64,000 nt of DNA from assembly GCA_030606335.1 (NCBI GenBank), contig JAUWGP010000002.1, positions 53,939 to 117,938 on the forward strand, read 5' to 3'. The stretch is from Caldifarciminota bacterium (GTDB lineage: Bacteria > Hydrothermota > UBA3073). This document shows positions 1-64,000 of this stretch, one piece after another; position 1 is the stretch's first letter; each line of letters opens with the position of its first letter. Under the pieces are notes generated by a model, which saw only the letters and a program-made list of their open reading frames with translations, had not been told where the DNA came from and searched no databases. A program made the translations under genes and the position numbers.

Positions 1-26
1 TCTCTATTGTAAATCAAAATTTCTTC

Positions 27-55
27 TTGACTTTTAATCCATTTTGTATTATATT
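27..55 (+). promoter_or_regulatory. sigma-70 type promoter of the YCF48-repeat gene
   Basis: A -35 box TTGACT and a -10 box TATATT are separated by exactly 17 bases, and the -10 lies 33 bases before the chosen ATG. The same architecture recurs at 17 other places in the window, always at a plausible distance from a gene or RNA. Confidence 0.7.
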
Positions 56-88
56 ACTATAGTAGCTTTATTATAATAAGTGGTGGTT

Positions 89-2347
89 ATGTTTAAAAAA
101 ATCTTCATAATTACAGGAGTTATGCTTGTAATAACTACAAGTTATGCACAAAGGGGGTGGAATTTACAAAACCCTAATTTTTTTAAACTCCAATGTACGC
201 ATTTTATTGATACCAATAATGGATGGATAGTAGGAGAGCGTGGAACAATCCTACACACATCAGATGGTGGCAAAAGATGGTTTGAGCAAACTTCAGGAAC
301 AACAAATTTTCTTAAAAGTGTCAGCTTCGCAGATTCAAATAATGGCTGGATAGTAGGTGGGCATAATGGAGGTTGGAGTATAATACTACACACCACAGAT
401 GGTGGAAATATCTGGAACAATCAGATACCGGGAATATTTTATGAACTTTGTAGTGTTCGTTTTATAGACTCTTGTACTGGTTGGGCAGTGGGATATAATG
501 GTACAATCCTACACACTACAGATGGAGGAGACAACTGGAATATTCAGACTTCTGGAACTAATGCTACTTTTAAAGATGTATGTTTTATTGATTCTTGTAC
601 TGGTTGGGCAGTAGGCTATGTTGGCTCTAACATACGAACTGCAAGTCCAAAGATATTACACACCACAGATGGAGGAAGCAACTGGTATGCTCAACCTTAT
701 GGAGGTAATAAAAGCCTCTGGGGTGTTCACTTTATAGATTCTACTACTGGCTGGGCAGTGGGATTCAGGGGGATAATTATAAATACCTCAGATGGTGGAG
801 ATAATTGGCAGCTTCAGGATTCTGTGGGTACATATTGCCTTTGGGATGTCTTTTTTGCCGATTCAACAATGGGATGGGCAGCAGCAAACTCTGGGATATT
901 CCATACTTCTGATGGAGGGAATAATTGGGATTTTCAAGATACAGGAGGTCACCTATGCCTTTACAGTGTTTATTTTACCGATCAAGATAAAGGATGGGCT
1001 GTGGGACGTGATAGAAAAATTATCCACACCACTGATGGCGGAGACTACTGGAATAAACAGGTTTTTGGAATTATGTATGACTTGAATAGTGTTTATTTTA
1101 CAAACTATGATACTGGATGGGCAGTTGGTGAAAGCGGTGTAATATCGTATACAGAAAATGGAGGGTGCAGTTGGGATACGATGAGTTACATAACTACAAA
1201 TAATCTCTATTGCATAAATTTTACGGATGCCAATAAAGGCTGGTCAGTAGGAGATACAGGTACAATTATTCACACCACAGATGCTGGTATCAACTGGAAT
1301 GCACAAAATTCTGGAACTATTTTTGACCTTAAAAGTGTTTGTTTCGTAGATTCAAATATTGGTTGGTCAGTTGGAGATTATGGAACAATTATACATACTT
1401 CAGATGGTGGATACAACTGGGGTCCCCAAACATCTGGAGTTTACAATCTCCTTTCAAGTGTATTCTTTACCGATAAAGATACAGGCTGGGCTGTAGGAGA
1501 TAGTGGTATAATACTATACACAAAAGATGGCGGAATACACTGGGGACAGACCTCTGGTATTGAAGAACCATTTTATAAAGATGTTTATACTAACTGGGAA
1601 GTAGAGAGTGATAATGAACACTTATACACTTTATATAATAAAACCCACTTTCCAAATACTCACAGAAGTGACGATGATCTTAATAGTATATATTTTATTG
1701 ATGCAAATACTGGCTGGGCAACTGGGGATAGTGGAAGAATTATTCACACTACAGATGCTGGTAGTACATGGATTGATCAAAATTCTGGGACCAATTACAA
1801 TCTTGAAAGCGTTTATTTTGCAAATACGAGTTTCGGATGGGTAGTTGGAGAAAAAAGTATTATATTATATACAGATGACGGTGGGATAAATTGGTATCTA
1901 CAGTTTTATGCTCATAACTGGCACTTTAGGAGTGTCTTTTTCGTTGATACTTTAATCGGATGGGTAGTTGGAGATGATGGAGTAATCTTATATACATCAG
2001 ATGGTGGTATTTATTCTGTAGAAGAAGATGAGAATAACCAATATACTAGTATACATAGAAGCTTCAGTTTGTCCCAAAACTCACCTAATCCATTCAGCGG
2101 TCAAACTTCGATTAGGTATACATTAAACAAAGAAAGTAAGATTACGCTGAAAGTTTATAACCTATTGGGGCAAGAAATTATGGTTCTTGTTAATAAGCTT
2201 CATAATTCAGGTAATTATAACGTGTTTTGGGATGGAAGGGTACAATCTGGAGAGAACGCAGCAAGTGGCATATACTTCTATAAGCTTACAGTCGAGCGAG
2301 ATGATCATAGATTTGATGAAACAAAAGTAATGTTACTGATGAAATAA
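89..2347 (+). CDS. secreted YCF48-repeat protein with T9SS-type C-terminal sorting domain
   Basis: Predicted exported protein of 752 aa. It opens with a signal peptide (MFKKIFIITG, cleavage near SYAQ) and then has about 14 repeats of the form GWaVG..G.I.HT.DGG..W, the YCF48/BNR-like propeller repeat. The last 85 or so residues are a sorting domain (LSQNSPNPFSG, later LKVYNLLGQEI and SGIYFYKL), which in Bacteroidota-like bacteria directs type IX secretion and cell-surface attachment. The track start is a GTG at 80; I prefer the ATG at 89 because it gives a clean signal peptide, although the ribosome site (GTGGTGG) is weak. Surface role and ligand are unknown. A shorter YCF48 lipoprotein lies at 32.5 kb. 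Confidence 0.85.
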   Translation: MFKKIFIITGVMLVITTSYAQRGWNLQNPNFFKLQCTHFIDTNNGWIVGERGTILHTSDGGKRWFEQTSGTTNFLKSVSFADSNNGWIVGGHNGGWSIILHTTDGGNIWNNQIPGIFYELCSVRFIDSCTGWAVGYNGTILHTTDGGDNWNIQTSGTNATFKDVCFIDSCTGWAVGYVGSNIRTASPKILHTTDGGSNWYAQPYGGNKSLWGVHFIDSTTGWAVGFRGIIINTSDGGDNWQLQDSVGTYCLWDVFFADSTMGWAAANSGIFHTSDGGNNWDFQDTGGHLCLYSVYFTDQDKGWAVGRDRKIIHTTDGGDYWNKQVFGIMYDLNSVYFTNYDTGWAVGESGVISYTENGGCSWDTMSYITTNNLYCINFTDANKGWSVGDTGTIIHTTDAGINWNAQNSGTIFDLKSVCFVDSNIGWSVGDYGTIIHTSDGGYNWGPQTSGVYNLLSSVFFTDKDTGWAVGDSGIILYTKDGGIHWGQTSGIEEPFYKDVYTNWEVESDNEHLYTLYNKTHFPNTHRSDDDLNSIYFIDANTGWATGDSGRIIHTTDAGSTWIDQNSGTNYNLESVYFANTSFGWVVGEKSIILYTDDGGINWYLQFYAHNWHFRSVFFVDTLIGWVVGDDGVILYTSDGGIYSVEEDENNQYTSIHRSFSLSQNSPNPFSGQTSIRYTLNKESKITLKVYNLLGQEIMVLVNKLHNSGNYNVFWDGRVQSGENAASGIYFYKLTVERDDHRFDETKVMLLMK

Positions 2348-2453
2348 GTTTTATGAGTGTTATATGGGGGTTAATTTCAACTTATTTTGCACGAATTGAA
2401 TTCGTGCCTACATGTCTTAAGGAACGAAGAATTTTATGTTTTTTATTTTTTTG

Positions 2454-2513
2454 TCTCATTCAAGTCTCGTCTAAGTCCCTGTTAAAAAGAGATGGGATTG
2501 CTTCGCAATGACA
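2454..2513. repeat. 60-bp direct repeat, copy 1
   Basis: It begins TCTCATTCAAGTCTCGTC and ends TTCGCAATGACA. It matches copy 2 (2601-2660) at 59 of 60 positions. It contains the CTGTTAAAAAGAGAT word seen in other intergenic regions. Confidence 0.9.
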
Positions 2514-2600
2514 AAGACATTTATAGAACAGGGATTTGCCTGCTTGACGCAGTCAAATAAGAGAATTTTAAGAGAAAAATTTTTTATTCTTTATCTACAA

Positions 2601-2660
2601 TCTCATTCAAGTCTCGTCTAAGTCCCTGTTAAAAAGAGATGAGATTGCTTCGCAATGACA
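2601..2660. repeat. 60-bp direct repeat, copy 2
   Basis: Same sequence as 2454-2513 except one G-to-A change. The two copies are 87 bases apart, just past the end of the tricorn-like gene. Confidence 0.9.
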
Positions 2661-2680
2661 GATTAAACTTTATATTACAA

Positions 2681-5600
2681 TTATTCAGAAGAAATCGTCT
2701 CAAGCAGTAATTCAACTGCCTTTATGAGCTGACTATCAGAATCCCCTGTATCTTCTTCGGGTGGGTTGTATACAATATAATCAGGAACAGCACCTCCACC
2801 CTCCAGATTTATCTCATCATAGGCTGTATACCATCCCCTTCCCGGAACTGTAAACTTAGTTCCATCTCTAAGAGTCCTCGTGTGTGTACTAATTACACTA
2901 CCATTTGTGGTGTTCCCAACCAGCTTACCTAAACCGAGTGTCTTGTAGGCATGTGCAAATATCTCACCATTACTAAATGTACGTTCGTTTATTAGCACTA
3001 TAGAGGGTTTTGTCCAGACATAGTATGGAAGTCTCTCTGAAATAGGGTAACCTGGTTCATCTCCCCTTCTAACTGTATAGGCATGGACTCTTGTATCGAG
3101 CATTACGAGCAGATGATCGGCAATCCAACCACCTGAATTGTATCTCACATCAATAACCATTCCATCCTTTCCAAGTCCCTGTTTATAGAGCTCCTGTTGA
3201 AAATTATCCACGGATTTCCATCCCATATGTGGTATGTGTATGTAACCAAATTTACCATCGGAGAGCTCATCAACCATATCTCTTCTGAAATCCACCCATT
3301 CCTCATAAAGATACCCATTAACCTCATTCATCTCCACAGGTCTTATATTTACTATTCTCTCCTTACCAATCTCATTTAAGACCCGCAGTCTCACGAGCTC
3401 ATCGGTCTTACCCTCCATAATCTCGGATATATTTTTTTTACCAATGTCTATGCCATCGATACTTAATATGATATCACCTTCGTATAGTCGGCTGTCTCTC
3501 CTGTATGCCGGGCTATCTTTAATCACCCTATTAATCCTAAGACCTTCACCCTTATACTCATAGTCCCATATCACACCAAGTATACCTGTAGAGGGGAGTT
3601 GTGAGTTTTCTCGTTTGTATATACTTAGATGAGATGAGTTGATTTCACCCAACATAAGTCTTATAGCGCTTCTAAACTCGTATGGATGATTAACACTTAG
3701 AGCCATTTCTCTATACTTATTATACATACTATCCCAGTCAACACCATGAAAATTCTCATCGTAGAAATCATTTTTCAATGTCCTCCAAACTTCATGGAAT
3801 ATCTGTTCTCTTTCATGCTCAATATCTATTCTCTCCTTTATATTAAACCCAATTGACTTCTGTTCCCTACCACCCATATCAGTCATCCATATCTTACCCT
3901 TGCTGAGATAGTAAATTTTATCTTCATCCAGTACTACCTGAGAAGGGTTCATACCACCTGTAGTCAATGGCTTCAGATTCTCATTTTCTTTATCAATTAT
4001 ATATAGATCTTCCTTACCTGTATGGTCGCTCCTGAAAATAAACCTGTCACTTTCTGGAGCTATGGCGAATATCATGGCATCTCCCGGAAGGTCTGTGCCT
4101 TCTTTTGCCCTCTTATCTATATCCTCAAAATCTATCTTTACATCGGGAATGCTGTCTTTCTCCTCAATCAATTTCTCTCTCTTCCAATCCTCTTCTGTCT
4201 TCTCATCATCCTCCTTACGGAGATATGACCACCATATATCATAATCATCATCCTTTCTCTCTGATGAGAATGCAATTATCCTGCCATCATCCGACCAGAA
4301 AGGTAAAATGTCAGGTCTTGGATGTTTTGATATATTAAAAGATTCCCCTGTCTTTACATTTACTATGTATATGTCGTTAATATACTCCCTGCTTCTGTAT
4401 GCTATCCATCTACTATCAGGAGACCAGTTATATTCACTTATCGACCACTGCTCTGCTAACAACCTCTCCTTTTTGGTCTTTAAGTTATAAACCATCAATT
4501 TCCCTTTTTTCATTATGAATGCCAGCTTCTCCCCATCAGGTGAGACGGTTGGAGCATACTCATCAAAGGGTGAAAATATTACATTCTCCTCTTTTAAATC
4601 CAGGGAAAGATAGAGTCTCTCCTCATCAGGGTTTGAGCTTTGTAATCTATATATATCATAATCCCCATCTTTATCTGATGCGAAGAATAATGCCTCACCA
4701 TCTTCTACAAAATTTATATTCCTCACCCTGCCCTGACTTTCTGTAACCCTCCTTGCCTTACCTCCTGATGTATCTGCGATATACAAATCCCCCCGAAGGA
4801 CAAATGCAATTGCCCCATTCGATACATCAAATTCTGTTATTCCACTACAATCGGTAAGCCATACATCTTCTAACTTCTCCTCTAAGACATTCACTTTTAC
4901 AGGAGTTATTTCAAGGGTCTGGGTGTCAAGAAGATTTATATCAAACCCTCTTTCAAAAGAAATTTTATCCCCCATAAAATTTACGGATGGGAATCTTACA
5001 CCATCATTCTCAAAATATGTAAGTTGCTGAAGATCTCCTGTAATGATAGAATATCTGAAGATGTTCGAGGTTCCATCCCTGTCGGATAGAAGGTACATGG
5101 TTCCAGTATCCGCCCACATTAGATAGCCATCATTATAGTCCGTATGCTCTCCAAATATTAAATATATACTATCTCCATCTGAAATCCAAATATCACCAGA
5201 AAAAGGTCCACGGTATCCCTTTCTCCACCAGGAGTAATGACCTCTTGTGAATGCAATTAATCCTTCATTTGATATACTAATACCTGAGACAACGAATTCT
5301 ATAACCGGCTCTGGATTACCTCCTGATAATTTTATTCTATAAGGTATTGGACCAAGGTGAGTTTGTTCTCTAACTGAGGTGAATAGAATATCACCTGTTC
5401 GTGGGTCCCATCCCTGAAGTACATCGTCACCAGTATAAAAGGTAAGCTGCTCAAGAGAACCATCATCAATTGACAGTACGTATATATCAGAGTTCCCGTT
5501 TCTGTCCGAGTTAAAGGCAATATATTTGCCATCAGGTGACCATCTTGGTCTGTAATTATATCCCTTTTTCGTCAGTCTTACTGCCTGACCACCACTATCT

Positions 5601-5743
5601 GGCACAAGCCAGATATCACCACTATAAGAGAAAGTTATTCTCTTACCATCAGGTGAAAGTGTTGGCGTCCTTGGAAATGATGCCTCAACTGCAAACAGTT
5701 TAGTAAAAAAGAAAATTATAAGTGCGGGAATTATTATACGCAT
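2681..5743 (-). CDS. tricorn-like S41 family protease with PD40 beta-propeller and PDZ domain
   Basis: Large exported peptidase, 1020 aa. After a hydrophobic signal (MRIIIPALIIFFFTKLFAVEA) come many WD40-like PD40 blades (SPDGK..F, SPDSRWIAY, SDDGRIIAF) to about residue 640. The tricorn core follows: helical segment with FHGVDW (candidate His near 664), a PDZ domain near 715-800, and the S41 core with TFSNGE (candidate Ser near 920) and EGGGAVPDY. The family degrades oligopeptides; the signal peptide suggests periplasmic or surface action. The start is the ATG at 5743, since GGAGGG lies 4-9 bases upstream; the track start at 5755 would overlap that ribosome site. It has its own consensus promoter at 5902-5930. 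Confidence 0.88.
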   Translation of the reverse strand: MRIIIPALIIFFFTKLFAVEASFPRTPTLSPDGKRITFSYSGDIWLVPDSGGQAVRLTKKGYNYRPRWSPDGKYIAFNSDRNGNSDIYVLSIDDGSLEQLTFYTGDDVLQGWDPRTGDILFTSVREQTHLGPIPYRIKLSGGNPEPVIEFVVSGISISNEGLIAFTRGHYSWWRKGYRGPFSGDIWISDGDSIYLIFGEHTDYNDGYLMWADTGTMYLLSDRDGTSNIFRYSIITGDLQQLTYFENDGVRFPSVNFMGDKISFERGFDINLLDTQTLEITPVKVNVLEEKLEDVWLTDCSGITEFDVSNGAIAFVLRGDLYIADTSGGKARRVTESQGRVRNINFVEDGEALFFASDKDGDYDIYRLQSSNPDEERLYLSLDLKEENVIFSPFDEYAPTVSPDGEKLAFIMKKGKLMVYNLKTKKERLLAEQWSISEYNWSPDSRWIAYRSREYINDIYIVNVKTGESFNISKHPRPDILPFWSDDGRIIAFSSERKDDDYDIWWSYLRKEDDEKTEEDWKREKLIEEKDSIPDVKIDFEDIDKRAKEGTDLPGDAMIFAIAPESDRFIFRSDHTGKEDLYIIDKENENLKPLTTGGMNPSQVVLDEDKIYYLSKGKIWMTDMGGREQKSIGFNIKERIDIEHEREQIFHEVWRTLKNDFYDENFHGVDWDSMYNKYREMALSVNHPYEFRSAIRLMLGEINSSHLSIYKRENSQLPSTGILGVIWDYEYKGEGLRINRVIKDSPAYRRDSRLYEGDIILSIDGIDIGKKNISEIMEGKTDELVRLRVLNEIGKERIVNIRPVEMNEVNGYLYEEWVDFRRDMVDELSDGKFGYIHIPHMGWKSVDNFQQELYKQGLGKDGMVIDVRYNSGGWIADHLLVMLDTRVHAYTVRRGDEPGYPISERLPYYVWTKPSIVLINERTFSNGEIFAHAYKTLGLGKLVGNTTNGSVISTHTRTLRDGTKFTVPGRGWYTAYDEINLEGGGAVPDYIVYNPPEEDTGDSDSQLIKAVELLLETISSE

Positions 5744-5901
5744 AGTTCCCTCCATTGATTAATTGATTTAATGCAAAATACTTAACCACAGATATAAGAT
5801 TTTATTTTTATGAGTCTCTTAAAGCCTCTTTTTAAAACATAAAAGAATCTCTTTTATAATGTTAATATAACCCTTGAAAAATTCTGAATCTGCAATACAG
5901 T

Positions 5902-5930
5902 ATTTTATCACACATTACATTATTTGTCAA
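5902..5930 (-). promoter_or_regulatory. promoter of the tricorn-like gene
   Basis: On the minus strand TTGACA and TAAAAT are separated by 17 bases, about 160 bases upstream of the start. It is divergent from the promoter at 5995-6023. Confidence 0.7.
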
Positions 5931-5994
5931 GATAAATATGACATAACAATCATACAATAACTCCCAGAAACAATGAATTTTAACAACTTTTAAC

Positions 5995-6023
5995 TTGACA
6001 TTTTTAAAATTTACTATTATAAT
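5995..6023 (+). promoter_or_regulatory. consensus promoter of the aldolase-phosphofructokinase operon
   Basis: Perfect TTGACA-N17-TATAAT. The leader to the first ATG at 6131 is about 100 bases. It is one of the strongest promoter matches in the window, which suits a glycolytic operon. Confidence 0.8.
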
Positions 6024-6130
6024 ACACGGTTAATGTTATCGAAGTAATTTTTCCTATTTCCAGATGTCTATCTAATGCCAGTCTCGTTTGATTTTCTGAT
6101 TGAATAAATTCCAACAAAGAGGTGCTTTAT

Positions 6131-7525
6131 ATGTTTAAGGATATCAGGGATCTTATAAACTTCTCCAAAAGTTCGGTCAGACTTACAGGAGATGGATTTC
6201 AAATAATTAATGCTGAAGACTTTCGAGAGAGGGTCATTGATCGGCTCGTTTATACATCTGTCTTCCATTCTGACAGGGAATTAGTTGAAATCTGTAGATA
6301 CTTCATTTTCGAGACAGCTAAAAAACTTGGCGCCATCCCTTCCTCTATATATAATCTGTATCAATGTAGAGCATTAAACGAGTTTGGTGGTTTCAGTGTT
6401 CCTGCTATTAATATTCGAGGATTGACATATGATGTGGGGAAGACACTTTTCCGTACTATCAAAGAGCTAAATGTAGGTGCCTTTATATTCGAAATTGCAA
6501 GATCAGAAATCGACTATACTAACCAGCAACCAGCAGAATATACAACAGTTCTACTGGGAGCAGCCATAAAAGAAAATTTCCAGGGTCCGGTATTCTTTCA
6601 AGGTGATCACTTCCAGATAAACGCTAAAAAATATAAAGAGAACAAAAAAGAGGAGAGTATCACACTTAAGAAACTAATAAATGAGGCTATAGCTGCAGAG
6701 TTCTATAATATAGACATTGACAGCTCTACCATGGTTGACATCAATAAAGACTCAATTATAGAACAACAAAGACCAAATTTTGAGATAACTGCTGAGTTTA
6801 TTAAGCTAATAAGAAATCTCCAGCCCAGTGATATTATGATCACTATAGGTGGTGAAATAGGGGAGATAGGAGGTAAAAACAGTACTGTAGAAGAATTGAG
6901 AACATACATGGATGGTCTTAAAGCAGTTCTCACCAACAGAGTAGTAGGAATAAGTAAGATTAGTGTCCAAACTGGGGCTACCCACGGAGGTGTTGTGCTG
7001 CCTGACGGTTCTATTGCCAAAGTCAATATCGATTTCGATACCTTAGAGAAACTATCCCGAGTCGCAAGAGAGGAATATGGATTAGCTGGTGCAGTACAAC
7101 ATGGTGCCTCTACTCTACCGGATGATGCATTTCATCTCTTTCCTGGTGTTGAAACATGCGAGGTTCACCTTGCAACGGGTTTTCAGAACATCGTATATGA
7201 TAACCCTTTTTTGCCTGATGATTTTCGAAATAATGTGTATAAGTATTTAAGAGAGGAATGCGGAAAAGAAAGAGATAAGTACAAAACTGATGAGCAGTTT
7301 ATTTACAAAACACGTAAAAAAGGTTTCGGCCCCTTCAAAAAGGAGTGGTGGGATCTGCCTCAATCAGTAAAAACTAACATTATGAGTCGGTTAAAACAAC
7401 GTTTTAAACAGCTATTTAAGCTACTTAATGTATTAAATACAAAAGAGTTGGTTGATAGTAAAATAGATTTAAAACCCACAGAACGAGATATACCACAAGG
7501 GTTAAAACGTTTTATTTCGGTTTAA
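6131..7525 (+). CDS. class II fructose-bisphosphate aldolase-like protein
   Basis: 464-aa member of the class II aldolase superfamily, longer than typical Fba (about 300-350 aa). Motifs resemble the metal and phosphate sites of the family: QGDHFQ near residue 157, EIGEIGG near 240, TGATHGGVVLPDG near 280 and QHGAST near 322. It sits 27 bases before a PPi-phosphofructokinase and shares its promoter, so cleavage of fructose-1,6-bisphosphate (or a related bisphosphate) is the likely reaction. The ATG at 6131 follows AGAGGTG at good spacing; the GTG at 6122 is less likely. Substrate is inferred from the neighbour; a tagatose-bisphosphate-type or non-sugar aldolase cannot be excluded. Confidence 0.8.
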   Translation: MFKDIRDLINFSKSSVRLTGDGFQIINAEDFRERVIDRLVYTSVFHSDRELVEICRYFIFETAKKLGAIPSSIYNLYQCRALNEFGGFSVPAINIRGLTYDVGKTLFRTIKELNVGAFIFEIARSEIDYTNQQPAEYTTVLLGAAIKENFQGPVFFQGDHFQINAKKYKENKKEESITLKKLINEAIAAEFYNIDIDSSTMVDINKDSIIEQQRPNFEITAEFIKLIRNLQPSDIMITIGGEIGEIGGKNSTVEELRTYMDGLKAVLTNRVVGISKISVQTGATHGGVVLPDGSIAKVNIDFDTLEKLSRVAREEYGLAGAVQHGASTLPDDAFHLFPGVETCEVHLATGFQNIVYDNPFLPDDFRNNVYKYLREECGKERDKYKTDEQFIYKTRKKGFGPFKKEWWDLPQSVKTNIMSRLKQRFKQLFKLLNVLNTKELVDSKIDLKPTERDIPQGLKRFISV

Positions 7526-7552
7526 GTTATAACTTATTGGAGGCTTGTATAT

Positions 7553-8803
7553 ATGAAAAAGGAAACGCTGGCTATTATCGTTGGGGGTGGACCTGCACCT
7601 GGGATTAATGGGGTGATAAGCTCAGTAACCATTGAAGCAATCAATCTCAGGAAGAAGGTAATTGGTATTATCGGTGGTTTTAGATATATCTCCCAGGGAA
7701 GGGAAGATAAAATAAATGAACTAACGGTTTCTGACGTATCCAGGATACATGACGATGGCGGATCAATACTTGGGACATCTCGTGTTAATCCTACAAAGGA
7801 TACTCAAAAGATGAAAAATGTGTTACAACTTCTCCGAAAATATGAAGTTAAATACCTGATAACAATTGGGGGTGACGATACAGCAACGACTGCAAGTAAA
7901 ATTGCAGATGCTGTAGATGGTAAGATAAAGATCGCACATGTACCTAAAACAATAGACAATGATTTACCTCTCCCCGATAATATGCCTACCTTTGGTTTTG
8001 AAACAGCTCGTCATGCTGGTACCAAGGTCGTCTCCAATCTTATGGAAGATGCAAAAACTATAACTCGCTGGTACTTTGTTATAACTATGGGTAGATATGC
8101 GGGACACCTGGCTCTTGGAATAGGAAAATCTGCTGGAGCAACGCTTACAATAATTCCCGAGGAATTCCAGCTATACGAACAAGTAAGTTTCTCCACTGTT
8201 GCTGATATCCTCGAGGCTAGCATAATAAAAAGGAGAGCAATGGGTAGAAATGACGGTGTTGCTGTAATTGCAGAAGGTGTGACTGGAAAAATCGAAGAAG
8301 AGAACCTTATTAGTGCTATATCAAAATTAGATAAAGATGAACATGGGCATGTCCGACTTTCAGAAATTGACATTGGCAAGATACTAAAAACTGAGGTGAG
8401 AAACAGACTTCTTCAGAGGGGAATTGACATTACTATTGTAAATACCGATGTTGGTTATGAACTACGCTCTGCACCACCTATACCTTTTGACATTGAATAC
8501 ACAAGAAACCTTGGATATGGTGCAGTAAAATTTCTCTTCCAGGGTGGTACAAATTCTGTAATCGCATATCGCTATGGCAAACTATTTCCTGTTCCCTTTT
8601 CTGAGATTATAGACTCTACGACAGGAAGAGCTAAAGTCAGGCTCGTTGATATATACTCTGAATCATATGAAGTAGCCCAGGCATATATGATAAGACTGAA
8701 AAAGGAGGATTTTGAGGATAGAAAAAAGATTGAGAAACTTGCAAACGCCGGTAATCTAACCTCTAAAGAATTCGAGAAGCGTTTCCGTTACATCGCAATT
8801 TAA
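7553..8803 (+). CDS. pfp: PPi-dependent 6-phosphofructokinase
   Basis: 416-aa phosphofructokinase. Donor-site residues indicate pyrophosphate rather than ATP: GGDD (near 106) carries Asp where ATP enzymes have Gly, and PKTIDND (near 131) has Lys instead of Gly. The N-terminal GGGPAPGINGV and the MGRYAGH motif complete the active site. The reaction is reversible phosphorylation of fructose-6-phosphate by PPi, in the cytoplasm. The ATG has GGAGG ten bases upstream. It forms an operon with the preceding aldolase. The membrane pyrophosphatase at 47.7 kb fits a PPi-based energy economy. Similar kinases can also use sedoheptulose-7-phosphate. Confidence 0.92.
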   Translation: MKKETLAIIVGGGPAPGINGVISSVTIEAINLRKKVIGIIGGFRYISQGREDKINELTVSDVSRIHDDGGSILGTSRVNPTKDTQKMKNVLQLLRKYEVKYLITIGGDDTATTASKIADAVDGKIKIAHVPKTIDNDLPLPDNMPTFGFETARHAGTKVVSNLMEDAKTITRWYFVITMGRYAGHLALGIGKSAGATLTIIPEEFQLYEQVSFSTVADILEASIIKRRAMGRNDGVAVIAEGVTGKIEEENLISAISKLDKDEHGHVRLSEIDIGKILKTEVRNRLLQRGIDITIVNTDVGYELRSAPPIPFDIEYTRNLGYGAVKFLFQGGTNSVIAYRYGKLFPVPFSEIIDSTTGRAKVRLVDIYSESYEVAQAYMIRLKKEDFEDRKKIEKLANAGNLTSKEFEKRFRYIAI

Positions 8804-8834
8804 GGTTCCAGGTTCTTTAGTATATTTAGTTCAA

Positions 8835-9227
8835 TTAATTTTGTCCTCGCTCCTTTTCCTTTTTGATTGCAATACGATACCAGATAGCCAGTGATATTCC
8901 TATAAAAGTAAGCACTAATCCACCCCCCATAAACCATAAAGACCATCCATAAGCTCCAGTAATGAGTGCAAAAATGATGAGTCCCACTCCACTCCCCAGG
9001 CATATACATCCTCTTCGCAGACTATCCAGAGGCGTATCTACTTTAATGGCGGGTATAACCTCCGAAGGAAACTCAACTCCCTTCTCAATCGCCAACATCC
9101 TTTCCTTGCTTCTCTGCACTCTCACACGATACCAGAAATAGAATGCCATTATCGGAATGAGCATGGTCATAATAATAGCTATAATGGGTACGAGCAGTGC
9201 TTGAAACATATATGGAGCGAATGGCAT
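8835..9227 (-). CDS. small membrane protein, DUF6249-like
   Basis: 130 aa with three hydrophobic segments: about 10-32, a Gly-rich one near 76-95, and 98-118. Charged stretches (RVRVQRSKERMLAIEKG and IAIKKEKERG) lie between and after them. Length, the middle ERMLAIEKG motif and the vicinity of a sigma/anti-sigma pair resemble DUF6249-type proteins; that name is recalled from family knowledge and not verified. The ribosome site AAAGGAGG precedes the ATG. It converges on pfp. Confidence 0.65.
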   Translation of the reverse strand: MPFAPYMFQALLVPIIAIIMTMLIPIMAFYFWYRVRVQRSKERMLAIEKGVEFPSEVIPAIKVDTPLDSLRRGCICLGSGVGLIIFALITGAYGWSLWFMGGGLVLTFIGISLAIWYRIAIKKEKERGQN

Positions 9228-9594
9228 CTTTCCTCCTTTGTTGTCAAAATTTATTGTAAAAAAAACACTACCTTTTTCTTTGCCTGCATTTTTCTCATCT
9301 CATTATACTTTGACTCAATATTTTGGAAATTGTTTCAAAAATTAGCTTGTCGCATATGAAAGTATACATTGATAGGGATTTCCTATCCCGCCTTGGCAAG
9401 CAGGAAAGAGATCGAAAGATACTTTTAAAATCTCCTTTTTTCCTGATATTCCTATACAAGTATAAATAAATTCCATATTTTATTTTTAAGTTTTTTGCTC
9501 TAAGATTTTCAATTTATATTTATCTATGTTCTTCTGCGTAAATCTGTCCCGCTTCTTTCGGGATCCCGCCAAAGGCGGGACGTCCAACTTTTTC
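9228..9594. other. intergenic region with a GC-rich hairpin
   Basis: No gene is apparent; the track ORFs here are low-complexity shadows. At 9563-9580 there is a perfect hairpin with stem TCCCGCC/GGCGGGA and loop AAA, a repeat type also seen near 59.3, 59.4 and 62.4 kb. It sits just before the ECF sigma promoter. Confidence 0.6.
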
Positions 9595-9623
9595 TTGACT
9601 TTTGTAAAAAAATTTGTTATACT
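9595..9623 (+). promoter_or_regulatory. promoter of the ECF sigma/anti-sigma operon
   Basis: TTGACT-N17-TATACT, 34 bases before the ATG at 9658. It looks like a housekeeping promoter rather than an ECF autoregulated one. Confidence 0.7.
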
Positions 9624-9657
9624 TGAAACAAATAGGGAATTTGTTCGTCTTATTGTT

Positions 9658-10218
9658 ATGAATAAAGATAGAAACAAGGACTTTATCAGACAACTGAAGG
9701 TCGGTGATAAATCGGCATTTGAGAAACTTTTTACCGAGTACAAGAATATGATTTATACAATTGTTAACAGGATGGTGTACAACAAAAATAAAGTTGATGA
9801 TCTGGTAGCGGATATATTTGTCAAGATTTACAAGAATATTCGACAGTTTGATGGGAGGTCCAAGCTCTCGACCTGGATGTACAGGATCGCCTATAATCAT
9901 TGTCTCGATTATATAAGAAAAGCCAAAAGGGATCCTCTCGAATCCTACGAGCCTTTGGATAGTAAGTTTCACCTCTCCAGCAACGCTTTCGATAACGAGA
10001 AAACGCTCTTGAAGGAAGAGAGAGAACAAGTTTTGTATGCCCTGGTTGATTCGATGCCTGAAAGATATCGTATGGTATTAAACTTTCATTATTTTAAAGG
10101 GATTTCTTACAATGACATAAGCGAAATTATGGGAATACCGATGGGAACGGTGAAGACTTATCTTTTTAGAGCAAAGGTATATTTGAGAGAAAAAATGAAA
10201 AAGTCAGGGGTTTTATGA
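9658..10218 (+). CDS. ECF-type RNA polymerase sigma-70 factor
   Basis: 186-aa sigma factor. Region 2 is seen as the Asp-rich core-binding helix (VDDLVADIFVKIYKNI) followed by FDGRSKLSTWMYRIAYNHCLDYIRK. Region 4 has the LPERYR-like segment SMPERYRMVLNFHYFKG and the HTH YNDISEIMGIPMGTVKTYL. The track ORF starts at 9526, but the ATG at 9658 gives the normal ECF length and lies just downstream of a good promoter. The stop overlaps the anti-sigma start (ATGA), so the two are translationally coupled. The regulon is unknown. Confidence 0.92.
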   Translation: MNKDRNKDFIRQLKVGDKSAFEKLFTEYKNMIYTIVNRMVYNKNKVDDLVADIFVKIYKNIRQFDGRSKLSTWMYRIAYNHCLDYIRKAKRDPLESYEPLDSKFHLSSNAFDNEKTLLKEEREQVLYALVDSMPERYRMVLNFHYFKGISYNDISEIMGIPMGTVKTYLFRAKVYLREKMKKSGVL

Positions 10219-10718
10219 ATGAATGTAGAGAATACATACAAATGATAATCCACTTCTTTTCAAGGGACCTTACAAGCGAGGAAGAAAAGATATTGAAAGA
10301 CCATTTGGAGAGATGTGAAGAATGTAAAAGAGAGTTTGTTTTGCAGGGAAAAATGGAATCTATACTTCAAAAAAGACCATTGTCCAAGGCTCCTGTTGCT
10401 GTTATTGAAAAAGTTCTCTCAATTATTCCCGAAAGGAAAGAGGTTTATGCAAGGCCCCATGTTAACTGGAGGGTAGCGGTTTCTATTGCATCCGTGGTAG
10501 CTGCCTGGATTATTGTCTCGCTCACGCACTATTTTACATGTCAGCCAGGTGTTTTAAGCACCTTTATAGAAGGGATGTCAACTACGATGACTAACTTTTC
10601 TTTAAACTTTACGAAACCATCATTCATCATAGGAACCATTTTATACTCTCTTGTTGTGTCTTTCTCCACTCTCTTCATTTTCTGGCGAAGTCAATTAAGA
10701 AAAGTCGTTGCTGCGTAG
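10215..10718 (+). CDS. zinc-finger transmembrane anti-sigma factor
   Basis: 167 aa. The N-terminal ZAS-type zinc finger is visible (HLERCEECKREF, the HxxxCxxC arrangement), followed by a linker and two membrane segments near residues 75-98 and 133-158. Overlap by ATGA with the ECF sigma gene shows it is the cognate anti-sigma factor, which would hold the sigma factor at the inner membrane until a signal arrives. The finger is at the extreme N-terminus, as usual for this family. Confidence 0.85.
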   Translation: MNECREYIQMIIHFFSRDLTSEEEKILKDHLERCEECKREFVLQGKMESILQKRPLSKAPVAVIEKVLSIIPERKEVYARPHVNWRVAVSIASVVAAWIIVSLTHYFTCQPGVLSTFIEGMSTTMTNFSLNFTKPSFIIGTILYSLVVSFSTLFIFWRSQLRKVVAA

Positions 10719-10773
10719 AAAAACATGGAGAGCTCTGATAAATTACCTTTGAACTCTCTTAATCTGTGTAATC

Positions 10774-10803
10774 AGAGATTTCTGAACTCTTTCAGAAATC
10801 TCT
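10774..10803 (+). terminator. hairpin after the anti-sigma gene, possible terminator
   Basis: A perfect 12-base stem (AGAGATTTCTGA/TCAGAAATCTCT) with a 6-base loop lies 56 bases after the anti-sigma stop. No T-run follows, so intrinsic termination is uncertain; it may be a processing site or a repeat. Confidence 0.4.
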
Positions 10804-10813
10804 TAGAAACAAC

Positions 10814-10842
10814 TTGACATATAAAGCTTTTCGATGTATAAT
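10814..10842 (+). promoter_or_regulatory. consensus promoter of the DUF433 gene
   Basis: TTGACA-N17-TATAAT, 69 bases before the ATG at 10912. Confidence 0.75.
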
Positions 10843-10911
10843 GTATTTGCAGTATTTTTTTGTTTATCCACGGCTAAATAGCCTCTTTGAACTCCCCAAA
10901 AGGAGGTAAAA

Positions 10912-11196
10912 ATGGCAATAATGACAGAACATCTGTACATAGTGTTTGATGAGAAAATCCTCGGAGGCGAACCTATCATTAAGGGAACAAGAACTCCTGT
11001 AAGGGCTATAGTTGAACAGTGGAGAATGGGACTCTCTCCCGAGGAGATTCGAACCAAACTGCCTCATCTGACTTTGGCACAAGTGTTCGATGCTCTAAGC
11101 TATTACAATGACCATAGTGAAGAGATTGACGAGTATATTAAAAAGAATACCGTGCCAGAAAATCTAACCGACCCTGTGATAAGAAATTTGGTATGA
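10912..11196 (+). CDS. DUF433 family antitoxin-like protein
   Basis: 94 aa. The DUF433 core is evident: GGEPIIKGTRTPVRAIVEQWRMG, SPEEIRTKLPHLTLAQVFDALSYY. The family has a helix-turn-helix fold and commonly pairs with PIN-like (DUF5615) toxins, as in VapBC45-like modules. AAAGGAGG precedes the ATG. Its stop overlaps an ATG (ATGA) that opens a broken DUF5615-like frame, so the pair was a toxin-antitoxin unit whose toxin has decayed. Confidence 0.85.
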   Translation: MAIMTEHLYIVFDEKILGGEPIIKGTRTPVRAIVEQWRMGLSPEEIRTKLPHLTLAQVFDALSYYNDHSEEIDEYIKKNTVPENLTDPVIRNLV

Positions 11197-11435
11197 GATT
11201 ATTCATCGAACTATACTTGGATGAGGATGTCTCAGTTCTTCTTTCCGAATTGCTGAAGAGTAGGTGATTTGTTGACTTTGAAAAATTGCATAATGAGTAC
11301 CTTAAGGCGGGTAAAGAGCACTATGGGATAATCATTGCTGGAAGGAGAGACGAGTACTCTATGTTGAAACGTATATTGAGAATTCTAAACCGTATAACAG
11401 CTGATGAAATGAAGAATAAGTTAAGATACATATAG
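11193..11435 (+). pseudogene. degraded DUF5615/PIN-like toxin remnant
   Basis: From the ATG at 11193 the frame reads MRLFIELYLDEDVSVLLSEL then LLKSR and TGA. The same frame continues FVDFEKLHNEYLKAGKEHYG and later RILNRITADEMKNKLRYI to a TAG at 11435. Start and end match DUF5615 proteins, but roughly 25-30 residues between LLKSR and the DF..LH motif are missing and an in-frame stop marks the junction. Too broken for the ORF track. Confidence 0.75.
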
Positions 11436-11638
11436 AACATGATGGAAGAAAACCACAGTTATTGTGTTCGGTGGTCATGTTGAAAAATAGAAATAACTAC
11501 CATTGCAATTCACCGTCGTTAAGTTTTCATTCCAAGTAGGATATCATCCGTGGTACTTTTCTCAGATATTCTGTGCTCTCTATATCCTGATTGGCACTAA
11601 ATAAAGGCTCGCTACAATTTTCATAACTTATTTGAAGA

Positions 11639-12877
11639 TCAATTTAGCATCACACCACCCCATTCAATTACTGTTATCCCTTCTCGAACAAATTTATTGA
11701 TCTGAGGTGAAGGCAATTCCTCGAGCTTATCACAACCTTGAAAGAAGAGCCAGACTCTTAAGGATGTCTTTGCTGGTGGAGTTATCTCTAATTCTACAAA
11801 ATCTTCCAACTGCCGATTAACAACTGGAAAAATCTTGTAATATTTGTAATCTTGCAATCTGTTTAACCAATAATCCAGAAATCCCTCGGTTTCTTGCTCG
11901 TTTAATCCAATTTTCATCAGCAAATCATTAAGTTTATTCCTTAGATTCTCTTGTGAAATGCACCAGCCACAAGGAATGTCGGGTATCTTTTTTATTGAAG
12001 CCTCGTAAAAGAGATAATCATATTTGCCGTCTATTTTGCCAGATTTTTCCACAGAAACATCCCAACCAAATTTGTACTCCGGGATGCTTTTAGTAATTTT
12101 TGTTCCATTTTTCAAAATTAGTTTGACTTTAAACTGGTCATTTTCTTCTGGATAAATGTAGATTGCAGGTTTGTAAACTTGAAGCCAAGTCCATAAAAAC
12201 AATGTATCAACAGTATAGATACCCTTTCCATCGCTGTAAAAATAATCACAATCGGCGTAAATAAAACCTGTAGAATCTACACTTGCATCAGTTTTACTCG
12301 CATAAACATAATAGGTGCCAGTTCTTACATTCTCAAATGAATAACTTCCATCACCGTCAGATAAGACGCTATCAACACTTACATGACTCAGAAGAAGTTT
12401 CTTGGCATCGAGTCTTATTAATATTACCTTCGCGCTGTCGGCAGGCATTTGGGTCTCTTTTGCAATCAAATTGCCCGTTACCTTACCCTCTTCGAATACC
12501 GGATTGAGAAAGATATTTTCAAGATATGTACCAATACTGTCGTAAGAAAATCCATAAAGTGGTGTAATATGCGAAATATCAGATTCACCGGTGTCACTGT
12601 ATTTGCAGGCATAAAAACAAAAATGACCTTCTTCTATGTCTTCGAATGTAAAATATCCCATACTGTTTGTATGGGTACTATCATAAAAATGAAAGTTGTC
12701 GGAATAGCAAAAGGTTTTTCCCAACCACACCTTTGCTCCGGACGCCGGCATTGGGGAATCTACATATAAAACTCTGCCGGTTACTCCATTTCTCACGCTA
12801 CTTATGGGATTGCTACAACTTACAACGAAGAGCAAAGAGAGAAGAAAAATTGCTAATGATATTTTAATATTTTTCAT
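11639..12877 (-). CDS. lipoprotein with two carboxypeptidase-regulatory-like domains
   Basis: 412-aa predicted lipoprotein: signal peptide MKNIKISLAIFLLSLLFVVS and lipobox Cys (FVVSC). Two CarboxypepD_reg-like beta-sandwich modules follow (GVTGRVLYVDSPMPASGAKV... near 35-120 and GKVTGNLIAKETQMPADSAKV near 135-220). From KPAIYIYPEEN onwards, about 180 residues form a separate domain of unknown role that resembles a surface-protein module I recall only as KPxIYxYPE. The start is the ATG at 12877, preceded by AGAGGTG; the track begins at a GTG. It has its own promoter at 12985-13013. Function unknown, probably cell-envelope. Confidence 0.75.
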   Translation of the reverse strand: MKNIKISLAIFLLSLLFVVSCSNPISSVRNGVTGRVLYVDSPMPASGAKVWLGKTFCYSDNFHFYDSTHTNSMGYFTFEDIEEGHFCFYACKYSDTGESDISHITPLYGFSYDSIGTYLENIFLNPVFEEGKVTGNLIAKETQMPADSAKVILIRLDAKKLLLSHVSVDSVLSDGDGSYSFENVRTGTYYVYASKTDASVDSTGFIYADCDYFYSDGKGIYTVDTLFLWTWLQVYKPAIYIYPEENDQFKVKLILKNGTKITKSIPEYKFGWDVSVEKSGKIDGKYDYLFYEASIKKIPDIPCGWCISQENLRNKLNDLLMKIGLNEQETEGFLDYWLNRLQDYKYYKIFPVVNRQLEDFVELEITPPAKTSLRVWLFFQGCDKLEELPSPQINKFVREGITVIEWGGVMLN

Positions 12878-12984
12878 TGTTCTCACCTCTGATATTTTTT
12901 GCCCAAAATCTGGAAACCACTTTTTACTCCTCCATTCCCGATAAATCCGTCGCTAAACCTACCTTGACATCCCCCTCAATATAA

Positions 12985-13013
12985 ATTATACACTACAAAC
13001 ACCCAAAAGTCAA
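12985..13013 (-). promoter_or_regulatory. promoter of the regulatory-domain lipoprotein
   Basis: Minus strand TTGACT-N17-TATAAT, about 110 bases upstream of the start. Confidence 0.75.
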
Positions 13014-13484
13014 GTTTTTTGTCTGAATACCCCACATGATATTCACCCCTTATAAAATCATACAGAAGACCATCCGGGATAATAGGAGGTAAGTATATAT
13101 GTGAGCATTTTGTCCTTCTTGTATCTGTTCGTCGTCAAAGTCGAGGGCAAAGTAAGGCTAAGGTGACCAGTAGGTGATAGAAATCAAAACCCACACTGCA
13201 GGAAAACGAAGTTCACGAAGGGAGATAAATCAAGTTGCTTAAACAGATCGTCGCTCTTGTACTGCAGGAAAAGTTAATTCGATGATTGCTTAATTTTGCA
13301 ATTGTCAAATTCTCGTAGCAGATATTCAACCAGGTTCAGGTTCTTTAAGGGCTTTTGTGACTACCTTAGAACCCAAGCAGAGGTTGAAGAAAAAAGCTGA
13401 AATTAGAAAACCTAAGCTTATTCCATAATGTAAAGGGGGATTGAGAAGAACAGACAGAAAGAAGATTGCTCTTAATTATGCCTA
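13014..13484. other. 470-base region without a clear gene
   Basis: Nothing in the track. Short open frames on the plus strand (one ends ...KKKAEIRKPKLIP before TAA near 13428) could be gene remains, but I recognise no family. The word CTGCAGGAAAA occurs twice (near 13196 and 13262). Confidence 0.4.
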
Positions 13485-14009
13485 TTACTTCTTCCCCACC
13501 GGAACCTGAATCTCTGTCAAAAGAGAGTCCTCCGGAACTTCTTTGGGATTATTTAAGTAGATTCCTTTTCCCGGACCTGTGGGTATATAATTATTTCTAA
13601 ATATCCATTCGTATAGCTTCTTCCAATCTTGACCGACAGTTTCATAAGAACCTTTGTGAATGAGATAAGCTACTTCTGTTTCTGGTATATCCTTTGTCCC
13701 CACTCTTTCATCTCCTTCAAGTTCAGCCTTAATTGGGATGCAAATCTCCCATCTTAGACTCTCGACTGGTATCCTCTCCGGGTCATCTTGATAATACATA
13801 CCAAAGCATGGTCCTGCAATCTTTGCTTCCCTCTCACCAAGCCAGATGTAGAGTTCTTCAATAACTGAACCCACTTTGCTGTATTCTCCCACCTCCTTGA
13901 TAAATGCTACATGAAAACCCTCGACAATCTTTACTTTTACCTTGGGAGCCTTCTCTGCACAGCCAAAGATTCCGAATATCAATATAGATGTAATAATTCC
14001 TCTAACCAT
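13485..14009 (-). CDS. lipoprotein with GyrI-like small-molecule-binding domain
   Basis: 174 aa. Signal peptide MVRGIITSILIFGIFGC with lipobox Cys, then a single GyrI/AraC-effector-binding (SHS2 duplicate) fold: KIVEGFHVAFIKEVGEYSKV, GPCFGMYYQDDPE, EVAYLIHKGSYETVGQDWKKLYEWI and a terminal TEIQVPV. These domains bind small hydrophobic or cationic molecules and are usually cytoplasmic, so the lipoprotein form is less usual. AGAGGG precedes the ATG. No partner gene is adjacent. Confidence 0.75.
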   Translation of the reverse strand: MVRGIITSILIFGIFGCAEKAPKVKVKIVEGFHVAFIKEVGEYSKVGSVIEELYIWLGEREAKIAGPCFGMYYQDDPERIPVESLRWEICIPIKAELEGDERVGTKDIPETEVAYLIHKGSYETVGQDWKKLYEWIFRNNYIPTGPGKGIYLNNPKEVPEDSLLTEIQVPVGKK

Positions 14010-14141
14010 ACGACCCTCTTAGAAAAATATCAAAAATCAAAATTCAAGCATCAAAATTATTCTCAGTGGGTTTTTACTGTTCCTTTCTTTTTGCTTTTAC
14101 ATAACCAATGTAAGAAAAAATGACAATGATGAGATTGCCGC

Positions 14142-14161
14142 GTCCTGATTGTCATCAGGAC
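14142..14161. repeat. hairpin of the CGCAATGACA repeat type downstream of citF
   Basis: Stem GTCCTGAT/ATCAGGAC with a 4-base loop, embedded in GAGATTGCCGC...CTCGCAATGACA, which recalls the repeats at 2.5 kb and near 52.97 kb. It could act as a terminator for the minus-strand citDE-citF unit, 145 bases past the citF stop. The gap 14010-14304 holds nothing else that I see. Confidence 0.5.
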
Positions 14162-14304
14162 TCGCAATGACAGCTATTTCCTCGTTACTGTTCGAAACAA
14201 ACTCCACAATCTCATCGGTTGGATTCCGTGAAATAATAAGAATAGGGATAGTCCTTAGACTACCTCCAACACGCGGGATATAAAGGAAAGGATTACCAAC
14301 TTTT

Positions 14305-15870
14305 CTACATCACCTGTCTTACACAGTCAATTACTGTCCCATCCACCCATTTGATTGCAGCTATAACCCTATCACTCAATTTAGGCTTCGCCGGTTTGCC
14401 ACCGCAGATATTTTCAACCTCATCCTTTAATTCCTCGATGGTTTTAAGAGGAAGGTCAGAACCAGACACAGCGACAAGCAGGTCTTTTCTTCGAGGGTTG
14501 ATAGCAATACCCCTTTCGGTCACAATAACATCAATCAACTCACCTGGTCCGCATAAGGTTGTAACCTCATCAACAATAACAGGTATTCTATCCCTGAATG
14601 ATGGAATTGATAGTATTGTACATTTTGAGAAAAGGCAGTTCTGCCAGCCACCAATGCCGTGCAGTAGCAGTCCATCAGAATGTGTAACAACATTTGCATT
14701 AAAGTTTACATCCACTTCTGTTGCTCCAAGGACTACTGTGTCAACCATTGAGGCAAAATTCCCCTTACCATGGAAGTTATAACTTGTAAAGGGACTTGTG
14801 TTGACGTGATTAGGGTTCTCTCTCATCGAACGAACTCCATCAAGGTCAAATGTCTGACCATCGAGAATATAATCCGTTAGTCCCTCTTCAAGAAGTTGGA
14901 CAAGGTATTTTGTGCTTCCACCCCTGACAAATCTTGCCTTTATACCTTCTTCTCTCATATATCCTTCTAAGAATGTAACAAAGGCAAGGGATGTGCCCCC
15001 AGCACCAGCCTGAAATGAAAACCCGTTTTTCATAATTTTAGCCTCTTTTATGAAACGAGCAGTTAGCTCAGCAATCAACAAGCGATCTGGACTCTTTGTG
15101 ATTTGAGTAGTTCCTGAAACTATCTTTTCAGGGTCACCAATTTTGTCCATCTTTACTACAAAGTCAACATAGTTTCCCTGAATTTGCCAGGGAATACAGG
15201 GAAAATCAATCAGATTATCAGTGACTACAATTACCCTATCCGCATACTGGGAGTCTGCCAGGGCAAATCCAATAAGACCACATGCAGATGGTCCTGTGAG
15301 ACCATTGGCATTACCAAAAGGGTCTGCTGTTGGTGCTGCAATAACGGCTATATCAATATGAACGTCACCATCCTGAACTGCCTGATAGCGTCCGCCATGA
15401 GAACGCAACACACCCATGCCACGCATTTTTCCACGTGAGGCATACCTACCCAGAGGACCATTCATACTTCCCTCAATATGATGGACAACCCCTTTATTAA
15501 GGTGCTTGATTATCGGTTCCTGACAGGGGAATGATGCACTCGGAAACCATATAAGGTCCTTTACCCCAATCTCTGCACAGGCGTCAAAAATTTGATTTGC
15601 AACAAGGTCTCCGTTCCTTAAATGGTGATGGGTCGATATGGTCATACCATCTTTGATGCCCGCCTTTATCAAGGCGGTTTTCAGGTCAGGCAAAACCTTA
15701 TTCCCGTAAGGGGGATAATCAACACATGTTGATATAGGTGGAGCAGCCTTACAGCCAGTAGGTCTGTATTTACCCACCCCCTGAAATGGCACCGCAGGTT
15801 TGCCATTGATAATAGTGGGCACCATTCGACCCAATACGTTCTTCTTAAGTTTATATTCTTCACTGGACAT
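14305..15870 (-). CDS. citF: citrate lyase alpha subunit (CitF-like)
   Basis: 521-aa CoA-transferase-type subunit. CitF features include NVLGRMVPTIINGK at the N-terminus, ISTHHHLRNGD, HHIEGSMNGPLG, the Gly-rich AGAGGTSLAF and RGIAINPRR. In citrate lyase it exchanges the acetyl group on the acyl-carrier gamma subunit for citrate. It overlaps the upstream citDE fusion by 11 bases. The ATG at 15870 is chosen because GGAGG lies seven bases before it; the ATG at 15876 sits nearly on the ribosome site. Citramalate lyase alpha is an alternative. No citC, citX or citG homologue is in the window. Confidence 0.9.
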   Translation of the reverse strand: MSSEEYKLKKNVLGRMVPTIINGKPAVPFQGVGKYRPTGCKAAPPISTCVDYPPYGNKVLPDLKTALIKAGIKDGMTISTHHHLRNGDLVANQIFDACAEIGVKDLIWFPSASFPCQEPIIKHLNKGVVHHIEGSMNGPLGRYASRGKMRGMGVLRSHGGRYQAVQDGDVHIDIAVIAAPTADPFGNANGLTGPSACGLIGFALADSQYADRVIVVTDNLIDFPCIPWQIQGNYVDFVVKMDKIGDPEKIVSGTTQITKSPDRLLIAELTARFIKEAKIMKNGFSFQAGAGGTSLAFVTFLEGYMREEGIKARFVRGGSTKYLVQLLEEGLTDYILDGQTFDLDGVRSMRENPNHVNTSPFTSYNFHGKGNFASMVDTVVLGATEVDVNFNANVVTHSDGLLLHGIGGWQNCLFSKCTILSIPSFRDRIPVIVDEVTTLCGPGELIDVIVTERGIAINPRRKDLLVAVSGSDLPLKTIEELKDEVENICGGKPAKPKLSDRVIAAIKWVDGTVIDCVRQVM

Positions 15871-17080
15871 ATTCATCCCTCCAATTTTTATCTAAAATTC
15901 CCATCTCGGCAGCGAGCTTTACTGTCCTCAACGCCCTTTTAACAACTGGTGGATCGATCATCTTGCTCCCTAAGGATACAACACCCAGTCCCTCCTTTTC
16001 TGCCTTTTCGAAGGCAGATACTATCCTTTTTGCCTTTTCTATCTCTCTCTCAGCAGGTGCAAATGCATCATGGATAACCTTTATCTGTCTCGGATGAATG
16101 CATCCCTTACCCTCAAATCCCAAAGACTTTGCCTCATTCACACTCTTCTTTAATCCATCCATATCAGTAACATCAGAGAAAACGGTATCAATGGGCTGGG
16201 CACCAGCAGCACGGGCAGCATTTACTACCTGAGAGCGTGCAAAAAAGCTCTCTCTCCCTTCTTTAGTTCGCTCTGTTCCAATGTCTGCTGTATAATCCTC
16301 TAACCCGATCGCAAGAGCAATAATATTATCCGAAGAAGAAGCGATTTCATATGCCTTAATCACTCCAAGTCCGCTCTCGATTATGGGCATAAGGAATACC
16401 GATTCCTTGATATTATTCTTATTAAGTATCTCTTTAATTCTCTTATCTATCTGTTTCACCTGTTTTGAGGACTCACATTTCGGAATAAGAACAACATGGA
16501 CATTATGAGGAATTATATTTTCAAGGTCTTTAAGCCCTGCTGGTAACTGATTTATCCTGACCATTCTCTCAGCACCATAAAAATCCACCTGCCTTAAGGC
16601 ATTTCGCACAAGAACTCTTGCGGCATCCTTTTCTGCAGGTGCTACTGAGTCCTCAAGATCAAGGATGATAGCATCTGGCTTGTGTATTCCGGCATTTATC
16701 ATAAATTTTGGTTCATTGCCAGGAAGGTAGAGACGAGAACGTCGAAAACGTTCCCTCTGCGTTTTATACATAGAGTGTTTTAACATTTCAGGTAGATATT
16801 TTTTATCATTATCAGGGAGGCATCGTTTCACTGTAGTCTCTAACCTGGCTGAAATGGTAAACGGAAGAGCGCCTTGGTCCTCAAGAGTGACCAGGGCGTT
16901 TTCAACCCACAGGGTTTTAAGGACATCCATGCATAATCTTTTGATTGATTCCCCGTACATCACCACAACCTTACTTTTGAGCCTGATTTCTATTCCCCCA
17001 GAATCTCTCAATTCTAATGAGACAAAGCAGTCAGAGCGTACTTTTTCGCCACGCCTTCCTGCTTCACAAGTCTTTGCCAT
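15860..17080 (-). CDS. citE: fused citrate lyase gamma (CitD) and beta (CitE) subunits
   Basis: 406 aa combining two usually separate proteins. Residues 1-90 resemble CitD, the acyl carrier: AGRRGEKVRSDCFVSLEL (Ser of RSD in the place of the prosthetic-group Ser), GGIEIRLKSKVVVMYGESI and GALPFTISARLETT. From about 115 on it is CitE of the HpcH/HpaI aldolase superfamily: SRLYLPGNEPKFM, DAIILDLEDSV, AIGLEDYTADIG, GFEGKGCIHPRQI. CitE cleaves the citryl thioester to oxaloacetate and acetyl-carrier. Fusion would fix carrier and lyase 1:1. AAGGGGG precedes the ATG, and a palindromic GGTATAAT element lies just upstream. Confidence 0.88.
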   Translation of the reverse strand: MAKTCEAGRRGEKVRSDCFVSLELRDSGGIEIRLKSKVVVMYGESIKRLCMDVLKTLWVENALVTLEDQGALPFTISARLETTVKRCLPDNDKKYLPEMLKHSMYKTQRERFRRSRLYLPGNEPKFMINAGIHKPDAIILDLEDSVAPAEKDAARVLVRNALRQVDFYGAERMVRINQLPAGLKDLENIIPHNVHVVLIPKCESSKQVKQIDKRIKEILNKNNIKESVFLMPIIESGLGVIKAYEIASSSDNIIALAIGLEDYTADIGTERTKEGRESFFARSQVVNAARAAGAQPIDTVFSDVTDMDGLKKSVNEAKSLGFEGKGCIHPRQIKVIHDAFAPAEREIEKAKRIVSAFEKAEKEGLGVVSLGSKMIDPPVVKRALRTVKLAAEMGILDKNWRDEYVQ

Positions 17081-17095
17081 ATTTTAACCCCCTTT

Positions 17096-17115
17096 GGTAT
17101 AATATTTATTATACC
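17096..17115 (-). promoter_or_regulatory. GGTATAAT palindrome before citDE
   Basis: Perfect inverted repeat with 8-base arms GGTATAAT/ATTATACC and a 4-base spacer (AAAT on the minus strand), preceded by GTAATCA and directly followed by the citDE ribosome site. Other copies are at 23951, 33880 and 40123, with partial ones at 28525 and 56772. Confidence 0.65.
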
Positions 17116-17294
17116 TGATTACACAGATGTCTATCCACTCCTGCCTGACGGTAGGTATAGATACTCAGATTTAAATATAAGTCTCTTTATTTGACAATTT
17201 TTTATTGCCAAAATAAATCAACAATACAATACAAAGTCCTAAAGCTTTTCAATAATGCGTATTTGGATTCTCTTCTTTTATCTGTGTAATCTAA

Positions 17295-17792
17295 TTAATA
17301 ATCTGTGTAATTTTTCCCTCTTAGTTTTGCACGAGTATAGGCAATTAGACCGCCTGCATCACGTATTGCAAGTATCTCTGAAGGAAGTTTTGGAAAATAA
17401 AAACGCTTTCCTGCAATCATTATTTCCCCTTTTTCCGTATTAAGTTCAACCGTATCACCATCAGAATAAGCCCTTACTGCTTCCGGACATTCTATCAGAA
17501 TAAGACCCTGATTGATTGCTGAACGGTAAAAGATTCGAGCAAAACTCTCAGCTACTACTGCCTGAATCCCAACTTCCTTCAAACCAACTACTGGTTGCTC
17601 CCTTGAACTTCCGCAACCAAAATTCTTACCCGCCAAGATAGTATCACCCTCGTTTACCCCTTTAGAAAACGAAGGGTCAAGGTCTTCCAGTATATGGGGT
17701 TTAATCTCTTCCGGTGTGCTGCAGGTATATGTGTACTTTCCCGGGAATAACATATCTGTATTAATATTGTCCCCGTATCTCCAGATTTTCAT
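17295..17792 (-). CDS. aconitase-family dehydratase, small (swivel) subunit
   Basis: 165 aa, LeuD/HacB-like. Visible motifs: DNINTDMLFPGKYTY at the N-terminus (specificity loop region), GKNFGCGSSREQPVVGL and AESFARIFYRSAINQG. Together with the overlapping large subunit (ATGA) it should form a 4Fe-4S hydro-lyase interconverting a hydroxyacid and its isomer. Candidates are isopropylmalate, homocitrate, citrate or 2,3-dimethylmalate; no leuA/leuB neighbours argue for leucine synthesis, whereas citrate lyase genes lie immediately downstream. Confidence 0.88.
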   Translation of the reverse strand: MKIWRYGDNINTDMLFPGKYTYTCSTPEEIKPHILEDLDPSFSKGVNEGDTILAGKNFGCGSSREQPVVGLKEVGIQAVVAESFARIFYRSAINQGLILIECPEAVRAYSDGDTVELNTEKGEIMIAGKRFYFPKLPSEILAIRDAGGLIAYTRAKLRGKNYTDY

Positions 17793-19057
17793 TTCACTAT
17801 CACCTCTCTTGGGTCTACTATTTTACCATAAAGGGCAGATGCTGCTACTGTAGCAGGACTGGCAAGGTATATTTCAGCCTCCCTACATCCCATTCGTCCC
17901 TTAAAATTCCTATTTGCTGTACTCAGGCATCTTTCTCCCGGTGCCAAAACACCCTGATGAGCACCCAAACAGGGTCCACACCCTGGTGGCAGTATTACTG
18001 CCCCGGCTTTGCTCAGAGTATCTATAATGTCTTCCTTCAGGGCTGTTTCAAACACATCCTTTGATGCAGGCAGAACGAGCAACCTGACATTAGATGCTAC
18101 CTTCTTTCCTTTTAGAATCTCTGCTGCAACCTCGATATCCTTCAGTCTTCCATTGGTACAAGTTCCAATAAGAAATTGGTCAATTGTAAGTCCAGCAACT
18201 TCGTTGACAGTCTTTACATTGTCTACAGAATGAGGACAGGCAACCACAGGTGGAATATCTGAAAGGTTGTATGTCAATTCTTTAGAATAGCTGGCATCTT
18301 TGTCCGACCATACCGCCTTATATGATGATTCTTTTATCCCTATACCTTTAAGATATTCTAAAGTAATATCATCTACAGGAAATACTGCTACCTTTGCACC
18401 CATTTCGACTCCCATATTAGCTATCGTGAATCGTTCAGAAACGGAGAATTGTTCTAAATCACCATGGAATTCTACTGAACAGTAGTTGGCGCCTGAAGCG
18501 CTGAGGTTTCCAATAATATATAAAATTACATCCTTTGCTGAGACAGGTAGTTTAATTTTCCCTTTCATGGTTATTTTTATACTCTGAGGAACCTTTAGCC
18601 ATGTATCACCAGTTAAAAGTAAAGATGCAGCCTCTGTTCGGTCAATACCCGATGCGAATACACCAAGAGCACCATAGGAGCAGGTGTGAGAATCACTACC
18701 GAGGATAAGAGTGCCCGGTAGTGCAAGACCTTTTTCAAACAATACCTGATGGCAGATGCCTGTTCCTATATCGAAAAAGTTCTTAACACTTTGTCTCTTT
18801 ACAAATTCCCGAATCTTTTTGTGATTTAATGCCGTCTTCTCGTTTGCGGCAGGTATAACGTGGTCAAGCACAATAACAGGAAAATTTTTATCAACTATGC
18901 CATATTCATCCAGTTCTTCTTTAATCTTTGAAATTATAGGTGCAGTATTGTCATGGGTTAAAAGATGCTTTGGTCTCACTATGACAATCTGTCCAGGAAC
19001 CACCTCTTTAAGCCCTGCTTTTCTTGCAAGAATTTTTTCAGCAAATGTCTTTCCCAT
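17789..19057 (-). CDS. aconitase-family dehydratase, large subunit
   Basis: 422 aa, LeuC/HacA-like of the shorter archaeal-type length. Fe-S ligands are seen as GTCTNGR (one Cys) and PPGCGPCLGAHQG (two Cys). Substrate-side motifs include LTHDNTAP, LGSDSHTCSYGALG and TANRNFKGRMG. AAGGAGAT precedes the ATG, 4 bases after the fused dehydratase ends, and its 3' end overlaps the small subunit by ATGA. It is the second dehydratase of the operon, so two related isomerisations are probably carried out. Exact substrate is not determinable from sequence. Confidence 0.9.
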   Translation of the reverse strand: MGKTFAEKILARKAGLKEVVPGQIVIVRPKHLLTHDNTAPIISKIKEELDEYGIVDKNFPVIVLDHVIPAANEKTALNHKKIREFVKRQSVKNFFDIGTGICHQVLFEKGLALPGTLILGSDSHTCSYGALGVFASGIDRTEAASLLLTGDTWLKVPQSIKITMKGKIKLPVSAKDVILYIIGNLSASGANYCSVEFHGDLEQFSVSERFTIANMGVEMGAKVAVFPVDDITLEYLKGIGIKESSYKAVWSDKDASYSKELTYNLSDIPPVVACPHSVDNVKTVNEVAGLTIDQFLIGTCTNGRLKDIEVAAEILKGKKVASNVRLLVLPASKDVFETALKEDIIDTLSKAGAVILPPGCGPCLGAHQGVLAPGERCLSTANRNFKGRMGCREAEIYLASPATVAASALYGKIVDPREVIVK

Positions 19058-19061
19058 AAGT

Positions 19062-20876
19062 TTATATCTCCTTTTTCAATAAACTCCCTCTCTGATATAT
19101 ATCCATTTGAACATCCGAGAAGGGTTGTGCCTTCAAGGTCTCATTCCTTGTAATTATTTTTATCTCACCTGACTGGAAATTTACCCTGATTATATCTCCA
19201 TACTTTAACTTAGTTAAAAAATTCTCTGCAATCATAATAGGCATTGCGCTGTTGATTGCGTTCCTTTCATAGATTGAGCCAAAGGACTCAGCAATAATAG
19301 TCGATATTCCGAGACTCCTGAAACAGTCCACTGCCTGCTGACGGGAGCTGCCGCATCCGAAGTTTTTACCTGTAACAACAATATCTCCAGGCTTCGCCTT
19401 CTTTGCAAAATCCTCATAACCCTTTAGGTTGTCGAATGTGTACTGTCCCATCTGTTTTATATCTGTGATGGATAGATAACGGTTATGATATATCATATCA
19501 GTATCAATGTTATCCATTGTTATAACCCAGGCACGACCCTCAACCTCGACTGGTTTTTTACCTTTTTCCTTCTTGAATAGTTTCTCTTCACGTCTTTCTG
19601 CTACAGGTTCTACCTTAAAAGTAACGGGTTCTGAAGGTATCCTATCTGATGATGTAATTACACCAGCTATTGATGAGGCTGCAACTGTGTCTGGTGAAGC
19701 AAGATAGACGTCTCCTTGTCCCTGCTTGCCGGGAAAGTTGCGATTACCAGTACTTACAGTAACCTCACCAGGACCATTCTGACCTATCTGTCCTGCTGCA
19801 CAACCAGCACAGCCAGGATTTCCCACCAGTGCTCCTGCTTCAACAAAGGTTTTAATTAAACCTTTATCAAGGCACTGTTTCCAGACCCTATAGGTAGATG
19901 GCACAATCTTTAAAACCACACCTGGTGCAACCTTCCGACCTTTTAAAATTCTTGCTGTCGCTTCCATATCCTCGAAACGCCCATTGGTACAGGAGCCGAT
20001 AAAACAGGAATCAATTTTAGTCTCTTTCACTTCTTCAACTGATACTACATCGTCAGGATGACCCGGTTGAGATATTAGAGGTTCTAAACCATCAATATCA
20101 ACCTCTACTACCTTGACATATTCCGCATCTGGGTCTGGATAAACCCCAGAGATATTTTTGCCAACAGCCTTCTCGCAATATCCTATTATCTCTTCATTAG
20201 GAGGAATAAAGAGAATAATTCCTGCCATCTCTGTTGCCATTGAGGAAATTGTTATTCTACTATCAAGATTCAAAGAGTCAACTATAGTTCCAAAAAGCTC
20301 TCCAGTATATCCAAGAAGTCCACCAGCACCAAATTTTTTAAGAATTGCAAGAGTAATATCCTTGGCAGTAGCATTTTCCCCTGGTTTCCCACATAAGATT
20401 ATTTTTATTGTCGGCGGAGTCCTGAACCAGACTCTCCCAAAGGCAAAGGCATGAGCTATGTCTATATCTCCCATACCCTGACCAAAAGTGCCGATTGCTC
20501 CCATAATGTTTGCGTGGGAATCTGTCGAGACCAGGGTCTCTCCAGGGGCAATCAGCCCCTCATCTATTGCAAGATGGGTGCCAATACCCTTATCAATATC
20601 ATAAATACGAATGTTTTGCCTGCGAGCAAAGGTACGACAAAACTGCTGGTTTGCAGCATATTTCTGGTCTGAACCGGTTGGATTACAATCGAAGGTGAAG
20701 AAGGTACGTTTCGGGTCATTTATCTCAAGATTATTACTTGCAAGATTCTTCACGACATTTGCACCCCCAAAATCCCGTGCAAGCCGAACGTCAATACCCA
20801 TATCAACTACATCACCTGGTTTAACAGACCTCTTGCAATGGGCTTCAATAATTTTTTCTATCATTGTTTTTGCCAT
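19062..20876 (-). CDS. fused large-plus-small aconitase-family dehydratase
   Basis: 604 aa joining both subunits in one chain. Residues 1-420 form the large part (STDSHANIMGAIGTFGQGMGD, GSCTNGR, NPGCAGCAAGQIG with Fe-S Cys residues, TGNRNFPGKQG). A charged linker (ERREEKLFKKEKGKKP) leads to the small part (GRAWVITMDNIDTDMIYHN, GKNFGCGSSRQQAVDCF, AESFGSIYERNAINSAMP). Note CAGCAAGQ where related proteins have CGPCLGAH. The start codon abuts the HD gene stop (TAGATG). Likely an aconitase- or homoaconitase-like activity supplying citrate to the lyase encoded downstream; specificity is inferred only from context. Confidence 0.88.
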   Translation of the reverse strand: MAKTMIEKIIEAHCKRSVKPGDVVDMGIDVRLARDFGGANVVKNLASNNLEINDPKRTFFTFDCNPTGSDQKYAANQQFCRTFARRQNIRIYDIDKGIGTHLAIDEGLIAPGETLVSTDSHANIMGAIGTFGQGMGDIDIAHAFAFGRVWFRTPPTIKIILCGKPGENATAKDITLAILKKFGAGGLLGYTGELFGTIVDSLNLDSRITISSMATEMAGIILFIPPNEEIIGYCEKAVGKNISGVYPDPDAEYVKVVEVDIDGLEPLISQPGHPDDVVSVEEVKETKIDSCFIGSCTNGRFEDMEATARILKGRKVAPGVVLKIVPSTYRVWKQCLDKGLIKTFVEAGALVGNPGCAGCAAGQIGQNGPGEVTVSTGNRNFPGKQGQGDVYLASPDTVAASSIAGVITSSDRIPSEPVTFKVEPVAERREEKLFKKEKGKKPVEVEGRAWVITMDNIDTDMIYHNRYLSITDIKQMGQYTFDNLKGYEDFAKKAKPGDIVVTGKNFGCGSSRQQAVDCFRSLGISTIIAESFGSIYERNAINSAMPIMIAENFLTKLKYGDIIRVNFQSGEIKIITRNETLKAQPFSDVQMDIYQRGSLLKKEI

Positions 20877-21461
20877 CTATTCTTCCTCCTGAATCAAAAG
20901 ACCCTTTCCAAGCATTAGAAGGGGATTAAAGGCACTGAAATCTGCCTGATGAATAAAAACTGTTTCTACTACTTGTGGTCTCCCATCACCCTCTTTGGCA
21001 TGACAGGCAATAATATTCACAATCTCCTGTGGAAGTCCTGACTCGGCAGCAATGATAGCTCCTGAGATTGGATGACGGGTACATTTTCCTGAATGGCTCT
21101 TTCTGTATTCACCCCCTCCATCTGGCTCAACTTCGAGTAATTTTCCAACGTCATGGAGTAGTCCGCCTGCTATAAGATGGTCAAAGTTAATATTATAAGG
21201 TAAAGATGAGTATGTCTCTTTCTGGGCTCTGGCAAGAGCTAAAGCACCCTTTGTAACTGCAATTGTATGTTCAATAAGGTCTACACCTTTTGAGTCAATA
21301 AGCAATGTAAAAGGTATCTTCTTTAGCTCTTCAATACTATTCCAGCCACCTTGCTGGCAGGCAATAAGCCATGCCTTTACAACCTTGTCTTTTAGTCTCA
21401 AATCTGTTATCTGGGAAAGCAATTCCTTAAAAAGTTTTTCTATATCCTCTTTTGATACCAT
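20877..21461 (-). CDS. HD domain hydrolase heading the dehydratase operon
   Basis: 194 aa. HD superfamily metal-dependent phosphohydrolase: first His in LIEHTIAV, HDVGK near residue 109, and later His residues in TRHPISGAIIAAE and IIACHAKEGDG. The ATG follows AAAAAGGAGAAG. It is the first gene of a tightly spaced run with the fused dehydratase (0 bases), large (4 bases) and small (overlap) subunits, suggesting a regulatory or housekeeping role for that pathway, for example hydrolysing a nucleotide or CoA-type phosphate. Real substrate unknown. Confidence 0.82.
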   Translation of the reverse strand: MVSKEDIEKLFKELLSQITDLRLKDKVVKAWLIACQQGGWNSIEELKKIPFTLLIDSKGVDLIEHTIAVTKGALALARAQKETYSSLPYNINFDHLIAGGLLHDVGKLLEVEPDGGGEYRKSHSGKCTRHPISGAIIAAESGLPQEIVNIIACHAKEGDGRPQVVETVFIHQADFSAFNPLLMLGKGLLIQEEE

Positions 21462-21519
21462 AATAACTTCTCCTTTTTAAACATAGATTGTAAGAGATAA
21501 AAAGAACTTTTTTTCTTTC

Positions 21520-21536
21520 AACAGGGATTGAAAGAG
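21520..21536 (+). repeat. inverted repeat arm, 3' side of GxxExxY gene 1
   Basis: AACAGGGATTGAAAGAG, the exact reverse complement of 22054-22070. The arm lies 20 bases past the stop of the gene and is followed by a GATTTGAAGAG unit. Confidence 0.85.
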
Positions 21537-21556
21537 ATTTGAAGAGTTTTTCTTTC

Positions 21557-22024
21557 TTATTTCCTGTTTTTTATTTCTTTAGTTCTCTCTTGATCCTTGT
21601 CAAAAAAGGTCTCTTCTTCCAAACTCAAACTTTCTTTCTCTATTTGATAGAAGTTGTCAAATCTTTTGTATTCTAACTCTTTTTTGGCGAAATTCACTAA
21701 AAATCCAATAAGAATTTTACTCACCCTTAATTGTGATATTAATTGTGCCTTATGGTCTACATTCAACTCCTTTACTGCTTTAACTTCAACAATAACTTTC
21801 TCCTCTACTAACAAGTCAGGTACATACCTGCTGACTTCTTGAGTCTCATACATAACAGGAAATTCTTTTTCAGAATCAACTTTCAAGTCTTTGTTTAACT
21901 CAATAAATAAAGCCTTGTGGTATGCTCGTTCTAATAAACCTGGACCTAATTGATTGTGAACTTTATAAAATGCTTTAATAATTTTATTTGTAATAGGTCT
22001 GAACTCAGAATCATTCCATTTCAT
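21557..22024 (-). CDS. GxxExxY family protein 1
   Basis: 155 aa. The family motif is GPGLLERAY, preceded by KIIKAFYKVHNQL, with later EVSRYVPDLLVEEKVIVEVKAVKEL, in which D...EVKA resembles a PD-(D/E)XK nuclease core, and LRVSKILIGFLVNF. The family function is not established. The gene lies between 17-base perfect inverted repeats (21520-21536 and 22054-22070) and has its own consensus promoter. A second family member at 43.8 kb is also inside inverted repeats, of a different sequence. Confidence 0.88.
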   Translation of the reverse strand: MKWNDSEFRPITNKIIKAFYKVHNQLGPGLLERAYHKALFIELNKDLKVDSEKEFPVMYETQEVSRYVPDLLVEEKVIVEVKAVKELNVDHKAQLISQLRVSKILIGFLVNFAKKELEYKRFDNFYQIEKESLSLEEETFFDKDQERTKEIKNRK

Positions 22025-22053
22025 TTTTATCTCTTAATCCGTCAGCTGACGGA

Positions 22054-22070
22054 CTCTTTCAATCCCTGTT
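22054..22070 (-). repeat. inverted repeat arm, 5' side of GxxExxY gene 1
   Basis: CTCTTTCAATCCCTGTT, exact reverse complement of the arm at 21520. It lies in the leader between promoter and start codon. A short palindrome (CCGTCAGCTGACGG) lies beside it. Confidence 0.85.
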
Positions 22071-22114
22071 AAAAAATAAAATCTTATCTCTGTGTTTTCG
22101 ATTTCCTGAAGGCA

Positions 22115-22143
22115 ATTATAACAAAAAAATGTCATTTTGTCAA
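22115..22143 (-). promoter_or_regulatory. consensus promoter of GxxExxY gene 1
   Basis: Minus strand TTGACA-N17-TATAAT, about 90 bases before the start; the leader contains one arm of the inverted repeat. Confidence 0.78.
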
Positions 22144-22481
22144 GCTTTTTCTGTTTTAAAAACAGGGAATCAAAAAGATATATCAACAGGGACTGGTACG
22201 AGACTTGAAAGAGATTTGAGCAGGAAATCAAGACTATTATTTAACAGGGATTTGAAGAGATTTGTAAGAGAAAAAGAAACTTAAAAACTATTTTTCATTA
22301 TAGGTTTTTTTATTTCAGATATGAAATACTGCTGGTAGTAGATTATGTATAATGAGGCGAAAGACAATAGGAGATGTTATTTATCTACTTTCTGCATTAT
22401 TATCAGATACTTAAACCCTTGCAGGTAGAAATTCCTTAACAACCTGTCTATCAAGCATTATACACCCTACATTTAATCCTA
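22144..22481. other. intergenic region with AACAGGGA repeats
   Basis: No gene seen. Three further imperfect copies of the AACAGGGA...GAAAGAGATTTG word occur around 22160-22270, the same family as the arms flanking the GxxExxY gene. Confidence 0.6.
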
Positions 22482-23939
22482 TCACCTCAATTTGATTAAC
22501 TTTACTGGTTTGGTGTCTTCTTCAGAAATACCCTCACCTACTACTCGCACAAAATAAATGCCTGACTGCACTTCTTTACCGCTTGAATCCCTTCCGTGCC
22601 AGGACACTTCAGTGATAGGTGATCGGTAATCAGTAATCGGGAGGGTGTGGATGAGACGACCGGAGATATCGTAAATGCTTATGGAGTGCTGTGACCGTGT
22701 CACAGCAGCATCAACATGGTTGATGCACTCCAAAGTAATAACCGTTCTCTCTCTGAACGGATTGGGATAGGCTTTTAGATTTTTAATGTTGTTCTCATAA
22801 GATTCATCTTCTTTTACTCCTATAGGATACCCCTCATACAGGTACATAACTCTATAAGGAGCTGAATCTCCTTGAGTCCATATTACATGACAATTAGAAA
22901 CACTGGGATAGTGCATATCCTCATCACCAAACATATAACGGAACTCATAAGAACCCCATCCTGTCATAAAATAATAACGATGTGCATAGATGTCATCGCA
23001 GCCATCGCTGTTATCTTCCCAGTAGAGGTAACTCCATGTTCCACCTAACGTGGAAACCACAGGATATCTTGAATCGCCAGATGTTAAATATCCTCCCCCA
23101 TTTCCCTCATAGAAGAAGGCATCTGATTTCCCCAGAGTACTGTCCTCCCAGGTAGCAGAAGGAGCATCCTCGCCGTGTGAATAATCAAGACTGGGATGAT
23201 GAAAAGGAATTCCTGAACAACCAGCCAAATATTCTTCGTCAGACCAGATTCCATTATCGATATACCTATGGACGATACTATAAGGACAATCTATAAGAGA
23301 ATCATATCTTTCCCATATTACATGAACCTCATCTCCATTAAAAATACTAATTGATGGATACCTGTCAGCAGCATGTTCGAGATTGCTCAAATTTATAACC
23401 TCACTAACTGCAGTATCATAATGGGCACAACAATAATATATCTCACAATTCCCTGGTGTGTCATCCTGCCATACAATATGCATACCAGCACTGTCATCTA
23501 TTGCAATAGATGGAAGTGTAGCATGTCCTGAAGTGTTACAAATCAACTGTGGGTTGCACCAGTCTAAAGGACACTTCAAGAATATATCTCCAAATCCCGA
23601 AGTATCATTGCCCTGTGAAACAACATAGGGCAGGGTGCCGTATACATCAATAGAAGGACAGTGGGCATTCCCATAAAGTGTTGCAAATAGAGGTTGTGCC
23701 TGCCATGTCATACCTCTGTTATAAGAATATGCAAAATAGCAGGTATCATCATTATAGCTATAGACAGCATATAGGGTATCCTCAGCGAAAGGACCAACAG
23801 GTACAATTTTCCGCCCATTACTAAAAGCTGTGGCATAATTAACATAGGAATAACCAATCATAGCTGTATCATCCTGAGCAGGACAGGAGACTGCACTGAA
23901 GAGCAGCATCCCAAGGCAAAAGATATAAAACACTTTCAT
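22482..23939 (-). CDS. secreted propeller-like protein with T9SS-type sorting domain (paralogue A)
   Basis: 485 aa. Signal peptide MKVFYIFCLGMLLFSAVSC with a Cys that could be a lipobox. The body has sialidase/BNR-like strands (HIVWQDDTPGNCEIYY, HVIWERYDS, SATWEDSTLGKSDAFF). The C-terminal sorting domain is YPNPFRERTVITL ... SIYDISGRLIHTL ... GKEVQSGIYFVRV. Inside it an extra segment, LECINHVDAAVTRSQHS, is encoded by a palindromic repeat. The ATG at 23939 follows AGGAGG and the GGTATAAT palindrome. Paralogue B follows downstream on the same strand. Cargo or surface role unknown. Confidence 0.82.
   Translation of the reverse strand: MKVFYIFCLGMLLFSAVSCPAQDDTAMIGYSYVNYATAFSNGRKIVPVGPFAEDTLYAVYSYNDDTCYFAYSYNRGMTWQAQPLFATLYGNAHCPSIDVYGTLPYVVSQGNDTSGFGDIFLKCPLDWCNPQLICNTSGHATLPSIAIDDSAGMHIVWQDDTPGNCEIYYCCAHYDTAVSEVINLSNLEHAADRYPSISIFNGDEVHVIWERYDSLIDCPYSIVHRYIDNGIWSDEEYLAGCSGIPFHHPSLDYSHGEDAPSATWEDSTLGKSDAFFYEGNGGGYLTSGDSRYPVVSTLGGTWSYLYWEDNSDGCDDIYAHRYYFMTGWGSYEFRYMFGDEDMHYPSVSNCHVIWTQGDSAPYRVMYLYEGYPIGVKEDESYENNIKNLKAYPNPFRERTVITLECINHVDAAVTRSQHSISIYDISGRLIHTLPITDYRSPITEVSWHGRDSSGKEVQSGIYFVRVVGEGISEEDTKPVKLIKLR
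22683..22731. repeat. translated palindromic repeat inside paralogue A
   Basis: A 49-base element bounded by GGAGTGC and GCACTCC with two inner hairpins (CTGTGACCGTGTCACAG and GCATCAACATGGTTGATGC). It matches 24223-24271 at 47 of 49 positions and is read in frame. Confidence 0.8.
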
Positions 23940-23950
23940 ATCCACCTCCT

Positions 23951-23970
23951 GGTATAATATTCATTATACC
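23951..23970 (-). promoter_or_regulatory. GGTATAAT palindrome before paralogue A
   Basis: On the minus strand GGTATAATGAATATTATACC, a perfect 8-4-8 inverted repeat, directly followed by AGGAGG and the start codon; preceded by GTGTAATCA. Confidence 0.7.
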
Positions 23971-24024
23971 TGATTACACCGATTAAGAGAGTTTAAAGGC
24001 AGTATTTCAGATCTCTCTTTTGCA

Positions 24025-25455
24025 TTATTTCAAAATAAGCATTTTTCTGGTAATCTTAAGCTCATCAGCTACCTTCAGTTGGTAGAAATAAACTCCACTG
24101 CCAACTTTACTACCCAATTCATCTTTCCCATCCCAATACACAGATTGCACAGATTCATTTGGATTACACAGATTGAGAGGGAGGGTGCGGATGAGACTAC
24201 CAGAAATGTCATAGATGTGTATGGAGTGCTGTGACCATGTCACAGCAGCATCAACACGGTTGATGCACTCCAAAGTAATAACTGTTCTCTCTCTAAATGG
24301 ATTGGGATAGTTCCGTAAAAGTTTGAAATCCAAATATAGTGACATAGCATCTTCTACACCTGTTATCTCATTATACGAGCCGTAGATATTATAATCTCCC
24401 TCTTTCTCAGATTGCCAGACTATCCATACTTTATCATCTCTATAGGCAATTGATGGTTTACCCCCCAATGCGCCATAACACGAATCAACAACCTCTATGT
24501 TAGACCAGCTAGTTTCATTGTATACACTCGCGAGAATTCTATAATTGGGAGTATATATTGCCTCTTCCTCATGCCAGACAGCCCATAGTCTTCCCTGCTC
24601 GTCTGAACATATATCTGGATGCGAATTATGACCTCCATCAGTGGTATCGAAATAATGTGGAAATTCAATCAGATTTGACCATTCTAATCCGTCATGATAC
24701 CTCATAAAGATTGCTCCTATCCCCTGGTAATACGAACTATTAAACCATGCTACCCAGATGCTTGATGAATCAGCACACATGGTGGGGTAGGCATAATCAA
24801 AACAGGTTCCGATGCTTTCAGGTGTTGACCAGTTATTTCCATTCCAGTATTGAACCCATATGGACTCGTGATCGTTATAACATACCCAGACATTACCTTC
24901 GTTGTCTATAGTAATTCCTGTGGTATAAGTTATTTCTACTGGTGTAAATTCTTTTAACGTATCAGGGACAGCCCAATTTCCCCATTCGCAATGACTCGCC
25001 AAGTATAATCCATTAGCTGTCCACATGCACCATAAGATAATACTGTCTCTGTCATAAGCAATGGCTGGATCATACCCCTCAATCCTTGAATCAGGGGGAA
25101 TTGTCCACCATGAAACAGGTGGCATCATATCGCTGAGTGTAAGTCTAACAAATCCACTTGAGTCTACCCAAGCTATTATCCAATCTGGTATTTCATAAGT
25201 ACCTTTACATGCACTTGAAGTTGTAACCTGAGGGATTTTACACTTTGTAGTGTCTATGAGAAAGACCTCTGACCAACCTACGTACGGATTATAACATCTT
25301 GTCCACAGGTGATTTGAGTTATACCAGTATACCCATACTTCACCTACTTCCTCTATGCATATTGAAGGATGTGTATCATATGAAGAATCGGGTGAGATAC
25401 GGATAGGTGATATCCACTGCTGGATTAAGAAGAATAAAATTAATAAAGGATACAT
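24025..25455 (-). CDS. secreted propeller-like protein with T9SS-type sorting domain (paralogue B)
   Basis: 476 aa. A short signal-like start (MYPLLILFFLIQQWIS) is followed by BNR/propeller-like strands (HPSICIEEVGEVWVYWYNS, IWVAWFNSSYYQG, HPDICSDEQGRLWAVWHEE, KVWIVWQSEKEGDYNIY). The sorting domain is YPNPFRERTVITL ... HIYDISGSLIRTL ... GSGVYFYQLKV. It shares the repeat-encoded insertion LECINRVDAAVTWSQHS with paralogue A, and a second loop (LNLCNPNESVQS) is encoded by the AATCTGTGTAATC word common in intergenic DNA. GGTGAG precedes the ATG. A decayed third sorting-domain end lies at 27260. Confidence 0.82.
   Translation of the reverse strand: MYPLLILFFLIQQWISPIRISPDSSYDTHPSICIEEVGEVWVYWYNSNHLWTRCYNPYVGWSEVFLIDTTKCKIPQVTTSSACKGTYEIPDWIIAWVDSSGFVRLTLSDMMPPVSWWTIPPDSRIEGYDPAIAYDRDSIILWCMWTANGLYLASHCEWGNWAVPDTLKEFTPVEITYTTGITIDNEGNVWVCYNDHESIWVQYWNGNNWSTPESIGTCFDYAYPTMCADSSSIWVAWFNSSYYQGIGAIFMRYHDGLEWSNLIEFPHYFDTTDGGHNSHPDICSDEQGRLWAVWHEEEAIYTPNYRILASVYNETSWSNIEVVDSCYGALGGKPSIAYRDDKVWIVWQSEKEGDYNIYGSYNEITGVEDAMSLYLDFKLLRNYPNPFRERTVITLECINRVDAAVTWSQHSIHIYDISGSLIRTLPLNLCNPNESVQSVYWDGKDELGSKVGSGVYFYQLKVADELKITRKMLILK
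24223..24271. repeat. translated palindromic repeat inside paralogue B
   Basis: Second copy of the 49-base element of 22683-22731, in the same frame and at the same place in the sorting domain. A diverged non-coding relative lies near 53076-53127. Confidence 0.8.
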
Positions 25456-25684
25456 ACACAGCTCACCCCCTTCTGGCCCGCAGCGTATATGCTGTGATAA
25501 TAGTTAAAAGCCATAGAAAAGACATCACATTAAATATTCCTTCCACTTGCTTTAACCCTCTGAAAGTTTTTACCAACCTCGCAGTACCAGTCCACCTATA
25601 GGACACACCGTTTATATTGCTCTAAAAAGATGGTATCTTACGAGACCGGTCCCATACTTTCCAACCTTCATTAAGAAACCAGCG

Positions 25685-26932
25685 TTACAAACTCCTAACC
25701 CACTTTTTATACCCCAGATTTAGTAACAGATGGAGGAACCAGTGCCTTTTCAGTGATCCCAATCTCGTAAATATCGACTTGTATGAATAGCATTCCTTCC
25801 ATGCCCATTTGCAACCCTCGTCCAATGCCTCTTGAGACATCAACTTCGGCTGGAAGACAGCACCGCTGTATTTACTCCAGTCTTTGGTGATTATTCTGTT
25901 CTCTTTAATTAATTTCCGGTAAAGGGGTGTTCCCGGAAAGGGAATTAGGGCTGAAAATGATACGGAGTCAAGTTTTGTTTTGTTGACAAACTCCACTGTT
26001 TTCTCAAAAACGCTCTCGTCGTCATGGTCAAACCCGAATATGAAAGCGGCATGGATTGAAATTCCATGGGCATGTATTTTCTTAATAGCTTTTTCATAAT
26101 GCTTCACAACATTAAATGATTTGCTCGCTTCTCTTAGGCTCGCCTGTGACAAAGATTCAAAACCTATAAACATTGCGATACACCCACTTTTGGCAGCCAG
26201 TTTGAGAAGCTCATCATCATTGGCAAAGGTTAATGATCCTTGACCTATCCATTTTTTCTTGCAAGGAGTCAATGCTTTAAACAACTCCTTTGCACGTCGG
26301 GGAATTCCAACAATATTGTCATCTACAAAGAATAGATATTTACCCTCAAGAGTCTCAATCTCTTTAACAACATCCTTGACTGGTCGAAAACGGTAGGTGT
26401 TTCCAAAGTAAGAGGAGACAGAACAAAAGCTGCAATGGAATGGACATCCCCTCGCTGTTTCAACTGTATTGAACAGTCTATAGGATTTGGCTTTAAGCAA
26501 ATCCCTTCTGGGAACAGGTAGATTTTCTAAATTTGCCCACTCTCTACGCCGATAAAATTTCTTAAGTCTTCCTGCCTGGAAATCATGAAGAAGCCTCGGC
26601 CATATCTCCTCTGCTTCTCCTATAACTACAGAATCGGCATGTTGACTGGCTTCTTCGGGCACCGCTGAAGCATGAAGCCCTCCCAGAACAACAGCTTTCC
26701 CTTTCTCTTTAAAGGCAGCGGCGATCTCGTATGCCCGGAGTACTGTCGCGGTCATTGCAGTTATCCCAACTAAGTCGACCTCCTCGTCAAAATTGATTTT
26801 ATCTATGTTCTCATCTATAACTGAAACTTCAATATCCTGGGGTGTCAAGGCAGCTAAGACAACAATGCTCAAATTTGGAGTCAACCCTCCTCCCCCTCCT
26901 GGTGCACGAGGTACTACCAATAGTAATCGCAA
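25685..26932 (-). CDS. B12-binding-domain radical SAM protein
   Basis: 415 aa. The N-terminal cobalamin-binding-like Rossmann region (residues 1-140) has EVSVIDENID and VVLGGLHASAVPEEA. The radical SAM cluster motif is CPFHCSFC (CxxxCxxC) near 167, then FVDDNIVG, GFESLSQ and FGFDHDDE, with a C-terminal DUF4070-like part. Such proteins typically do methylations or other radical chemistry on lipids or natural products; the substrate is unknown. The start is a TTG after AAAGGAG, and the ribosome site lies within the last codons of a possible small upstream frame, suggesting coupling. Confidence 0.85.
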   Translation of the reverse strand: MRLLLVVPRAPGGGGGLTPNLSIVVLAALTPQDIEVSVIDENIDKINFDEEVDLVGITAMTATVLRAYEIAAAFKEKGKAVVLGGLHASAVPEEASQHADSVVIGEAEEIWPRLLHDFQAGRLKKFYRRREWANLENLPVPRRDLLKAKSYRLFNTVETARGCPFHCSFCSVSSYFGNTYRFRPVKDVVKEIETLEGKYLFFVDDNIVGIPRRAKELFKALTPCKKKWIGQGSLTFANDDELLKLAAKSGCIAMFIGFESLSQASLREASKSFNVVKHYEKAIKKIHAHGISIHAAFIFGFDHDDESVFEKTVEFVNKTKLDSVSFSALIPFPGTPLYRKLIKENRIITKDWSKYSGAVFQPKLMSQEALDEGCKWAWKECYSYKSIFTRLGSLKRHWFLHLLLNLGYKKWVRSL

Positions 26933-26933
26933 A

Positions 26934-27164
26934 TTAAGCTCCTTTTAACATTGGGACCGATGAGCCCAGATTTCGTAAAAAATTTTTCATGGCATTATCC
27001 CACCTTTTTAACCTTTTTATTCTGGCCAATGACAGATAACGGGACAGCGGGGTATCCAAACTTGAGTCCGCCTGTCTGGCGGTTGAGATATCCTTCCGAA
27101 TTAGCGGTTTGAGCGAAGTAATTTTCAAATACGTATTACTTATATTCACAAGCTGTTTTGTCAT
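26934..27164 (-). CDS. possible small ORF coupled to the radical SAM gene
   Basis: 76 aa, no recognised family. GGTGG lies before its ATG and its stop is next to the radical SAM start region. The middle (RQADSSLDTPLSRY) is encoded by a CCGCCTGTCTGGCGG repeat, which argues that it may be a chance frame or a decayed N-terminus. Basic C-terminal half. Confidence 0.3.
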   Translation of the reverse strand: MTKQLVNISNTYLKITSLKPLIRKDISTARQADSSLDTPLSRYLSLARIKRLKRWDNAMKNFLRNLGSSVPMLKGA

Positions 27165-27259
27165 TTTACCACCAATTATATGGAAAGTAAAGAACTTTTT
27201 GTATCGCTATTAATCTGTCAATCACGACAAGAACCACCCTATAAACGTGAGTGAATGCG

Positions 27260-27307
27260 TTATTTCAATATAAGCATTTTTCTATTCTTCTTAACATCAT
27301 CTGCTAC
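27260..27307 (-). pseudogene. relic of a T9SS sorting-domain C-terminus
   Basis: The minus strand reads VADDVKKNRKMLILK and a TAA, nearly the same as the end of paralogue B (VADELKITRKMLILK). The sequence upstream of it is shifted out of frame with stops, so only the tail of a former third paralogue survives. Confidence 0.7.
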
Positions 27308-27364
27308 TTTTATTCAATAAATGTAAAGATACCATAGAGTTTTACGAGCTATTTAACTTGCATA

Positions 27365-28357
27365 CTAACCATCTAATATTCCCAGATTTCTTACAAGTTC
27401 ATAATATTTCCCTTCAAGTAATCCTTCCCCAATAATATATGCACCACAGGCTGCCTCTTTTGCAACCCTCGATAACTTCTTCACCTTCACGACTGGGGTA
27501 TATTTACCTAATCTACTTGTTAATACATCGCTAATAAAATCATAATTTGTCAATCTACCAGAGATAATAATTTCCCCTGGATGAGGGACAGAGACCAGCA
27601 TTGAAGTAACATCCTTTTCTATACCTTCTCCCAAAAGAAGCAAAGCCTGTTTAAACTTTACCAAATCTTTGGGTTCAATATCTTTTCCTATAAAATCCTT
27701 TAACCCTCCCTTAAAAACAATCTCCTGTGTTATAGGATGTTTAAGTCTAATAGCAATCTCTGCATCCATTCCACCACCTCCAAGAAATCCTATACTCCCA
27801 TTCGTTCCACCAATTCCATCAATAATTTTACCCTTATCGACACCTATAACAGCCGTGAACCCATATCCTAACTCTACATATATAAAGGACGTTTTATTAA
27901 AGGGTATATTTAGTCGCTCTGATTGCTCTCTTATTCCCAGTGCTACACAGCATACCTTATCTGCTGTCCCCATATCGAACTTATTCCATTTTCTATAAGG
28001 AGGAACTGTCTTGAGGTGGACAACACCAGGGGTAAAATAAACAGGCATCTCTTTTTGTTTCATTTCTAAAAGCAAGCTTTTTATTCCCTCATTTACAGCT
28101 ACTTGTGTATCTAAAGGTATCATCTTTCCAATATCATCTGCTGTTATATCCTTTATCATCTTTAAAGGTATCCCATATCCTGATGGACCAACAATAATAT
28201 CCAATGGTATTAACTCCTCAAGCCTATCGAGTAGTATATGGGGGTTTTTGAAAATATCCGCTGTTTTTATTGATTCATCTATGATAATTTTTCTGTCATC
28301 CTCCATCCCGAAGAGGTCAAAACTATATGTCCCGGGGTCTATTCCCACTACTCTCAT
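27365..28357 (-). CDS. DUF1464 family ASKHA-fold protein
   Basis: 330 aa. Starts MRVVGIDPGTYSFDLF, an actin/sugar-kinase-like phosphate-1 loop. GYGFTAVIGVDKGKIIDGIGG provides the second phosphate loop, and AACGAYIIGEGLLEG lies near the end. This matches DUF1464, a family related to butyrate/acetate kinases that I know mainly from archaea; transfer is therefore possible. Substrate unknown. It is monocistronic by spacing, with a repeat element starting 60 bases upstream of its start. Confidence 0.75.
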   Translation of the reverse strand: MRVVGIDPGTYSFDLFGMEDDRKIIIDESIKTADIFKNPHILLDRLEELIPLDIIVGPSGYGIPLKMIKDITADDIGKMIPLDTQVAVNEGIKSLLLEMKQKEMPVYFTPGVVHLKTVPPYRKWNKFDMGTADKVCCVALGIREQSERLNIPFNKTSFIYVELGYGFTAVIGVDKGKIIDGIGGTNGSIGFLGGGGMDAEIAIRLKHPITQEIVFKGGLKDFIGKDIEPKDLVKFKQALLLLGEGIEKDVTSMLVSVPHPGEIIISGRLTNYDFISDVLTSRLGKYTPVVKVKKLSRVAKEAACGAYIIGEGLLEGKYYELVRNLGILDG

Positions 28358-28416
28358 ACATTACTCTTGTTATAATATTCTGTATTGTTAAAAATATCTT
28401 AACTAATTCTAACTCT

Positions 28417-28498
28417 TGTAGGGGTCGGATTCCCGTCTGCTGTCGGGCGGGTATCCGACCCGTTTCTCTTACGGGTTCGATAAATCGAACCCCTACAT
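28417..28498. repeat. TAGGGGTCGGATTCC foldback repeat, copy 1
   Basis: Begins TGTAGGGGTCGGATTCCC and ends ATCGAACCCCTACA, so the ends are inverted repeats; GC-rich centre GTCGGGCGGGTATCCGACCCG. Further copies at 49859 and 56872, partial at 49965. Confidence 0.85.
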
Positions 28499-28524
28499 TT
28501 TCTCTTTTTTATTATTTTTCTCAG

Positions 28525-28544
28525 TATCTAATATTCATTATACC
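28525..28544 (-). repeat. partial GGTATAAT palindrome
   Basis: On the minus strand AATCAGGTATAATGAATATTA is intact but the right arm is replaced by GATAC, the tail of the neighbouring foldback repeat. No ribosome site or gene follows directly. Confidence 0.5.
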
Positions 28545-28757
28545 TGATTTATTCAGAGTGGTATCTTGTTAAATCGTAGGACAAGGCTTTCTGACTGTAC
28601 CGCCTACTGTAGGGCAAGGCTTCAGCCTTGCGGAAGCAAACTTAAATGTTTACCCTACATTTTTAAATAGTCATTTAATACTATTTGAAGAATATGTAAT
28701 TCTCAATCACCATTATCTCAGTGTTCTCTGCGTCCTCTGCGGTTAAAACTCAGTGGT
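28545..28757. repeat. repeat-rich gap with a CTCTGCGG foldback arm
   Basis: No gene. GTAGGGCAAGGCTT-type words occur twice near 28580-28625, and a CTCTGCGTCCTCTGCGGTTAA arm of the ACCACAGAG family lies at about 28724-28746. Confidence 0.6.
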
Positions 28758-29786
28758 TTATTCCATATTATTTTCGGTGTATCTAATTAGCTGAAGTGGG
28801 CAGGAGGGGTCCGATTCTGTCCAGCTTCCGGTTAGATTATATGTTCTTGACCTGCAACCCCCGCATTCATATAGATACTCACAACCGCTGCAAAAGTTTT
28901 CTCTTGTTGAGAAATCCTTTATCTTTTTAACCAGTTCCGAGTTCTGCATATCATTCCATATTTCATTAAGTCCCTTTTTACTCACATTACCAACTACAAT
29001 AGGTGCAAATGTACATGGTTTAACATCCCCATTTATCTCGATAAACATATATTCACCAAAGATACAACGAGAAACATCCGTATATACAATGCCATCTTGG
29101 GAATTTGCTGAATAATTAATGTTGTGCCTCTTTAAAAATGGTTTAAAGAATGGCTCATCAACATAAACATCTATTCCGTATTCCTTTTGATATTTTATAA
29201 CAGAAAGTAAAAACTCTTCATACTCTTCTGCATTCAAAACATATCTTTCGTAATCCATACAGGGTTTCAATCCCAGAAATGTAATCTTCTTATAGCCTAT
29301 ATTTTTGACAAATTCAAACAACTTATCTGTTTGCTGATAGTTATGTTTCCCAATGGTCACAGGACATGAATCAAGGATACCATATTTCTTTGCAATTGCT
29401 ATAGATTCCTTTAACCTTTTAAAACTCGCTCCTTTTCTTATTCTTTCATAACTTACTCTATCCGATCCATCCATGCTTATCATGAGATTCACATTAAACT
29501 CTGCTAATCTCCTGGCAATATCTTCATCAAGCACCATGCCATTACTGATAAGATAAATCCTTATTTTACTCCTGAAAATAATTTCAATTATTTCAAACAA
29601 CTCTTCACGTAGGAGCGGTTCTCCTCCTTCAATGATAACCCATCCTGGCTTAAGTAATGGTATCTCTTCGGCTATTTTTAAAATAGTTTTTCTATCAAGT
29701 TCTGGTTTATCTATTCCTCTACAATGTAGACAATTCAAATCGCATTTATTAGTAATAGCCCAATCAATCATGTATGGATTACTCAT
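28758..29786 (-). CDS. radical SAM protein with SPASM domain
   Basis: 342 aa. The cluster motif CDLNCLHC (CxxxCxxC) lies near residue 14, with GGEPLLREE following and a TIM-barrel core. The C-terminal SPASM-type auxiliary cluster Cys residues are visible: CTFAPIVVGNV, then FCSGCEYLYECGGCRSRTY and DPSCPL. The architecture resembles enzymes that modify peptides or cofactors (PqqE, heme d1 NirJ-like). No precursor peptide gene is visible nearby. The ATG at 29786 follows GAGGGA; the track start is a TTG further upstream. Confidence 0.87.
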   Translation of the reverse strand: MSNPYMIDWAITNKCDLNCLHCRGIDKPELDRKTILKIAEEIPLLKPGWVIIEGGEPLLREELFEIIEIIFRSKIRIYLISNGMVLDEDIARRLAEFNVNLMISMDGSDRVSYERIRKGASFKRLKESIAIAKKYGILDSCPVTIGKHNYQQTDKLFEFVKNIGYKKITFLGLKPCMDYERYVLNAEEYEEFLLSVIKYQKEYGIDVYVDEPFFKPFLKRHNINYSANSQDGIVYTDVSRCIFGEYMFIEINGDVKPCTFAPIVVGNVSKKGLNEIWNDMQNSELVKKIKDFSTRENFCSGCEYLYECGGCRSRTYNLTGSWTESDPSCPLQLIRYTENNME

Positions 29787-29805
29787 ATCTTCCCTCAAAA
29801 AAATT

Positions 29806-29860
29806 AACCACAGAGTTCACAGAGAATTCTTTATTCTTAGTCTCGGCGTTCTCTAATCCT
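29806..29860. repeat. ACCACAGAG foldback element
   Basis: Begins AACCACAGAGTTCACAGAG and ends with the inverted-type word CTCGGCGTTCTCT; same family as 30056, 30972, 32086 and 50243. It lies in the leader of the radical SAM gene. Confidence 0.65.
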
Positions 29861-30055
29861 TCACTTACCATTATTGACTTAATTCTATTTTTCATTACTG
29901 TCACATTGAAATAGAATAATCAATCAACCTCTAAACTACTTACTTGCAAATCTTGCATACATCGTTTTTTTCAGTCTTGTTGCTAACGTTAAAAGAATAA
30001 AACATCTCGAGATAGGTGTTGAAAATTCACAATAATTATGTGCTGTATATTTTAG

Positions 30056-30122
30056 AGTACACAGAGTCCTATAGTCTTTTATATATTCTATCTCTGTGAA
30101 CTCAGCGTGCTCTGCGGTTTAT
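30056..30122. repeat. ACCACAGAG foldback element, variant
   Basis: GTACACAGAGTCC at one end and CTCTGTGAACTCAGCG / GCTCTGCGGTTTA at the other. It lies just past the methyltransferase stop; 29861-30055 shows nothing else. Confidence 0.6.
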
Positions 30123-30131
30123 TCATTGAAA

Positions 30132-30932
30132 TCATCTCTTTCGTCCTACTATTTCCAGATGTCCAGACCAGGGATAAAAAGCAGGATTATCATTGTACTT
30201 TAATTCCAAACGATAAAGCCACTCCCGGATTTTTGGGTCTCTTGATTTAAAACAAACAAGACGGTTGGCAATAACAAGCTTCCCGATAATTCTCTCTACT
30301 GACAACCCGTTTGACTCAAATAAACCCTTTAGTTCTTCGGGTGTAAAGGCATGGATAACATAGCATAATTCCTCTCGTTCTTGAGGCATTACCACCTTAC
30401 CCATTTCTAAAAGTTGCTGGATGGCTTTCTGGTATCCCTTTTCCCTTAACCAATTCAATGCAGCAGCTCTGCTATCAACAGAAGCAATAACTATTCCATC
30501 ACGTTTGACAACTCGTACTACTTCTTTGATGGCTGCATGATGGTCACCACAGTATGAGAGAGGGTCGCCTTCACAGAGCACCATTGCAAACTGATTATCA
30601 TCGAATTCTTTCATATTACAAATGTTAGAAATTCTAATATCAATCTTGCTATCCAACTTTAGTTTAGAAAACTTTTCCCTCGCTTTTATCAGCATTCCTT
30701 GTGATATATCTGTTAACACCACATTATAGCCCATTTTCGCCAACTCAATACTCCAGATACCAGTTCCACCACCTGCATCAAGTATTGTCGTATTTTTATC
30801 CTCAGGGAGAAATCGCTGGATATTGTTTAATGTAACTTTATGATACAGTGTAAAATATTTAGAATAGTCAGAATCATAGGTCTCTGCCCACCAGTCATGA
30901 TGTGTTGATACCTTTTTTAAGTGTTTATTCAT
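30132..30932 (-). CDS. class I SAM-dependent methyltransferase
   Basis: 266 aa. Motif I is ILDAGGGTGIWSIELAKMG near residue 49, then VVLTDISQGML (motif II acidic residue) and MVLCEGDPLSYC. The N-terminal DWWAETYDSDYSKYF is typical of the Methyltransf_11/25 group. GGAGGGAAG precedes the ATG. No operon partner. Substrate unknown, perhaps a small metabolite or quinone-like compound. Confidence 0.83.
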   Translation of the reverse strand: MNKHLKKVSTHHDWWAETYDSDYSKYFTLYHKVTLNNIQRFLPEDKNTTILDAGGGTGIWSIELAKMGYNVVLTDISQGMLIKAREKFSKLKLDSKIDIRISNICNMKEFDDNQFAMVLCEGDPLSYCGDHHAAIKEVVRVVKRDGIVIASVDSRAAALNWLREKGYQKAIQQLLEMGKVVMPQEREELCYVIHAFTPEELKGLFESNGLSVERIIGKLVIANRLVCFKSRDPKIREWLYRLELKYNDNPAFYPWSGHLEIVGRKR

Positions 30933-30971
30933 CTTCTTCCCTCCATAAAATTAATGGAAGTGTGCAAAATC

Positions 30972-31048
30972 TAACCACAGAGAGCACAGAGGATCTTTAG
31001 TATTAAGGGATTATAAAAGATTTTTATTCCTCCCCTCTGTGTCCTCTT
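30972..31048. repeat. ACCACAGAG foldback element
   Basis: TAACCACAGAGAGCACAGAG at one end and CTCTGTGTCCTCTT at the other, arms inverted around about 40 AT-rich bases; it lies upstream of the methyltransferase start. Confidence 0.7.
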
Positions 31049-31429
31049 TACATAACCAATTTTTTAATCTTTATACATAGAAATTTATAATTAAAAAACA
31101 GGGATATTAAGAAATTGAAAGAGATTCATTTTTCTAAAAATAATACATTCTCTTAAGTTCTCTTTCCATCCCTGTATAATTACATCCGTTAGCTAACGGA
31201 CATTGTTCGGAGGACACAGAGAATTAAATTTACTCCCTGCCCTGTTAGATGTTCTTGTCCCGTGAGATGCTCGCTATCTAATGGGATACTATCTAACGGG
31301 GTGAATGACCTCTGTGGTTTTTCATATTCTTTCATTTTATTTTTCACAGTATCAAATTAATAGGTAAACAGCACATAACATCTGACGTGTTTACGAAGCC
31401 CAACCTTCTATGCTTTAAGCATTGCCGCC
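31049..31429. other. repeat-rich gap
   Basis: No gene. It contains an AACAGGGATATTAAGAAATTGAAAGAG word and its inverted partner CTCTTTCCATCCCTGT (31098-31177), a GGAGGACACAGAG arm and ACCTCTGTGGTT (31210-31320), and a TTTTTCACAGTATC tail as in the foldback repeats. Confidence 0.6.
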
Positions 31430-31834
31430 TTACACCCTTGCAAAAATGAACGCCTTTAATCCATTGAAACACCTCTCCTGGTGGCGAAGTGCAAAAGTCC
31501 CAGCTATAGGTGCCTTGCCTCTGATACCCACCTCAATCAATGTAGAACCATTGTCATTCTTTGACACATATATTGGATAGAAAAATCCCCAACTTGTTGG
31601 AGAAACCGAATCACTTAGGATTATACGTCCCTCCATTTCGGTGAAATCATCTATCTCATAGCCTCTTTGTATCGCAAAATCAATTATCGATTTCAGTCCC
31701 TCCCTGAGAGTCATTGTCGTTCTAAATGACATCAAGTGACGGGGCTTTTTCCTGGGCGCTCTGCGCATTCCCGCAATTATAAGGAACACTGCTATTATAA
31801 TGACTATGCCAACTAAGAAATATAAGTCATCCAT
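31430..31834 (-). CDS. membrane-anchored hypothetical protein
   Basis: 134 aa with a single N-terminal membrane segment (YFLVGIVIIIAVFLIIAGM), a basic stop-transfer (RRAPRKKPR) and a cytoplasmic domain of about 100 residues (LREGLKSIIDFAIQRGYEI ... GSTLIEVGIRGKAPI). No family recognised. It has a GAGGG ribosome site and a good promoter 150 bases upstream, so it looks like a real monocistronic gene. Confidence 0.7.
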   Translation of the reverse strand: MDDLYFLVGIVIIIAVFLIIAGMRRAPRKKPRHLMSFRTTMTLREGLKSIIDFAIQRGYEIDDFTEMEGRIILSDSVSPTSWGFFYPIYVSKNDNGSTLIEVGIRGKAPIAGTFALRHQERCFNGLKAFIFARV

Positions 31835-31985
31835 GTTTCAACCCTCCTTCGGATTGTGTCGAGTAATCTTGTCTATCTAGTATATCCGAAATCGTGTTTG
31901 ACCCTCTTAAACAAGATACTGCTAATACAGCGGTATGTGCAAAATTAACTTTAGATATCTTTCCTTTTCCCAAATCTCTTTTACA

Positions 31986-32014
31986 ATTTTACTACCAATT
32001 TTATGAAATGTCAA
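31986..32014 (-). promoter_or_regulatory. promoter of the membrane-anchored hypothetical gene
   Basis: Minus strand TTGACA-N17-TAAAAT. Confidence 0.72.
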
Positions 32015-32251
32015 GCACTTTTTTGATAGAGCTCTGAAAAACTACTTTGAGCTTTCTTCCTTTCTACTCTTAAAGGCATTTAACTACAGAGGACACAGAG
32101 AATAGATGAATAATTTTACATCCATTCCATAACCATAACTTTCGTAAATATTATAGGGCAGATAAATGTCTGTATTCTTTACTATAACTACTGGTAATCA
32201 AATGTATCTGTTTAAAAGCAACGGTTTGTTAAAATATTTTTGTATTTTTAT
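32015..32251. other. intergenic region between divergent promoters
   Basis: No gene. An ACTACAGAGGACACAGAG half-element of the ACCACAGAG family lies at 32084-32102; otherwise AT-rich sequence with nothing recognisable. Confidence 0.5.
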
Positions 32252-32280
32252 TTGACAAATTAAGATTTTGGTATTATAAT
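32252..32280 (+). promoter_or_regulatory. consensus promoter of the YCF48 lipoprotein
   Basis: TTGACA-N17-TATAAT, followed by a long AT-rich leader of about 210 bases. Confidence 0.75.
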
Positions 32281-32496
32281 ATTATAAATGATATATCTTT
32301 TTATACAAATCTATTAATGTTAACAAAGAAATGCATTAGATTTATAAGCACTCACGTATAGGGTGCTACATTGATTTTTAAACTCTGTTTATACAACATC
32401 ATCAAAAAATAACCTTCAATACAGGTACTCAGATGGGTTCATTATTTTAACAAATTTTAGAGTATTTCCTAAAATCTTACAAGGGAAGTGAGGAAA

Positions 32497-33486
32497 ATGA
32501 AAAGAAATTTAATTCCTTTCTTAATAGTTATTATACTTAATAATTTTATAATTGGTTGTGGTAAAAACACACCAACTGACTCCAACAATGAATCAAACTG
32601 GCATAAAGTAGAAAGCCCTACTTCAAAGGGCCTAATCTCCGTCCACTTTATAGATGAAAATAATGGCTGGGCAGTAGGTGAAAAAGGTACGATTTTACAT
32701 TATAACGGTAACGAATGGATTACTGTTGAGTCCCCTACTTCAGAGTATCTTGTGGATGTTCATTTTGTGTCCTTCGATGATGGTTGGGCTGTTAGTGAAG
32801 GAGGAACAATTATACACTATAATGGTATTGAGTGGACTATTTTTACTACTCTTTCTCAAGGTGGGATTACCTGTGTCTATTTCCTGTCAGCATCAAATGG
32901 TTGGTTAGGCACAGCCACAATTGGCAAAGGTTTTAAAGATTCACCAGAATTCTATTATCCTATATACCACTACAATGGAACTGGTTGGAGTCCGGATACT
33001 ACATCTTCTTTAGTCGGGAATGTTAATTCTATCTATTTTTTAAATAAGAATAATGGCTGGGCAGTTGGGTTTCCTATATACACACCCTCTGGTATATATC
33101 ACTATGATGGTTCGAAATGGGAAGAAATTGAAGACACAATAGATGTATGGTTAAACTCTCTCTATTTTATATCATCAGATGATGGCTGGGGAGTGGGTCA
33201 TAGGGGTATAATTGTACATTATAATGGAAATGAGTGGAATATTTTTGAACAAATGCAATGTTATGAGCTATATTCCGTTCATTTTTTAAGTGAAAACAAA
33301 GGATGGGCTGTTGGAATACTTGAATTAAGTAAAGGAGTAATTTTACACTATAATGGCAATAAATGGTATATTGACAAGATCCCAGATACTGGACACTTAT
33401 ATTCTGTTTATTTCACTTCCCAAGATAATGGTTGGGTTGTTGGAGCTGATGGGGTAATATTACATTATATATCAAGTGTAGAGTAG
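32497..33486 (+). CDS. YCF48-repeat lipoprotein
   Basis: 329 aa. Signal peptide and lipobox Cys (NNFIIGCGKN), then about six to seven propeller-type repeats (ISVHFIDENNGWAVGEKGTILHYNG, with GWAVS, GWLGT, GWAVG, GWGVG, GWAVG and GWVVG) ending in VILHYIS. Unlike the 89-2347 protein there is no sorting domain; it is tethered by lipid instead. The ATG at 32497 follows GTGAGG. Role unknown; a scaffold or binding function at the envelope is likely. Confidence 0.85.
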   Translation: MKRNLIPFLIVIILNNFIIGCGKNTPTDSNNESNWHKVESPTSKGLISVHFIDENNGWAVGEKGTILHYNGNEWITVESPTSEYLVDVHFVSFDDGWAVSEGGTIIHYNGIEWTIFTTLSQGGITCVYFLSASNGWLGTATIGKGFKDSPEFYYPIYHYNGTGWSPDTTSSLVGNVNSIYFLNKNNGWAVGFPIYTPSGIYHYDGSKWEEIEDTIDVWLNSLYFISSDDGWGVGHRGIIVHYNGNEWNIFEQMQCYELYSVHFLSENKGWAVGILELSKGVILHYNGNKWYIDKIPDTGHLYSVYFTSQDNGWVVGADGVILHYISSVE

Positions 33487-33637
33487 GTTTGTACTAAGTG
33501 GTTTTATCATGTTACCTTGCTCCTCATCTCATTACTATAAATCCTTCCCTTCTACACCAACCTGGATAACTTCTATATATCAATCATAGTAGTAGATATT
33601 TTGAGTTATAACCTGATAACTCTATTCTATTTTCCTC

Positions 33638-33666
33638 TTGACTTTTAACATCTTTTATAGTATAAT
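33638..33666 (+). promoter_or_regulatory. promoter upstream of ade
   Basis: TTGACT-N17-TATAAT. The leader to ade would be about 240 bases and would include the GGTATAAT palindrome. Confidence 0.7.
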
Positions 33667-33879
33667 CATAGAATAAAAGACAACAGACCTCAGACTGTAG
33701 ACTACAGACCACATATAATATACTAAAAATAGTAAGCAGTATGTACTAAAAGAGATAACAAGAGCTAATAAAAATATTTTTCTGTGAACTCTGTTACCTT
33801 CCTGGTTAATATATTACATAACATAATTATTTAAGAGTAGAAAGATTAAAAGAGATTTGTATATTAATCTGAGTAATCA

Positions 33880-33899
33880 GGTATAATGAATATTATACC
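33880..33899 (+). promoter_or_regulatory. GGTATAAT palindrome before ade
   Basis: GGTATAATGAATATTATACC, perfect 8-4-8 palindrome, preceded by CTGAGTAATCA and followed at once by AGGAG and the ATG at 33911. Confidence 0.7.
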
Positions 33900-33910
33900 A
33901 GGAGTAGGAT

Positions 33911-35629
33911 ATGAATATAAAAGATATTATTCCCGTTGCGCTTGGCGAAGAACCGGCAGATGTCTTGATAAAGAATGCAAGAATTGTAAATGTTTTCTCC
34001 GGTACCATCGAAAAAAATAATATAGCTTTATTCAAAAAGCGGATCGCCAGCATAGGTGATTATAATCGGGGAAAAAAGGTTATAGATCTCAAGGGAATGT
34101 ACATCGTTCCAGGTCTTATCGATGCACATATTCACATAGAAAGTTCCATGCTTTCACCGAGAGAGTTCGCTAAGGTTGCACTTCTAAGAGGTACTACAAC
34201 TGTCATTGCCGACCCCCATGAAATTGCCAATGTCATTGGTCTCGAAGGTGTTGAATATATGATTCACGCGACAGAAGGAATTCCCTTAAATGTCTATGTG
34301 ACCCTTCCTTCTGCTGTGCCCTCAACCAATCTTGAAACATCTGGGGCGAGACTTGGTGTAGAGGATATGATAGGATTCCTTGAAAAACATCCAAGAATAC
34401 TCGCACTGGGAGAGGTTATGAACTATCCTGGTGTTTTAAAGAGAGACAATGAACTCATAGCAAAAATCGAACTACTAAGACATAGGTATAAAAAAATAGA
34501 TGGTCACGCACCGTCACTAACAGGGAAAAAATTAAATGCATATATTACTGCCTTTATCCGCTCAGACCACGAATGTACCGAAAAAGACGAAGCAATTGAA
34601 AAAGTAAAACGTGGTATGCAAGTTTTTATAAGAGAGGGAAGTGCAGCAAAGAATCTTAATACACTTATCGATGCCGTAGACAGCAGAAATTTTCCATATT
34701 TTTCCTTCTGCACAGATGATAGAAATCCCGTTGATATAATGAACGAAGGACATATCGATTTTATGGTGAGATCTGCTATAAAGAAAGGTGTTACCCCTGT
34801 TAATGCAATCAGAATGGCGACCATCAATACGGCAAGATACTTCAATCTAAGAAGTATGGGAGCAATAGCACCGGGTTATAAGGCAGATATGCTTGTAGTT
34901 AATGACCTTAAAGATTTCCACATTCATTCCGTAATAAAAGACTCGATAACTGTTGTTGAGGAAGGTGAGTTAATAGTAAATGTTGAGGGTATATTCCCCG
35001 AGGTAAAAGGAAGATTGGGACCAATGAATCCTAAAAGAATAAAAGAAAAGGATATTATTATAAAAGACACGGGTAAAAAAATAAGGGTAATAGAGGTTTT
35101 CTATGACACAGTTTTAACAAAGGAGCTTATTACAGAACCTACAGTGGAAGGAGGGTTGGTCGTTGCCGATCCGTACAGAGATATTATGAAACTTGTCGTT
35201 ATCGATAGATATAGAGGAGAAAATTTTACTGTGGGATTCATAAAAGGTCTCGGCATTAAACGAGGAGCAATTGGTACAAGCGTTGGACACGACTCACACA
35301 ACATTGCTATCGTCGGGGAAAACGATTCAGACATTGTCCTTGCCCTTCAAGAATTGAGAAAGATGGGCGGGGGACTTGTTGTTGTAAATAACGGTGAAGT
35401 CCTTTCAAAATTACCCCTTCATATAGCTGGTTTGATGTCTGACAAACCCCTGGAAGAGGTTGTCAAAGCTATTAACAAGATTGACAAAAGTTCAAAACTC
35501 CTTGGAATCGAGAGAGACCCATTTATGACCCTCTCATTTGTTCAGCTACCAGTCATTCCCGCAATAAGGATGACAGATAGGGGAATTGTTGATGTTAATA
35601 AACAGAGCTTCGTTTCTTTGTATATTTAG
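33911..35629 (+). CDS. ade: adenine deaminase
   Basis: 572-aa amidohydrolase of the Ade type. Metal-site motifs are PGLIDAHIHIESSMLSP near residue 68 and ADPHEIANVIG near 99; also TLPSAVPSTNLETSGARL, GHAPSLTGKKLNAY, SDHECTEKDEA, FCTDDRNP and the C-terminal GTSVGHDSHNIAIVG. It deaminates adenine to hypoxanthine plus ammonia in purine salvage, cytoplasmic. The ATG follows AGGAG and the palindrome listed above. Length is normal for the family. Confidence 0.93.
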   Translation: MNIKDIIPVALGEEPADVLIKNARIVNVFSGTIEKNNIALFKKRIASIGDYNRGKKVIDLKGMYIVPGLIDAHIHIESSMLSPREFAKVALLRGTTTVIADPHEIANVIGLEGVEYMIHATEGIPLNVYVTLPSAVPSTNLETSGARLGVEDMIGFLEKHPRILALGEVMNYPGVLKRDNELIAKIELLRHRYKKIDGHAPSLTGKKLNAYITAFIRSDHECTEKDEAIEKVKRGMQVFIREGSAAKNLNTLIDAVDSRNFPYFSFCTDDRNPVDIMNEGHIDFMVRSAIKKGVTPVNAIRMATINTARYFNLRSMGAIAPGYKADMLVVNDLKDFHIHSVIKDSITVVEEGELIVNVEGIFPEVKGRLGPMNPKRIKEKDIIIKDTGKKIRVIEVFYDTVLTKELITEPTVEGGLVVADPYRDIMKLVVIDRYRGENFTVGFIKGLGIKRGAIGTSVGHDSHNIAIVGENDSDIVLALQELRKMGGGLVVVNNGEVLSKLPLHIAGLMSDKPLEEVVKAINKIDKSSKLLGIERDPFMTLSFVQLPVIPAIRMTDRGIVDVNKQSFVSLYI

Positions 35630-35758
35630 TTTTACATAAGGCTTCGTAAAACTAAGGGTTCAAAAACCTGAAAAATATGTTTTTAATTAGCCCATCGCTT
35701 CAGCGGTGGGTAGTACTTCGTGTCTTCCGTGGGAGAAATTATTAAAAAGGGAGGTTGG

Positions 35759-36925
35759 ATGCGTGAATTAATAAAAAGATGTTTCCTTTTACTTCTGGTG
35801 GCGGTTACCGTCTTCTCTTGCCAGAAACATGAGGTTACATTCACATATGAAGATGAGTATGCAAAGACAGTCCATCTCGTCGGAACTATGAATGACTGGA
35901 ATAAAACTGCAGCACCATTTATAAAAAAAGATGGGCATTTTGAGGTAACCATTGAACTTCTTCCTGGTGAATATGAATATAAGTTCCTTATCGATGGAAA
36001 GGAGTGGATAACTGACCCTACAAACGACCTGATATGTCAGGGTTATTATACCAACTCTCTTCTAATAGTTGGCACTGAAGAAGAGATAGAGGAGATAAAG
36101 GGTAAGATACGAGAAAGTGCAGAACTTGTTACCAAAATTGATAGACTCAGCGAAGATAAACTACCATTCAGATTTGCGGTTCTTGGAGACAATAGAGGTA
36201 ATTCCGAGGTTTATAAAGCACTTCTTGATGAAATCTCCACTCTTGAACCTGATTTTATATTAAACACAGGGGACCTTATCACAAATCCAGGTAACCTCTA
36301 CCAATGGAAGGAGTTTATAGAATGGTCATCGGGCTATGGTTTCCCTGTCCTTCCGGTTGTAGGAAACCATGATGTAGAACACTCAAGGTCAGAGAAGATG
36401 TACAGGGATATATTCACCCTCCTGGATGAGGAAATTTACTACTCTTTTACATATGGTAATTCGGACTTCATAGTTTTGGATTCAGAGATTCCTGGTGAGG
36501 ATAGGAGAATAATAGGAAAACAACTTGAATGGCTTAAAGAAACTCTAAAAGCTTCCTCGTCAGCATATAGATTTGTCTTTCTTCACAGGCCCCTATATGC
36601 AGATTCTCTCATTGGTAGACACTTTGGTCGCTGTATGGATAAATATCCAGAGCAGAGAGACAGCCTGTTAACTCTGTTAAAGAACAACAACGTAGATATC
36701 ATATTTGTGGGGCATGAACATCTCTTCAGAAAGACTACGCACGATGAAGTAATTCAGATTATAACAGGAGGTGCAGGCGCTCCACTCTATGCAGAAGAGG
36801 AAGATGGGGGATTCTACCATTTCATTTTAGTAGATGTATATGAAGAAAAGATCGAGGGAAAGTTGTATAAACTAAAGGATTGCGATTTTACTGAGACATT
36901 AATATTTTCACTCCCACACCTTTAA
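35759..36925 (+). CDS. lipoprotein metallophosphoesterase with N-terminal CBM48-like domain
   Basis: 388 aa. Signal peptide with lipobox (VTVFSC), then an AMPK/CBM48-type glycogen-binding-like domain (TVHLVGTMNDWNKTAAPF, GEYEYKFLIDGKEWITDP). From about 140 a calcineurin-like phosphoesterase carries all metal motifs: AVLGDNRGN, LNTGDLI, VVGNHDVEHS, FLHRPLYAD and FVGHEHL. The ATG at 35759 follows GGGAGG; the track start lies upstream of it. Acts outside the cytoplasmic membrane; substrate unknown. It begins a possible operon with the next two genes. Confidence 0.85.
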   Translation: MRELIKRCFLLLLVAVTVFSCQKHEVTFTYEDEYAKTVHLVGTMNDWNKTAAPFIKKDGHFEVTIELLPGEYEYKFLIDGKEWITDPTNDLICQGYYTNSLLIVGTEEEIEEIKGKIRESAELVTKIDRLSEDKLPFRFAVLGDNRGNSEVYKALLDEISTLEPDFILNTGDLITNPGNLYQWKEFIEWSSGYGFPVLPVVGNHDVEHSRSEKMYRDIFTLLDEEIYYSFTYGNSDFIVLDSEIPGEDRRIIGKQLEWLKETLKASSSAYRFVFLHRPLYADSLIGRHFGRCMDKYPEQRDSLLTLLKNNNVDIIFVGHEHLFRKTTHDEVIQIITGGAGAPLYAEEEDGGFYHFILVDVYEEKIEGKLYKLKDCDFTETLIFSLPHL

Positions 36926-36937
36926 CATAAGTTTTCT

Positions 36938-38095
36938 ATGTTTAGATTAGTTACAAAGATCATAGATATAAAAAAGACGGGTGAACGGAAAGATGGCAAC
37001 TTCAAGGTTTCCACCTTACGTCTCAAGGTCAGAATAAAAGACTTCATCCCTAAGAGTCCAAAACCACCACCCCATATAAAGGGAAAGTCTGTTTGGGTAA
37101 CCAGGGAGTATCCTCATCCGTTCGAACCAAAAAAAGGGAACGAAATTGTTGTATCACTAAAAGAGCTACCGCAAATAATTCCCGTAAGTTCTGATGATGT
37201 AAATAGAGATGGTCATAAAGAGGTGCTCTTAAAAAATGAATTTATGGATGTTACAATCATCCCACATCTTGGGGCAAGGATCGGCTCTCTAAAATATAAA
37301 GGTAGAGAGTATTTCGGTTCTAAGATTGAACATAAATCCAGAAAATGGGTTGATGTTGGGGGAATATTTGACACAACTGATGGGAAAATTCCCGGTTCTC
37401 TCTGGAACGCCGAGTTTAAGTATCAAGAGACAAAGGATAAAAGAATAAACAAAAAACATACAACTATAAGCACTAATCGCTGTAGACTCGTACACGATAA
37501 AAAGGGTCTTGTAATTGTAAAACATTTTTCACTTCATCCCAAATACCCACTACTTACCGAAAAGACGAAAATAACAGCGAAAAGAAAGAAAAATATTATA
37601 TACTCAAAATACTTACCTGTCAAAGTAATAGACACTGAAACTGCACTGTACGTACCCACGGAGGAAAAACTCGAACATAGGTACTACCAGAAAGAATCTG
37701 TTTTGACTCTCTGGTTTCCTATCGAGTATTGTGGGTTAAGACTTGGTTCATTCCTTGTCGGTGAAAGTAATGGCAGCTTTTTATATGCCACGCATAAACA
37801 AAAAACGGAGCATTTAACACTTCGACATTCAATAAACGTCCTGTTAATATGTTTATTTTCGGAGAAAAGAGAGCTGAAGAAAGGAAAATCATTTACTTAT
37901 AGTTGTATCTATGCATTTGGTGATGAATATATAGTTACAAGGGACTTAATTGCAATAAGGGCGGAATCTCCTGAAAAGACTTTTTTTATAGTAAGAGCGA
38001 ATGATAAATTCAAAGGAGAGTTGAAGTGGGATAACATGATTGTAAAATTAAAACCACTTGAAATAAAGGACGTGGGTACATTATGGGTAAATTAA
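36938..38095 (+). CDS. galactose-mutarotase-like (DUF5107-like) protein
   Basis: 385 aa without signal peptide. From residue 95, EVLLKNEFMDVTIIPHLGARIGSLKYKGREYF resembles the start of mutarotase-fold or DUF5107 domains; later KYLPVKVIDTETALYVPTEE and SVLTLWFPIEYCGLRLG. No catalytic His pair is obvious, so a carbohydrate-binding role is equally possible. It is 12 bases from the phosphoesterase and its last codons overlap the next gene by 13 bases, indicating an operon. Confidence 0.6.
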   Translation: MFRLVTKIIDIKKTGERKDGNFKVSTLRLKVRIKDFIPKSPKPPPHIKGKSVWVTREYPHPFEPKKGNEIVVSLKELPQIIPVSSDDVNRDGHKEVLLKNEFMDVTIIPHLGARIGSLKYKGREYFGSKIEHKSRKWVDVGGIFDTTDGKIPGSLWNAEFKYQETKDKRINKKHTTISTNRCRLVHDKKGLVIVKHFSLHPKYPLLTEKTKITAKRKKNIIYSKYLPVKVIDTETALYVPTEEKLEHRYYQKESVLTLWFPIEYCGLRLGSFLVGESNGSFLYATHKQKTEHLTLRHSINVLLICLFSEKRELKKGKSFTYSCIYAFGDEYIVTRDLIAIRAESPEKTFFIVRANDKFKGELKWDNMIVKLKPLEIKDVGTLWVN

Positions 38096-39306
38096 ATCCA
38101 ATAACATTTGGCTATGAATGGGAGACTCTCATTCTGAAACCAGACCTATCTATTGTTGAAGACAGGGACATTGAGTGGCTTGGAAGACATCTGCGCAACA
38201 AATTCCCATGGTCAAGAACTGGTTATGATTATCTTGGACGACGAATGGATGGAAGGCTTCTCGAAATAAGAACCGGGATTCTTACCTCATATGAACAACT
38301 CATAGAACAGACACACCTCCAGTTAGAAGAGATAAAAAGAATATGCAGGAATAAGAAATGGACATTTCTTACCGTAGCAACCCATCCAGCTATCGGAAAT
38401 GCTGTGGGGCTGCATATCCATATTGGAAGCATATACGAGTTCGTTAATGCAACAGAAATTGCAGATGTTCTTATAAAATATGCTCCCTGTTTTGCAGCAC
38501 TTGCTGTGAATTCTCCAATCTGGAGTATGTATGAGAAAGAGGAATTTAAAAGCTATAGGGTGCTGCATCATGCGGATTACTGTACAAATGTTAGAAGGAT
38601 TTCCAATCCAGAGGTAGTACAATGGAGCTGGGGAGATGATGTATGTGTTAAAACGGATGTTCACTCTACCATAGAACTTAGAATTACTGATGCTGTATCC
38701 TCTGAGGAATTATTGTACCAATTTATTGCCTTTGTAGTTGCTTTTGTTATAGGATTTCTGAAAACGAATTCGCAGAGGTTCAGTAAGAATCTATACTTAG
38801 AATACATTGAAAATAGATTCAGGGCAGCTCGATGTGGACTGCAGGCAAGGTTAAAATGGGATGGAGAAGAAAGGGATGTTACGGATATTCTTTGGGATAT
38901 GATGGATATAGCAGATTTTAAATCCATAGGAGGTGGAGAAGTAGGTTTTATTAAGGAAATGCTAAATAAACGTCAGACACAGGCAGATTTCTGTATGTTC
39001 ATATATAAATATCACAATGACCTATTCCAACTAACAAGAGAGCTCGGGAACATCATGAAGAGAAAAAACTCCTTTCTGGACTATCTAAAAAAAGCACCCG
39101 TGCTCGATACTTTAGAACCTATCAATATAGATGATTTTATTCTTTCATATATTACTCGGGAGACACCTCTATCCCATATTTATGAACTACTATATCTTCC
39201 GTATGGTGTGCTCAATGAAAGGCTTAATAAATTGATTAAGGCAGGAAAGATAACTCGAGAGAGAACCCCTGAATATGGTGAGAGATATACGAGAATAAAA
39301 AATTAA
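38083..39306 (+). CDS. GCS2-type glutamate-cysteine ligase-like protein with C-terminal winged-helix extension
   Basis: 407 aa. The carboxylate-amine ligase (GCS2/YbdK) fold is marked by FGYEWETLIL (for the family E.E), GLHIHIGS, AALAVNSPIW and STIELRITDA. The family joins glutamate to an amine such as cysteine using ATP. After about residue 345 an extra stretch (SYITRETPLSHIYELLYLPYGVLNERLNKLIKAGKI, then RYTRI) looks like a winged helix-turn-helix, unusual for this enzyme. It overlaps the preceding gene. True amine substrate unknown. Confidence 0.75.
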   Translation: MGKLNPITFGYEWETLILKPDLSIVEDRDIEWLGRHLRNKFPWSRTGYDYLGRRMDGRLLEIRTGILTSYEQLIEQTHLQLEEIKRICRNKKWTFLTVATHPAIGNAVGLHIHIGSIYEFVNATEIADVLIKYAPCFAALAVNSPIWSMYEKEEFKSYRVLHHADYCTNVRRISNPEVVQWSWGDDVCVKTDVHSTIELRITDAVSSEELLYQFIAFVVAFVIGFLKTNSQRFSKNLYLEYIENRFRAARCGLQARLKWDGEERDVTDILWDMMDIADFKSIGGGEVGFIKEMLNKRQTQADFCMFIYKYHNDLFQLTRELGNIMKRKNSFLDYLKKAPVLDTLEPINIDDFILSYITRETPLSHIYELLYLPYGVLNERLNKLIKAGKITRERTPEYGERYTRIKN

Positions 39307-39419
39307 CCCCGCCATGTATATAAACAGATTTGTAGGCACTATTTCAATTCGTGCATGATAATAAAATAAGAATTAACCAGAGATTATCAGCGTATATCTT
39401 CGTCCAGAGATAACAAAGC

Positions 39420-40028
39420 ATGCAGATAACAAAAATAAAAAAGGGTAAAAAGAGATACAATATATACGTAGATGGAGAGTTTTCTCTTGCGGTAGGTGAT
39501 GAAACGCTTCTTAAATTGGACCTGTTCAACGGTAAGAAGATTGAGGAGAAAGAGCTTAGTAAGATAATTACCTATGAAGAGGGAGTTAGAGCAAGAGATT
39601 ATGCGCTCAATCTTCTCTCTTATAGACCTCGAACCAAAAGAGAACTCCTTCGAAGATTAAAGCAGAAAAAATATGATGTTCGAACAGCAGAAGAAACCGT
39701 ATCTAAGCTTGAGAGAAGCGGGCTTATAAACGATTACTCCTTTGCAAAACTTTTCATTGAAACCTTTAGAGATAGAAGGGGTATATATAGATTAAAGAAC
39801 GATCTCTTTAAACATGGGGTTGAAAAGACGATTATTGAAAAGGTTCTTAAGGAGGTTCCTGTTAATGAAAATAAGACAGCGAAAAAACTTATTGATAAAT
39901 GGCTGCGAACTCATAAAACAAGGGACGAAAAGGTCAAAAGCAGGCTTTTAAATTTTCTTGTTCAGAGAGGAATATCCTGGGATACTATATCAGAACTGCG
40001 GAATTACATTAAAACCATTATATCTTAA
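39420..40028 (+). CDS. recX: regulatory protein RecX
   Basis: 202 aa with the RecX pattern: YNIYVDGEFSLAVGDETLLKLDL, then the three-helix repeats ARDYALNLLSYRPRTKRELLRRLKQKKYD, LERSGLINDYSFAKLFIETFRDRRG and a C-terminal KKLIDKWLRTH. RecX modulates RecA filaments. No recA is adjacent in this window. The start has only a weak ribosome site. Confidence 0.87.
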   Translation: MQITKIKKGKKRYNIYVDGEFSLAVGDETLLKLDLFNGKKIEEKELSKIITYEEGVRARDYALNLLSYRPRTKRELLRRLKQKKYDVRTAEETVSKLERSGLINDYSFAKLFIETFRDRRGIYRLKNDLFKHGVEKTIIEKVLKEVPVNENKTAKKLIDKWLRTHKTRDEKVKSRLLNFLVQRGISWDTISELRNYIKTIIS

Positions 40029-40122
40029 ACAGACTGATTATAATGGCATAATTGCAATCTCTTTAGATCCCTGTTGAATGAAAATCTTTGTAATGTGGTG
40101 TTTTTTTATATCTGAGTAATCA

Positions 40123-40142
40123 GGCATAATGAACATTATACC
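40123..40142 (+). promoter_or_regulatory. GGTATAAT-type palindrome before a secreted hypothetical gene
   Basis: GGCATAATGAACATTATACC, one mismatch from a perfect 8-4-8 palindrome, preceded by CTGAGTAATCA and followed at once by AGGAGG and the ATG at 40153. Confidence 0.65.
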
Positions 40143-40152
40143 AGGAGGAACT

Positions 40153-40623
40153 ATGTCTATACTCAAAAAACTGACGATAGTGCTCTGCGGCATCTCTATC
40201 ATAATCTCTCCTGTTTTCTGTCAGGAAGATGAACCTCAGATGTCCATGGAAGAGGCACTAAGGGCTATGGAAGTAGTCGGAGAATGGATGCAGATATGGG
40301 TTATATGGGCGTATACGGTGCCACTGCTTGAGTACAGCGATTATCTATATGAAGATGAATTGGTTACAGGAGAGGATTGTAGTAAATTAGATGATGCAGT
40401 GGTCAATATTGCTGAGGTTGTGCAGAATGTGCTTCCAAATGTTGGTGATGCAACGCTGCAGACCGAAGGTCTTGCTTCTATTGCTGCTATAATAGACTGG
40501 GCGAAATATCAAAAACAGTACCACCTGACTGGAGATACAGGATACAAAGAAAAGGCAGAGCAGGCAGAGACTGAAATGGAAAAACACAATAAAAAAATTG
40601 ATGAATATATTGGCTCGTTTTAA
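40153..40623 (+). CDS. small exported hypothetical protein
   Basis: 156 aa. Signal peptide MSILKKLTIVLCGISIIISPVFCQ, then an acidic, helix-rich mature part (MSMEEALRAMEVVGEWMQIWV ... YKEKAEQAETEMEKHNKKIDEYIGSF). No family recognised. The start at 40153 is set by AGGAGG directly after the palindrome; the upstream ATG at 40129 lies inside the palindrome. A strong bidirectional terminator follows. Confidence 0.72.
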   Translation: MSILKKLTIVLCGISIIISPVFCQEDEPQMSMEEALRAMEVVGEWMQIWVIWAYTVPLLEYSDYLYEDELVTGEDCSKLDDAVVNIAEVVQNVLPNVGDATLQTEGLASIAAIIDWAKYQKQYHLTGDTGYKEKAEQAETEMEKHNKKIDEYIGSF

Positions 40624-40653
40624 GAATAACAGCCGGTTATCATATAATCTCTA

Positions 40654-40684
40654 TACGGGGTAGGGTTCAAAACCCTACCCCGTA
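40654..40684. terminator. strong bidirectional hairpin overlapping the asnB 3' end
   Basis: Perfect 14-base stem (TACGGGGTAGGGTT / AACCCTACCCCGTA) with a 3-base loop, followed on the plus strand by TTTCTTTC. It serves the plus-strand hypothetical gene, and the last codons and stop of asnB lie inside it. Confidence 0.8.
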
Positions 40685-42445
40685 TTTCTTTCGCCATAAC
40701 TCAAATACTATTAATGTCCAGAGTTTCCTTGCATAACCCCTATCCATTCCCGCACGTTTAATTATCTCTTCCACGAATTTATAGTTAAACATACTTTTCC
40801 CAAGGATAGATTGGCACACACTAAGAAAACTTTCGTCAAACCACTCTTCAAAGGGTGATAGAAATCCATGCTTTCTACGTCTTAATATCTCACCAGGAAG
40901 AATATCCTTATATGCAAAATTAAGTATATATTTTGTGTTAAACCGTTTAAGTTTCAGGTTTTTATTAATACCCCTACAATATGAAACAAGTTTATGGTCC
41001 AAAAGCGGCACCCTACCCTCTATCGAGTTCGCCATGGTCATTCGGTCGAGCTTCTGTAGCACATCATCAGGAAGCCATCTTTCAAGGTCAAAGCGGAAAA
41101 GGGATTCTATACCCTTTCCAGAGATTTCGAGCTCGGTTAAATTTTCGTTATATAACCTCTTCTTCTCCTCCTCTGAAAATATTGAAAGCCAGCTAATGTT
41201 CTTCTTGAGAATATCCCTCTCCTGCATAAACAACTTTTCAAGGTATATCCTTTGTCTTTTGCCTAAAAAAGGCAAAATAACCTTAGAGGTTATTTTGAAA
41301 AACCCCTTATCACCAAACTTCTCAGATAGTATGGCAAGCAAATACCTGGGATATCCTGCAAAGTTCTCATCTCCACCCTCCCCTGTGAGAACTACCTTGA
41401 CTTCCTCAGATGCAAGTTTTGATATAAGATAGGTCGTTATAAGCGCCTCATCCGCTATTGGCTCATCAACAAATTCCATAACTTTATATAGATATTCTTC
41501 TATCCCAGAATCAATCTGTATATCCCTATGCTCGGTATTGAATCTTTCAGATACTATTTTAGCATACCCTCTTTCATCGTATTCCTTTGACTTAAATCCC
41601 ACGGTAAAGGTCTTCAAGCGAGACTTATATTTACTTGCAACAGCAGTTATGATTGCCGAGTCAAGCCCACCAGAAAGCAGGACACCTAACGGAACATCAG
41701 CCTGCAATCTTACTTTAACTGAATTATCTATAAGGGTTCTAATATTCTCAGCTACATCAGATATATCCTGGTTTTCTTTATTATTTCTTTCTTCCCTTTT
41801 ATCAAGACTCCAGTATTTCTCAATCCTGAGTTTTCCATCCTTCCAGATTGCAAAATGTCCCTGCGGGAGTCTTTTTACACCCTTAAGGATTGCATGTGGA
41901 GAGATTACGTATCCAAGCGTAAGGTAAGATGAAAAGGCAAAAGGGTCTATTTCTTTTCTGTTCAACTGTGGAATTAGTGCCTTCAGTTCTGATGCAAAGA
42001 CAAAAGCTCCGTCATCTGTATAATAGAGAGGTTTTATACCCATTCTATCCCTGGCAAGCAGTAATTTTCTCTCACTTTTGTCCCATATAGCAAATGCAAA
42101 CATACCATTTAGTTTATTTAAACATTTCGAACCCAATTCTTCATATAGGTGCACTATAACCTCTGTATCACTATCTGTATAAAATCTATGTCTTGATTTC
42201 AATTCTCTTCTCAGTTCTTTATAGTTATAAATCTCTCCGTTAAAAACTATACAAATATCTCTATTTTCATTAAAAATAGGTTGGTCTCCTGTTTCAAGAT
42301 CTATTATTGCAAGTCTACTGTGACCAAGCGATATGTTATCATCCTCATAATATCCCGCACCATCAGGACCACGATGAGCCATTGAGGTATTCATTCTTTT
42401 AATAGCCTCTTTAGAGGATGGGATTATGCCGCATATACCACACAT
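40667..42445 (-). CDS. asnB: glutamine-hydrolysing asparagine synthetase
   Basis: 592 aa. Class II glutamine amidotransferase domain with Cys2 nucleophile (MCGICGI), RGPDGAGYY, HSRLAIIDL and NGEIYNY; synthetase domain with the PP-loop VLLSGGLDSA, VGFKSKEYDERGYA and LTGEGGDENFAGY. It converts aspartate, glutamine and ATP to asparagine. The start must be the ATG at 42445 so that Cys2 becomes N-terminal; the track ORF begins 16 codons too early. Its last residues (KYGVGF) and stop lie in the terminator hairpin. Similar enzymes also amidate sugars in surface-polysaccharide loci, but no such genes are adjacent. Confidence 0.92.
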   Translation of the reverse strand: MCGICGIIPSSKEAIKRMNTSMAHRGPDGAGYYEDDNISLGHSRLAIIDLETGDQPIFNENRDICIVFNGEIYNYKELRRELKSRHRFYTDSDTEVIVHLYEELGSKCLNKLNGMFAFAIWDKSERKLLLARDRMGIKPLYYTDDGAFVFASELKALIPQLNRKEIDPFAFSSYLTLGYVISPHAILKGVKRLPQGHFAIWKDGKLRIEKYWSLDKREERNNKENQDISDVAENIRTLIDNSVKVRLQADVPLGVLLSGGLDSAIITAVASKYKSRLKTFTVGFKSKEYDERGYAKIVSERFNTEHRDIQIDSGIEEYLYKVMEFVDEPIADEALITTYLISKLASEEVKVVLTGEGGDENFAGYPRYLLAILSEKFGDKGFFKITSKVILPFLGKRQRIYLEKLFMQERDILKKNISWLSIFSEEEKKRLYNENLTELEISGKGIESLFRFDLERWLPDDVLQKLDRMTMANSIEGRVPLLDHKLVSYCRGINKNLKLKRFNTKYILNFAYKDILPGEILRRRKHGFLSPFEEWFDESFLSVCQSILGKSMFNYKFVEEIIKRAGMDRGYARKLWTLIVFELWRKKYGVGF

Positions 42446-42499
42446 AGATAAAAAGTAAGTAGTAGAAGGTAAATATCTAATTTCTAATGTCAAATGTAT

Positions 42500-42528
42500 A
42501 ATATAAAGTCTAAAGGTCTACAGGTCAA
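42500..42528 (-). promoter_or_regulatory. promoter of asnB
   Basis: Minus strand TTGACC-N17-TATATT, about 55 bases before the corrected start. Confidence 0.6.
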
Positions 42529-42626
42529 ACTTGCGCCTTACGCTTTACTCCTTACGCTATATGCTTTACGATTATCCATAGGTTCTATATTGACCAACGA
42601 ATAATTACTAATAGTTCGTATCTTAG

Positions 42627-43391
42627 TTATCCATCTCCTATGCTTCGATTTCTTTGTCCCATTCTCCAGAGATTTACAAGTTCTTCAGGCGTAAGGTCTT
42701 CTGCTCTCTTTTTCCCAAGTTCTCCTTTTGCTCCCACACTATTTTTGAGCATTTTTCTCCTTGAGGCAAAACAGGTCTTAATAAATGAGAAAAAACTTTT
42801 ATAATCGTCTATTTGATACCTTGGATTAGATAGAATTTCTATCCTCACTACAAGGGAAGAGACCTTTGGTCTTGGATAGAAGAAAGAAGGTGGGATGGGA
42901 AAAAGTATCTCTGTATTGCAAAAACATTGATACATAATTGATAGTAGTCCATGCTGCTTTTTATCCTTCTGGGCTATCAATCTCTGAGCAACCTCCCGTT
43001 GGAGTGTAAGAACAGCGTACGAAAACAATTCCCGGTTCTCTAACAAAAGATAAAGGAACTTTTTTGAAATGGAGTATGGAAGGTTAGAGATGAGTTTTAA
43101 TCTTAATCCTGATGAGAGTTCTTTTATATCCTGCTTAAGGATATCACCCTCGTAAATAATGATATTTTTATTATTCTTGAACTTATCACCTATTAACCGA
43201 ACTAAATCCCTATCCTTTTCAACTACAATAACCTTTCCTGCCTGCTCAACAAGGAACTGTGTGAGAATGCCTGTCCCGGGACCTATCTCAAGAACAGTAT
43301 CTTCCTTTGTAAGAGACAATGCCCCCACGATCTTCTTGGCTATCCCTTTGCTCTTTAAGAAGGATTGAGAGAGAAATTTTTTGGGGTACAT
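42627..43391 (-). CDS. rsmA: 16S rRNA (adenine1518-N6/adenine1519-N6) dimethyltransferase
   Basis: 254 aa. N-terminal KKFLSQSFLKSKGIAKKIV (family K..GQNFL), SAM motif LEIGPGTGILTQFL, EKDRDLV, catalytic NLPYSISKKFLYLLL, LTLQREVAQRL and FFYPRPKVSSLVV. It dimethylates two adenines near the 3' end of 16S rRNA. The ATG at 43391 follows AAAGGAGC; the track start adds 13 residues not typical of the family. The consensus promoter is at 43455-43483. Confidence 0.92.
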   Translation of the reverse strand: MYPKKFLSQSFLKSKGIAKKIVGALSLTKEDTVLEIGPGTGILTQFLVEQAGKVIVVEKDRDLVRLIGDKFKNNKNIIIYEGDILKQDIKELSSGLRLKLISNLPYSISKKFLYLLLENRELFSYAVLTLQREVAQRLIAQKDKKQHGLLSIMYQCFCNTEILFPIPPSFFYPRPKVSSLVVRIEILSNPRYQIDDYKSFFSFIKTCFASRRKMLKNSVGAKGELGKKRAEDLTPEELVNLWRMGQRNRSIGDG

Positions 43392-43454
43392 ATACAAAGC
43401 TCCTTTAGCTAACTTCCGATATATACACAATCATATATTTTTATCTATTGTAAT

Positions 43455-43483
43455 ATTATACCCCAACTTTACCTGATTGTCAA
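43455..43483 (-). promoter_or_regulatory. consensus promoter of rsmA
   Basis: Minus strand TTGACA-N17-TATAAT, about 65 bases upstream. Confidence 0.78.
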
Positions 43484-43631
43484 TACTTTTTCTTACCTCT
43501 GCTCCTCTACGGGTCATGTTAAGAGATAATTACTTGAAATAGGGGATAAGTTATGCTAAAATAAAGATATACTCTGAAACCCGAGAATATATTTCTTATT
43601 TCCGGGTCTGATCCCAATCTCTATTTTTTGC

Positions 43632-43660
43632 TTGACTTTTTTAGCTTTTTATGTTAGAAT
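43632..43660 (+). promoter_or_regulatory. promoter of the tRNA gene
   Basis: TTGACT-N17-TAGAAT ending 7 bases before the first tRNA base, the expected start-site distance. Confidence 0.8.
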
Positions 43661-43667
43661 ATATGCG

Positions 43668-43741
43668 GGGCCCGTAGCTCAGTTGGTTAGAGCAGCTGAC
43701 TCATAATCAGCGGGTCGGGGGTTCGAGTCCCTCCGGGCCCA
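43668..43741 (+). tRNA. tRNA with anticodon CAT (Met, or Ile2 after lysidine modification)
   Basis: Full cloverleaf: acceptor stem GGGCCCG/CGGGCCC, D arm GCTC-AGTTGGTTA-GAGC, anticodon stem GCTGA/TCAGC with loop CTCATAA, T arm with GTTCGAGTC, discriminator A. CCA is not encoded. The body resembles elongator tRNA-Met; tRNA-Ile2 has the same anticodon, and initiator is unlikely because the 1-72 pair is G-C. Confidence 0.93.
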
Positions 43742-43759
43742 TTTTAGGACGCATTTATG

Positions 43760-43777
43760 GGACGCAGATGAACGCAG
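43760..43777 (+). repeat. inverted repeat arm, 5' side of GxxExxY gene 2
   Basis: GGACGCAGATGAACGCAG, inverted partner at 44194-44211 (17 of 18 positions). It lies 18 bases past the tRNA, and the gene's ATG is inside it. Confidence 0.82.
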
Positions 43778-44202
43778 ATAACCAAGATAATGAATTCAAA
43801 TATAAAGAACTAACTGGAAAAATTATAAAAATTTACTACAAGGTTTATAACAAATTAGGATACGGTTTCTTAGAGAAAGTATACGAAAATGCATTGATGA
43901 TAGAATTCAAAAAAGAAGGAATACCAGCAGTAGCACAAGTCCCAATTAATGTATACTATGACAATAATGAGATTATAGGCGAATATTATACTGACATATT
44001 GGTTGATGAAAAAGTCATAGTTGAAATTAAAGCAAATAAAAAGCTAATAGAAGAGAACGAGGCTCAGTTATTGAATTATTTAAGAGCAACAGACATTGAA
44101 GTAGGTTTACTACTCAACTTTGGACCTGACCCAGAATTTAAAAGAAAGGCATTTGATAATAGTAGAAAAAAGAAAATAAAGAATCCTGATGACCTGCGTT
44201 AA
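43768..44202 (+). CDS. GxxExxY family protein 2
   Basis: 144 aa with the family motif GYGFLEKVY (G..E..Y) near residue 31, preceded by GKIIKIYYKVYNKL. YTDILVDEKVIVEIKANKKL again resembles a nuclease-type D...EIK core, and LRATDIEVGLLLNFG follows. Both start and stop codons lie in the arms of an inverted repeat, and it sits directly behind a tRNA gene. Only distantly similar to family member 1 at 21.6 kb outside the motifs, so it is not a recent local duplicate. Function unestablished; nuclease role is inference. Confidence 0.88.
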   Translation: MNADNQDNEFKYKELTGKIIKIYYKVYNKLGYGFLEKVYENALMIEFKKEGIPAVAQVPINVYYDNNEIIGEYYTDILVDEKVIVEIKANKKLIEENEAQLLNYLRATDIEVGLLLNFGPDPEFKRKAFDNSRKKKIKNPDDLR

Positions 44203-44211
44203 TCTGCGTCC
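44194..44211 (-). repeat. inverted repeat arm, 3' side of GxxExxY gene 2
   Basis: CTGCGTTAATCTGCGTCC, reverse complement of the 43760 arm with one mismatch; the gene's last codons and TAA are inside it. Confidence 0.82.
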
Positions 44212-44227
44212 AAAATAGAGTAGGAGC

Positions 44228-45247
44228 TTAAGGTGTGATTACTACCTTAATCGTCTTTCCACCCTTTACTACCAGCTCAAATCCTTTCTTTATCTCATCC
44301 AGTGGAAGTACGTGAGTTATCATATCCTTAACATTAATTTTCCCTGTTTTTATAAGTTCTATAGCTTCCATATTATCCTCACGAACAGCAGCATAGGTAG
44401 TTGTTATTGTTACCAATTTGTTCCAGATATCGAAAAGATGGAACGGGATCTTAACTCCAGGTTCAGTCATTGCAAAAAATAGAATCCATCCTCCACCGTC
44501 AACTGAATTCATTCCCTGTTCAATTGCAGATATTGCTGCAGTACAGATTATAACACGATCAGCAAGCCTACCATTGTTGGCTTCACATACCTTCTTCTGT
44601 ATATTCTCTCTGGCATCTATCACTACATCCGCCCCAAAAGTTCTGGCAGCCTTAAGTCGATGCTCGTTTATATCTGTTGCTATAATCCTATCTGCTCCCT
44701 TATTGCGTGCAAGTTGTATGTGTAGAAGCCCGGATAGACCGCTTCCTATTACCAGTACAGTATCTCCTTTACCTATTCTTGCCACTCTCTGACCCCTAAC
44801 CACGCATCCAAGGGGTTCTACAAATGTTCCATCCTCATCTGAAATCTCATCTGGCAAGAGGTAAACACCCTTTTCAACATTTATTTTTGGCACCCTTATA
44901 TATTCAGCAAATCCTCCCGGGAAAAAATTAGTCGAGCGAAGTGTTTTACATACACTATGATAACCTCTCTTGCAATACCAGCACTCGCCACAGGGAACGT
45001 GATGGGTAACAAATACCCTGTCACCTTCCTTATATGTCTTAACATCCTTTCCAACTTTAACTATTTCTCCTGTAACCTCATGTCCCAAGACACGTGGCGC
45101 CTTCTTTATCCTGTACCACTCCATAACATCACTGCCGCAGATGCCACATGCTTTCATTTTGACAAGTATCTCTCCTTCACCTATTTCAGGAACAGTCATT
45201 TCTTCCACTCTTACATCATCGTTCCTGTAATACATACCAACTTTCAT
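44228..45247 (-). CDS. zinc-dependent medium-chain alcohol dehydrogenase
   Basis: 339 aa MDR enzyme. Catalytic zinc ligands are seen in CGICGSD and GHEVTGEIV, and the structural zinc site in CGECWYCKRGYHSVC. The Rossmann motif is VLVIGSGLSGLLHIQLA with Asp in IIATDINEHRL, so NAD is the likely cofactor. It resembles threonine or sorbitol dehydrogenases; the substrate is not resolved. The ATG at 45247 follows GTGGAG. Monocistronic, with a consensus promoter at 45381-45409. Confidence 0.87.
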   Translation of the reverse strand: MKVGMYYRNDDVRVEEMTVPEIGEGEILVKMKACGICGSDVMEWYRIKKAPRVLGHEVTGEIVKVGKDVKTYKEGDRVFVTHHVPCGECWYCKRGYHSVCKTLRSTNFFPGGFAEYIRVPKINVEKGVYLLPDEISDEDGTFVEPLGCVVRGQRVARIGKGDTVLVIGSGLSGLLHIQLARNKGADRIIATDINEHRLKAARTFGADVVIDARENIQKKVCEANNGRLADRVIICTAAISAIEQGMNSVDGGGWILFFAMTEPGVKIPFHLFDIWNKLVTITTTYAAVREDNMEAIELIKTGKINVKDMITHVLPLDEIKKGFELVVKGGKTIKVVITP

Positions 45248-45380
45248 AATATACTCCACTTTTTAAAAGTATAATATCAACCGCAGATTCACCCCGCACT
45301 TATATATGTTGCGGGGGAGCCACGGAGATTTTTATATGTCCTTAACTAGGCTTTGCGAAATATCGCAGGCCCCCACGAGG

Positions 45381-45409
45381 ATTATAGCATATAAAAGGAG
45401 ATTTGTCAA
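45381..45409 (-). promoter_or_regulatory. consensus promoter of the alcohol dehydrogenase
   Basis: Minus strand TTGACA-N17-TATAAT, about 135 bases upstream. The leader contains a CCCCGCA/TGCGGGG hairpin near 45292. Confidence 0.76.
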
Positions 45410-45429
45410 GATTTTTACAGAGCTTGGAA

Positions 45430-45880
45430 AAGGGGGTCAGGCTAAGAGATAAGAGATAGATTGTGAGATTGTTCTACAACTTTGGTCTATCTATAATATC
45501 ATTTAATTCCTCTTTTATTAATTTCTTTTTTTGTTGGTTGATAAAATTTCAATGCTTTAATTACTTCCTCGTTTATCACTTTCATTCCTTAATGCTTGTT
45601 TTGTTACTCCAGTAGGTTATTCCACATTAGCTAAAACTTATTCAGATGCAATAGTATATATTCAGACCTCCTCTTATACTCCTTTAATTTATCCAAAAAC
45701 CTCTCTTTATCTTTATCAAAAAGAAATACAGATTCACTACTATTACAATTAAATATCACATGGTAAAAAGCTCCTTCATATTCTATCCACGGTTTCCTGT
45801 AAATGTCTTCATTATATCACGACTCTTACTTAATATTCAATATAATGCAATTATCTCTTATCTCTTAGCCTGACCCCCTT
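45430..45880. mobile_element. non-autonomous element derived from a REP-associated transposase
   Basis: A 29-base perfect inverted repeat (AAGGGGGTCAGGCTAAGAG... at 45430-45458 and its complement at 45852-45880) encloses about 390 AT-rich bases. GGGGTCAGGC ends are typical of REP-associated tyrosine transposase elements, and a transposase remnant lies inside. Confidence 0.7.
45630..45815 (-). pseudogene. N-terminal remnant of an IS200-like REP-associated transposase
   Basis: The minus strand reads YRKPWIEYEGAFYHVIF then NCNSSESVFLFDKDKERFL, matching the start of Y1/RAYT transposases (RKPR.EY.GA.YHV..RGN). The frame lacks a start, stops near 45630 after LLHLNKF, and the catalytic Tyr part is gone. 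A short VTKQALRNES-like tail further on may be the former C-terminus. Confidence 0.7.
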
Positions 45881-45896
45881 ATTACAGTTTTTTTTC

Positions 45897-45925
45897 TTGA
45901 CAAAGTATAAAATTTAGAGTAAAAT
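45897..45925 (+). promoter_or_regulatory. promoter of the CD1871A-like / 4Fe-4S protein unit
   Basis: TTGACA-N17-TAAAAT, 10 bases before the small ORF ATG at 45935, implying a very short leader. Confidence 0.7.
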
Positions 45926-45934
45926 ATACAATCT

Positions 45935-46072
45935 ATGAAAAGGCTTTTTTACATAATACCACTCGCTCTTCTTTTTATCTCTCTTATATTCTGGGGAGCG
46001 AGAAGGGGAGAATTCGGTGAGACACTACAGAATGCATCCATTCTCTGTCTTTCCTGTATAGGCATTGAATGA
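45935..46072 (+). CDS. CD1871A-like CXXC mini-protein
   Basis: 45 aa, below the ORF-track cutoff. One membrane segment (LFYIIPLALLFISLIFWGA) is followed by RRGEFGETLQNASILCLSCIGIE. The ending with CxxCIGI is the hallmark of CD1871A-type CXXC mini-proteins, which occur beside membrane 4Fe-4S proteins. It lies 10 bases after a promoter and 20 bases before such a protein, so the two are probably co-expressed and may form a membrane redox unit. No classical ribosome site is visible. Confidence 0.72.
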   Translation: MKRLFYIIPLALLFISLIFWGARRGEFGETLQNASILCLSCIGIE

Positions 46073-46092
46073 GATAAATACTTTAAACCAAA

Positions 46093-46887
46093 ATGAGAAG
46101 AATAATTCAGGTCTTATCCCTTATTATCAATAACAGTTTCCTGGCTGCCCTATGGAAGAGAACAATATACCAGGGTTCTACAAAATCCATATGCGTTCCT
46201 TTACTCAACTGCTATGCCTGCCCCCTTGCAACAACCTCGTGTCCTATAGGAACTCTTCAACATTTTATCGTAACAAAGGCAATTTCCCTATACGTGATAG
46301 GAGTGTTTGGAACTATCGGTATAATTCTCGGTAAATGGACCTGTGGTTGGCTCTGTCCATTTGGTCTTCTTCAGGAGCTCCTGTATAAAATAAAGAGTCG
46401 AAAGATAATAATGAAAAGGCTATTCAGCCTATCTAAATACTTAGTACTTATTTTTATGGTTATTCTTATCCCTTTCTTTACCCTTGAAACTTGGTTCTGC
46501 AAGCTTTGTCCTCAGGGGACACTTGAGGGTGGTCTACCAATTGCCTTTGGCTTCCTTGGTGGATATCTACAGTCTCAGATACTAACATCGTCTCTATTTT
46601 ATCTAAAGCTTTTTATACTATTATCAGTTATTGTCCTCTCAATATTTATAAAAAGAATTTTCTGCAGGACAATGTGCCCGCTTGGAGCAATTCTTGGTCT
46701 TTTTAACCCCATAAGTCTCTTAAAGCTTAAAGTTATCGATTCAAAATGCAACAAATGTGACATATGTATGAATGTATGTCCTGTAGATATAAAAGTATAT
46801 GAGAGTCCTAATTCACCTGAATGTATAAGATGCATGGAATGTAAGAAAGTATGCAAGAGAAATGCTATAGAATGGAGCTGGAGGTAA
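46093..46887 (+). CDS. membrane 4Fe-4S binding protein (NapH/NosR-like)
   Basis: 264 aa. Four to five membrane segments with Cys motifs on their edges: NCYACPLATTSCPIG, CGWLCPFGLLQEL, FCKLCPQG and CRTMCPLGAILG. The C-terminal pair of ferredoxin clusters is CNKCDICMNVCPVDI and CIRCMECKKVCKRNAI. It resembles the polyferredoxin electron-transfer proteins NapH and NosR. Its partner is unknown apart from the CXXC mini-protein. It overlaps the start of the glycosylase gene by 16 bases. Confidence 0.86.
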   Translation: MRRIIQVLSLIINNSFLAALWKRTIYQGSTKSICVPLLNCYACPLATTSCPIGTLQHFIVTKAISLYVIGVFGTIGIILGKWTCGWLCPFGLLQELLYKIKSRKIIMKRLFSLSKYLVLIFMVILIPFFTLETWFCKLCPQGTLEGGLPIAFGFLGGYLQSQILTSSLFYLKLFILLSVIVLSIFIKRIFCRTMCPLGAILGLFNPISLLKLKVIDSKCNKCDICMNVCPVDIKVYESPNSPECIRCMECKKVCKRNAIEWSWR

Positions 46888-47744
46888 ATAATTTATCTCT
46901 TTATCATAGCCTTGAATGCGGACAGGCATTCAGATGGGATAAACTACCCGATGGCTCCTATTTCGGAGTTGTTGGTGAAAATGCCTTTCTGATAAACCAG
47001 AAAAGAGAAAGGTTAGAAATTATCTCAACAATTGAAGACTCAATTAACTGGGCAAAAATTTATTTTGCGCTTGATATCGACCTTGAGAGAATTCTTCTCA
47101 AAATAGATACCGATGAGTATATACACACGGCAATCAAATCATGCAGCGGTCTTCGGATTTTACGACAGGAACCATGGGAGACACTCGCCTCATTTATACT
47201 TTCCTCCAACAACAGTATCCAGAACATTAAAAGGATGATAAAGACCCTTTCTCAGAGACTTGGCTCAAAAATAGAATTAAATGGTCATCAGGGTTATTCA
47301 TTTCCATCGCCATATTCAATAGTTAAAAACAAGGGTATTGTAAATACTTGCAGACTTGGTTTTAGACGTGACTACCTCATAGAAACGGCTGAGATGATAA
47401 CAAATGGAGATATAGATTTGGAAGAATTAAGGGAACTGCCCTATAAGGGCTTAAGAGAGAAACTTTTCAAGCTTAAAGGTGTGGGACCAAAGGTCGCAGA
47501 CTGCGTAGCGTTATTCGCCTTTGAAAAGAGTGAATCATTTCCCGTAGATGTATGGATAAAGAGAATTATGCAGAAACTATACTTTTCAAATAAAGTGGTA
47601 AACGATAAAAAGTTATACTCCTTTGCAAGAAAGCATTTTGGGAGGTACTGCGGATATGCTCAGGAATATCTTTACTGTTATTATAGACTTAAGATAACTC
47701 AGGAGATTACCTCACAAAAAGTGGGGCAAGAACTAAAGAGATAA
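46872..47744 (+). CDS. 8-oxoguanine DNA glycosylase (OGG-type, HhH)
   Basis: 290 aa. N-terminal [19 protein letters not shown] is typical of bacterial OGG1-like proteins. The helix-hairpin-helix is [11 protein letters not shown] with catalytic Lys near residue 206, and the catalytic Asp is in FPVDVWIKR near 223. [12 protein letters not shown] is the conserved helix before it. It excises 8-oxoguanine and nicks the strand. I prefer the ATG at 46872 for family length; the track start at 46851 would add seven residues. The 3' end overlaps the convergent hppA gene by 38 bases. Confidence 0.88.
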
Positions 47745-49728
47745 CAGTCATAAGTTTTATTAGTATATTTATTGAAGGACCAATTGTATCCTTCAAAGGA
47801 TCACCCACTGTATCACCAATTACTGCTGCCTTATGAGCTTCAGTTCCTTTTCCACCAAGAGCCCCGCCTTCTATATATTTCTTTGCGTTATCAAGTGCTG
47901 CACCAGAGTTTGCAAACTGTATTGCGAGAACTAGCCCTGTAACAAGTGCTCCCATAAGAACACCTGCAAGAACTACAGGTCCGAGAAAAAGTCCAACCAG
48001 TATTGGTATAACAATGACAAGTATACCCGGTAATAACATACTTTTAATAGCCCCTTTTGTGGCAATATCAACACAAGACGATACATCAGGTGAGGCTGTG
48101 CCTTCCATAAGACCTGTTATCTCCTTGAATTGTCTCCTCACCTCGTCTATGATTTTCCCGGCAACCTTTTCTACACCCCCTGCAAGAAGAGAGCCAAAAA
48201 GGAATGGTATCATTCCACCAAACAGGAGTCCAACGATAAGCCAGGGATCGGTCAACGAAAGACGTATGGGTTCTTGTGCAAATCTATTTATGGTAGCAAG
48301 ATATGCAACAAACAACCCAACCGCTGCAAATGCAGCACTTCCTATCGCAAATCCCTTGCCTATTGCGGCTGTAGTATTTCCCACTGCATCAAGGGAATCC
48401 GTAATCTTCCTGACACTCTCCGGCAGCTCAGCCATCTGTGCAATACCTCCTGCATTATCCGCAACAGGCCCATATGAATCAACTGCAAGTGTTATGCCAA
48501 GTATAGATAACATACCAAAGGAAGCGAGTGCAATTCCGTAAACACCTCCGAATTTATAACCCAATAATATACTTATACCTATGATAACTACTGGTATAAG
48601 TGTACTCCCCATACCAAGACCTAATCCTCCAACAATGACGACTGCAGGTCCTCTCTTGGCAGCCTTTGCGAGCTCTCTGGTGGGTCTATACTTATAGGAA
48701 GTATAGAACTCTGATACAAGCCCTATTATAATGCCTGATGCTACACCTGCTACTATACACCACAAGAGTGGCATTGCAGAAAATGTTATATTTTCATCTA
48801 TATATTTTACTCCTGACATCCTTAATATAAAGAAGCTACCCAGAATCATAAGTACAGCAGATATATATACACCGGAATTCAGGGTGTTTTGTGGGTCTTT
48901 CACAATCCCGCTTTTAACCCATAGAGCACCAATTATACTACACACAATACCCCAGGAAGCAAGCATTATTGGCAGTAAAATGAGACTGCCTCTCAGTACG
49001 ATTAAACTTGCTGCTATTGCAATCGTCGCTATTATCGATTCAACATAGGATTCGAGCAGATCTGCCCCAAGACCTGCAGTATCCCCGACATTATCACCTA
49101 CATTGTCCGCAATCACGGCAGGGTTTCTCGGGTCGTCTTCTGGTATATTCTGCTCGACCTTACCAACCAAATCAGCACCCATATCAGCGCCTTTGGTATA
49201 TATACCACCACCCGCACGCGCAAAAAGGGCAAAAAGAGATGCTCCCATTGCATAACCACTTATTGCTACTGGATCAGCCTTGAAAACTATAAAGACCGCT
49301 GAAAGACCAAGAAGTCCTATTCCAACCACTGCAAGGCCGGTAGTAGCACCACCAGTAAATGAGACTGATAGTGCCTCCTTCAACCCCTTTCGAGCCGCTT
49401 CTGTAGTTCTTGAATTCGCCCTTGTTCCAACGGACATGGCAAGGTAGCCGGATATAGCTGATGCAACAGCACCGGTCACAAATGATACAGCGGTTCGCCA
49501 GTCTACATCGAGCCCTGTTCTACCCAATAAAATAAGAAAAATTGTAAACACTACTACAACTATAAATACAAAGAAATATTCTCTCTTTAGAAATGTCCTT
49601 GCACCACTTTGAATTAGTGACGAAATCTCCCGCATCTTTTCATTCCCCTGAGGTTTCTTAAGAAGGGATATTGAAAATATAAGAATTGTTATAAGTGCTA
49701 ATCCACTTGCAACAAAGGGAATCCACAT
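47707..49728 (-). CDS. hppA: membrane-bound ion-translocating pyrophosphatase
   Basis: 673 aa, about 16 membrane segments. The PPi-binding motif [23 protein letters not shown] lies near residue 180, then [11 protein letters not shown]; the second acidic set ([12 protein letters not shown]) and the third ([15 protein letters not shown]) follow. GNTTAA near 450 has Ala where K-independent enzymes have Lys, so it is K-dependent. It hydrolyses PPi to pump H or Na; which ion cannot be decided here. AGGAGG precedes the ATG. Transcribed from a promoter divergent from prs; the leader contains foldback repeats. Confidence 0.94.
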
Positions 49729-49858
49729 AAATCCTCCTATATTAATTATTGGTAGTATGCAAAATCTTTTGTGGATTTTCTCTTGTTTCGTTAACTAAGG
49801 AATAATCCACTGTTTTTTATATAGTTATTAACTTTTGACTTGTCTCTCTCTAATTCTT

Positions 49859-49940
49859 GTAGGGGTCGGATTCCCGTCTGCCGTCGGGCGGGTATCCGAT
49901 CCGTTTCTTTTGCGGGTTCGATAAATCGAACCCCTACATT
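49859..49940. repeat. TAGGGGTCGGATTCC foldback repeat, copy 2
   Basis: Near-identical to 28417-28498, with inverted ends TGTAGGGG/CCCCTACA. Lies in the hppA leader. Confidence 0.85.
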
Positions 49941-49964
49941 TTTGCTTTCATATTATTTCTACTA

Positions 49965-50095
49965 ACGATTGTCCTCTATATACTTACGAATATTATGTAA
50001 GGCTTTCGCGTTCCTTATTTGCGGGTTTGATAAATCGAACCCCTACATTTTTGCTTTCATATTCTATCATACTATTTTTCACAGTATCTAATTAT
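49965..50095. repeat. foldback repeat, right-half variant
   Basis: Starts ATTGTCCTCTATATACTTACG, contains GGGTTTGATAAATCGAACCCC and ends TTTTTCACAGTATCTAATT. About 130 bases nearly identical to part of 56872-57076; also in the hppA leader. Confidence 0.85.
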
Positions 50096-50121
50096 TATTA
50101 GTCCCAAATAATTTATGTCGA

Positions 50122-50150
50122 AGTATACCATATGCTCTATGAAAAGTCAA
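50122..50150 (-). promoter_or_regulatory. promoter of hppA
   Basis: Minus strand TTGACT-N17-TATACT. Its -35 box forms one arm of a palindrome shared with the divergent prs promoter. The leader to hppA is nearly 400 bases. Confidence 0.72.
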
Positions 50151-50160
50151 GAAAAAAATC

Positions 50161-50189
50161 TTGACTTTTCTCCTTTTATATGATATAAT
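50161..50189 (+). promoter_or_regulatory. promoter of prs
   Basis: TTGACT-N17-TATAAT. Together with the hppA promoter the -35 boxes lie in inverted arms AAAAGTCAAGA/TCTTGACTTTT separated by 6 A bases. Confidence 0.76.
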
Positions 50190-50242
50190 ACACCCGCAAA
50201 CTATTAAACTGAATTATCTTTCTAAAAGACATAAAATGGTTC

Positions 50243-50348
50243 AACCACAGAGACTATAGAAAAAAAGAGTTTCCTTTTAAGTATATCATTAAGAAGTAAT
50301 ATATCAAAGTATTAAAAAATCTCGGCGTTCTCTGCGCCCTCTGTGGTT
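50243..50348. repeat. ACCACAGAG foldback element in the prs leader
   Basis: AACCACAGAG at one end and CTCTGTGGTT at the other are exact inverted repeats around about 86 bases; also contains CTCGGCGTTCTCTGCGCC. Best-preserved member of the family. Confidence 0.8.
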
Positions 50349-50387
50349 AAAGATTTACACCATCTTTATCTGTTAAAGGAGGTGATA

Positions 50388-51320
50388 ATGCCTGAAGAAA
50401 TAAAGGTATTTGGTGGTAATTCGAATCCTTCATTGACAAAAAAGATATGTGATTACCTTGAATTGCCTGTTGGGAACATAACCTGTAAAAGGTTTTCTGA
50501 TGGTGAGATATTCGTGAAGATAAACGAGAACGTGCGAGGAGAGAACGTTTTTCTTGTTCAATCTACCCAACCACCTGCAGAAAACCTTCTTGAACTTCTA
50601 CTTATGATAGATGCAGCGAGAAGGGCGTCTGCAGAGAGAATCACTGCTATTATTCCATACTTTGGTTACGCAAGACAGGATAAAAAAGATGAACCAAGGG
50701 TCCCAATATCTGCAAAATTGATTGCTAATCTCATTGTTACGGCTGGAGCTGATAGGATCCTTACATGCGATCTTCATGCCGAACAGATTCAGGGTTTCTT
50801 TGACATTCCATTCGACCACCTATATGCTCTGCCGGTATTCTTAGAATATGCGGGTGAAAAAGACCTTTCTAATTTCACCATTGTATCACCTGATACAGGT
50901 GGAGTAAGAAGAACCTGGGGGTTTGCGAAGAGACTTGGAGGATTACCAATAGCTATAGTAGACAAGAGAAGACCAGCACCAAATCAGTCTTATGTAATGA
51001 ACATAATCGGTGAGGTAAATAACAGAAATGTATTAATAGTTGATGACATAATAGACACTGGTGGTACTATAATAGGAGCAGCACAGGCATTAAAATCAGC
51101 AGGAGCAATTGATGTATATTGTTTCTGTACCCATCCAATATTATCTGGGAACGCAAAGCAGAACATTGATTCTTCAGTAATAGCAGAATTTATTACTACA
51201 GATACACTACCTCTCAACTGGAATTCAAAAAAATTAAACATTCTTTCTGTTTCAAAACTCCTTGGTGAGGCAATACGAAGAATACACAACAGTGAATCCG
51301 TAAGTTCTTTATTCGTTTGA
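50388..51320 (+). CDS. prs: ribose-phosphate pyrophosphokinase
   Basis: 310 aa, normal length. Motifs: FSDGEIFVKINENVRG, PYFGYARQDKK (ATP site), CDLHAEQIQGFF, SPDTGGVRR, VDKRRP and the PRPP-binding VLIVDDIIDTGGTI. It makes PRPP from ribose-5-phosphate and ATP for nucleotide, His and Trp synthesis; pyrE at 57.1 kb uses PRPP. The ATG at 50388 follows AAAGGAGGTGAT, a near-perfect ribosome site; the track start at 50343 lies in a foldback repeat. Confidence 0.95.
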   Translation: MPEEIKVFGGNSNPSLTKKICDYLELPVGNITCKRFSDGEIFVKINENVRGENVFLVQSTQPPAENLLELLLMIDAARRASAERITAIIPYFGYARQDKKDEPRVPISAKLIANLIVTAGADRILTCDLHAEQIQGFFDIPFDHLYALPVFLEYAGEKDLSNFTIVSPDTGGVRRTWGFAKRLGGLPIAIVDKRRPAPNQSYVMNIIGEVNNRNVLIVDDIIDTGGTIIGAAQALKSAGAIDVYCFCTHPILSGNAKQNIDSSVIAEFITTDTLPLNWNSKKLNILSVSKLLGEAIRRIHNSESVSSLFV

Positions 51321-51549
51321 GGCTTATCAACTATAAGCAGTAGCAAGCTTCTGCACTCCAAATAATATTAATAAGAGTTGTTTTAAATTATGTCAGAAGT
51401 TAAATTTTAATATGGTAGAAAATAGAATTTAGTGTCGAAAATAAAGTAATATAAAAACTCAAAAATTAAGATTACAAAATCTCCAATTATAGCTATGTTA
51501 TTATATTTGATTTTTGATATTTAATTTTTTATTTATTATCGGGGGTATT

Positions 51550-52191
51550 ATGAAGACTTTAAAGATTGAAAAAAGGGGAAGGGTCGGTAAAAGCGATGCC
51601 AGACGATTGAGAAAAGAGGGCAAAATACCTGCTGTAATATATGGACATGGTGAAAAGACTGAAAATATTGTAATTTCTAAAAGTATTCTTAAAACTTACA
51701 TTCATGAACACAAAGAAGAGATTATAAGATTAGGTCCTGGTAAGGGAAAGGATGTTGTGATAAAAGAGATTCAATATGACCCTATAACAGATGAAGTTAA
51801 TCATATAGATTTTATGCATATTCACAAAGGAGAAAAACTAAAGGTATCTATTCCAATCATTATTGATGGTACCTCCCAGGGTGTGAAGGTTGGTGGAGTA
51901 TTGGAGCACTGGATTAGACAGCTCGATATAGAATGCCTCCCAAAAGACATTCCAAATGAATTCAACCTTGACATTACTGAGCTAAATATTGGTGAATCTC
52001 TGCATGTAAAGGACCTCTCCATAGGAGAAGGGATAAAAGTTCTTGCTAGACCTGATGACGCTATCGTTAGTGTAATGGCTCCGAGAAAAGAAGAGGTGAA
52101 GGTAGTAGTCGAAGAAGAGGAGGTTGAGGAAGTAGAAGAAGAGGTAGAAGTAACAGAAGAAAAGGAAGAGAAGGAAGTCACAGAAGAATGA
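51550..52191 (+). CDS. rplY: 50S ribosomal protein bL25 (CTC family)
   Basis: 213 aa. N-terminal 5S rRNA-binding domain (KRGRVGKSDARRLRKEGKIPAVIYGHG, EIQYDPITDEVNHIDFMHI) followed by the TL5/CTC C-terminal beta domain (GVKVGGVLEHWIRQLDIECLPKDIP). A highly acidic Glu/Val-rich tail of about 35 residues ends the protein. GGGGG precedes the ATG at 51550. Followed by pth with overlapping stop and start, the common bacterial order prs-rplY-pth. Confidence 0.93.
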   Translation: MKTLKIEKRGRVGKSDARRLRKEGKIPAVIYGHGEKTENIVISKSILKTYIHEHKEEIIRLGPGKGKDVVIKEIQYDPITDEVNHIDFMHIHKGEKLKVSIPIIIDGTSQGVKVGGVLEHWIRQLDIECLPKDIPNEFNLDITELNIGESLHVKDLSIGEGIKVLARPDDAIVSVMAPRKEEVKVVVEEEEVEEVEEEVEVTEEKEEKEVTEE

Positions 52192-52739
52192 ATATTATCC
52201 TCGGTATAGGCAATCCCGGTAAAGATTATGAACTCACACGACATAATGTGGGACACCTCCTAATAGACAGCCTATCCAGAGATTACAAAACCTCTCTTAA
52301 AGGTGCAAAAGGCGAATATCTCGAGGCGGATATTGGCATAAAAGGACATCCCTGTAAGATTATAAAGTCCCTCGTATTTATGAATCATTCCGCTATTGTT
52401 GCAAGACAAATTTCAAATTTGCCACAGTATTCACTTTCTCAATTCCTTGTGATAATGGACGATTTCGATATCCCTATCGGTAATATACGACTGAGAAGAA
52501 AAGGAGGCTCAGGTGGACACAGGGGACTTGAATCTATAATATATGCCCTCAATAGTGAGGAATTCCCAAGATTACGTATTGGTATAGGACCATTTGAGGG
52601 GGATGCGGTGGACTTCGTACTATCGAGATTTACCAACAAGGAAATGGATATTTTAAAAGACTCTATAGAAAAGGCACTGAAGGCAGTTAAGCTATTTGTT
52701 ATAGAGGGAGTAGACAGTGCAATGAATTACGCAAATTAG
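52188..52739 (+). CDS. pth: peptidyl-tRNA hydrolase
   Basis: 183 aa. GIGNPGKDYELTRHNVGH contains the catalytic Asn and His; also SLVFMNHSAIV, VIMDDFDIPIG, RRKGGSGGHRGLESI and FPRLRIGIG. It releases tRNA from stalled peptidyl-tRNAs. Starts within the ATGA overlap with rplY, so translation is coupled. Confidence 0.95.
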   Translation: MNIILGIGNPGKDYELTRHNVGHLLIDSLSRDYKTSLKGAKGEYLEADIGIKGHPCKIIKSLVFMNHSAIVARQISNLPQYSLSQFLVIMDDFDIPIGNIRLRRKGGSGGHRGLESIIYALNSEEFPRLRIGIGPFEGDAVDFVLSRFTNKEMDILKDSIEKALKAVKLFVIEGVDSAMNYAN

Positions 52740-53154
52740 TATAGTTTGATAAATTTTTACAAATACAAAAATTTTTACTCTAATATACTACTTACTAACG
52801 ACTATTGCCGATATCTACCATTTCGAGCATTAGCATAATAATCTTATTAATAATGTCGTTTTTATACTCCATTTTCAAGTATTTCTGTAAAAAGCTATTG
52901 CTTCACCTGCCTGCCGGCAGGCAGGTTGTCCGTCAATCCGTCGCACTTCTTGACAGACGATAGACTCCTCGCAATGACAATTACCTGTTTTCTGTCGTTC
53001 GCAGGCATAAAGCCTGCGGCTACCATTTTAAACTTTGGAGTTCTGTGAAAGTGTTTACCCTGTAGAGGAATACTCTATGGGGTCACAGTTCTGCATTAAC
53101 ACGGTTAATGCACTACATAGTACTCCAAAACAATAGATAAGGGGGGTAACATAA
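52740..53154. other. gap before sppA with palindromic repeats
   Basis: No gene. Contains a perfect 22-base palindrome at 52905-52926 built from CCTGCCTG/CAGGCAGG, a CTCGCAATGACA word (near 52970), and a diverged copy of the GGAGTGC-type palindrome (ATTAACACGGTTAAT, 53097-53111). Confidence 0.65.
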
Positions 53155-53997
53155 ATGCGTAAAAATATATACATCATAATCGGTGTGGTTATATTTATCA
53201 TTCTCCTTCTTGCTATTTTCTCAGTATCAATCACGTCAAGGTTCTTAACAAGAGGAAACATCGCATTAATAGAGATCGAAGGTGAGATTGTCGAATCGAA
53301 AAAAATAATCAAAAACCTCGAAAAGGTGAAGGAAAGTCCCTTCATAAAAGGTGTCGTCGTTCGTCTCGAAACACCGGGTGGGGCGGTGGTTCCCTGTCAG
53401 GAGATAGTGGACGAGATAGACATACTGCAGGATGAGGGAAAGATCGTTGTGGCTTCACTCGGAACCATTGCAACATCCGGTGGCTACTACATAGCATCCA
53501 CCGCAGACAGAATAGTGTCGAATCCAGGGACCATCACGGGTTCAATAGGTGTGATAATGCAGCTACCATCTGTGGAAGAACTCACAAAGAAAATAGGTAT
53601 TGAGATGAGGGTGATAAAGTCGAGAGAATATAAGGATATAGCCTCACCATTCAGGAAAATGAGGAAAGATGAGAGGGAACTATTACAAGATGTAGTAAAT
53701 GATGTGTACAACCAGTTTGTGGATGAGGTAGTGAATGGCAGGGGAATAGATAAAGACAGCATTTTAAAGATTGCCGACGGAAGGATATTTTCCGGTAAAA
53801 TTGCAAAGGAATTGGGGCTTGTTGATACCCTTGGCACACTAAATGATGCAATAGCCATTGCCGGAGAACTTGCTGGTATAAAAGGGAAACCTAACGTAAT
53901 CACACTCAAGGAGAGAAAGACACCCGCAATATTCAGACTGTTCTCGTCCATTGACAACAAAATGGGTGTTAGTCTTAAATACATTTACAATCCATAA
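53155..53997 (+). CDS. sppA: signal peptide peptidase SppA (short form)
   Basis: 280 aa. An N-terminal membrane anchor (IYIIIGVVIFIILLLAIF) precedes the S49 core: VVVRLETPGGAVVPCQEI, GTIATSGGYYIA with the nucleophile Ser, and a Lys in VIKSREYKD as general base. NPGTITGSIGVIM and GRIFSGKIAKELGLVDTLG complete it. It clears leftover signal peptides at the membrane. The ribosome site is GGGGGG a few bases upstream. Monocistronic between repeat-rich gaps. Confidence 0.92.
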   Translation: MRKNIYIIIGVVIFIILLLAIFSVSITSRFLTRGNIALIEIEGEIVESKKIIKNLEKVKESPFIKGVVVRLETPGGAVVPCQEIVDEIDILQDEGKIVVASLGTIATSGGYYIASTADRIVSNPGTITGSIGVIMQLPSVEELTKKIGIEMRVIKSREYKDIASPFRKMRKDERELLQDVVNDVYNQFVDEVVNGRGIDKDSILKIADGRIFSGKIAKELGLVDTLGTLNDAIAIAGELAGIKGKPNVITLKERKTPAIFRLFSSIDNKMGVSLKYIYNP

Positions 53998-54481
53998 TAG
54001 CTTCACAAAATAAAGGTATCGAAGCTGGGTTGTCGGTAGCGAAACTCGTAACGAAACTCGAAACTGGAAGCTCGAAACTGGAAAGATAATAGAAACAAGA
54101 AAAGCCATAAGAAGTTTTATTGTAAAACCTGTTGGTGCTGGTTTAAATAATATGAGTTTTGTATCGCTCCACCAAGGTGGAGCACTCCATTCACATACAG
54201 ATATGTTTCGGAGTGCAATAGCTTGCTATTGCAAAATAAAAAGTAATCTTTCTTAAAAGGCATCAGGAGATAGGAAGATTTCAGGAAGAGGTGGTTGTTC
54301 TCGAACTCTTTGTCAGTATTGGCTCAGGACGAGCTTCGAGCCTCAATACCTGCCTACCGCAGGCAGGCGAGCATGGACAACGTTAAACGAAAAAGGTTTA
54401 GAAGCTGGGTTCACCCCGTTAAATAAAAGTAATTTAACAGGGTGAACAGTAACAAAACTCATAAACAACAATTAAAAACAT
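53998..54481. other. gap with REP-like words
   Basis: No gene. It holds CGAAACTGGAAGCTCGAAACTGG quasi-repeats near 54050, a GGTGGAGCACTCC ... GGAGTGCAATAGCTTGC palindrome set near 54177-54234, and CCTGCCTACCGCAGGCAGG near 54350. Confidence 0.6.
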
Positions 54482-55396
54482 ATGACAGAAATCACCTGCA
54501 TAGATGTGGGAGGTACTTATATAAAAGCAGGAAACGTGGTGAAAGGTAAGGTGAAAGACGAAAGAAAGGTAGATACAGGCGAGTCACGTATGCTTCCCAG
54601 AACCCTGCTTAAGATTATTGTTGAATTGGGTGGTGAGGCAGTTGGTATTGGTATGCCAGGGTTGGTCGACTGTGATGGAAGAGTTTCGTTCCCGCCAAAC
54701 CTTTCAGGTATAGAGTCACTCTCTATAAAAGAATTCCTTGAAGGAGAACTCAATATCCCTGTATTTGTTGATAATGACGCAAATATGGCTGCACTTGGTG
54801 AGTTCAAATACGGAGCAGGAAGAGGAGTAGAAAATCTTATTATGTTAACACTTGGAACCGGTGTTGGAGGTGGGATAATTATAGATGGCAAGGTCTATCA
54901 TGGTAGGGGATATGCTGGGGAAGTGGGACATATTACAATAAATCCAGATGGTCCTCTTTGCAATTGTAGTAACTATGGATGCCTTGAAGCATTTATAGGT
55001 TCAAGCAGTATTACTCATAGGGCAGAAAATTATGTGAAAATTGGAATAAAAACCACTCTGAAAAGGCACGCTGGTAAAATCACACCAAAGATTATTGAGG
55101 ATGAAGCAAATAAGGGTGATTCTGTAGCGAAGGATGTTGTAACAAAGATGGGAATCTATCTTGGCATAGCTATCTCAAATTACTGTGCTGTACTCGACCC
55201 GGAAAGGGTAATTATAGGTGGTGGTTTATCAAAAATGGGTAATATCCTACTCGAAAGCACTAAAAAAGAGGTTCAAAAGAGGTTGTATACAAGGAAAGAT
55301 GTTGATATAGTGTTTGGTCAATTAGGAGACCAGGCAGCCTTGCTCGGATGTTATGAAATGGTAATTTATGGGGTCGGGCTGGAATCTGGAATCTAA
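54482..55396 (+). CDS. ROK family sugar kinase (glucokinase-like)
   Basis: 304 aa. N-terminal phosphate loop DVGGTYIKAG, VDNDANMAALGE with the catalytic Asp, GTGVGGGIIIDGK, GYAGEVGHI and the ROK zinc motif CNCSNYGCLEAF. It would phosphorylate glucose or a related hexose with ATP, feeding the PPi-phosphofructokinase route. The start follows a poor ribosome site. N-acetylmannosamine or other hexoses are alternatives. Confidence 0.88.
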   Translation: MTEITCIDVGGTYIKAGNVVKGKVKDERKVDTGESRMLPRTLLKIIVELGGEAVGIGMPGLVDCDGRVSFPPNLSGIESLSIKEFLEGELNIPVFVDNDANMAALGEFKYGAGRGVENLIMLTLGTGVGGGIIIDGKVYHGRGYAGEVGHITINPDGPLCNCSNYGCLEAFIGSSSITHRAENYVKIGIKTTLKRHAGKITPKIIEDEANKGDSVAKDVVTKMGIYLGIAISNYCAVLDPERVIIGGGLSKMGNILLESTKKEVQKRLYTRKDVDIVFGQLGDQAALLGCYEMVIYGVGLESGI

Positions 55397-55507
55397 CTCA
55401 ATTTCTATCTAATCTTTCTCTTCACTCGATTTCTCGCTAACAGATATAAGATAAAAAATGTTAGAAGTTTCCGGGACTTAACTAAGAAAATATTAACCGA
55501 CGAAAGT

Positions 55508-56761
55508 CTATTTACTTGGATCACTAACCCTTCCTAAGAATAAGATAATTCCTGTTTCCCTGTCTTGAATTAAAAATATAAATGGATGGTCTGCACGGAA
55601 TGTTGGTATTCTTGGTTCATCAGGTCCAATAGAAGTCATTTTCATAATAACAGCAGTTGCTGCTGCAGCTTCTGTACCCTCTTCATTTACTTCAACAAAA
55701 GCCTGATGTATTACCTGGCTAATGGTTAAATCTTTATTTCCTGTCATTCCAGAGAAATCTGCAACCCCAGAAAAGGCGATAGGCATTCCCATTTCTTCGA
55801 GTGTGTTCGCCATAAAATATTTAGTCTCAAACTTAAACCTGGGTATAAAGATATCAACTCTCTGTTCTTTTAGCTCTTCTTTCATTTTTAATAATTCATT
55901 TATATCAAGAGAGTTTTCAAGAGCTTCCATATCATTATTTTTGGGAAGAAGGATTAACATTGATAATTCTTCACCAGAATAGGGTAATTCAAGAATCTGG
56001 AGTTTATCATTTTCAGCATAATTGAATACAGCTTTATCATCGGTTCGTTGCATCATGGGAACCTTTACAATATTATTTGATGTTATACGAAAATCTTGTT
56101 CTATTGTATCGTCTTTATTGAATTGCTTAACCCACTCACCCTTAAAATAAATTGCATTTGTAAGAACCAATCTTGTTAGTGGGGTGATCAATCCAGTAGG
56201 AATTAAATCTTTTATTTTATTATTTGTATGATCTTCAATCCAGTTATTTATTGTAACACGAGAGCCTTCTTGATCTCCCTTAAAATTAAGATTTGTTACT
56301 TTACCACCATAACATTTTTCTACTATATCGAAATATTCATCTAAGAATTGATAATATTGCTGTGCCCACAAAGCATTAGCTGTATGAAGCTTGTACTTTT
56401 TATCTTTTTTATTTATTTCGTTGTATAAATTAGCATAACCCGACCTTCTTGTCTTGTCGTCTTCTGGAAAATGAAAGACAGATAATATTTCTTCTGCTGT
56501 TTGTCCTCTTGCTCCCTCATACGTCATTGCTAATGCTGTTGAGATGCTATAAGGAGAAAAGAAGATATTGCCCTCTTTTGATTTATATTTCGAGTAAAGA
56601 TCGAAGGCAAATTGATTGTTGGCATCAATAACGTCACTTAAAGCCTTAGTAGTTACTCCACTATTATCTACTTCAGGTCCTTTTTTGATACATCCAGGCA
56701 AAAAGATACCTGAAATTGTTAAAGCAGCCAAAACCAAGGCTAACAGGAATTTTTTATACAT
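55508..56761 (-). CDS. serpin family protease inhibitor lipoprotein
   Basis: 417 aa. Signal peptide with lipobox (GIFLPGC). Serpin core: NNQFAFDLYSKY, NIFFSPYSISTALAMTYEGARGQTAEEI, LVLTNAIYFKGEW and KVPMMQR. The hinge EVNEEGTEAAAATAV shows the short-residue pattern of inhibitory serpins, then HPFIFLIQDRETGIILFLGRV. It would inhibit proteases outside the cell, perhaps the organism's own or a host's. The ATG at 56761 follows AGGAGGTA directly after a half-copy of the GGTATAAT palindrome; the track start is too early. Confidence 0.92.
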   Translation of the reverse strand: MYKKFLLALVLAALTISGIFLPGCIKKGPEVDNSGVTTKALSDVIDANNQFAFDLYSKYKSKEGNIFFSPYSISTALAMTYEGARGQTAEEILSVFHFPEDDKTRRSGYANLYNEINKKDKKYKLHTANALWAQQYYQFLDEYFDIVEKCYGGKVTNLNFKGDQEGSRVTINNWIEDHTNNKIKDLIPTGLITPLTRLVLTNAIYFKGEWVKQFNKDDTIEQDFRITSNNIVKVPMMQRTDDKAVFNYAENDKLQILELPYSGEELSMLILLPKNNDMEALENSLDINELLKMKEELKEQRVDIFIPRFKFETKYFMANTLEEMGMPIAFSGVADFSGMTGNKDLTISQVIHQAFVEVNEEGTEAAAATAVIMKMTSIGPDEPRIPTFRADHPFIFLIQDRETGIILFLGRVSDPSK

Positions 56762-56771
56762 AATACCTCCT

Positions 56772-56785
56772 GGTATAATATTCAG
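56772..56785 (-). promoter_or_regulatory. half GGTATAAT palindrome before the serpin gene
   Basis: On the minus strand CTGAATATTATACC is followed directly by AGGAGG; the left arm is replaced by GGCACTA. Only the ribosome-proximal half is conserved. Confidence 0.5.
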
Positions 56786-56871
56786 TAGTGCCAAAAATCT
56801 CTCAACTAATTTTTCATAAACTATAGCTTTCAAAGTAATTATCTACTTTTTGCTTGCCTCCCATCAATTCT

Positions 56872-57076
56872 TGTAGGGGTCGGATTCCTGCCCGACGGGA
56901 ATCCGACCCGTTTCTATAGAATTCTTCAAATCTTATTCTTACTACTATCGGATTGTCCTCTATATACTTACGAATATTATGTAAGGCTTTCGCGTTCCTT
57001 ATTGGCGGGTTTGATAAATCGAACCCCTACATTTTTGCTTTCATATTCTTTCATATTATTTTTCACAGTATCTAAT
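56872..57076. repeat. composite foldback repeat, copy 3
   Basis: Joins a shortened TAGGGGTCGGATTCC half with the ATTGTCCTCTATATAC...CACAGTATCTAATT half of 49965-50095. Largest copy in the window; it separates the serpin gene from the cassette-like array. Confidence 0.85.
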
Positions 57077-57078
57077 TT

Positions 57079-57150
57079 CCGACAACGGTTTCGGTGTTTA
57101 TGAAGGATGGAGATGATTTAACGAAGCGTTGCAAGCATGCTGTTAACCGC
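57079..57150 (-). repeat. attC-like site at the array edge, overlapping the pyrE stop
   Basis: On the minus strand GCGGTTAACAGC ... AACGCTTCGTTAAATCAT ... AACCGTTGTCGG. GTTAAC and GTTGTCGG act like outer boxes; the ACGCTTCGTTAAATCA core is shared with the site at 58572. The pyrE TAA is inside GTTAAC. Confidence 0.45.
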
Positions 57151-57679
57151 TGTCTTGCACAAAACGTTCGAGTTCATCCAGGGTAAAGACTGAAGTAAGG
57201 GAACATCCTATATCCTTGATGTTCTCGCGACCACCTTGTTGCCGATCGATTACACATACGACATGCTTGACTTTTAGTCCCAGTTCCCGCATTTGTCTAA
57301 CCGATGAACACACCTGCCCGGCGGTAGTTATTACATCCTCTACCACCACCGCCGTTTCACCTTCCTTGAATTCACCTTCCACCAGGTTACAAGTGCCATA
57401 TTTCTTGGCAACCTTACGAACGTATAAACAAGGCTTGCCAATCTTTAGGGAAAGTACAGTAGCCAATGGAATACCACCCAACTCTAAACCAGCCAGTTTG
57501 TCGAAAAATGCTGGTAAAAGTCTCTGTAATTCATCCACGACAGCGCTTAATAACACTGGATCGCTTTCAAAGCGGTACTTGTCCCAGTAGAATGAACTGA
57601 TTTTTCCTGACCGCAGCTTGAACTCCCCGGTTAGAAACGAGGTAACTTTTATCTGTTTTGCTAATTTAGCTTTTTCCAT
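57143..57679 (-). CDS. pyrE: orotate phosphoribosyltransferase
   Basis: 178 aa. PRPP motif VVVEDVITTAGQVCSSV, with an Ala where most members have Gly. GEFKLRSGKISSFYWDKYRF at the N-terminus, ELGGIPLATVLSL and YVRKVAKKYGTCNLVEG are typical of PyrE. It makes orotidine-5-phosphate in pyrimidine synthesis. AGGAGG precedes the ATG. It is 26 bases downstream of the ICMT-like gene and its stop lies in an attC-like site; no other pyr gene is near, and a core gene in such a place is unusual. Confidence 0.88.
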   Translation of the reverse strand: MEKAKLAKQIKVTSFLTGEFKLRSGKISSFYWDKYRFESDPVLLSAVVDELQRLLPAFFDKLAGLELGGIPLATVLSLKIGKPCLYVRKVAKKYGTCNLVEGEFKEGETAVVVEDVITTAGQVCSSVRQMRELGLKVKHVVCVIDRQQGGRENIKDIGCSLTSVFTLDELERFVQDSG

Positions 57680-57705
57680 AGAATCCTCCTACATTTATGG
57701 CATCG

Positions 57706-58266
57706 TCACAATTTCGGTATTCCTATCCATCTTGGGGTCCTGTTCATGTATTCTTGATATTCATTACCATATGCCTTAAGGCATTCGCGTTCTTCAGGAA
57801 TTGCAATAACAAATGAAAGAATTGTGTATACAATAGAAAACAGTAGGAAAACCCACGAAGCCGAAGCTATACCTACTCCTGTAAACATCACCAATTGAGT
57901 GATGTACATAGGATGTCTTGAAAAACGGTAAAGTCCTTTGGTGAGTGGTTTATTATCAATTGGAGTAGTAGCAGAAGCCACAATAGCTATTGTGTAGGTA
58001 ATTAATCCTACTATAGAAATGGGAAGACCTATGTAGAACCATATCGTCTCTAACTGTAGGGGTAAGAAAATGGAGTATATGAAGGCGAGAAGCCAGATTA
58101 TCCACATAACGGGATGGAGTTTCTTCTCAGTCTCGCTATGTGGTTCATTTACTTTTTTTGCCAGACCTTTGTGAATTAGCATCAGTAAAGGCATTGGCAA
58201 GAAATGATAAAGCATGAAAATCCAGGCATTCCATAAACCCGGGTCAAAGGTCGGTATAATTGGCAT
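57706..58266 (-). CDS. isoprenylcysteine carboxyl methyltransferase family membrane protein
   Basis: 186 aa with about five membrane segments. The family signature is near the C-terminus: LYRFSRHPMYITQLVMFTG and IAIPEERECLKAYGNEYQEYMNRTPRWIG. Bacterial members are membrane methyltransferases of mostly unknown substrate. Spacing of 15 bases to the upstream small gene and 26 to pyrE suggests co-transcription. Confidence 0.82.
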   Translation of the reverse strand: MPIIPTFDPGLWNAWIFMLYHFLPMPLLMLIHKGLAKKVNEPHSETEKKLHPVMWIIWLLAFIYSIFLPLQLETIWFYIGLPISIVGLITYTIAIVASATTPIDNKPLTKGLYRFSRHPMYITQLVMFTGVGIASASWVFLLFSIVYTILSFVIAIPEERECLKAYGNEYQEYMNRTPRWIGIPKL

Positions 58267-58281
58267 TTTTTTCTCCTTCTT

Positions 58282-58512
58282 TTACTTTTTTTTCGTTATA
58301 TCTTTATACAATCTCAATATCTCTTTTTTGTATTCAGAAGGTGCTTCGACATGCCCCCAGCCCATCTGGCTTTGCCATAATCCATCATATGCAGAATCAT
58401 GGTACGACTTCAACAAATACGGAATGTTGCATTCCTGCAGTATAGACTCTAATAATATTGCTTCCACTTCATTATTAAGAATAACTATCTTCTCATACCT
58501 ATCATCGCTCAT
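58282..58512 (-). CDS. small DUF2007-like protein
   Basis: 76 aa. EKIVILNNEVEAILLESILQECNIPYLLKSY is the pattern of putative signal-transducing DUF2007 proteins, followed by WGHVEAPSEYKKEILRLYKDI. I prefer the ATG at 58512, preceded by AAGGGA, over the track start at 58569. Function unknown. Probably co-transcribed with the ICMT-like gene. Confidence 0.62.
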   Translation of the reverse strand: MSDDRYEKIVILNNEVEAILLESILQECNIPYLLKSYHDSAYDGLWQSQMGWGHVEAPSEYKKEILRLYKDITKKK

Positions 58513-58571
58513 ATTTATTTCCCTTTTAGATAAGTGTTTTACAATTTCTTTTAAGTGACATTCAGTCAAAT

Positions 58572-58652
58572 GTCAAATAACAAGCCGAGGGTTGGCAAAG
58601 TCCCAAAGTGATTTAGCGAAGCGTCTTAGATACGCTATTATATTACGTTACG
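58572..58652 (-). repeat. attC-like site
   Basis: On the minus strand CCGTAACGTAATATAATAGCG, then GACGCTTCGCTAAATCACTTT and CGGCTTGTTATTTG. Shares the ACGCTTCG(C/T)TAAATCA core with 57079-57150. Module arms are not clearly complementary here. Confidence 0.4.
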
Positions 58653-58903
58653 GAACTATTTTTATCAAATGAAATTGCAGAGAGACTTATTTTTTTATAA
58701 ATTTTAAAATCAAAAGAATTCCAGTTATGGGGAAGGGTAGCTGAGCTAATATCTTCAATGACATCCTGTAAAAATACGTTTATTATTTTTATTCCTTTGA
58801 GCCGTTTATGAACCATTTATAAGACATTTGAGTCAACAAATTTTGAAAATTAATAGCCAGATAATTGCCAAAATCGCCAAGCAAATGCCAACTAATCGCC
58901 AAA
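58653..58903. other. AT-rich gap in the array
   Basis: No gene seen. It lies between an attC-like site and the winged-helix fragment. Confidence 0.4.
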
Positions 58904-59140
58904 TTATTTGAGAACATAATGAACATTCCTACCTCTACCTTTTGGTAGTAATACTCCTTTCTCAACTAAGTTATTCAAATCTATCCTCGCACCTTCATCT
59001 GAAAGTCCAGTAATTTCACGATACTCTTTATTTGTAATCTTTCCCTTTTCTTTAACATACATCACCGCCTTAATCTGCCTTTCATTCAATCCCAGCTTTC
59101 TCAAATTTTCCTCTGTATAAATATTTTTATAAAACTTGAC
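58904..59140 (-). pseudogene. C-terminal winged-helix fragment of an ATP-binding (AlbA_2-type) regulator
   Basis: The track lists 66 aa (MRKLGLNERQIKAVMYVKEKGKI ... LVEKGVLLPKGRG). The frame extends upstream without a start as FYKNIYTEENLRKLG, matching the end of large RecG/AlbA_2-like ATP-binding regulators (LGLNERQ...ITNKEYREITG). The N-terminal part is replaced by repeat DNA (CCGTCAGGCAGG), so this is a truncated gene; a small stand-alone HTH protein is possible but less likely. Confidence 0.6.
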
Positions 59141-59483
59141 CGTCAGGCAGGCTTGCCCTACGTCTGTTTACCTGTCTTCCGACAGAGTTAGAGAGGGACA
59201 AATCGGCTTTAATGGTAGCACTATTGCATAGTGCTCCATTAACCTGTCTGTCCCCGCCAAGACGGGGTGGACTATAGGCAGAAAAGGCTTCGGAATAATT
59301 TCTTGCTTAAAGTCAATTTGTGTTGTCCGTATGGATCCTCTGGATATAATTATATATCACAATAAATGTTTTGTCAAGGGAAAAAAGGGGGGAGGTGTGA
59401 TGGATTGTAGAAAGCAAGTAAGTTACCTGTCTGCCCCCGCCAAGGCGGGGTGGACTATAAGTAGATGTGTGTTGTGCGACATC
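59141..59483 (-). repeat. composite cassette-boundary repeats
   Basis: Contains GGGACAAATCGGCTTTAA, an AGCACTATTGCATAGTGCT palindrome, TGTTGTCCG (R-like box) near 59321, two CCCCGCC..GGCGGGG-type hairpins, and GTTGTGCGACATC at 59471-59483, which is the inverted partner of 60399-60411 around the methyltransferase gene. The track ORFs here are shadows. Confidence 0.55.
59349..59377 (-). promoter_or_regulatory. consensus promoter inside the array
   Basis: Minus strand TTGACA-N17-TATAAT. It points at the winged-helix fragment and the genes beyond it. Confidence 0.7.
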
Positions 59484-59555
59484 GCAGGGCAATTTCTTAT
59501 TAGTAAATTCAATATTAATGTTCATTTAATACCCAGAATATAATTGATTTATCTT

Positions 59556-60323
59556 TCAACTTAATGGTTTTTTACATCTAATAGAAACCAACTCACCTAC
59601 TTTATTTAATGGTGGTTCGTCTGATTGATATTTGCCTACTCCAATATCAATAAACCCTTCATCTTCAAGTAATTTACAAATTATTTTTGGATCATTAAAA
59701 CGCATTGGATCTTCAAATGCCTGTTTATTTTTCAAATTGCCATTTATGAAAAGTTCATGAGTTTTTACTCCCGGTCTTAGATTAGTTTTAGGATCATATC
59801 TGTAAATTGTTCTTGATATAATTATTTGTTTACCATCTTTTGATGAAACCCAACATGCATTATTTCCTGATTTCATATGATTAGGGTCTGGTATTGTTTC
59901 AATGTCAAACAGAAAAGTTCCACCTGGTTTCAGGTGTCTTTTAACGTTTTGAATTGTAGCAATTTGGTCTGACTCACTAACAAGTAAGTCGAATGAACAG
60001 TCTGCAATAAATATTAAACCAAACAGCATGTTAATCGAAAAATTTTGCATAAATTGTTTGTAGGTTTTTACTTGAAATCCATATTCATTTTCTTTTAATT
60101 TGCACCTTTTTAACATTTCTGGAGAACTATCTATACCAATTACTTCGTAGCCAAGTTTTTTTATGGGAAAAAGCAATCTTCCAGTACCACAAGCAAGATC
60201 CAATACAGGCATTTCACAAGATTTTAAATAACTTTGTAAAAACTCAAGTTGCCCTTCATCAGGACCCGGTCTTGACATATCCATTGCCAATGCCATCAAG
60301 TCACTATAATGAGAATATATCAT
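59556..60323 (-). CDS. class I SAM-dependent methyltransferase, cassette-like
   Basis: 255 aa. Motif I PVLDLACGTGRLLFPIKKLG near residue 40, IGIDSSPEML, LIFIADCSFDLL and HLKPGGTFLFDIETI. AAGGAGGAC precedes the ATG. The gene is enclosed by a 13-base perfect inverted repeat (GTTGTGCGACATC / GATGTCGCACAAC) that extends imperfectly further inward, as expected for a mobile cassette. Substrate unknown. Confidence 0.84.
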   Translation of the reverse strand: MIYSHYSDLMALAMDMSRPGPDEGQLEFLQSYLKSCEMPVLDLACGTGRLLFPIKKLGYEVIGIDSSPEMLKRCKLKENEYGFQVKTYKQFMQNFSINMLFGLIFIADCSFDLLVSESDQIATIQNVKRHLKPGGTFLFDIETIPDPNHMKSGNNACWVSSKDGKQIIISRTIYRYDPKTNLRPGVKTHELFINGNLKNKQAFEDPMRFNDPKIICKLLEDEGFIDIGVGKYQSDEPPLNKVGELVSIRCKKPLS

Positions 60324-60398
60324 AATTTGTCCTCCTTAATATTTGTATTCTGGGTATTTTATCCATTTACTAATTTTAATTAATTAAATTGCCCTTTA

Positions 60399-60435
60399 GA
60401 TGTCGCACAACGTTGTTTATGTGTAGTTTTCGCCC
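60399..60435 (-). repeat. cassette boundary between methyltransferase and NUDIX modules
   Basis: GATGTCGCACAAC closes the methyltransferase module. Three bases later GTTTATGTGTAGTTTTCGCCC opens the NUDIX module; its imperfect inverted partner is at 60951-60970. The usual long attC interior is missing here. Confidence 0.5.
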
Positions 60436-60477
60436 TCATTTCAATTCGACTACTTGGCATCTGATAGTGTCTCCTAT

Positions 60478-60933
60478 TCAGTGAACTACTATACTCCTGT
60501 CTCTTATTCTTTCTCTCAACTCCCACAATGCCGTTTTGTTGCTCTCATACCTAAGGCAATTCATGGCTTCTTCATAGCTCACCCACGAATACTCGGAATG
60601 CTCTCCCGAACGAAGCAAAGCCTTGTTTTCTATCAATACTCCAAAGCAATATTCAGGAATGACATAGAGACCTGTCTTACTCTTATGCTCACGAAAGTGG
60701 CTTTTTGGAATCATTGCCATAGTATCAAGCTTGAAGTACTTGCTATCTCTTGCGATTCCTGCTTCTTCATATGCTTCTCTCTGAGCTGCTTCGAGTAATG
60801 TTTCATTGTTCTCACCACCGCCAGCTATGAATTGCCAATATCCCTCGCCTTTTCTTTTGAAAACGGCTACTTCCAGCTTTACGTTTTCACCGATAACAAA
60901 CGGAATTACCAATACCTGAAACTCAGCTCTCAT
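60478..60933 (-). CDS. NUDIX hydrolase, cassette-like
   Basis: 151 aa. NUDIX box GGENNETLLEAAQREAYEEAGI fits GX5EX7REUXEEXGU. N-terminal FQVLVIPFVIGENVKLEVAVFKRKG and later EHSEYSWVSYEEAM are typical of (d)NTP-pyrophosphatase types such as dihydroneopterin triphosphatase-like or MutT-like proteins. Substrate unresolved. Single-gene module bounded by imperfect arms at 60415-60435 and 60951-60970. Confidence 0.88.
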   Translation of the reverse strand: MRAEFQVLVIPFVIGENVKLEVAVFKRKGEGYWQFIAGGGENNETLLEAAQREAYEEAGIARDSKYFKLDTMAMIPKSHFREHKSKTGLYVIPEYCFGVLIENKALLRSGEHSEYSWVSYEEAMNCLRYESNKTALWELRERIRDRSIVVH

Positions 60934-60950
60934 ATTGATCCATTCCTAAA

Positions 60951-61092
60951 GGGTGAAAATTACATATAACGGTTATACTATAAAAATAAACGGATGTATA
61001 TTTAAATTTTTTTAAATGCTCTCTGTCTGCTTATAGAGCCTGCCCCACGTCTTTTTGGAGGGACAAATTGCCTTTAATATGTGTTATCGGAA
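60951..61092 (-). repeat. attC-like site between NUDIX and AAA modules
   Basis: On the minus strand TTCCGATAACACATATTAAAG ... CAATTTGTCCCTCC ... GTATAACCGTTATATGTAA. CCGATAAC pairs with GTTATCGG at the far end of the AAA module; GTTATATGT opens the NUDIX module. Confidence 0.55.
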
Positions 61093-61105
61093 GTTCTGTT
61101 TTTCT

Positions 61106-61774
61106 TTATTTCGATTCAGTGGAAGGATCGATTCGTTTCTGTCTATCCTTTGGGTATCGAAATTGAACGATTAGATCTATAGGTTTTATAACAACAACTT
61201 CACCTTTCTTTTCACCGCCTGTGCGGTAAGAAGCACATATCTTGTAACCGGAAGGTGGTATTCGACCTCTTTCACCATCTCCAAATTTTATTTCACCTGT
61301 TTCTCTGTTAATGATATAATGGGGTTCATCATCCCCAATTAGAGACAAGATAACAACCCCTTCATGCTCCTCCATCTTCTGGAGCAGGTAGTTTATCTCT
61401 ATATTAGCATAACGATCGTGAGAATCTCTCACTTCTGGTCGTTTTCCAAAAAGCGCATCTGCTTCATCAAAGAAAAGGACAGCATTACTGGTTTCGGCTT
61501 CCTTGAAGATTTTACTTAAATTTTTCTCAGTTTCACCAATATATTTGCTGACAACACAGGAGAGGTCAATCTTATGTAGGTCAAGATTAAGCTTATTGGC
61601 AATGATTTCTGCAGCCTTTGTCTTACCCGCACCGCTTGGTCCAGAAAATAATAGGCGAGTATTTCCTCTCTTGAGCGAAAAATTCAATACTATACTTCTT
61701 ATAGCCTGATTATAAATTGCAGTTCCATATCTAACGATGATCGCCTTGTTTTTTGGATTTCTCGTTATATTCAT
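61106..61774 (-). CDS. chimeric ORF: contractile-injection AAA+ ATPase N-part joined to a baseplate-J-like fragment
   Basis: 222 aa. Residues 1-140 match the AAA+ ATPase of extracellular contractile injection systems: LLFSGPSGAGKTKAAEIIAN (Walker A), DLSCVVSKYIGETEKNL, VLFFDEADALFGKR (Walker B) and DSHDRYANIEINYLLQKMEEH. After GVVILSL, where sensor 1 should follow, it switches to YIINRETGEIKFGDGERGR then IPPSGYKICASYRTGG, which resembles baseplate protein J. Sensor residues and arginine finger are absent. The frame is open, with a module-specific inverted repeat around it. Probably a relic fusion, possibly a new protein. Confidence 0.75.
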   Translation of the reverse strand: MNITRNPKNKAIIVRYGTAIYNQAIRSIVLNFSLKRGNTRLLFSGPSGAGKTKAAEIIANKLNLDLHKIDLSCVVSKYIGETEKNLSKIFKEAETSNAVLFFDEADALFGKRPEVRDSHDRYANIEINYLLQKMEEHEGVVILSLIGDDEPHYIINRETGEIKFGDGERGRIPPSGYKICASYRTGGEKKGEVVVIKPIDLIVQFRYPKDRQKRIDPSTESK

Positions 61775-61788
61775 TTTTCTCACGGTTT

Positions 61789-61873
61789 TTCCGATAACGG
61801 TTTGCGGATAAAAGAAGTTGCCGAAGGCAATTTTGGCAAAGTGAAACGCAGCCTTTTATCCGCTGTTATACGC
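61789..61873 (-). repeat. best-formed attC-like site
   Basis: 85 bases on the minus strand: GCGTATAAC, then GCGGATAAAAG, an inner hairpin (TTGCC..GGCAA), CTTTTATCCGC and CCGTTATCGGAA. The 11-base inner arms are perfect inverted repeats, flanked by AAC/GTT outer boxes, the layout R-L-loop-L-R of integron attC sites. Confidence 0.65.
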
Positions 61874-62231
61874 TGTAAATTTTTCTTCCATATCTCAATA
61901 TGCAAAATGCAAAAACAACAATAAACATTATGCCGGTAATTAAACCCGGCATGTATTGATACAGGTAGATTGACCATCCTATATGCCAAATGCCATTCAA
62001 TATCATCAATATTGAGAAAGCCCGTGCAATATTGATAGCCCACGACTTATTATGCCATAAACATATCCAAACAAGGATAAGAACTATACTCACCGTTACA
62101 TTAAAAATTATGAATACACTTTTTGACATATCGTATAGGGGGAATACCTCCCAAAGTTCGTATATGTATTCCTCTATTTGATGGGCTATGAGGACCATAT
62201 ACATCAATATTGCAAGATGTTTTAGATTCAT
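61866..62231 (-). CDS. HXXEE-type small membrane protein, cassette-like
   Basis: 121 aa with four hydrophobic segments. HQIEEYIYELW near residue 17 carries the H-x-x-E-E signature, and NGIWHIGWSIYLYQYMPGLITG near the end is also typical of that family. Function unknown. AAGGGA precedes the ATG. The module is flanked by GTTATACGC arms (61865-61873 / 62255-62263) whose pairing continues into TAAATTTTT on both sides. Confidence 0.75.
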   Translation of the reverse strand: MNLKHLAILMYMVLIAHQIEEYIYELWEVFPLYDMSKSVFIIFNVTVSIVLILVWICLWHNKSWAINIARAFSILMILNGIWHIGWSIYLYQYMPGLITGIMFIVVFAFCILRYGRKIYSV

Positions 62232-62254
62232 GGCAATTCCCTTAAAAATTTATG

Positions 62255-62526
62255 GCGTATAACTTGTTTATATACGAAATAGGTTCGTATATATTCCCAA
62301 AATGGAGGTATATCTGAAATAGGTTCGTATATACCTCATATGTGTATTTAGATTTTCGGATGCCACTTCCGCTTTAACTGCCTCTATTTCTCTCGCAAAC
62401 ATAGGTGTAAATCACCATTGTTTTGGAACTTTTGCCTGCCCCGCCTCTGGCGGGGACAAAGCGCCTTTAATGGCAGCACTATGCAATAGTGCTCCATTAA
62501 TATATGTTAGGCGATGTATTTGGTAC
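62255..62526 (-). repeat. long attC-like composite site
   Basis: On the minus strand CGCCTAACATATATTAATGG, the AGCACTATTGCATAGTGCT palindrome, GGCGCTTTGTCCCCGCC, then two copies of TACGAACCTATTTC and GTTATACGCC. Very similar in order to 63524-63830. Confidence 0.55.
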
Positions 62527-62527
62527 T

Positions 62528-63493
62528 CTATCCAATAAATACTTCTTTTCCTTTTTCCAAAGCTTCTTTTGCTTTAAGACATATAGTAATAGCATCAATA
62601 GCTGCTTGTGCAGATAACAGATCATTTTCTTGTCCTTTATTTACACTTTCAACGAATAGTTTGCATTCTTCTTCATACGGATTAATGTTTTCGATATCCA
62701 ATTCTTCTGGATTCCCTTGTGAAGGATATTTGATTGTCTTAAAATCTGGATAACCATTTTTACCAATAGTAAAAAAAGTTTCTATTGCTCCGTTTTCGCA
62801 AATGATTCTGATTCCTGCGCTAAAAGGGAAGCTCTCTGGCATAATATTACTTGTTTCTGCAAGTCCCAACAATCCGTTATTATATTTTAATATTATTGTG
62901 GCATGTTCGTGACGTTCTTCTTTTACAATTCTACTTGAAAATATTGAATTGGGTAATCCGAAAGTCCAGTTTAAAAAATCAAAATCAAAGTTTAATAATT
63001 CAATTACAGGTCCGGGATAATGTTCTATTGGATAAGGTTTGCTAAATCTATATGCTCGAAAAGTCAATGATTTACCTAATTCCTTCGAATCAATAATCTT
63101 TTTTACAGTTCTATATTCTGCTACATTTCTCATGAGTAAGGCTATCATGAATATCTTTTTCTTTTTCTTAGCGATTCCCTGCATTTCAATAGCTTCATCC
63201 AGATCCAATGCAATTGGGGTTTCGCAAAATACATGTTTATCTGCTTGTAATGCCGCAATAACATGCTTTTTATGCAAATAAGTCGGCAAGCAAATATCTA
63301 CTGCATCAATTGCATTATCATTAATTATTTCATCAAAGTCTGTGACTACTTTGACACCTAATTTCTTAGTGAGGTTCTTTGCTTTTTCACTAGATCGGGT
63401 GTAGATAGCAGAAACCTCTATATTAGGTATTCCTTTGTAGCAATTGAAATGCTCACTACCCATTGAACCTGCTCCTAAAATACCAAGTTTCAT
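62528..63493 (-). CDS. Gfo/Idh/MocA family oxidoreductase, cassette-like
   Basis: 321 aa. N-terminal Rossmann LGILGAGSMGSEHF, IYTRSSEKA, DAVDICLPTYLHKKHVIAAL and FCETPIALDLDEA, where most members have the EKP motif. C-terminal sheet domain ends with TICLKAKEALEKGKEVFIG. NAD(P)-dependent oxidation of a sugar or inositol-like compound is likely. The module is flanked by 21-base imperfect inverted arms (62506-62526 / 63524-63544). Confidence 0.87.
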   Translation of the reverse strand: MKLGILGAGSMGSEHFNCYKGIPNIEVSAIYTRSSEKAKNLTKKLGVKVVTDFDEIINDNAIDAVDICLPTYLHKKHVIAALQADKHVFCETPIALDLDEAIEMQGIAKKKKKIFMIALLMRNVAEYRTVKKIIDSKELGKSLTFRAYRFSKPYPIEHYPGPVIELLNFDFDFLNWTFGLPNSIFSSRIVKEERHEHATIILKYNNGLLGLAETSNIMPESFPFSAGIRIICENGAIETFFTIGKNGYPDFKTIKYPSQGNPEELDIENINPYEEECKLFVESVNKGQENDLLSAQAAIDAITICLKAKEALEKGKEVFIG

Positions 63494-63523
63494 ATTGCGC
63501 CTTCTATATATTAGAATAATATT

Positions 63524-63830
63524 TTACCAAATATGTCGCATAACGTTGTATATGCGAACAAGTTCACATATACATCCCCGTAACTTAATCTCTTCAATTA
63601 ACTTATTTATCGCTTTTCTCCTCTTCCAACCTATCTAACGGACTGATGATCTTGCCGATAAAACTTTTACTCACATGGGTATAAATCTCCGTTGTTTTGA
63701 TACTCTTGCCTGCCTACCGTCAGGCAGGCCTGTCCTACATATTTTTGTTCAAAGAATCCTGTGGAAAGGGACAAATCGCCTTTTATTGTAGCACTATGAA
63801 TAGTGCTCCATTAATATGTGTTGTATGCAG
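63524..63830 (-). repeat. long attC-like composite site
   Basis: On the minus strand GCATACAACACATATTAATGG, AGCACTATTCATAGTGCT, GGCGATTTGTCCC, a CCTGCCTGACGGTAGGCAGG palindrome, and at the end GCATATACAACGTTATGCGAC. Same order of parts as 62255-62526. Confidence 0.55.
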
Positions 63831-63859
63831 TCGGGTCGAAAATCAGTATAAAAGCTGAA

Positions 63860-64000
63860 CTACGTATATTGATTTTGTCTAAACATATCTGTAATTTCCA
63901 CATTAGGGTGGTGATAATTTTTTCCCTCAACTCTCAACCAGTGGTGAATCGCCTTTTTTGGACACCATTCGGCACAGGCAAGACACATCTCACAATGATG
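63860..64000 (-). CDS. partial 4Fe-4S ferredoxin (EFR1-like), 5' end outside window
   Basis: The last 46 codons are visible, too short for the track. They read HHCEMCLACAEWCPKKAIHH then WLRVEGKNYHHP and ITDMFRQNQYT before TAG. CxxCxxC and CP are a ferredoxin cluster half; AIHHW and the YHHP motif resemble EFR1-type proteins (ferredoxin fused to a flavodoxin-like domain). It continues the one-gene-per-module pattern of the array. Confidence 0.7.
   Translation of the reverse strand, partial: HHCEMCLACAEWCPKKAIHHWLRVEGKNYHHPNVEITDMFRQNQYT

Follow-up and report, generated by a model that had tools for sequence, protein, structure and literature searches.

A palindrome directly before ribosome sites as the probable 3′-end hairpin of a small mobile element linked to a GxxExxY gene

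A 20-bp palindrome that recurs before the ribosome sites of unrelated genes appears, from the comparison of related genomes, to be the hairpin at the 3′ end of a small mobile element inserted directly 5′ of Shine-Dalgarno sequences (SDs) that already existed. With a probability of roughly 0.8, this is a small mobile DNA element whose GxxExxY nuclease acts on the ends of the element and on the target next to AGGAG. At the level of sequence, mobility, exact placement 5′ of the SD, the linked GxxExxY gene and the spread of defective copies may be regarded as established.

The window, a 64,000-nucleotide stretch of contig JAUWGP010000002.1 from a Caldifarciminota bacterium, contains six matches to the 20-mer GGTATAATGAATATTATACC at up to three mismatches against a mean of 0.02 in shuffled sequence, which bears out a sequence-only reading that had placed the palindrome ahead of the ribosome sites of unrelated genes. 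Pattern searches were run across genome G000 (candidate division WOR-3; 2.43 Mb in 59 contigs), and stretches amounting to 0.81 Mb were covered base by base. The nearest named record is a WOR-3 metagenome-assembled genome; Cloacimonadota, a host first suggested by the sorting domain, is wrong. At up to two mismatches, G000 holds 29 copies and the reversed control pattern none. An SD lies 0–3 nt downstream on the same strand in 22 of the 22 copies within the 0.81 Mb, and in none is it on the opposite side; an SD at this distance is found for 2.35% of random positions. The remaining 7 of the 29 copies are likewise adjacent to an SD, and all 29 have a single orientation. The genome-wide search for the distance to gene starts, which the sequence-only reading had suggested, thus finds every copy 0–3 nt 5′ of an SD, confirming the adjacency and narrowing the gap of 0–5 bases that had been claimed. 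The same rule is obeyed in the sister genome G001 (32 copies), in G003 and G004 of the same family, and in G011 of another family.

Comparison of orthologous upstream regions, also suggested earlier, reveals occupied and empty sites with an unchanged SD, showing insertion directly 5′ of an existing SD rather than to an SD carried along. G001 and G000 are about 95–98% identical in shared genes (the sister genomes are about 97% identical), and for copies present in one genome only, the ortholog in the other was retrieved with a concatenated query. Four clean pairs of empty and filled sites were obtained (L112/L068, L127/L075, L129/L079 and L137/L057). The filled site L068 reads aacaat, then AGACATCC...ATTATACC, then aggggtttt, with TATACC at the right junction, and its empty ortholog L112 reads aacaat followed immediately by aggggtttt; the L075/L127 and L079/L129 pairs show the same pattern. 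In the fourth pair, 81 nt of L057 are absent from L137, where the end of the upstream gene and the start codon overlap as ATGA, an arrangement suggesting that the empty state is ancestral. Three further pairs (L063/L125, L078/L131 and L059/L116) have only the right-hand junction in common, which is exact at the SD. A target duplication longer than A or AG (1–2 nt) is excluded in the clean pairs. Filled sites end in ...ATTATACC followed by AGGAG, and the empty sites already have the identical SD. Because the empty orthologs share the SD and the right junction is exact, the SD is the host's own, and ...ATTATACC is the end of the element. One of the two explanations first offered, a mobile repeat bringing its own ribosome site, therefore holds for the mobile repeat and fails for the ribosome site, which the empty orthologs already possess. 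At L093 (AGAACATTATACC) and L120 (TTATACC) the 3′ tip alone remains, and these two loci look like deletion scars. Random insertion followed by selection that spares only the copies directly before an SD would draw on the loss of gene-disrupting insertions that is to be expected in a gene-dense genome, but 29 of 29 copies abut an SD although other intergenic space should tolerate insertions equally, and the junctions at the empty sites are exact to the base; this explanation is very unlikely.

The complete element is about 501 nt long (501 nt in L018 and L074, 522 nt in G011) and is oriented like the gene that follows it. It consists, in order, of a 5′ hairpin (AGACATCCT..AGGATGTCT), TGATTAC, an open reading frame (ORF) for a GxxExxY protein, about 60–70 nt leading to GTAATCA, and the 3′ hairpin GGTATAATGAAYATTATACC. 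The terminal inverted repeats TGATTAC...GTAATCA adjoin the terminal hairpins; the GTAATCA word noticed earlier ahead of the palindrome is real and represents this subterminal repeat. The GxxExxY ORF lies directly 5′ of the palindrome on contigs C29 and C56 of G000, C74, C28 and C77 of G001, and C16 of G011, and it is intact on G000:C29, G001:C74 and G011:C16. Fragments of it lie by the palindrome on C19 of G000 and also in G003 and G004.

Shorter copies (471, 437, 285, 216, 173, 165, about 125, 70, 52 and 47 nt) retain the 3′ hairpin, many of them the 5′ hairpin as well, with internal or 5′ parts missing. The minimal copies of 47 and 52 nt are made of two hairpins, the 47-nt copy being just these. 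Four 216-nt derivatives with one common internal deletion are about 97% identical, and two 173-nt derivatives are 99% identical. Since the four 216-nt copies with the same deletion precede four unrelated genes, defective copies were multiplied. All copies in the 0.81 Mb keep the 3′ end, and none consists of the 5′ end only. The permanent 3′ end and the absence of the 5′ hairpin from many copies are not predicted by a two-ended DNA transposon, and they are what an RNA route would give: a read-through transcript with the donor SD would anneal via AGGAGG to a nicked SD and be copied by a borrowed reverse transcriptase, leaving a fixed 3′ end and variable 5′ truncations. Base pairing would then account for the choice of the SD as target, and the route fits L057, which is absent from the sister genome, has no 5′ part and has GAGATT in common with the host at the 5′ junction. 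It is nonetheless improbable in view of the multiplication of derivatives with both ends and the hairpins at both ends, and the 5′ loss could be a later deletion between short repeats. Two side observations concern individual copies. In the non-autonomous copies L075, L068, L078 and L017, several codons close to the end of the ORF are replaced by a short additional palindrome, ATCCGTTAGCTAACGGAT, which truncates the GxxExxY protein (LLVIR*) and resembles a second palindromic insertion within the reading frame. At L060 (G001:C97:14300) the gene behind the copy apparently starts with the unusual codon ATT (AGGAGAACAGAATTAAAGCTGCT...), as it does in the G000 ortholog L134.

The copies in the window, located by pattern search and blastn unless stated otherwise, are as follows.

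33849..33899, plus strand: element copy before the adenine deaminase gene (ade), a deletion derivative with element positions 408-436 fused to 469-501 (blastn with the 501-nt element, 100% and 94% identity)
33880..33899, plus strand: 3′ terminal hairpin of this copy, exact consensus GGTATAATGAATATTATACC
33900-33904, plus strand: SD AGGAG of ade (product by Pfam; ATG at 33911), abutting the hairpin
40105..40142, plus strand: element positions 464-501, terminating in the hairpin GGCATAATGAACATTATACC, then AGGAGG and ATG (40153)
23951..23983, minus strand: element positions 469-501, with the exact hairpin at the end
17096..17311, minus strand: decayed copy, internally deleted but retaining both ends of the GxxExxY region (blastn), element 29-75 at 17264-17311 (start of the ORF with the 5′ repeat) and element 343-501 at 17096-17254 (ORF end and tail)
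28525..28549, minus strand: copy broken at the 3′ arm (GGTATAATGAATATTAGATA)
56772..56783, minus strand: half-site GAATATTATACC before the AGGAGG of the serpin gene, the end of a Y1-type transposase remnant

The palindrome copies of the window are deletion derivatives of the 501-nt element. In the ade copy, element positions 408-436 correspond to the end of the GxxExxY ORF, its stop and the start of the tail. The palindrome at 40123 (plus strand) has two mismatches to the consensus, and the one at 17096, minus strand in the sense of the gene, has a single mismatch and precedes the SD of a citrate-lyase-like gene. The gene with AGGAGG behind the copy at 23951..23983 encodes a product with a weak, below-cut-off Por_Secre_tail match. 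Two of the sites named in the sequence-only reading need correction: the copy at 28525 is broken as described, and its 3′ end is lost with no SD following, so that it does not stand ahead of a ribosome site; the proximal half at 56772 (AATATTATACC followed by AGGAGG) is present and belongs to Y1-type transposase remnants, not to the same repeat. The region upstream of the serpin gene (56772-57000, minus strand) is a multi-copy repeat with a remnant Y1/RAYT-type transposase C-terminus, and it shares the tip AATATTATACC before AGGAGG with the GxxExxY element, although the two repeats are unrelated.

The other explanation offered at first, an operator or RNA switch common to a regulon, finds some appeal in the constant position of a 20-bp dyad ahead of the SD and in the TATAAT inside it. 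It is hardly tenable, as sister genomes differ in presence and absence of the palindrome, the target genes are unrelated, the palindrome belongs to a larger repeat with an ORF, self-complementarity is kept across phyla where TATAAT is not, and the predicted accessibility of the SD is unchanged by the palindrome. By RNA folding, the mean probability of the SD being unpaired is 0.356 with and 0.392 without the palindrome, and the hairpin occurs in the minimum-energy fold of 15 of 55 leaders. Three related roles were considered and set aside: TATAAT as a −10 box, which is not conserved across phyla while the pairing is, and for which no −35 is seen by eye; the hairpin as an insulator holding the SD open, given these pairing probabilities; and the hairpin as an aid to or control of translation, for which RNA folding gives no support.

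The ORF of the element belongs to the GxxExxY family (TIGR04256/PF13366; HMM E-value 4e-38), with scores above the curated cut-offs (130 bits versus 35 and 122 bits versus 22). The catalytic residues E28, D67, E77, K79 and Q92 are invariant in 33 of 33 sequences. In fold, an AlphaFold model (pLDDT 95) comes closest to SSO0001 (Cas4-like), Cas4, lambda exonuclease and RecB-type nucleases; a Holliday junction resolvase and a PD-(D/E)XK homing enzyme rank lower. By fold and active-site residues, GxxExxY is a PD-(D/E)XK nuclease, with the nuclease activity itself predicted. No solved structure for GxxExxY was returned by sequence search, and in the full-text literature searched the family is named in only three papers, never in a title or abstract.

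The element would move as DNA, with the GxxExxY nuclease cleaving or resolving the inverted-repeat and hairpin ends as well as the target next to AGGAG, and serving internally deleted copies in trans. The hairpin would be the end signal of the element and not a gene switch. Processing of the element ends by the GxxExxY nuclease is the likeliest arrangement in view of linkage, conservation and fold. Because an insertion between a stop codon and the following SD leaves the genes on both sides intact, the element would succeed inside operons. Several observations weigh against this reading, namely that a clear terminal hairpin is missing from about half of the elements in other phyla, that nearly every host genome contains Y1 transposases, that the terminal AATATTATACC is common to the element and to Y1-derived repeats in WOR-3 genomes, and that other GxxExxY subfamilies, such as the one at 43768-44202 of the window, do not lie before an SD.

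The main rival, possible and rather doubtful, is that an IS200/IS605-like (HUH, Y1) transposase of the same cell moves the element in trans, the element being a PATE-like passenger that carries a nuclease and the target being CCTCCT on the bottom strand, adjacent to the hairpin. Hairpins at two ends, a duplication of at most 1–2 nt, a fixed orientation and a fixed pentanucleotide-like target by the hairpin are all IS200/IS605 habits (PMC7290912). Y1 genes are found in 16 of 17 host genomes of other phyla and in all 8 genomes tested from the window's own phylum, and the Y1-derived repeats of G000 also end in AATATTATACC followed by AGGAGG. Against this, no element copy contains a Y1 gene, a Y1 match is missing from one host genome (its completeness not being stated), and the end motif of the element lies by 1 of 20 Y1 genes of other phyla versus 13–16 of 17 GxxExxY genes.

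The preferred reading, with the GxxExxY nuclease as the acting enzyme, can also be set against known systems, for which IS200/IS605 and REP features were taken from PMC7290912 and PMC8266576. The element resembles IS200/IS605 and PATEs in its end hairpins, lack of target duplication, short fixed adjacent target, single orientation and ends-only copies moved in trans (PMC7290912); it differs in having no Y1, a GxxExxY PD-(D/E)XK nuclease as sole ORF, and long subterminal inverted repeats (TGATTACACAGAT). The empty and filled pairs show a fixed short target and no target-site duplication, and hairpins occur at both ends in the WOR-3 elements and in about half of the distant relatives. No tie to Y1 (PF01797) was found, as Y1 genes lie elsewhere in the genome and the flanks of Y1 genes in other phyla carry such ends in 1 of 20 cases. 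REP/BIME sequences with TnpA-REP (RAYT) are likewise short dispersed palindromes by genes with non-autonomous copies, whereas the element lies 5′ of SDs in one orientation and its linked gene is not RAYT. None of the listed copies has the tag GTAG or CGTC at the stem foot; mostly (G)TAATCA stands before and the SD after. Bacterial MITEs (RUP, BOX, Correia, ERIC) are similar in their small internally deleted copies, inverted ends and intergenic location, and the terminal inverted repeats TGATTAC...GTAATCA agree with the classical definition. Unlike these, the element shows no TA or longer duplication (A or AG at most), targets the SD itself, and has a parent whose only ORF encodes GxxExxY and not a DDE transposase. 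The words ribosome, Shine and start codon are absent from a 2024 review of prokaryotic MITEs (PMC10969869). Free-standing PD-(D/E)XK homing endonuclease genes are also lone small nuclease genes that form selfish units with a fixed target, but homing enters allelic sites with homologous flanks, whereas the sites of the element share only the SD.

Relatives of the element are not confined to WOR-3. A protein-alignment scan gave 45 loci in a dozen phyla, the groups including Omnitrophota, Elusimicrobia, Deltaproteobacteria, Nitrospinae, Latescibacterota, Ratteibacteria, Chloroflexi, Scalindua and others. Most loci have a common plan of TGATTACACAGAT, ORF, ATCTGTGTAATCA, an optional hairpin, and the SD or start codon of a same-strand gene. 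A gene preceded by an SD lies within 160 nt at 23 of 33 GxxExxY loci versus 65 of 198 control ORFs of the same loci (p = 8e-5). The inverted-repeat motif flanks GxxExxY on the 5′ side in 13 of 17 cases and on the 3′ side in 16 of 17, with a background of 0.03 per 210 nt, and this end motif is nearly private to GxxExxY genes. The 3′ stems touching the SD occur with changed sequence (GGTATAAC with GTTATACC, GATATAAT with ATTATATC, AATATAAC with GTTATATT, TGTATAATTA with TAATTATACA, and GGTATAATC with GATTATACC). In an alignment of 11 elements, 95.5% of the cells of the 3′ stem are paired, with compensatory changes on both sides of four pairs, versus 24–54% in slid-arm controls. Anchored stems of at least 6 bp are present on the 3′ side in 10 of 23 elements versus 0.9 expected and on the 5′ side in 12 of 30 versus 2.1 expected. 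Because the hairpin is missing from many relatives, the inverted repeats are apparently more basic than the hairpins. An informative empty site in another phylum was not found at the hldE-like locus of a Deltaproteobacterium, where all three relatives have an element, and viral contigs gave no exact match to the palindrome plus AGG.

Further GxxExxY genes occur as well. The gene at 43768-44202 (plus strand) closely follows a tRNA-like gene and has perfect inverted repeats at its borders (GGACGCAGAT and ATCTGCGTCC; region 43740-44220); since the gene after it runs in the opposite direction, this subfamily does not obey the SD rule. A third GxxExxY gene of the window, at 21557-22024 (minus strand), has the repeat AATCTCTTTCAATCCCTGTTGAA in its tail, ending about 95 nt before the next same-strand gene. 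A second GxxExxY type with the ends CCACAGAG...CTCTGTGTTCTCTGTGGTTAGATTTTTGACAATAC lies about 12 nt before the SD at L103 and L183 (G001:C8) and at L187 (G003:C318), and at L103 it occupies the front of a gene that has the palindrome type in G000.

It is proposed tentatively, at somewhat short of an even chance, that GxxExxY nucleases themselves drive the mobility of a new class of transposable elements with inverted TGATTACACAGAT ends, often capped by hairpins, which need no known transposase and integrate at sites of translation initiation next to SDs. Palindromic elements targeting the SD, mobility of GxxExxY and the repeat word gattacacagatt were not described in the literature searched, a scope outside which most subscription journals fall, and the novelty of the element and of its SD targeting is therefore provisional. 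GxxExxY is a very common bacterial gene family, present in many uncultured genomes and with no known function, and a role in DNA mobility is now likely. That its members lie within mobile elements whose ends and targets are defined makes this function directly testable. Insertion directed by the SD, a targeting rule undescribed in the literature searched, lets the element settle in operons without breaking genes, and such an element would also explain the AATCTGTGTAATC-type repeats found by start codons in many metagenome-assembled genomes.
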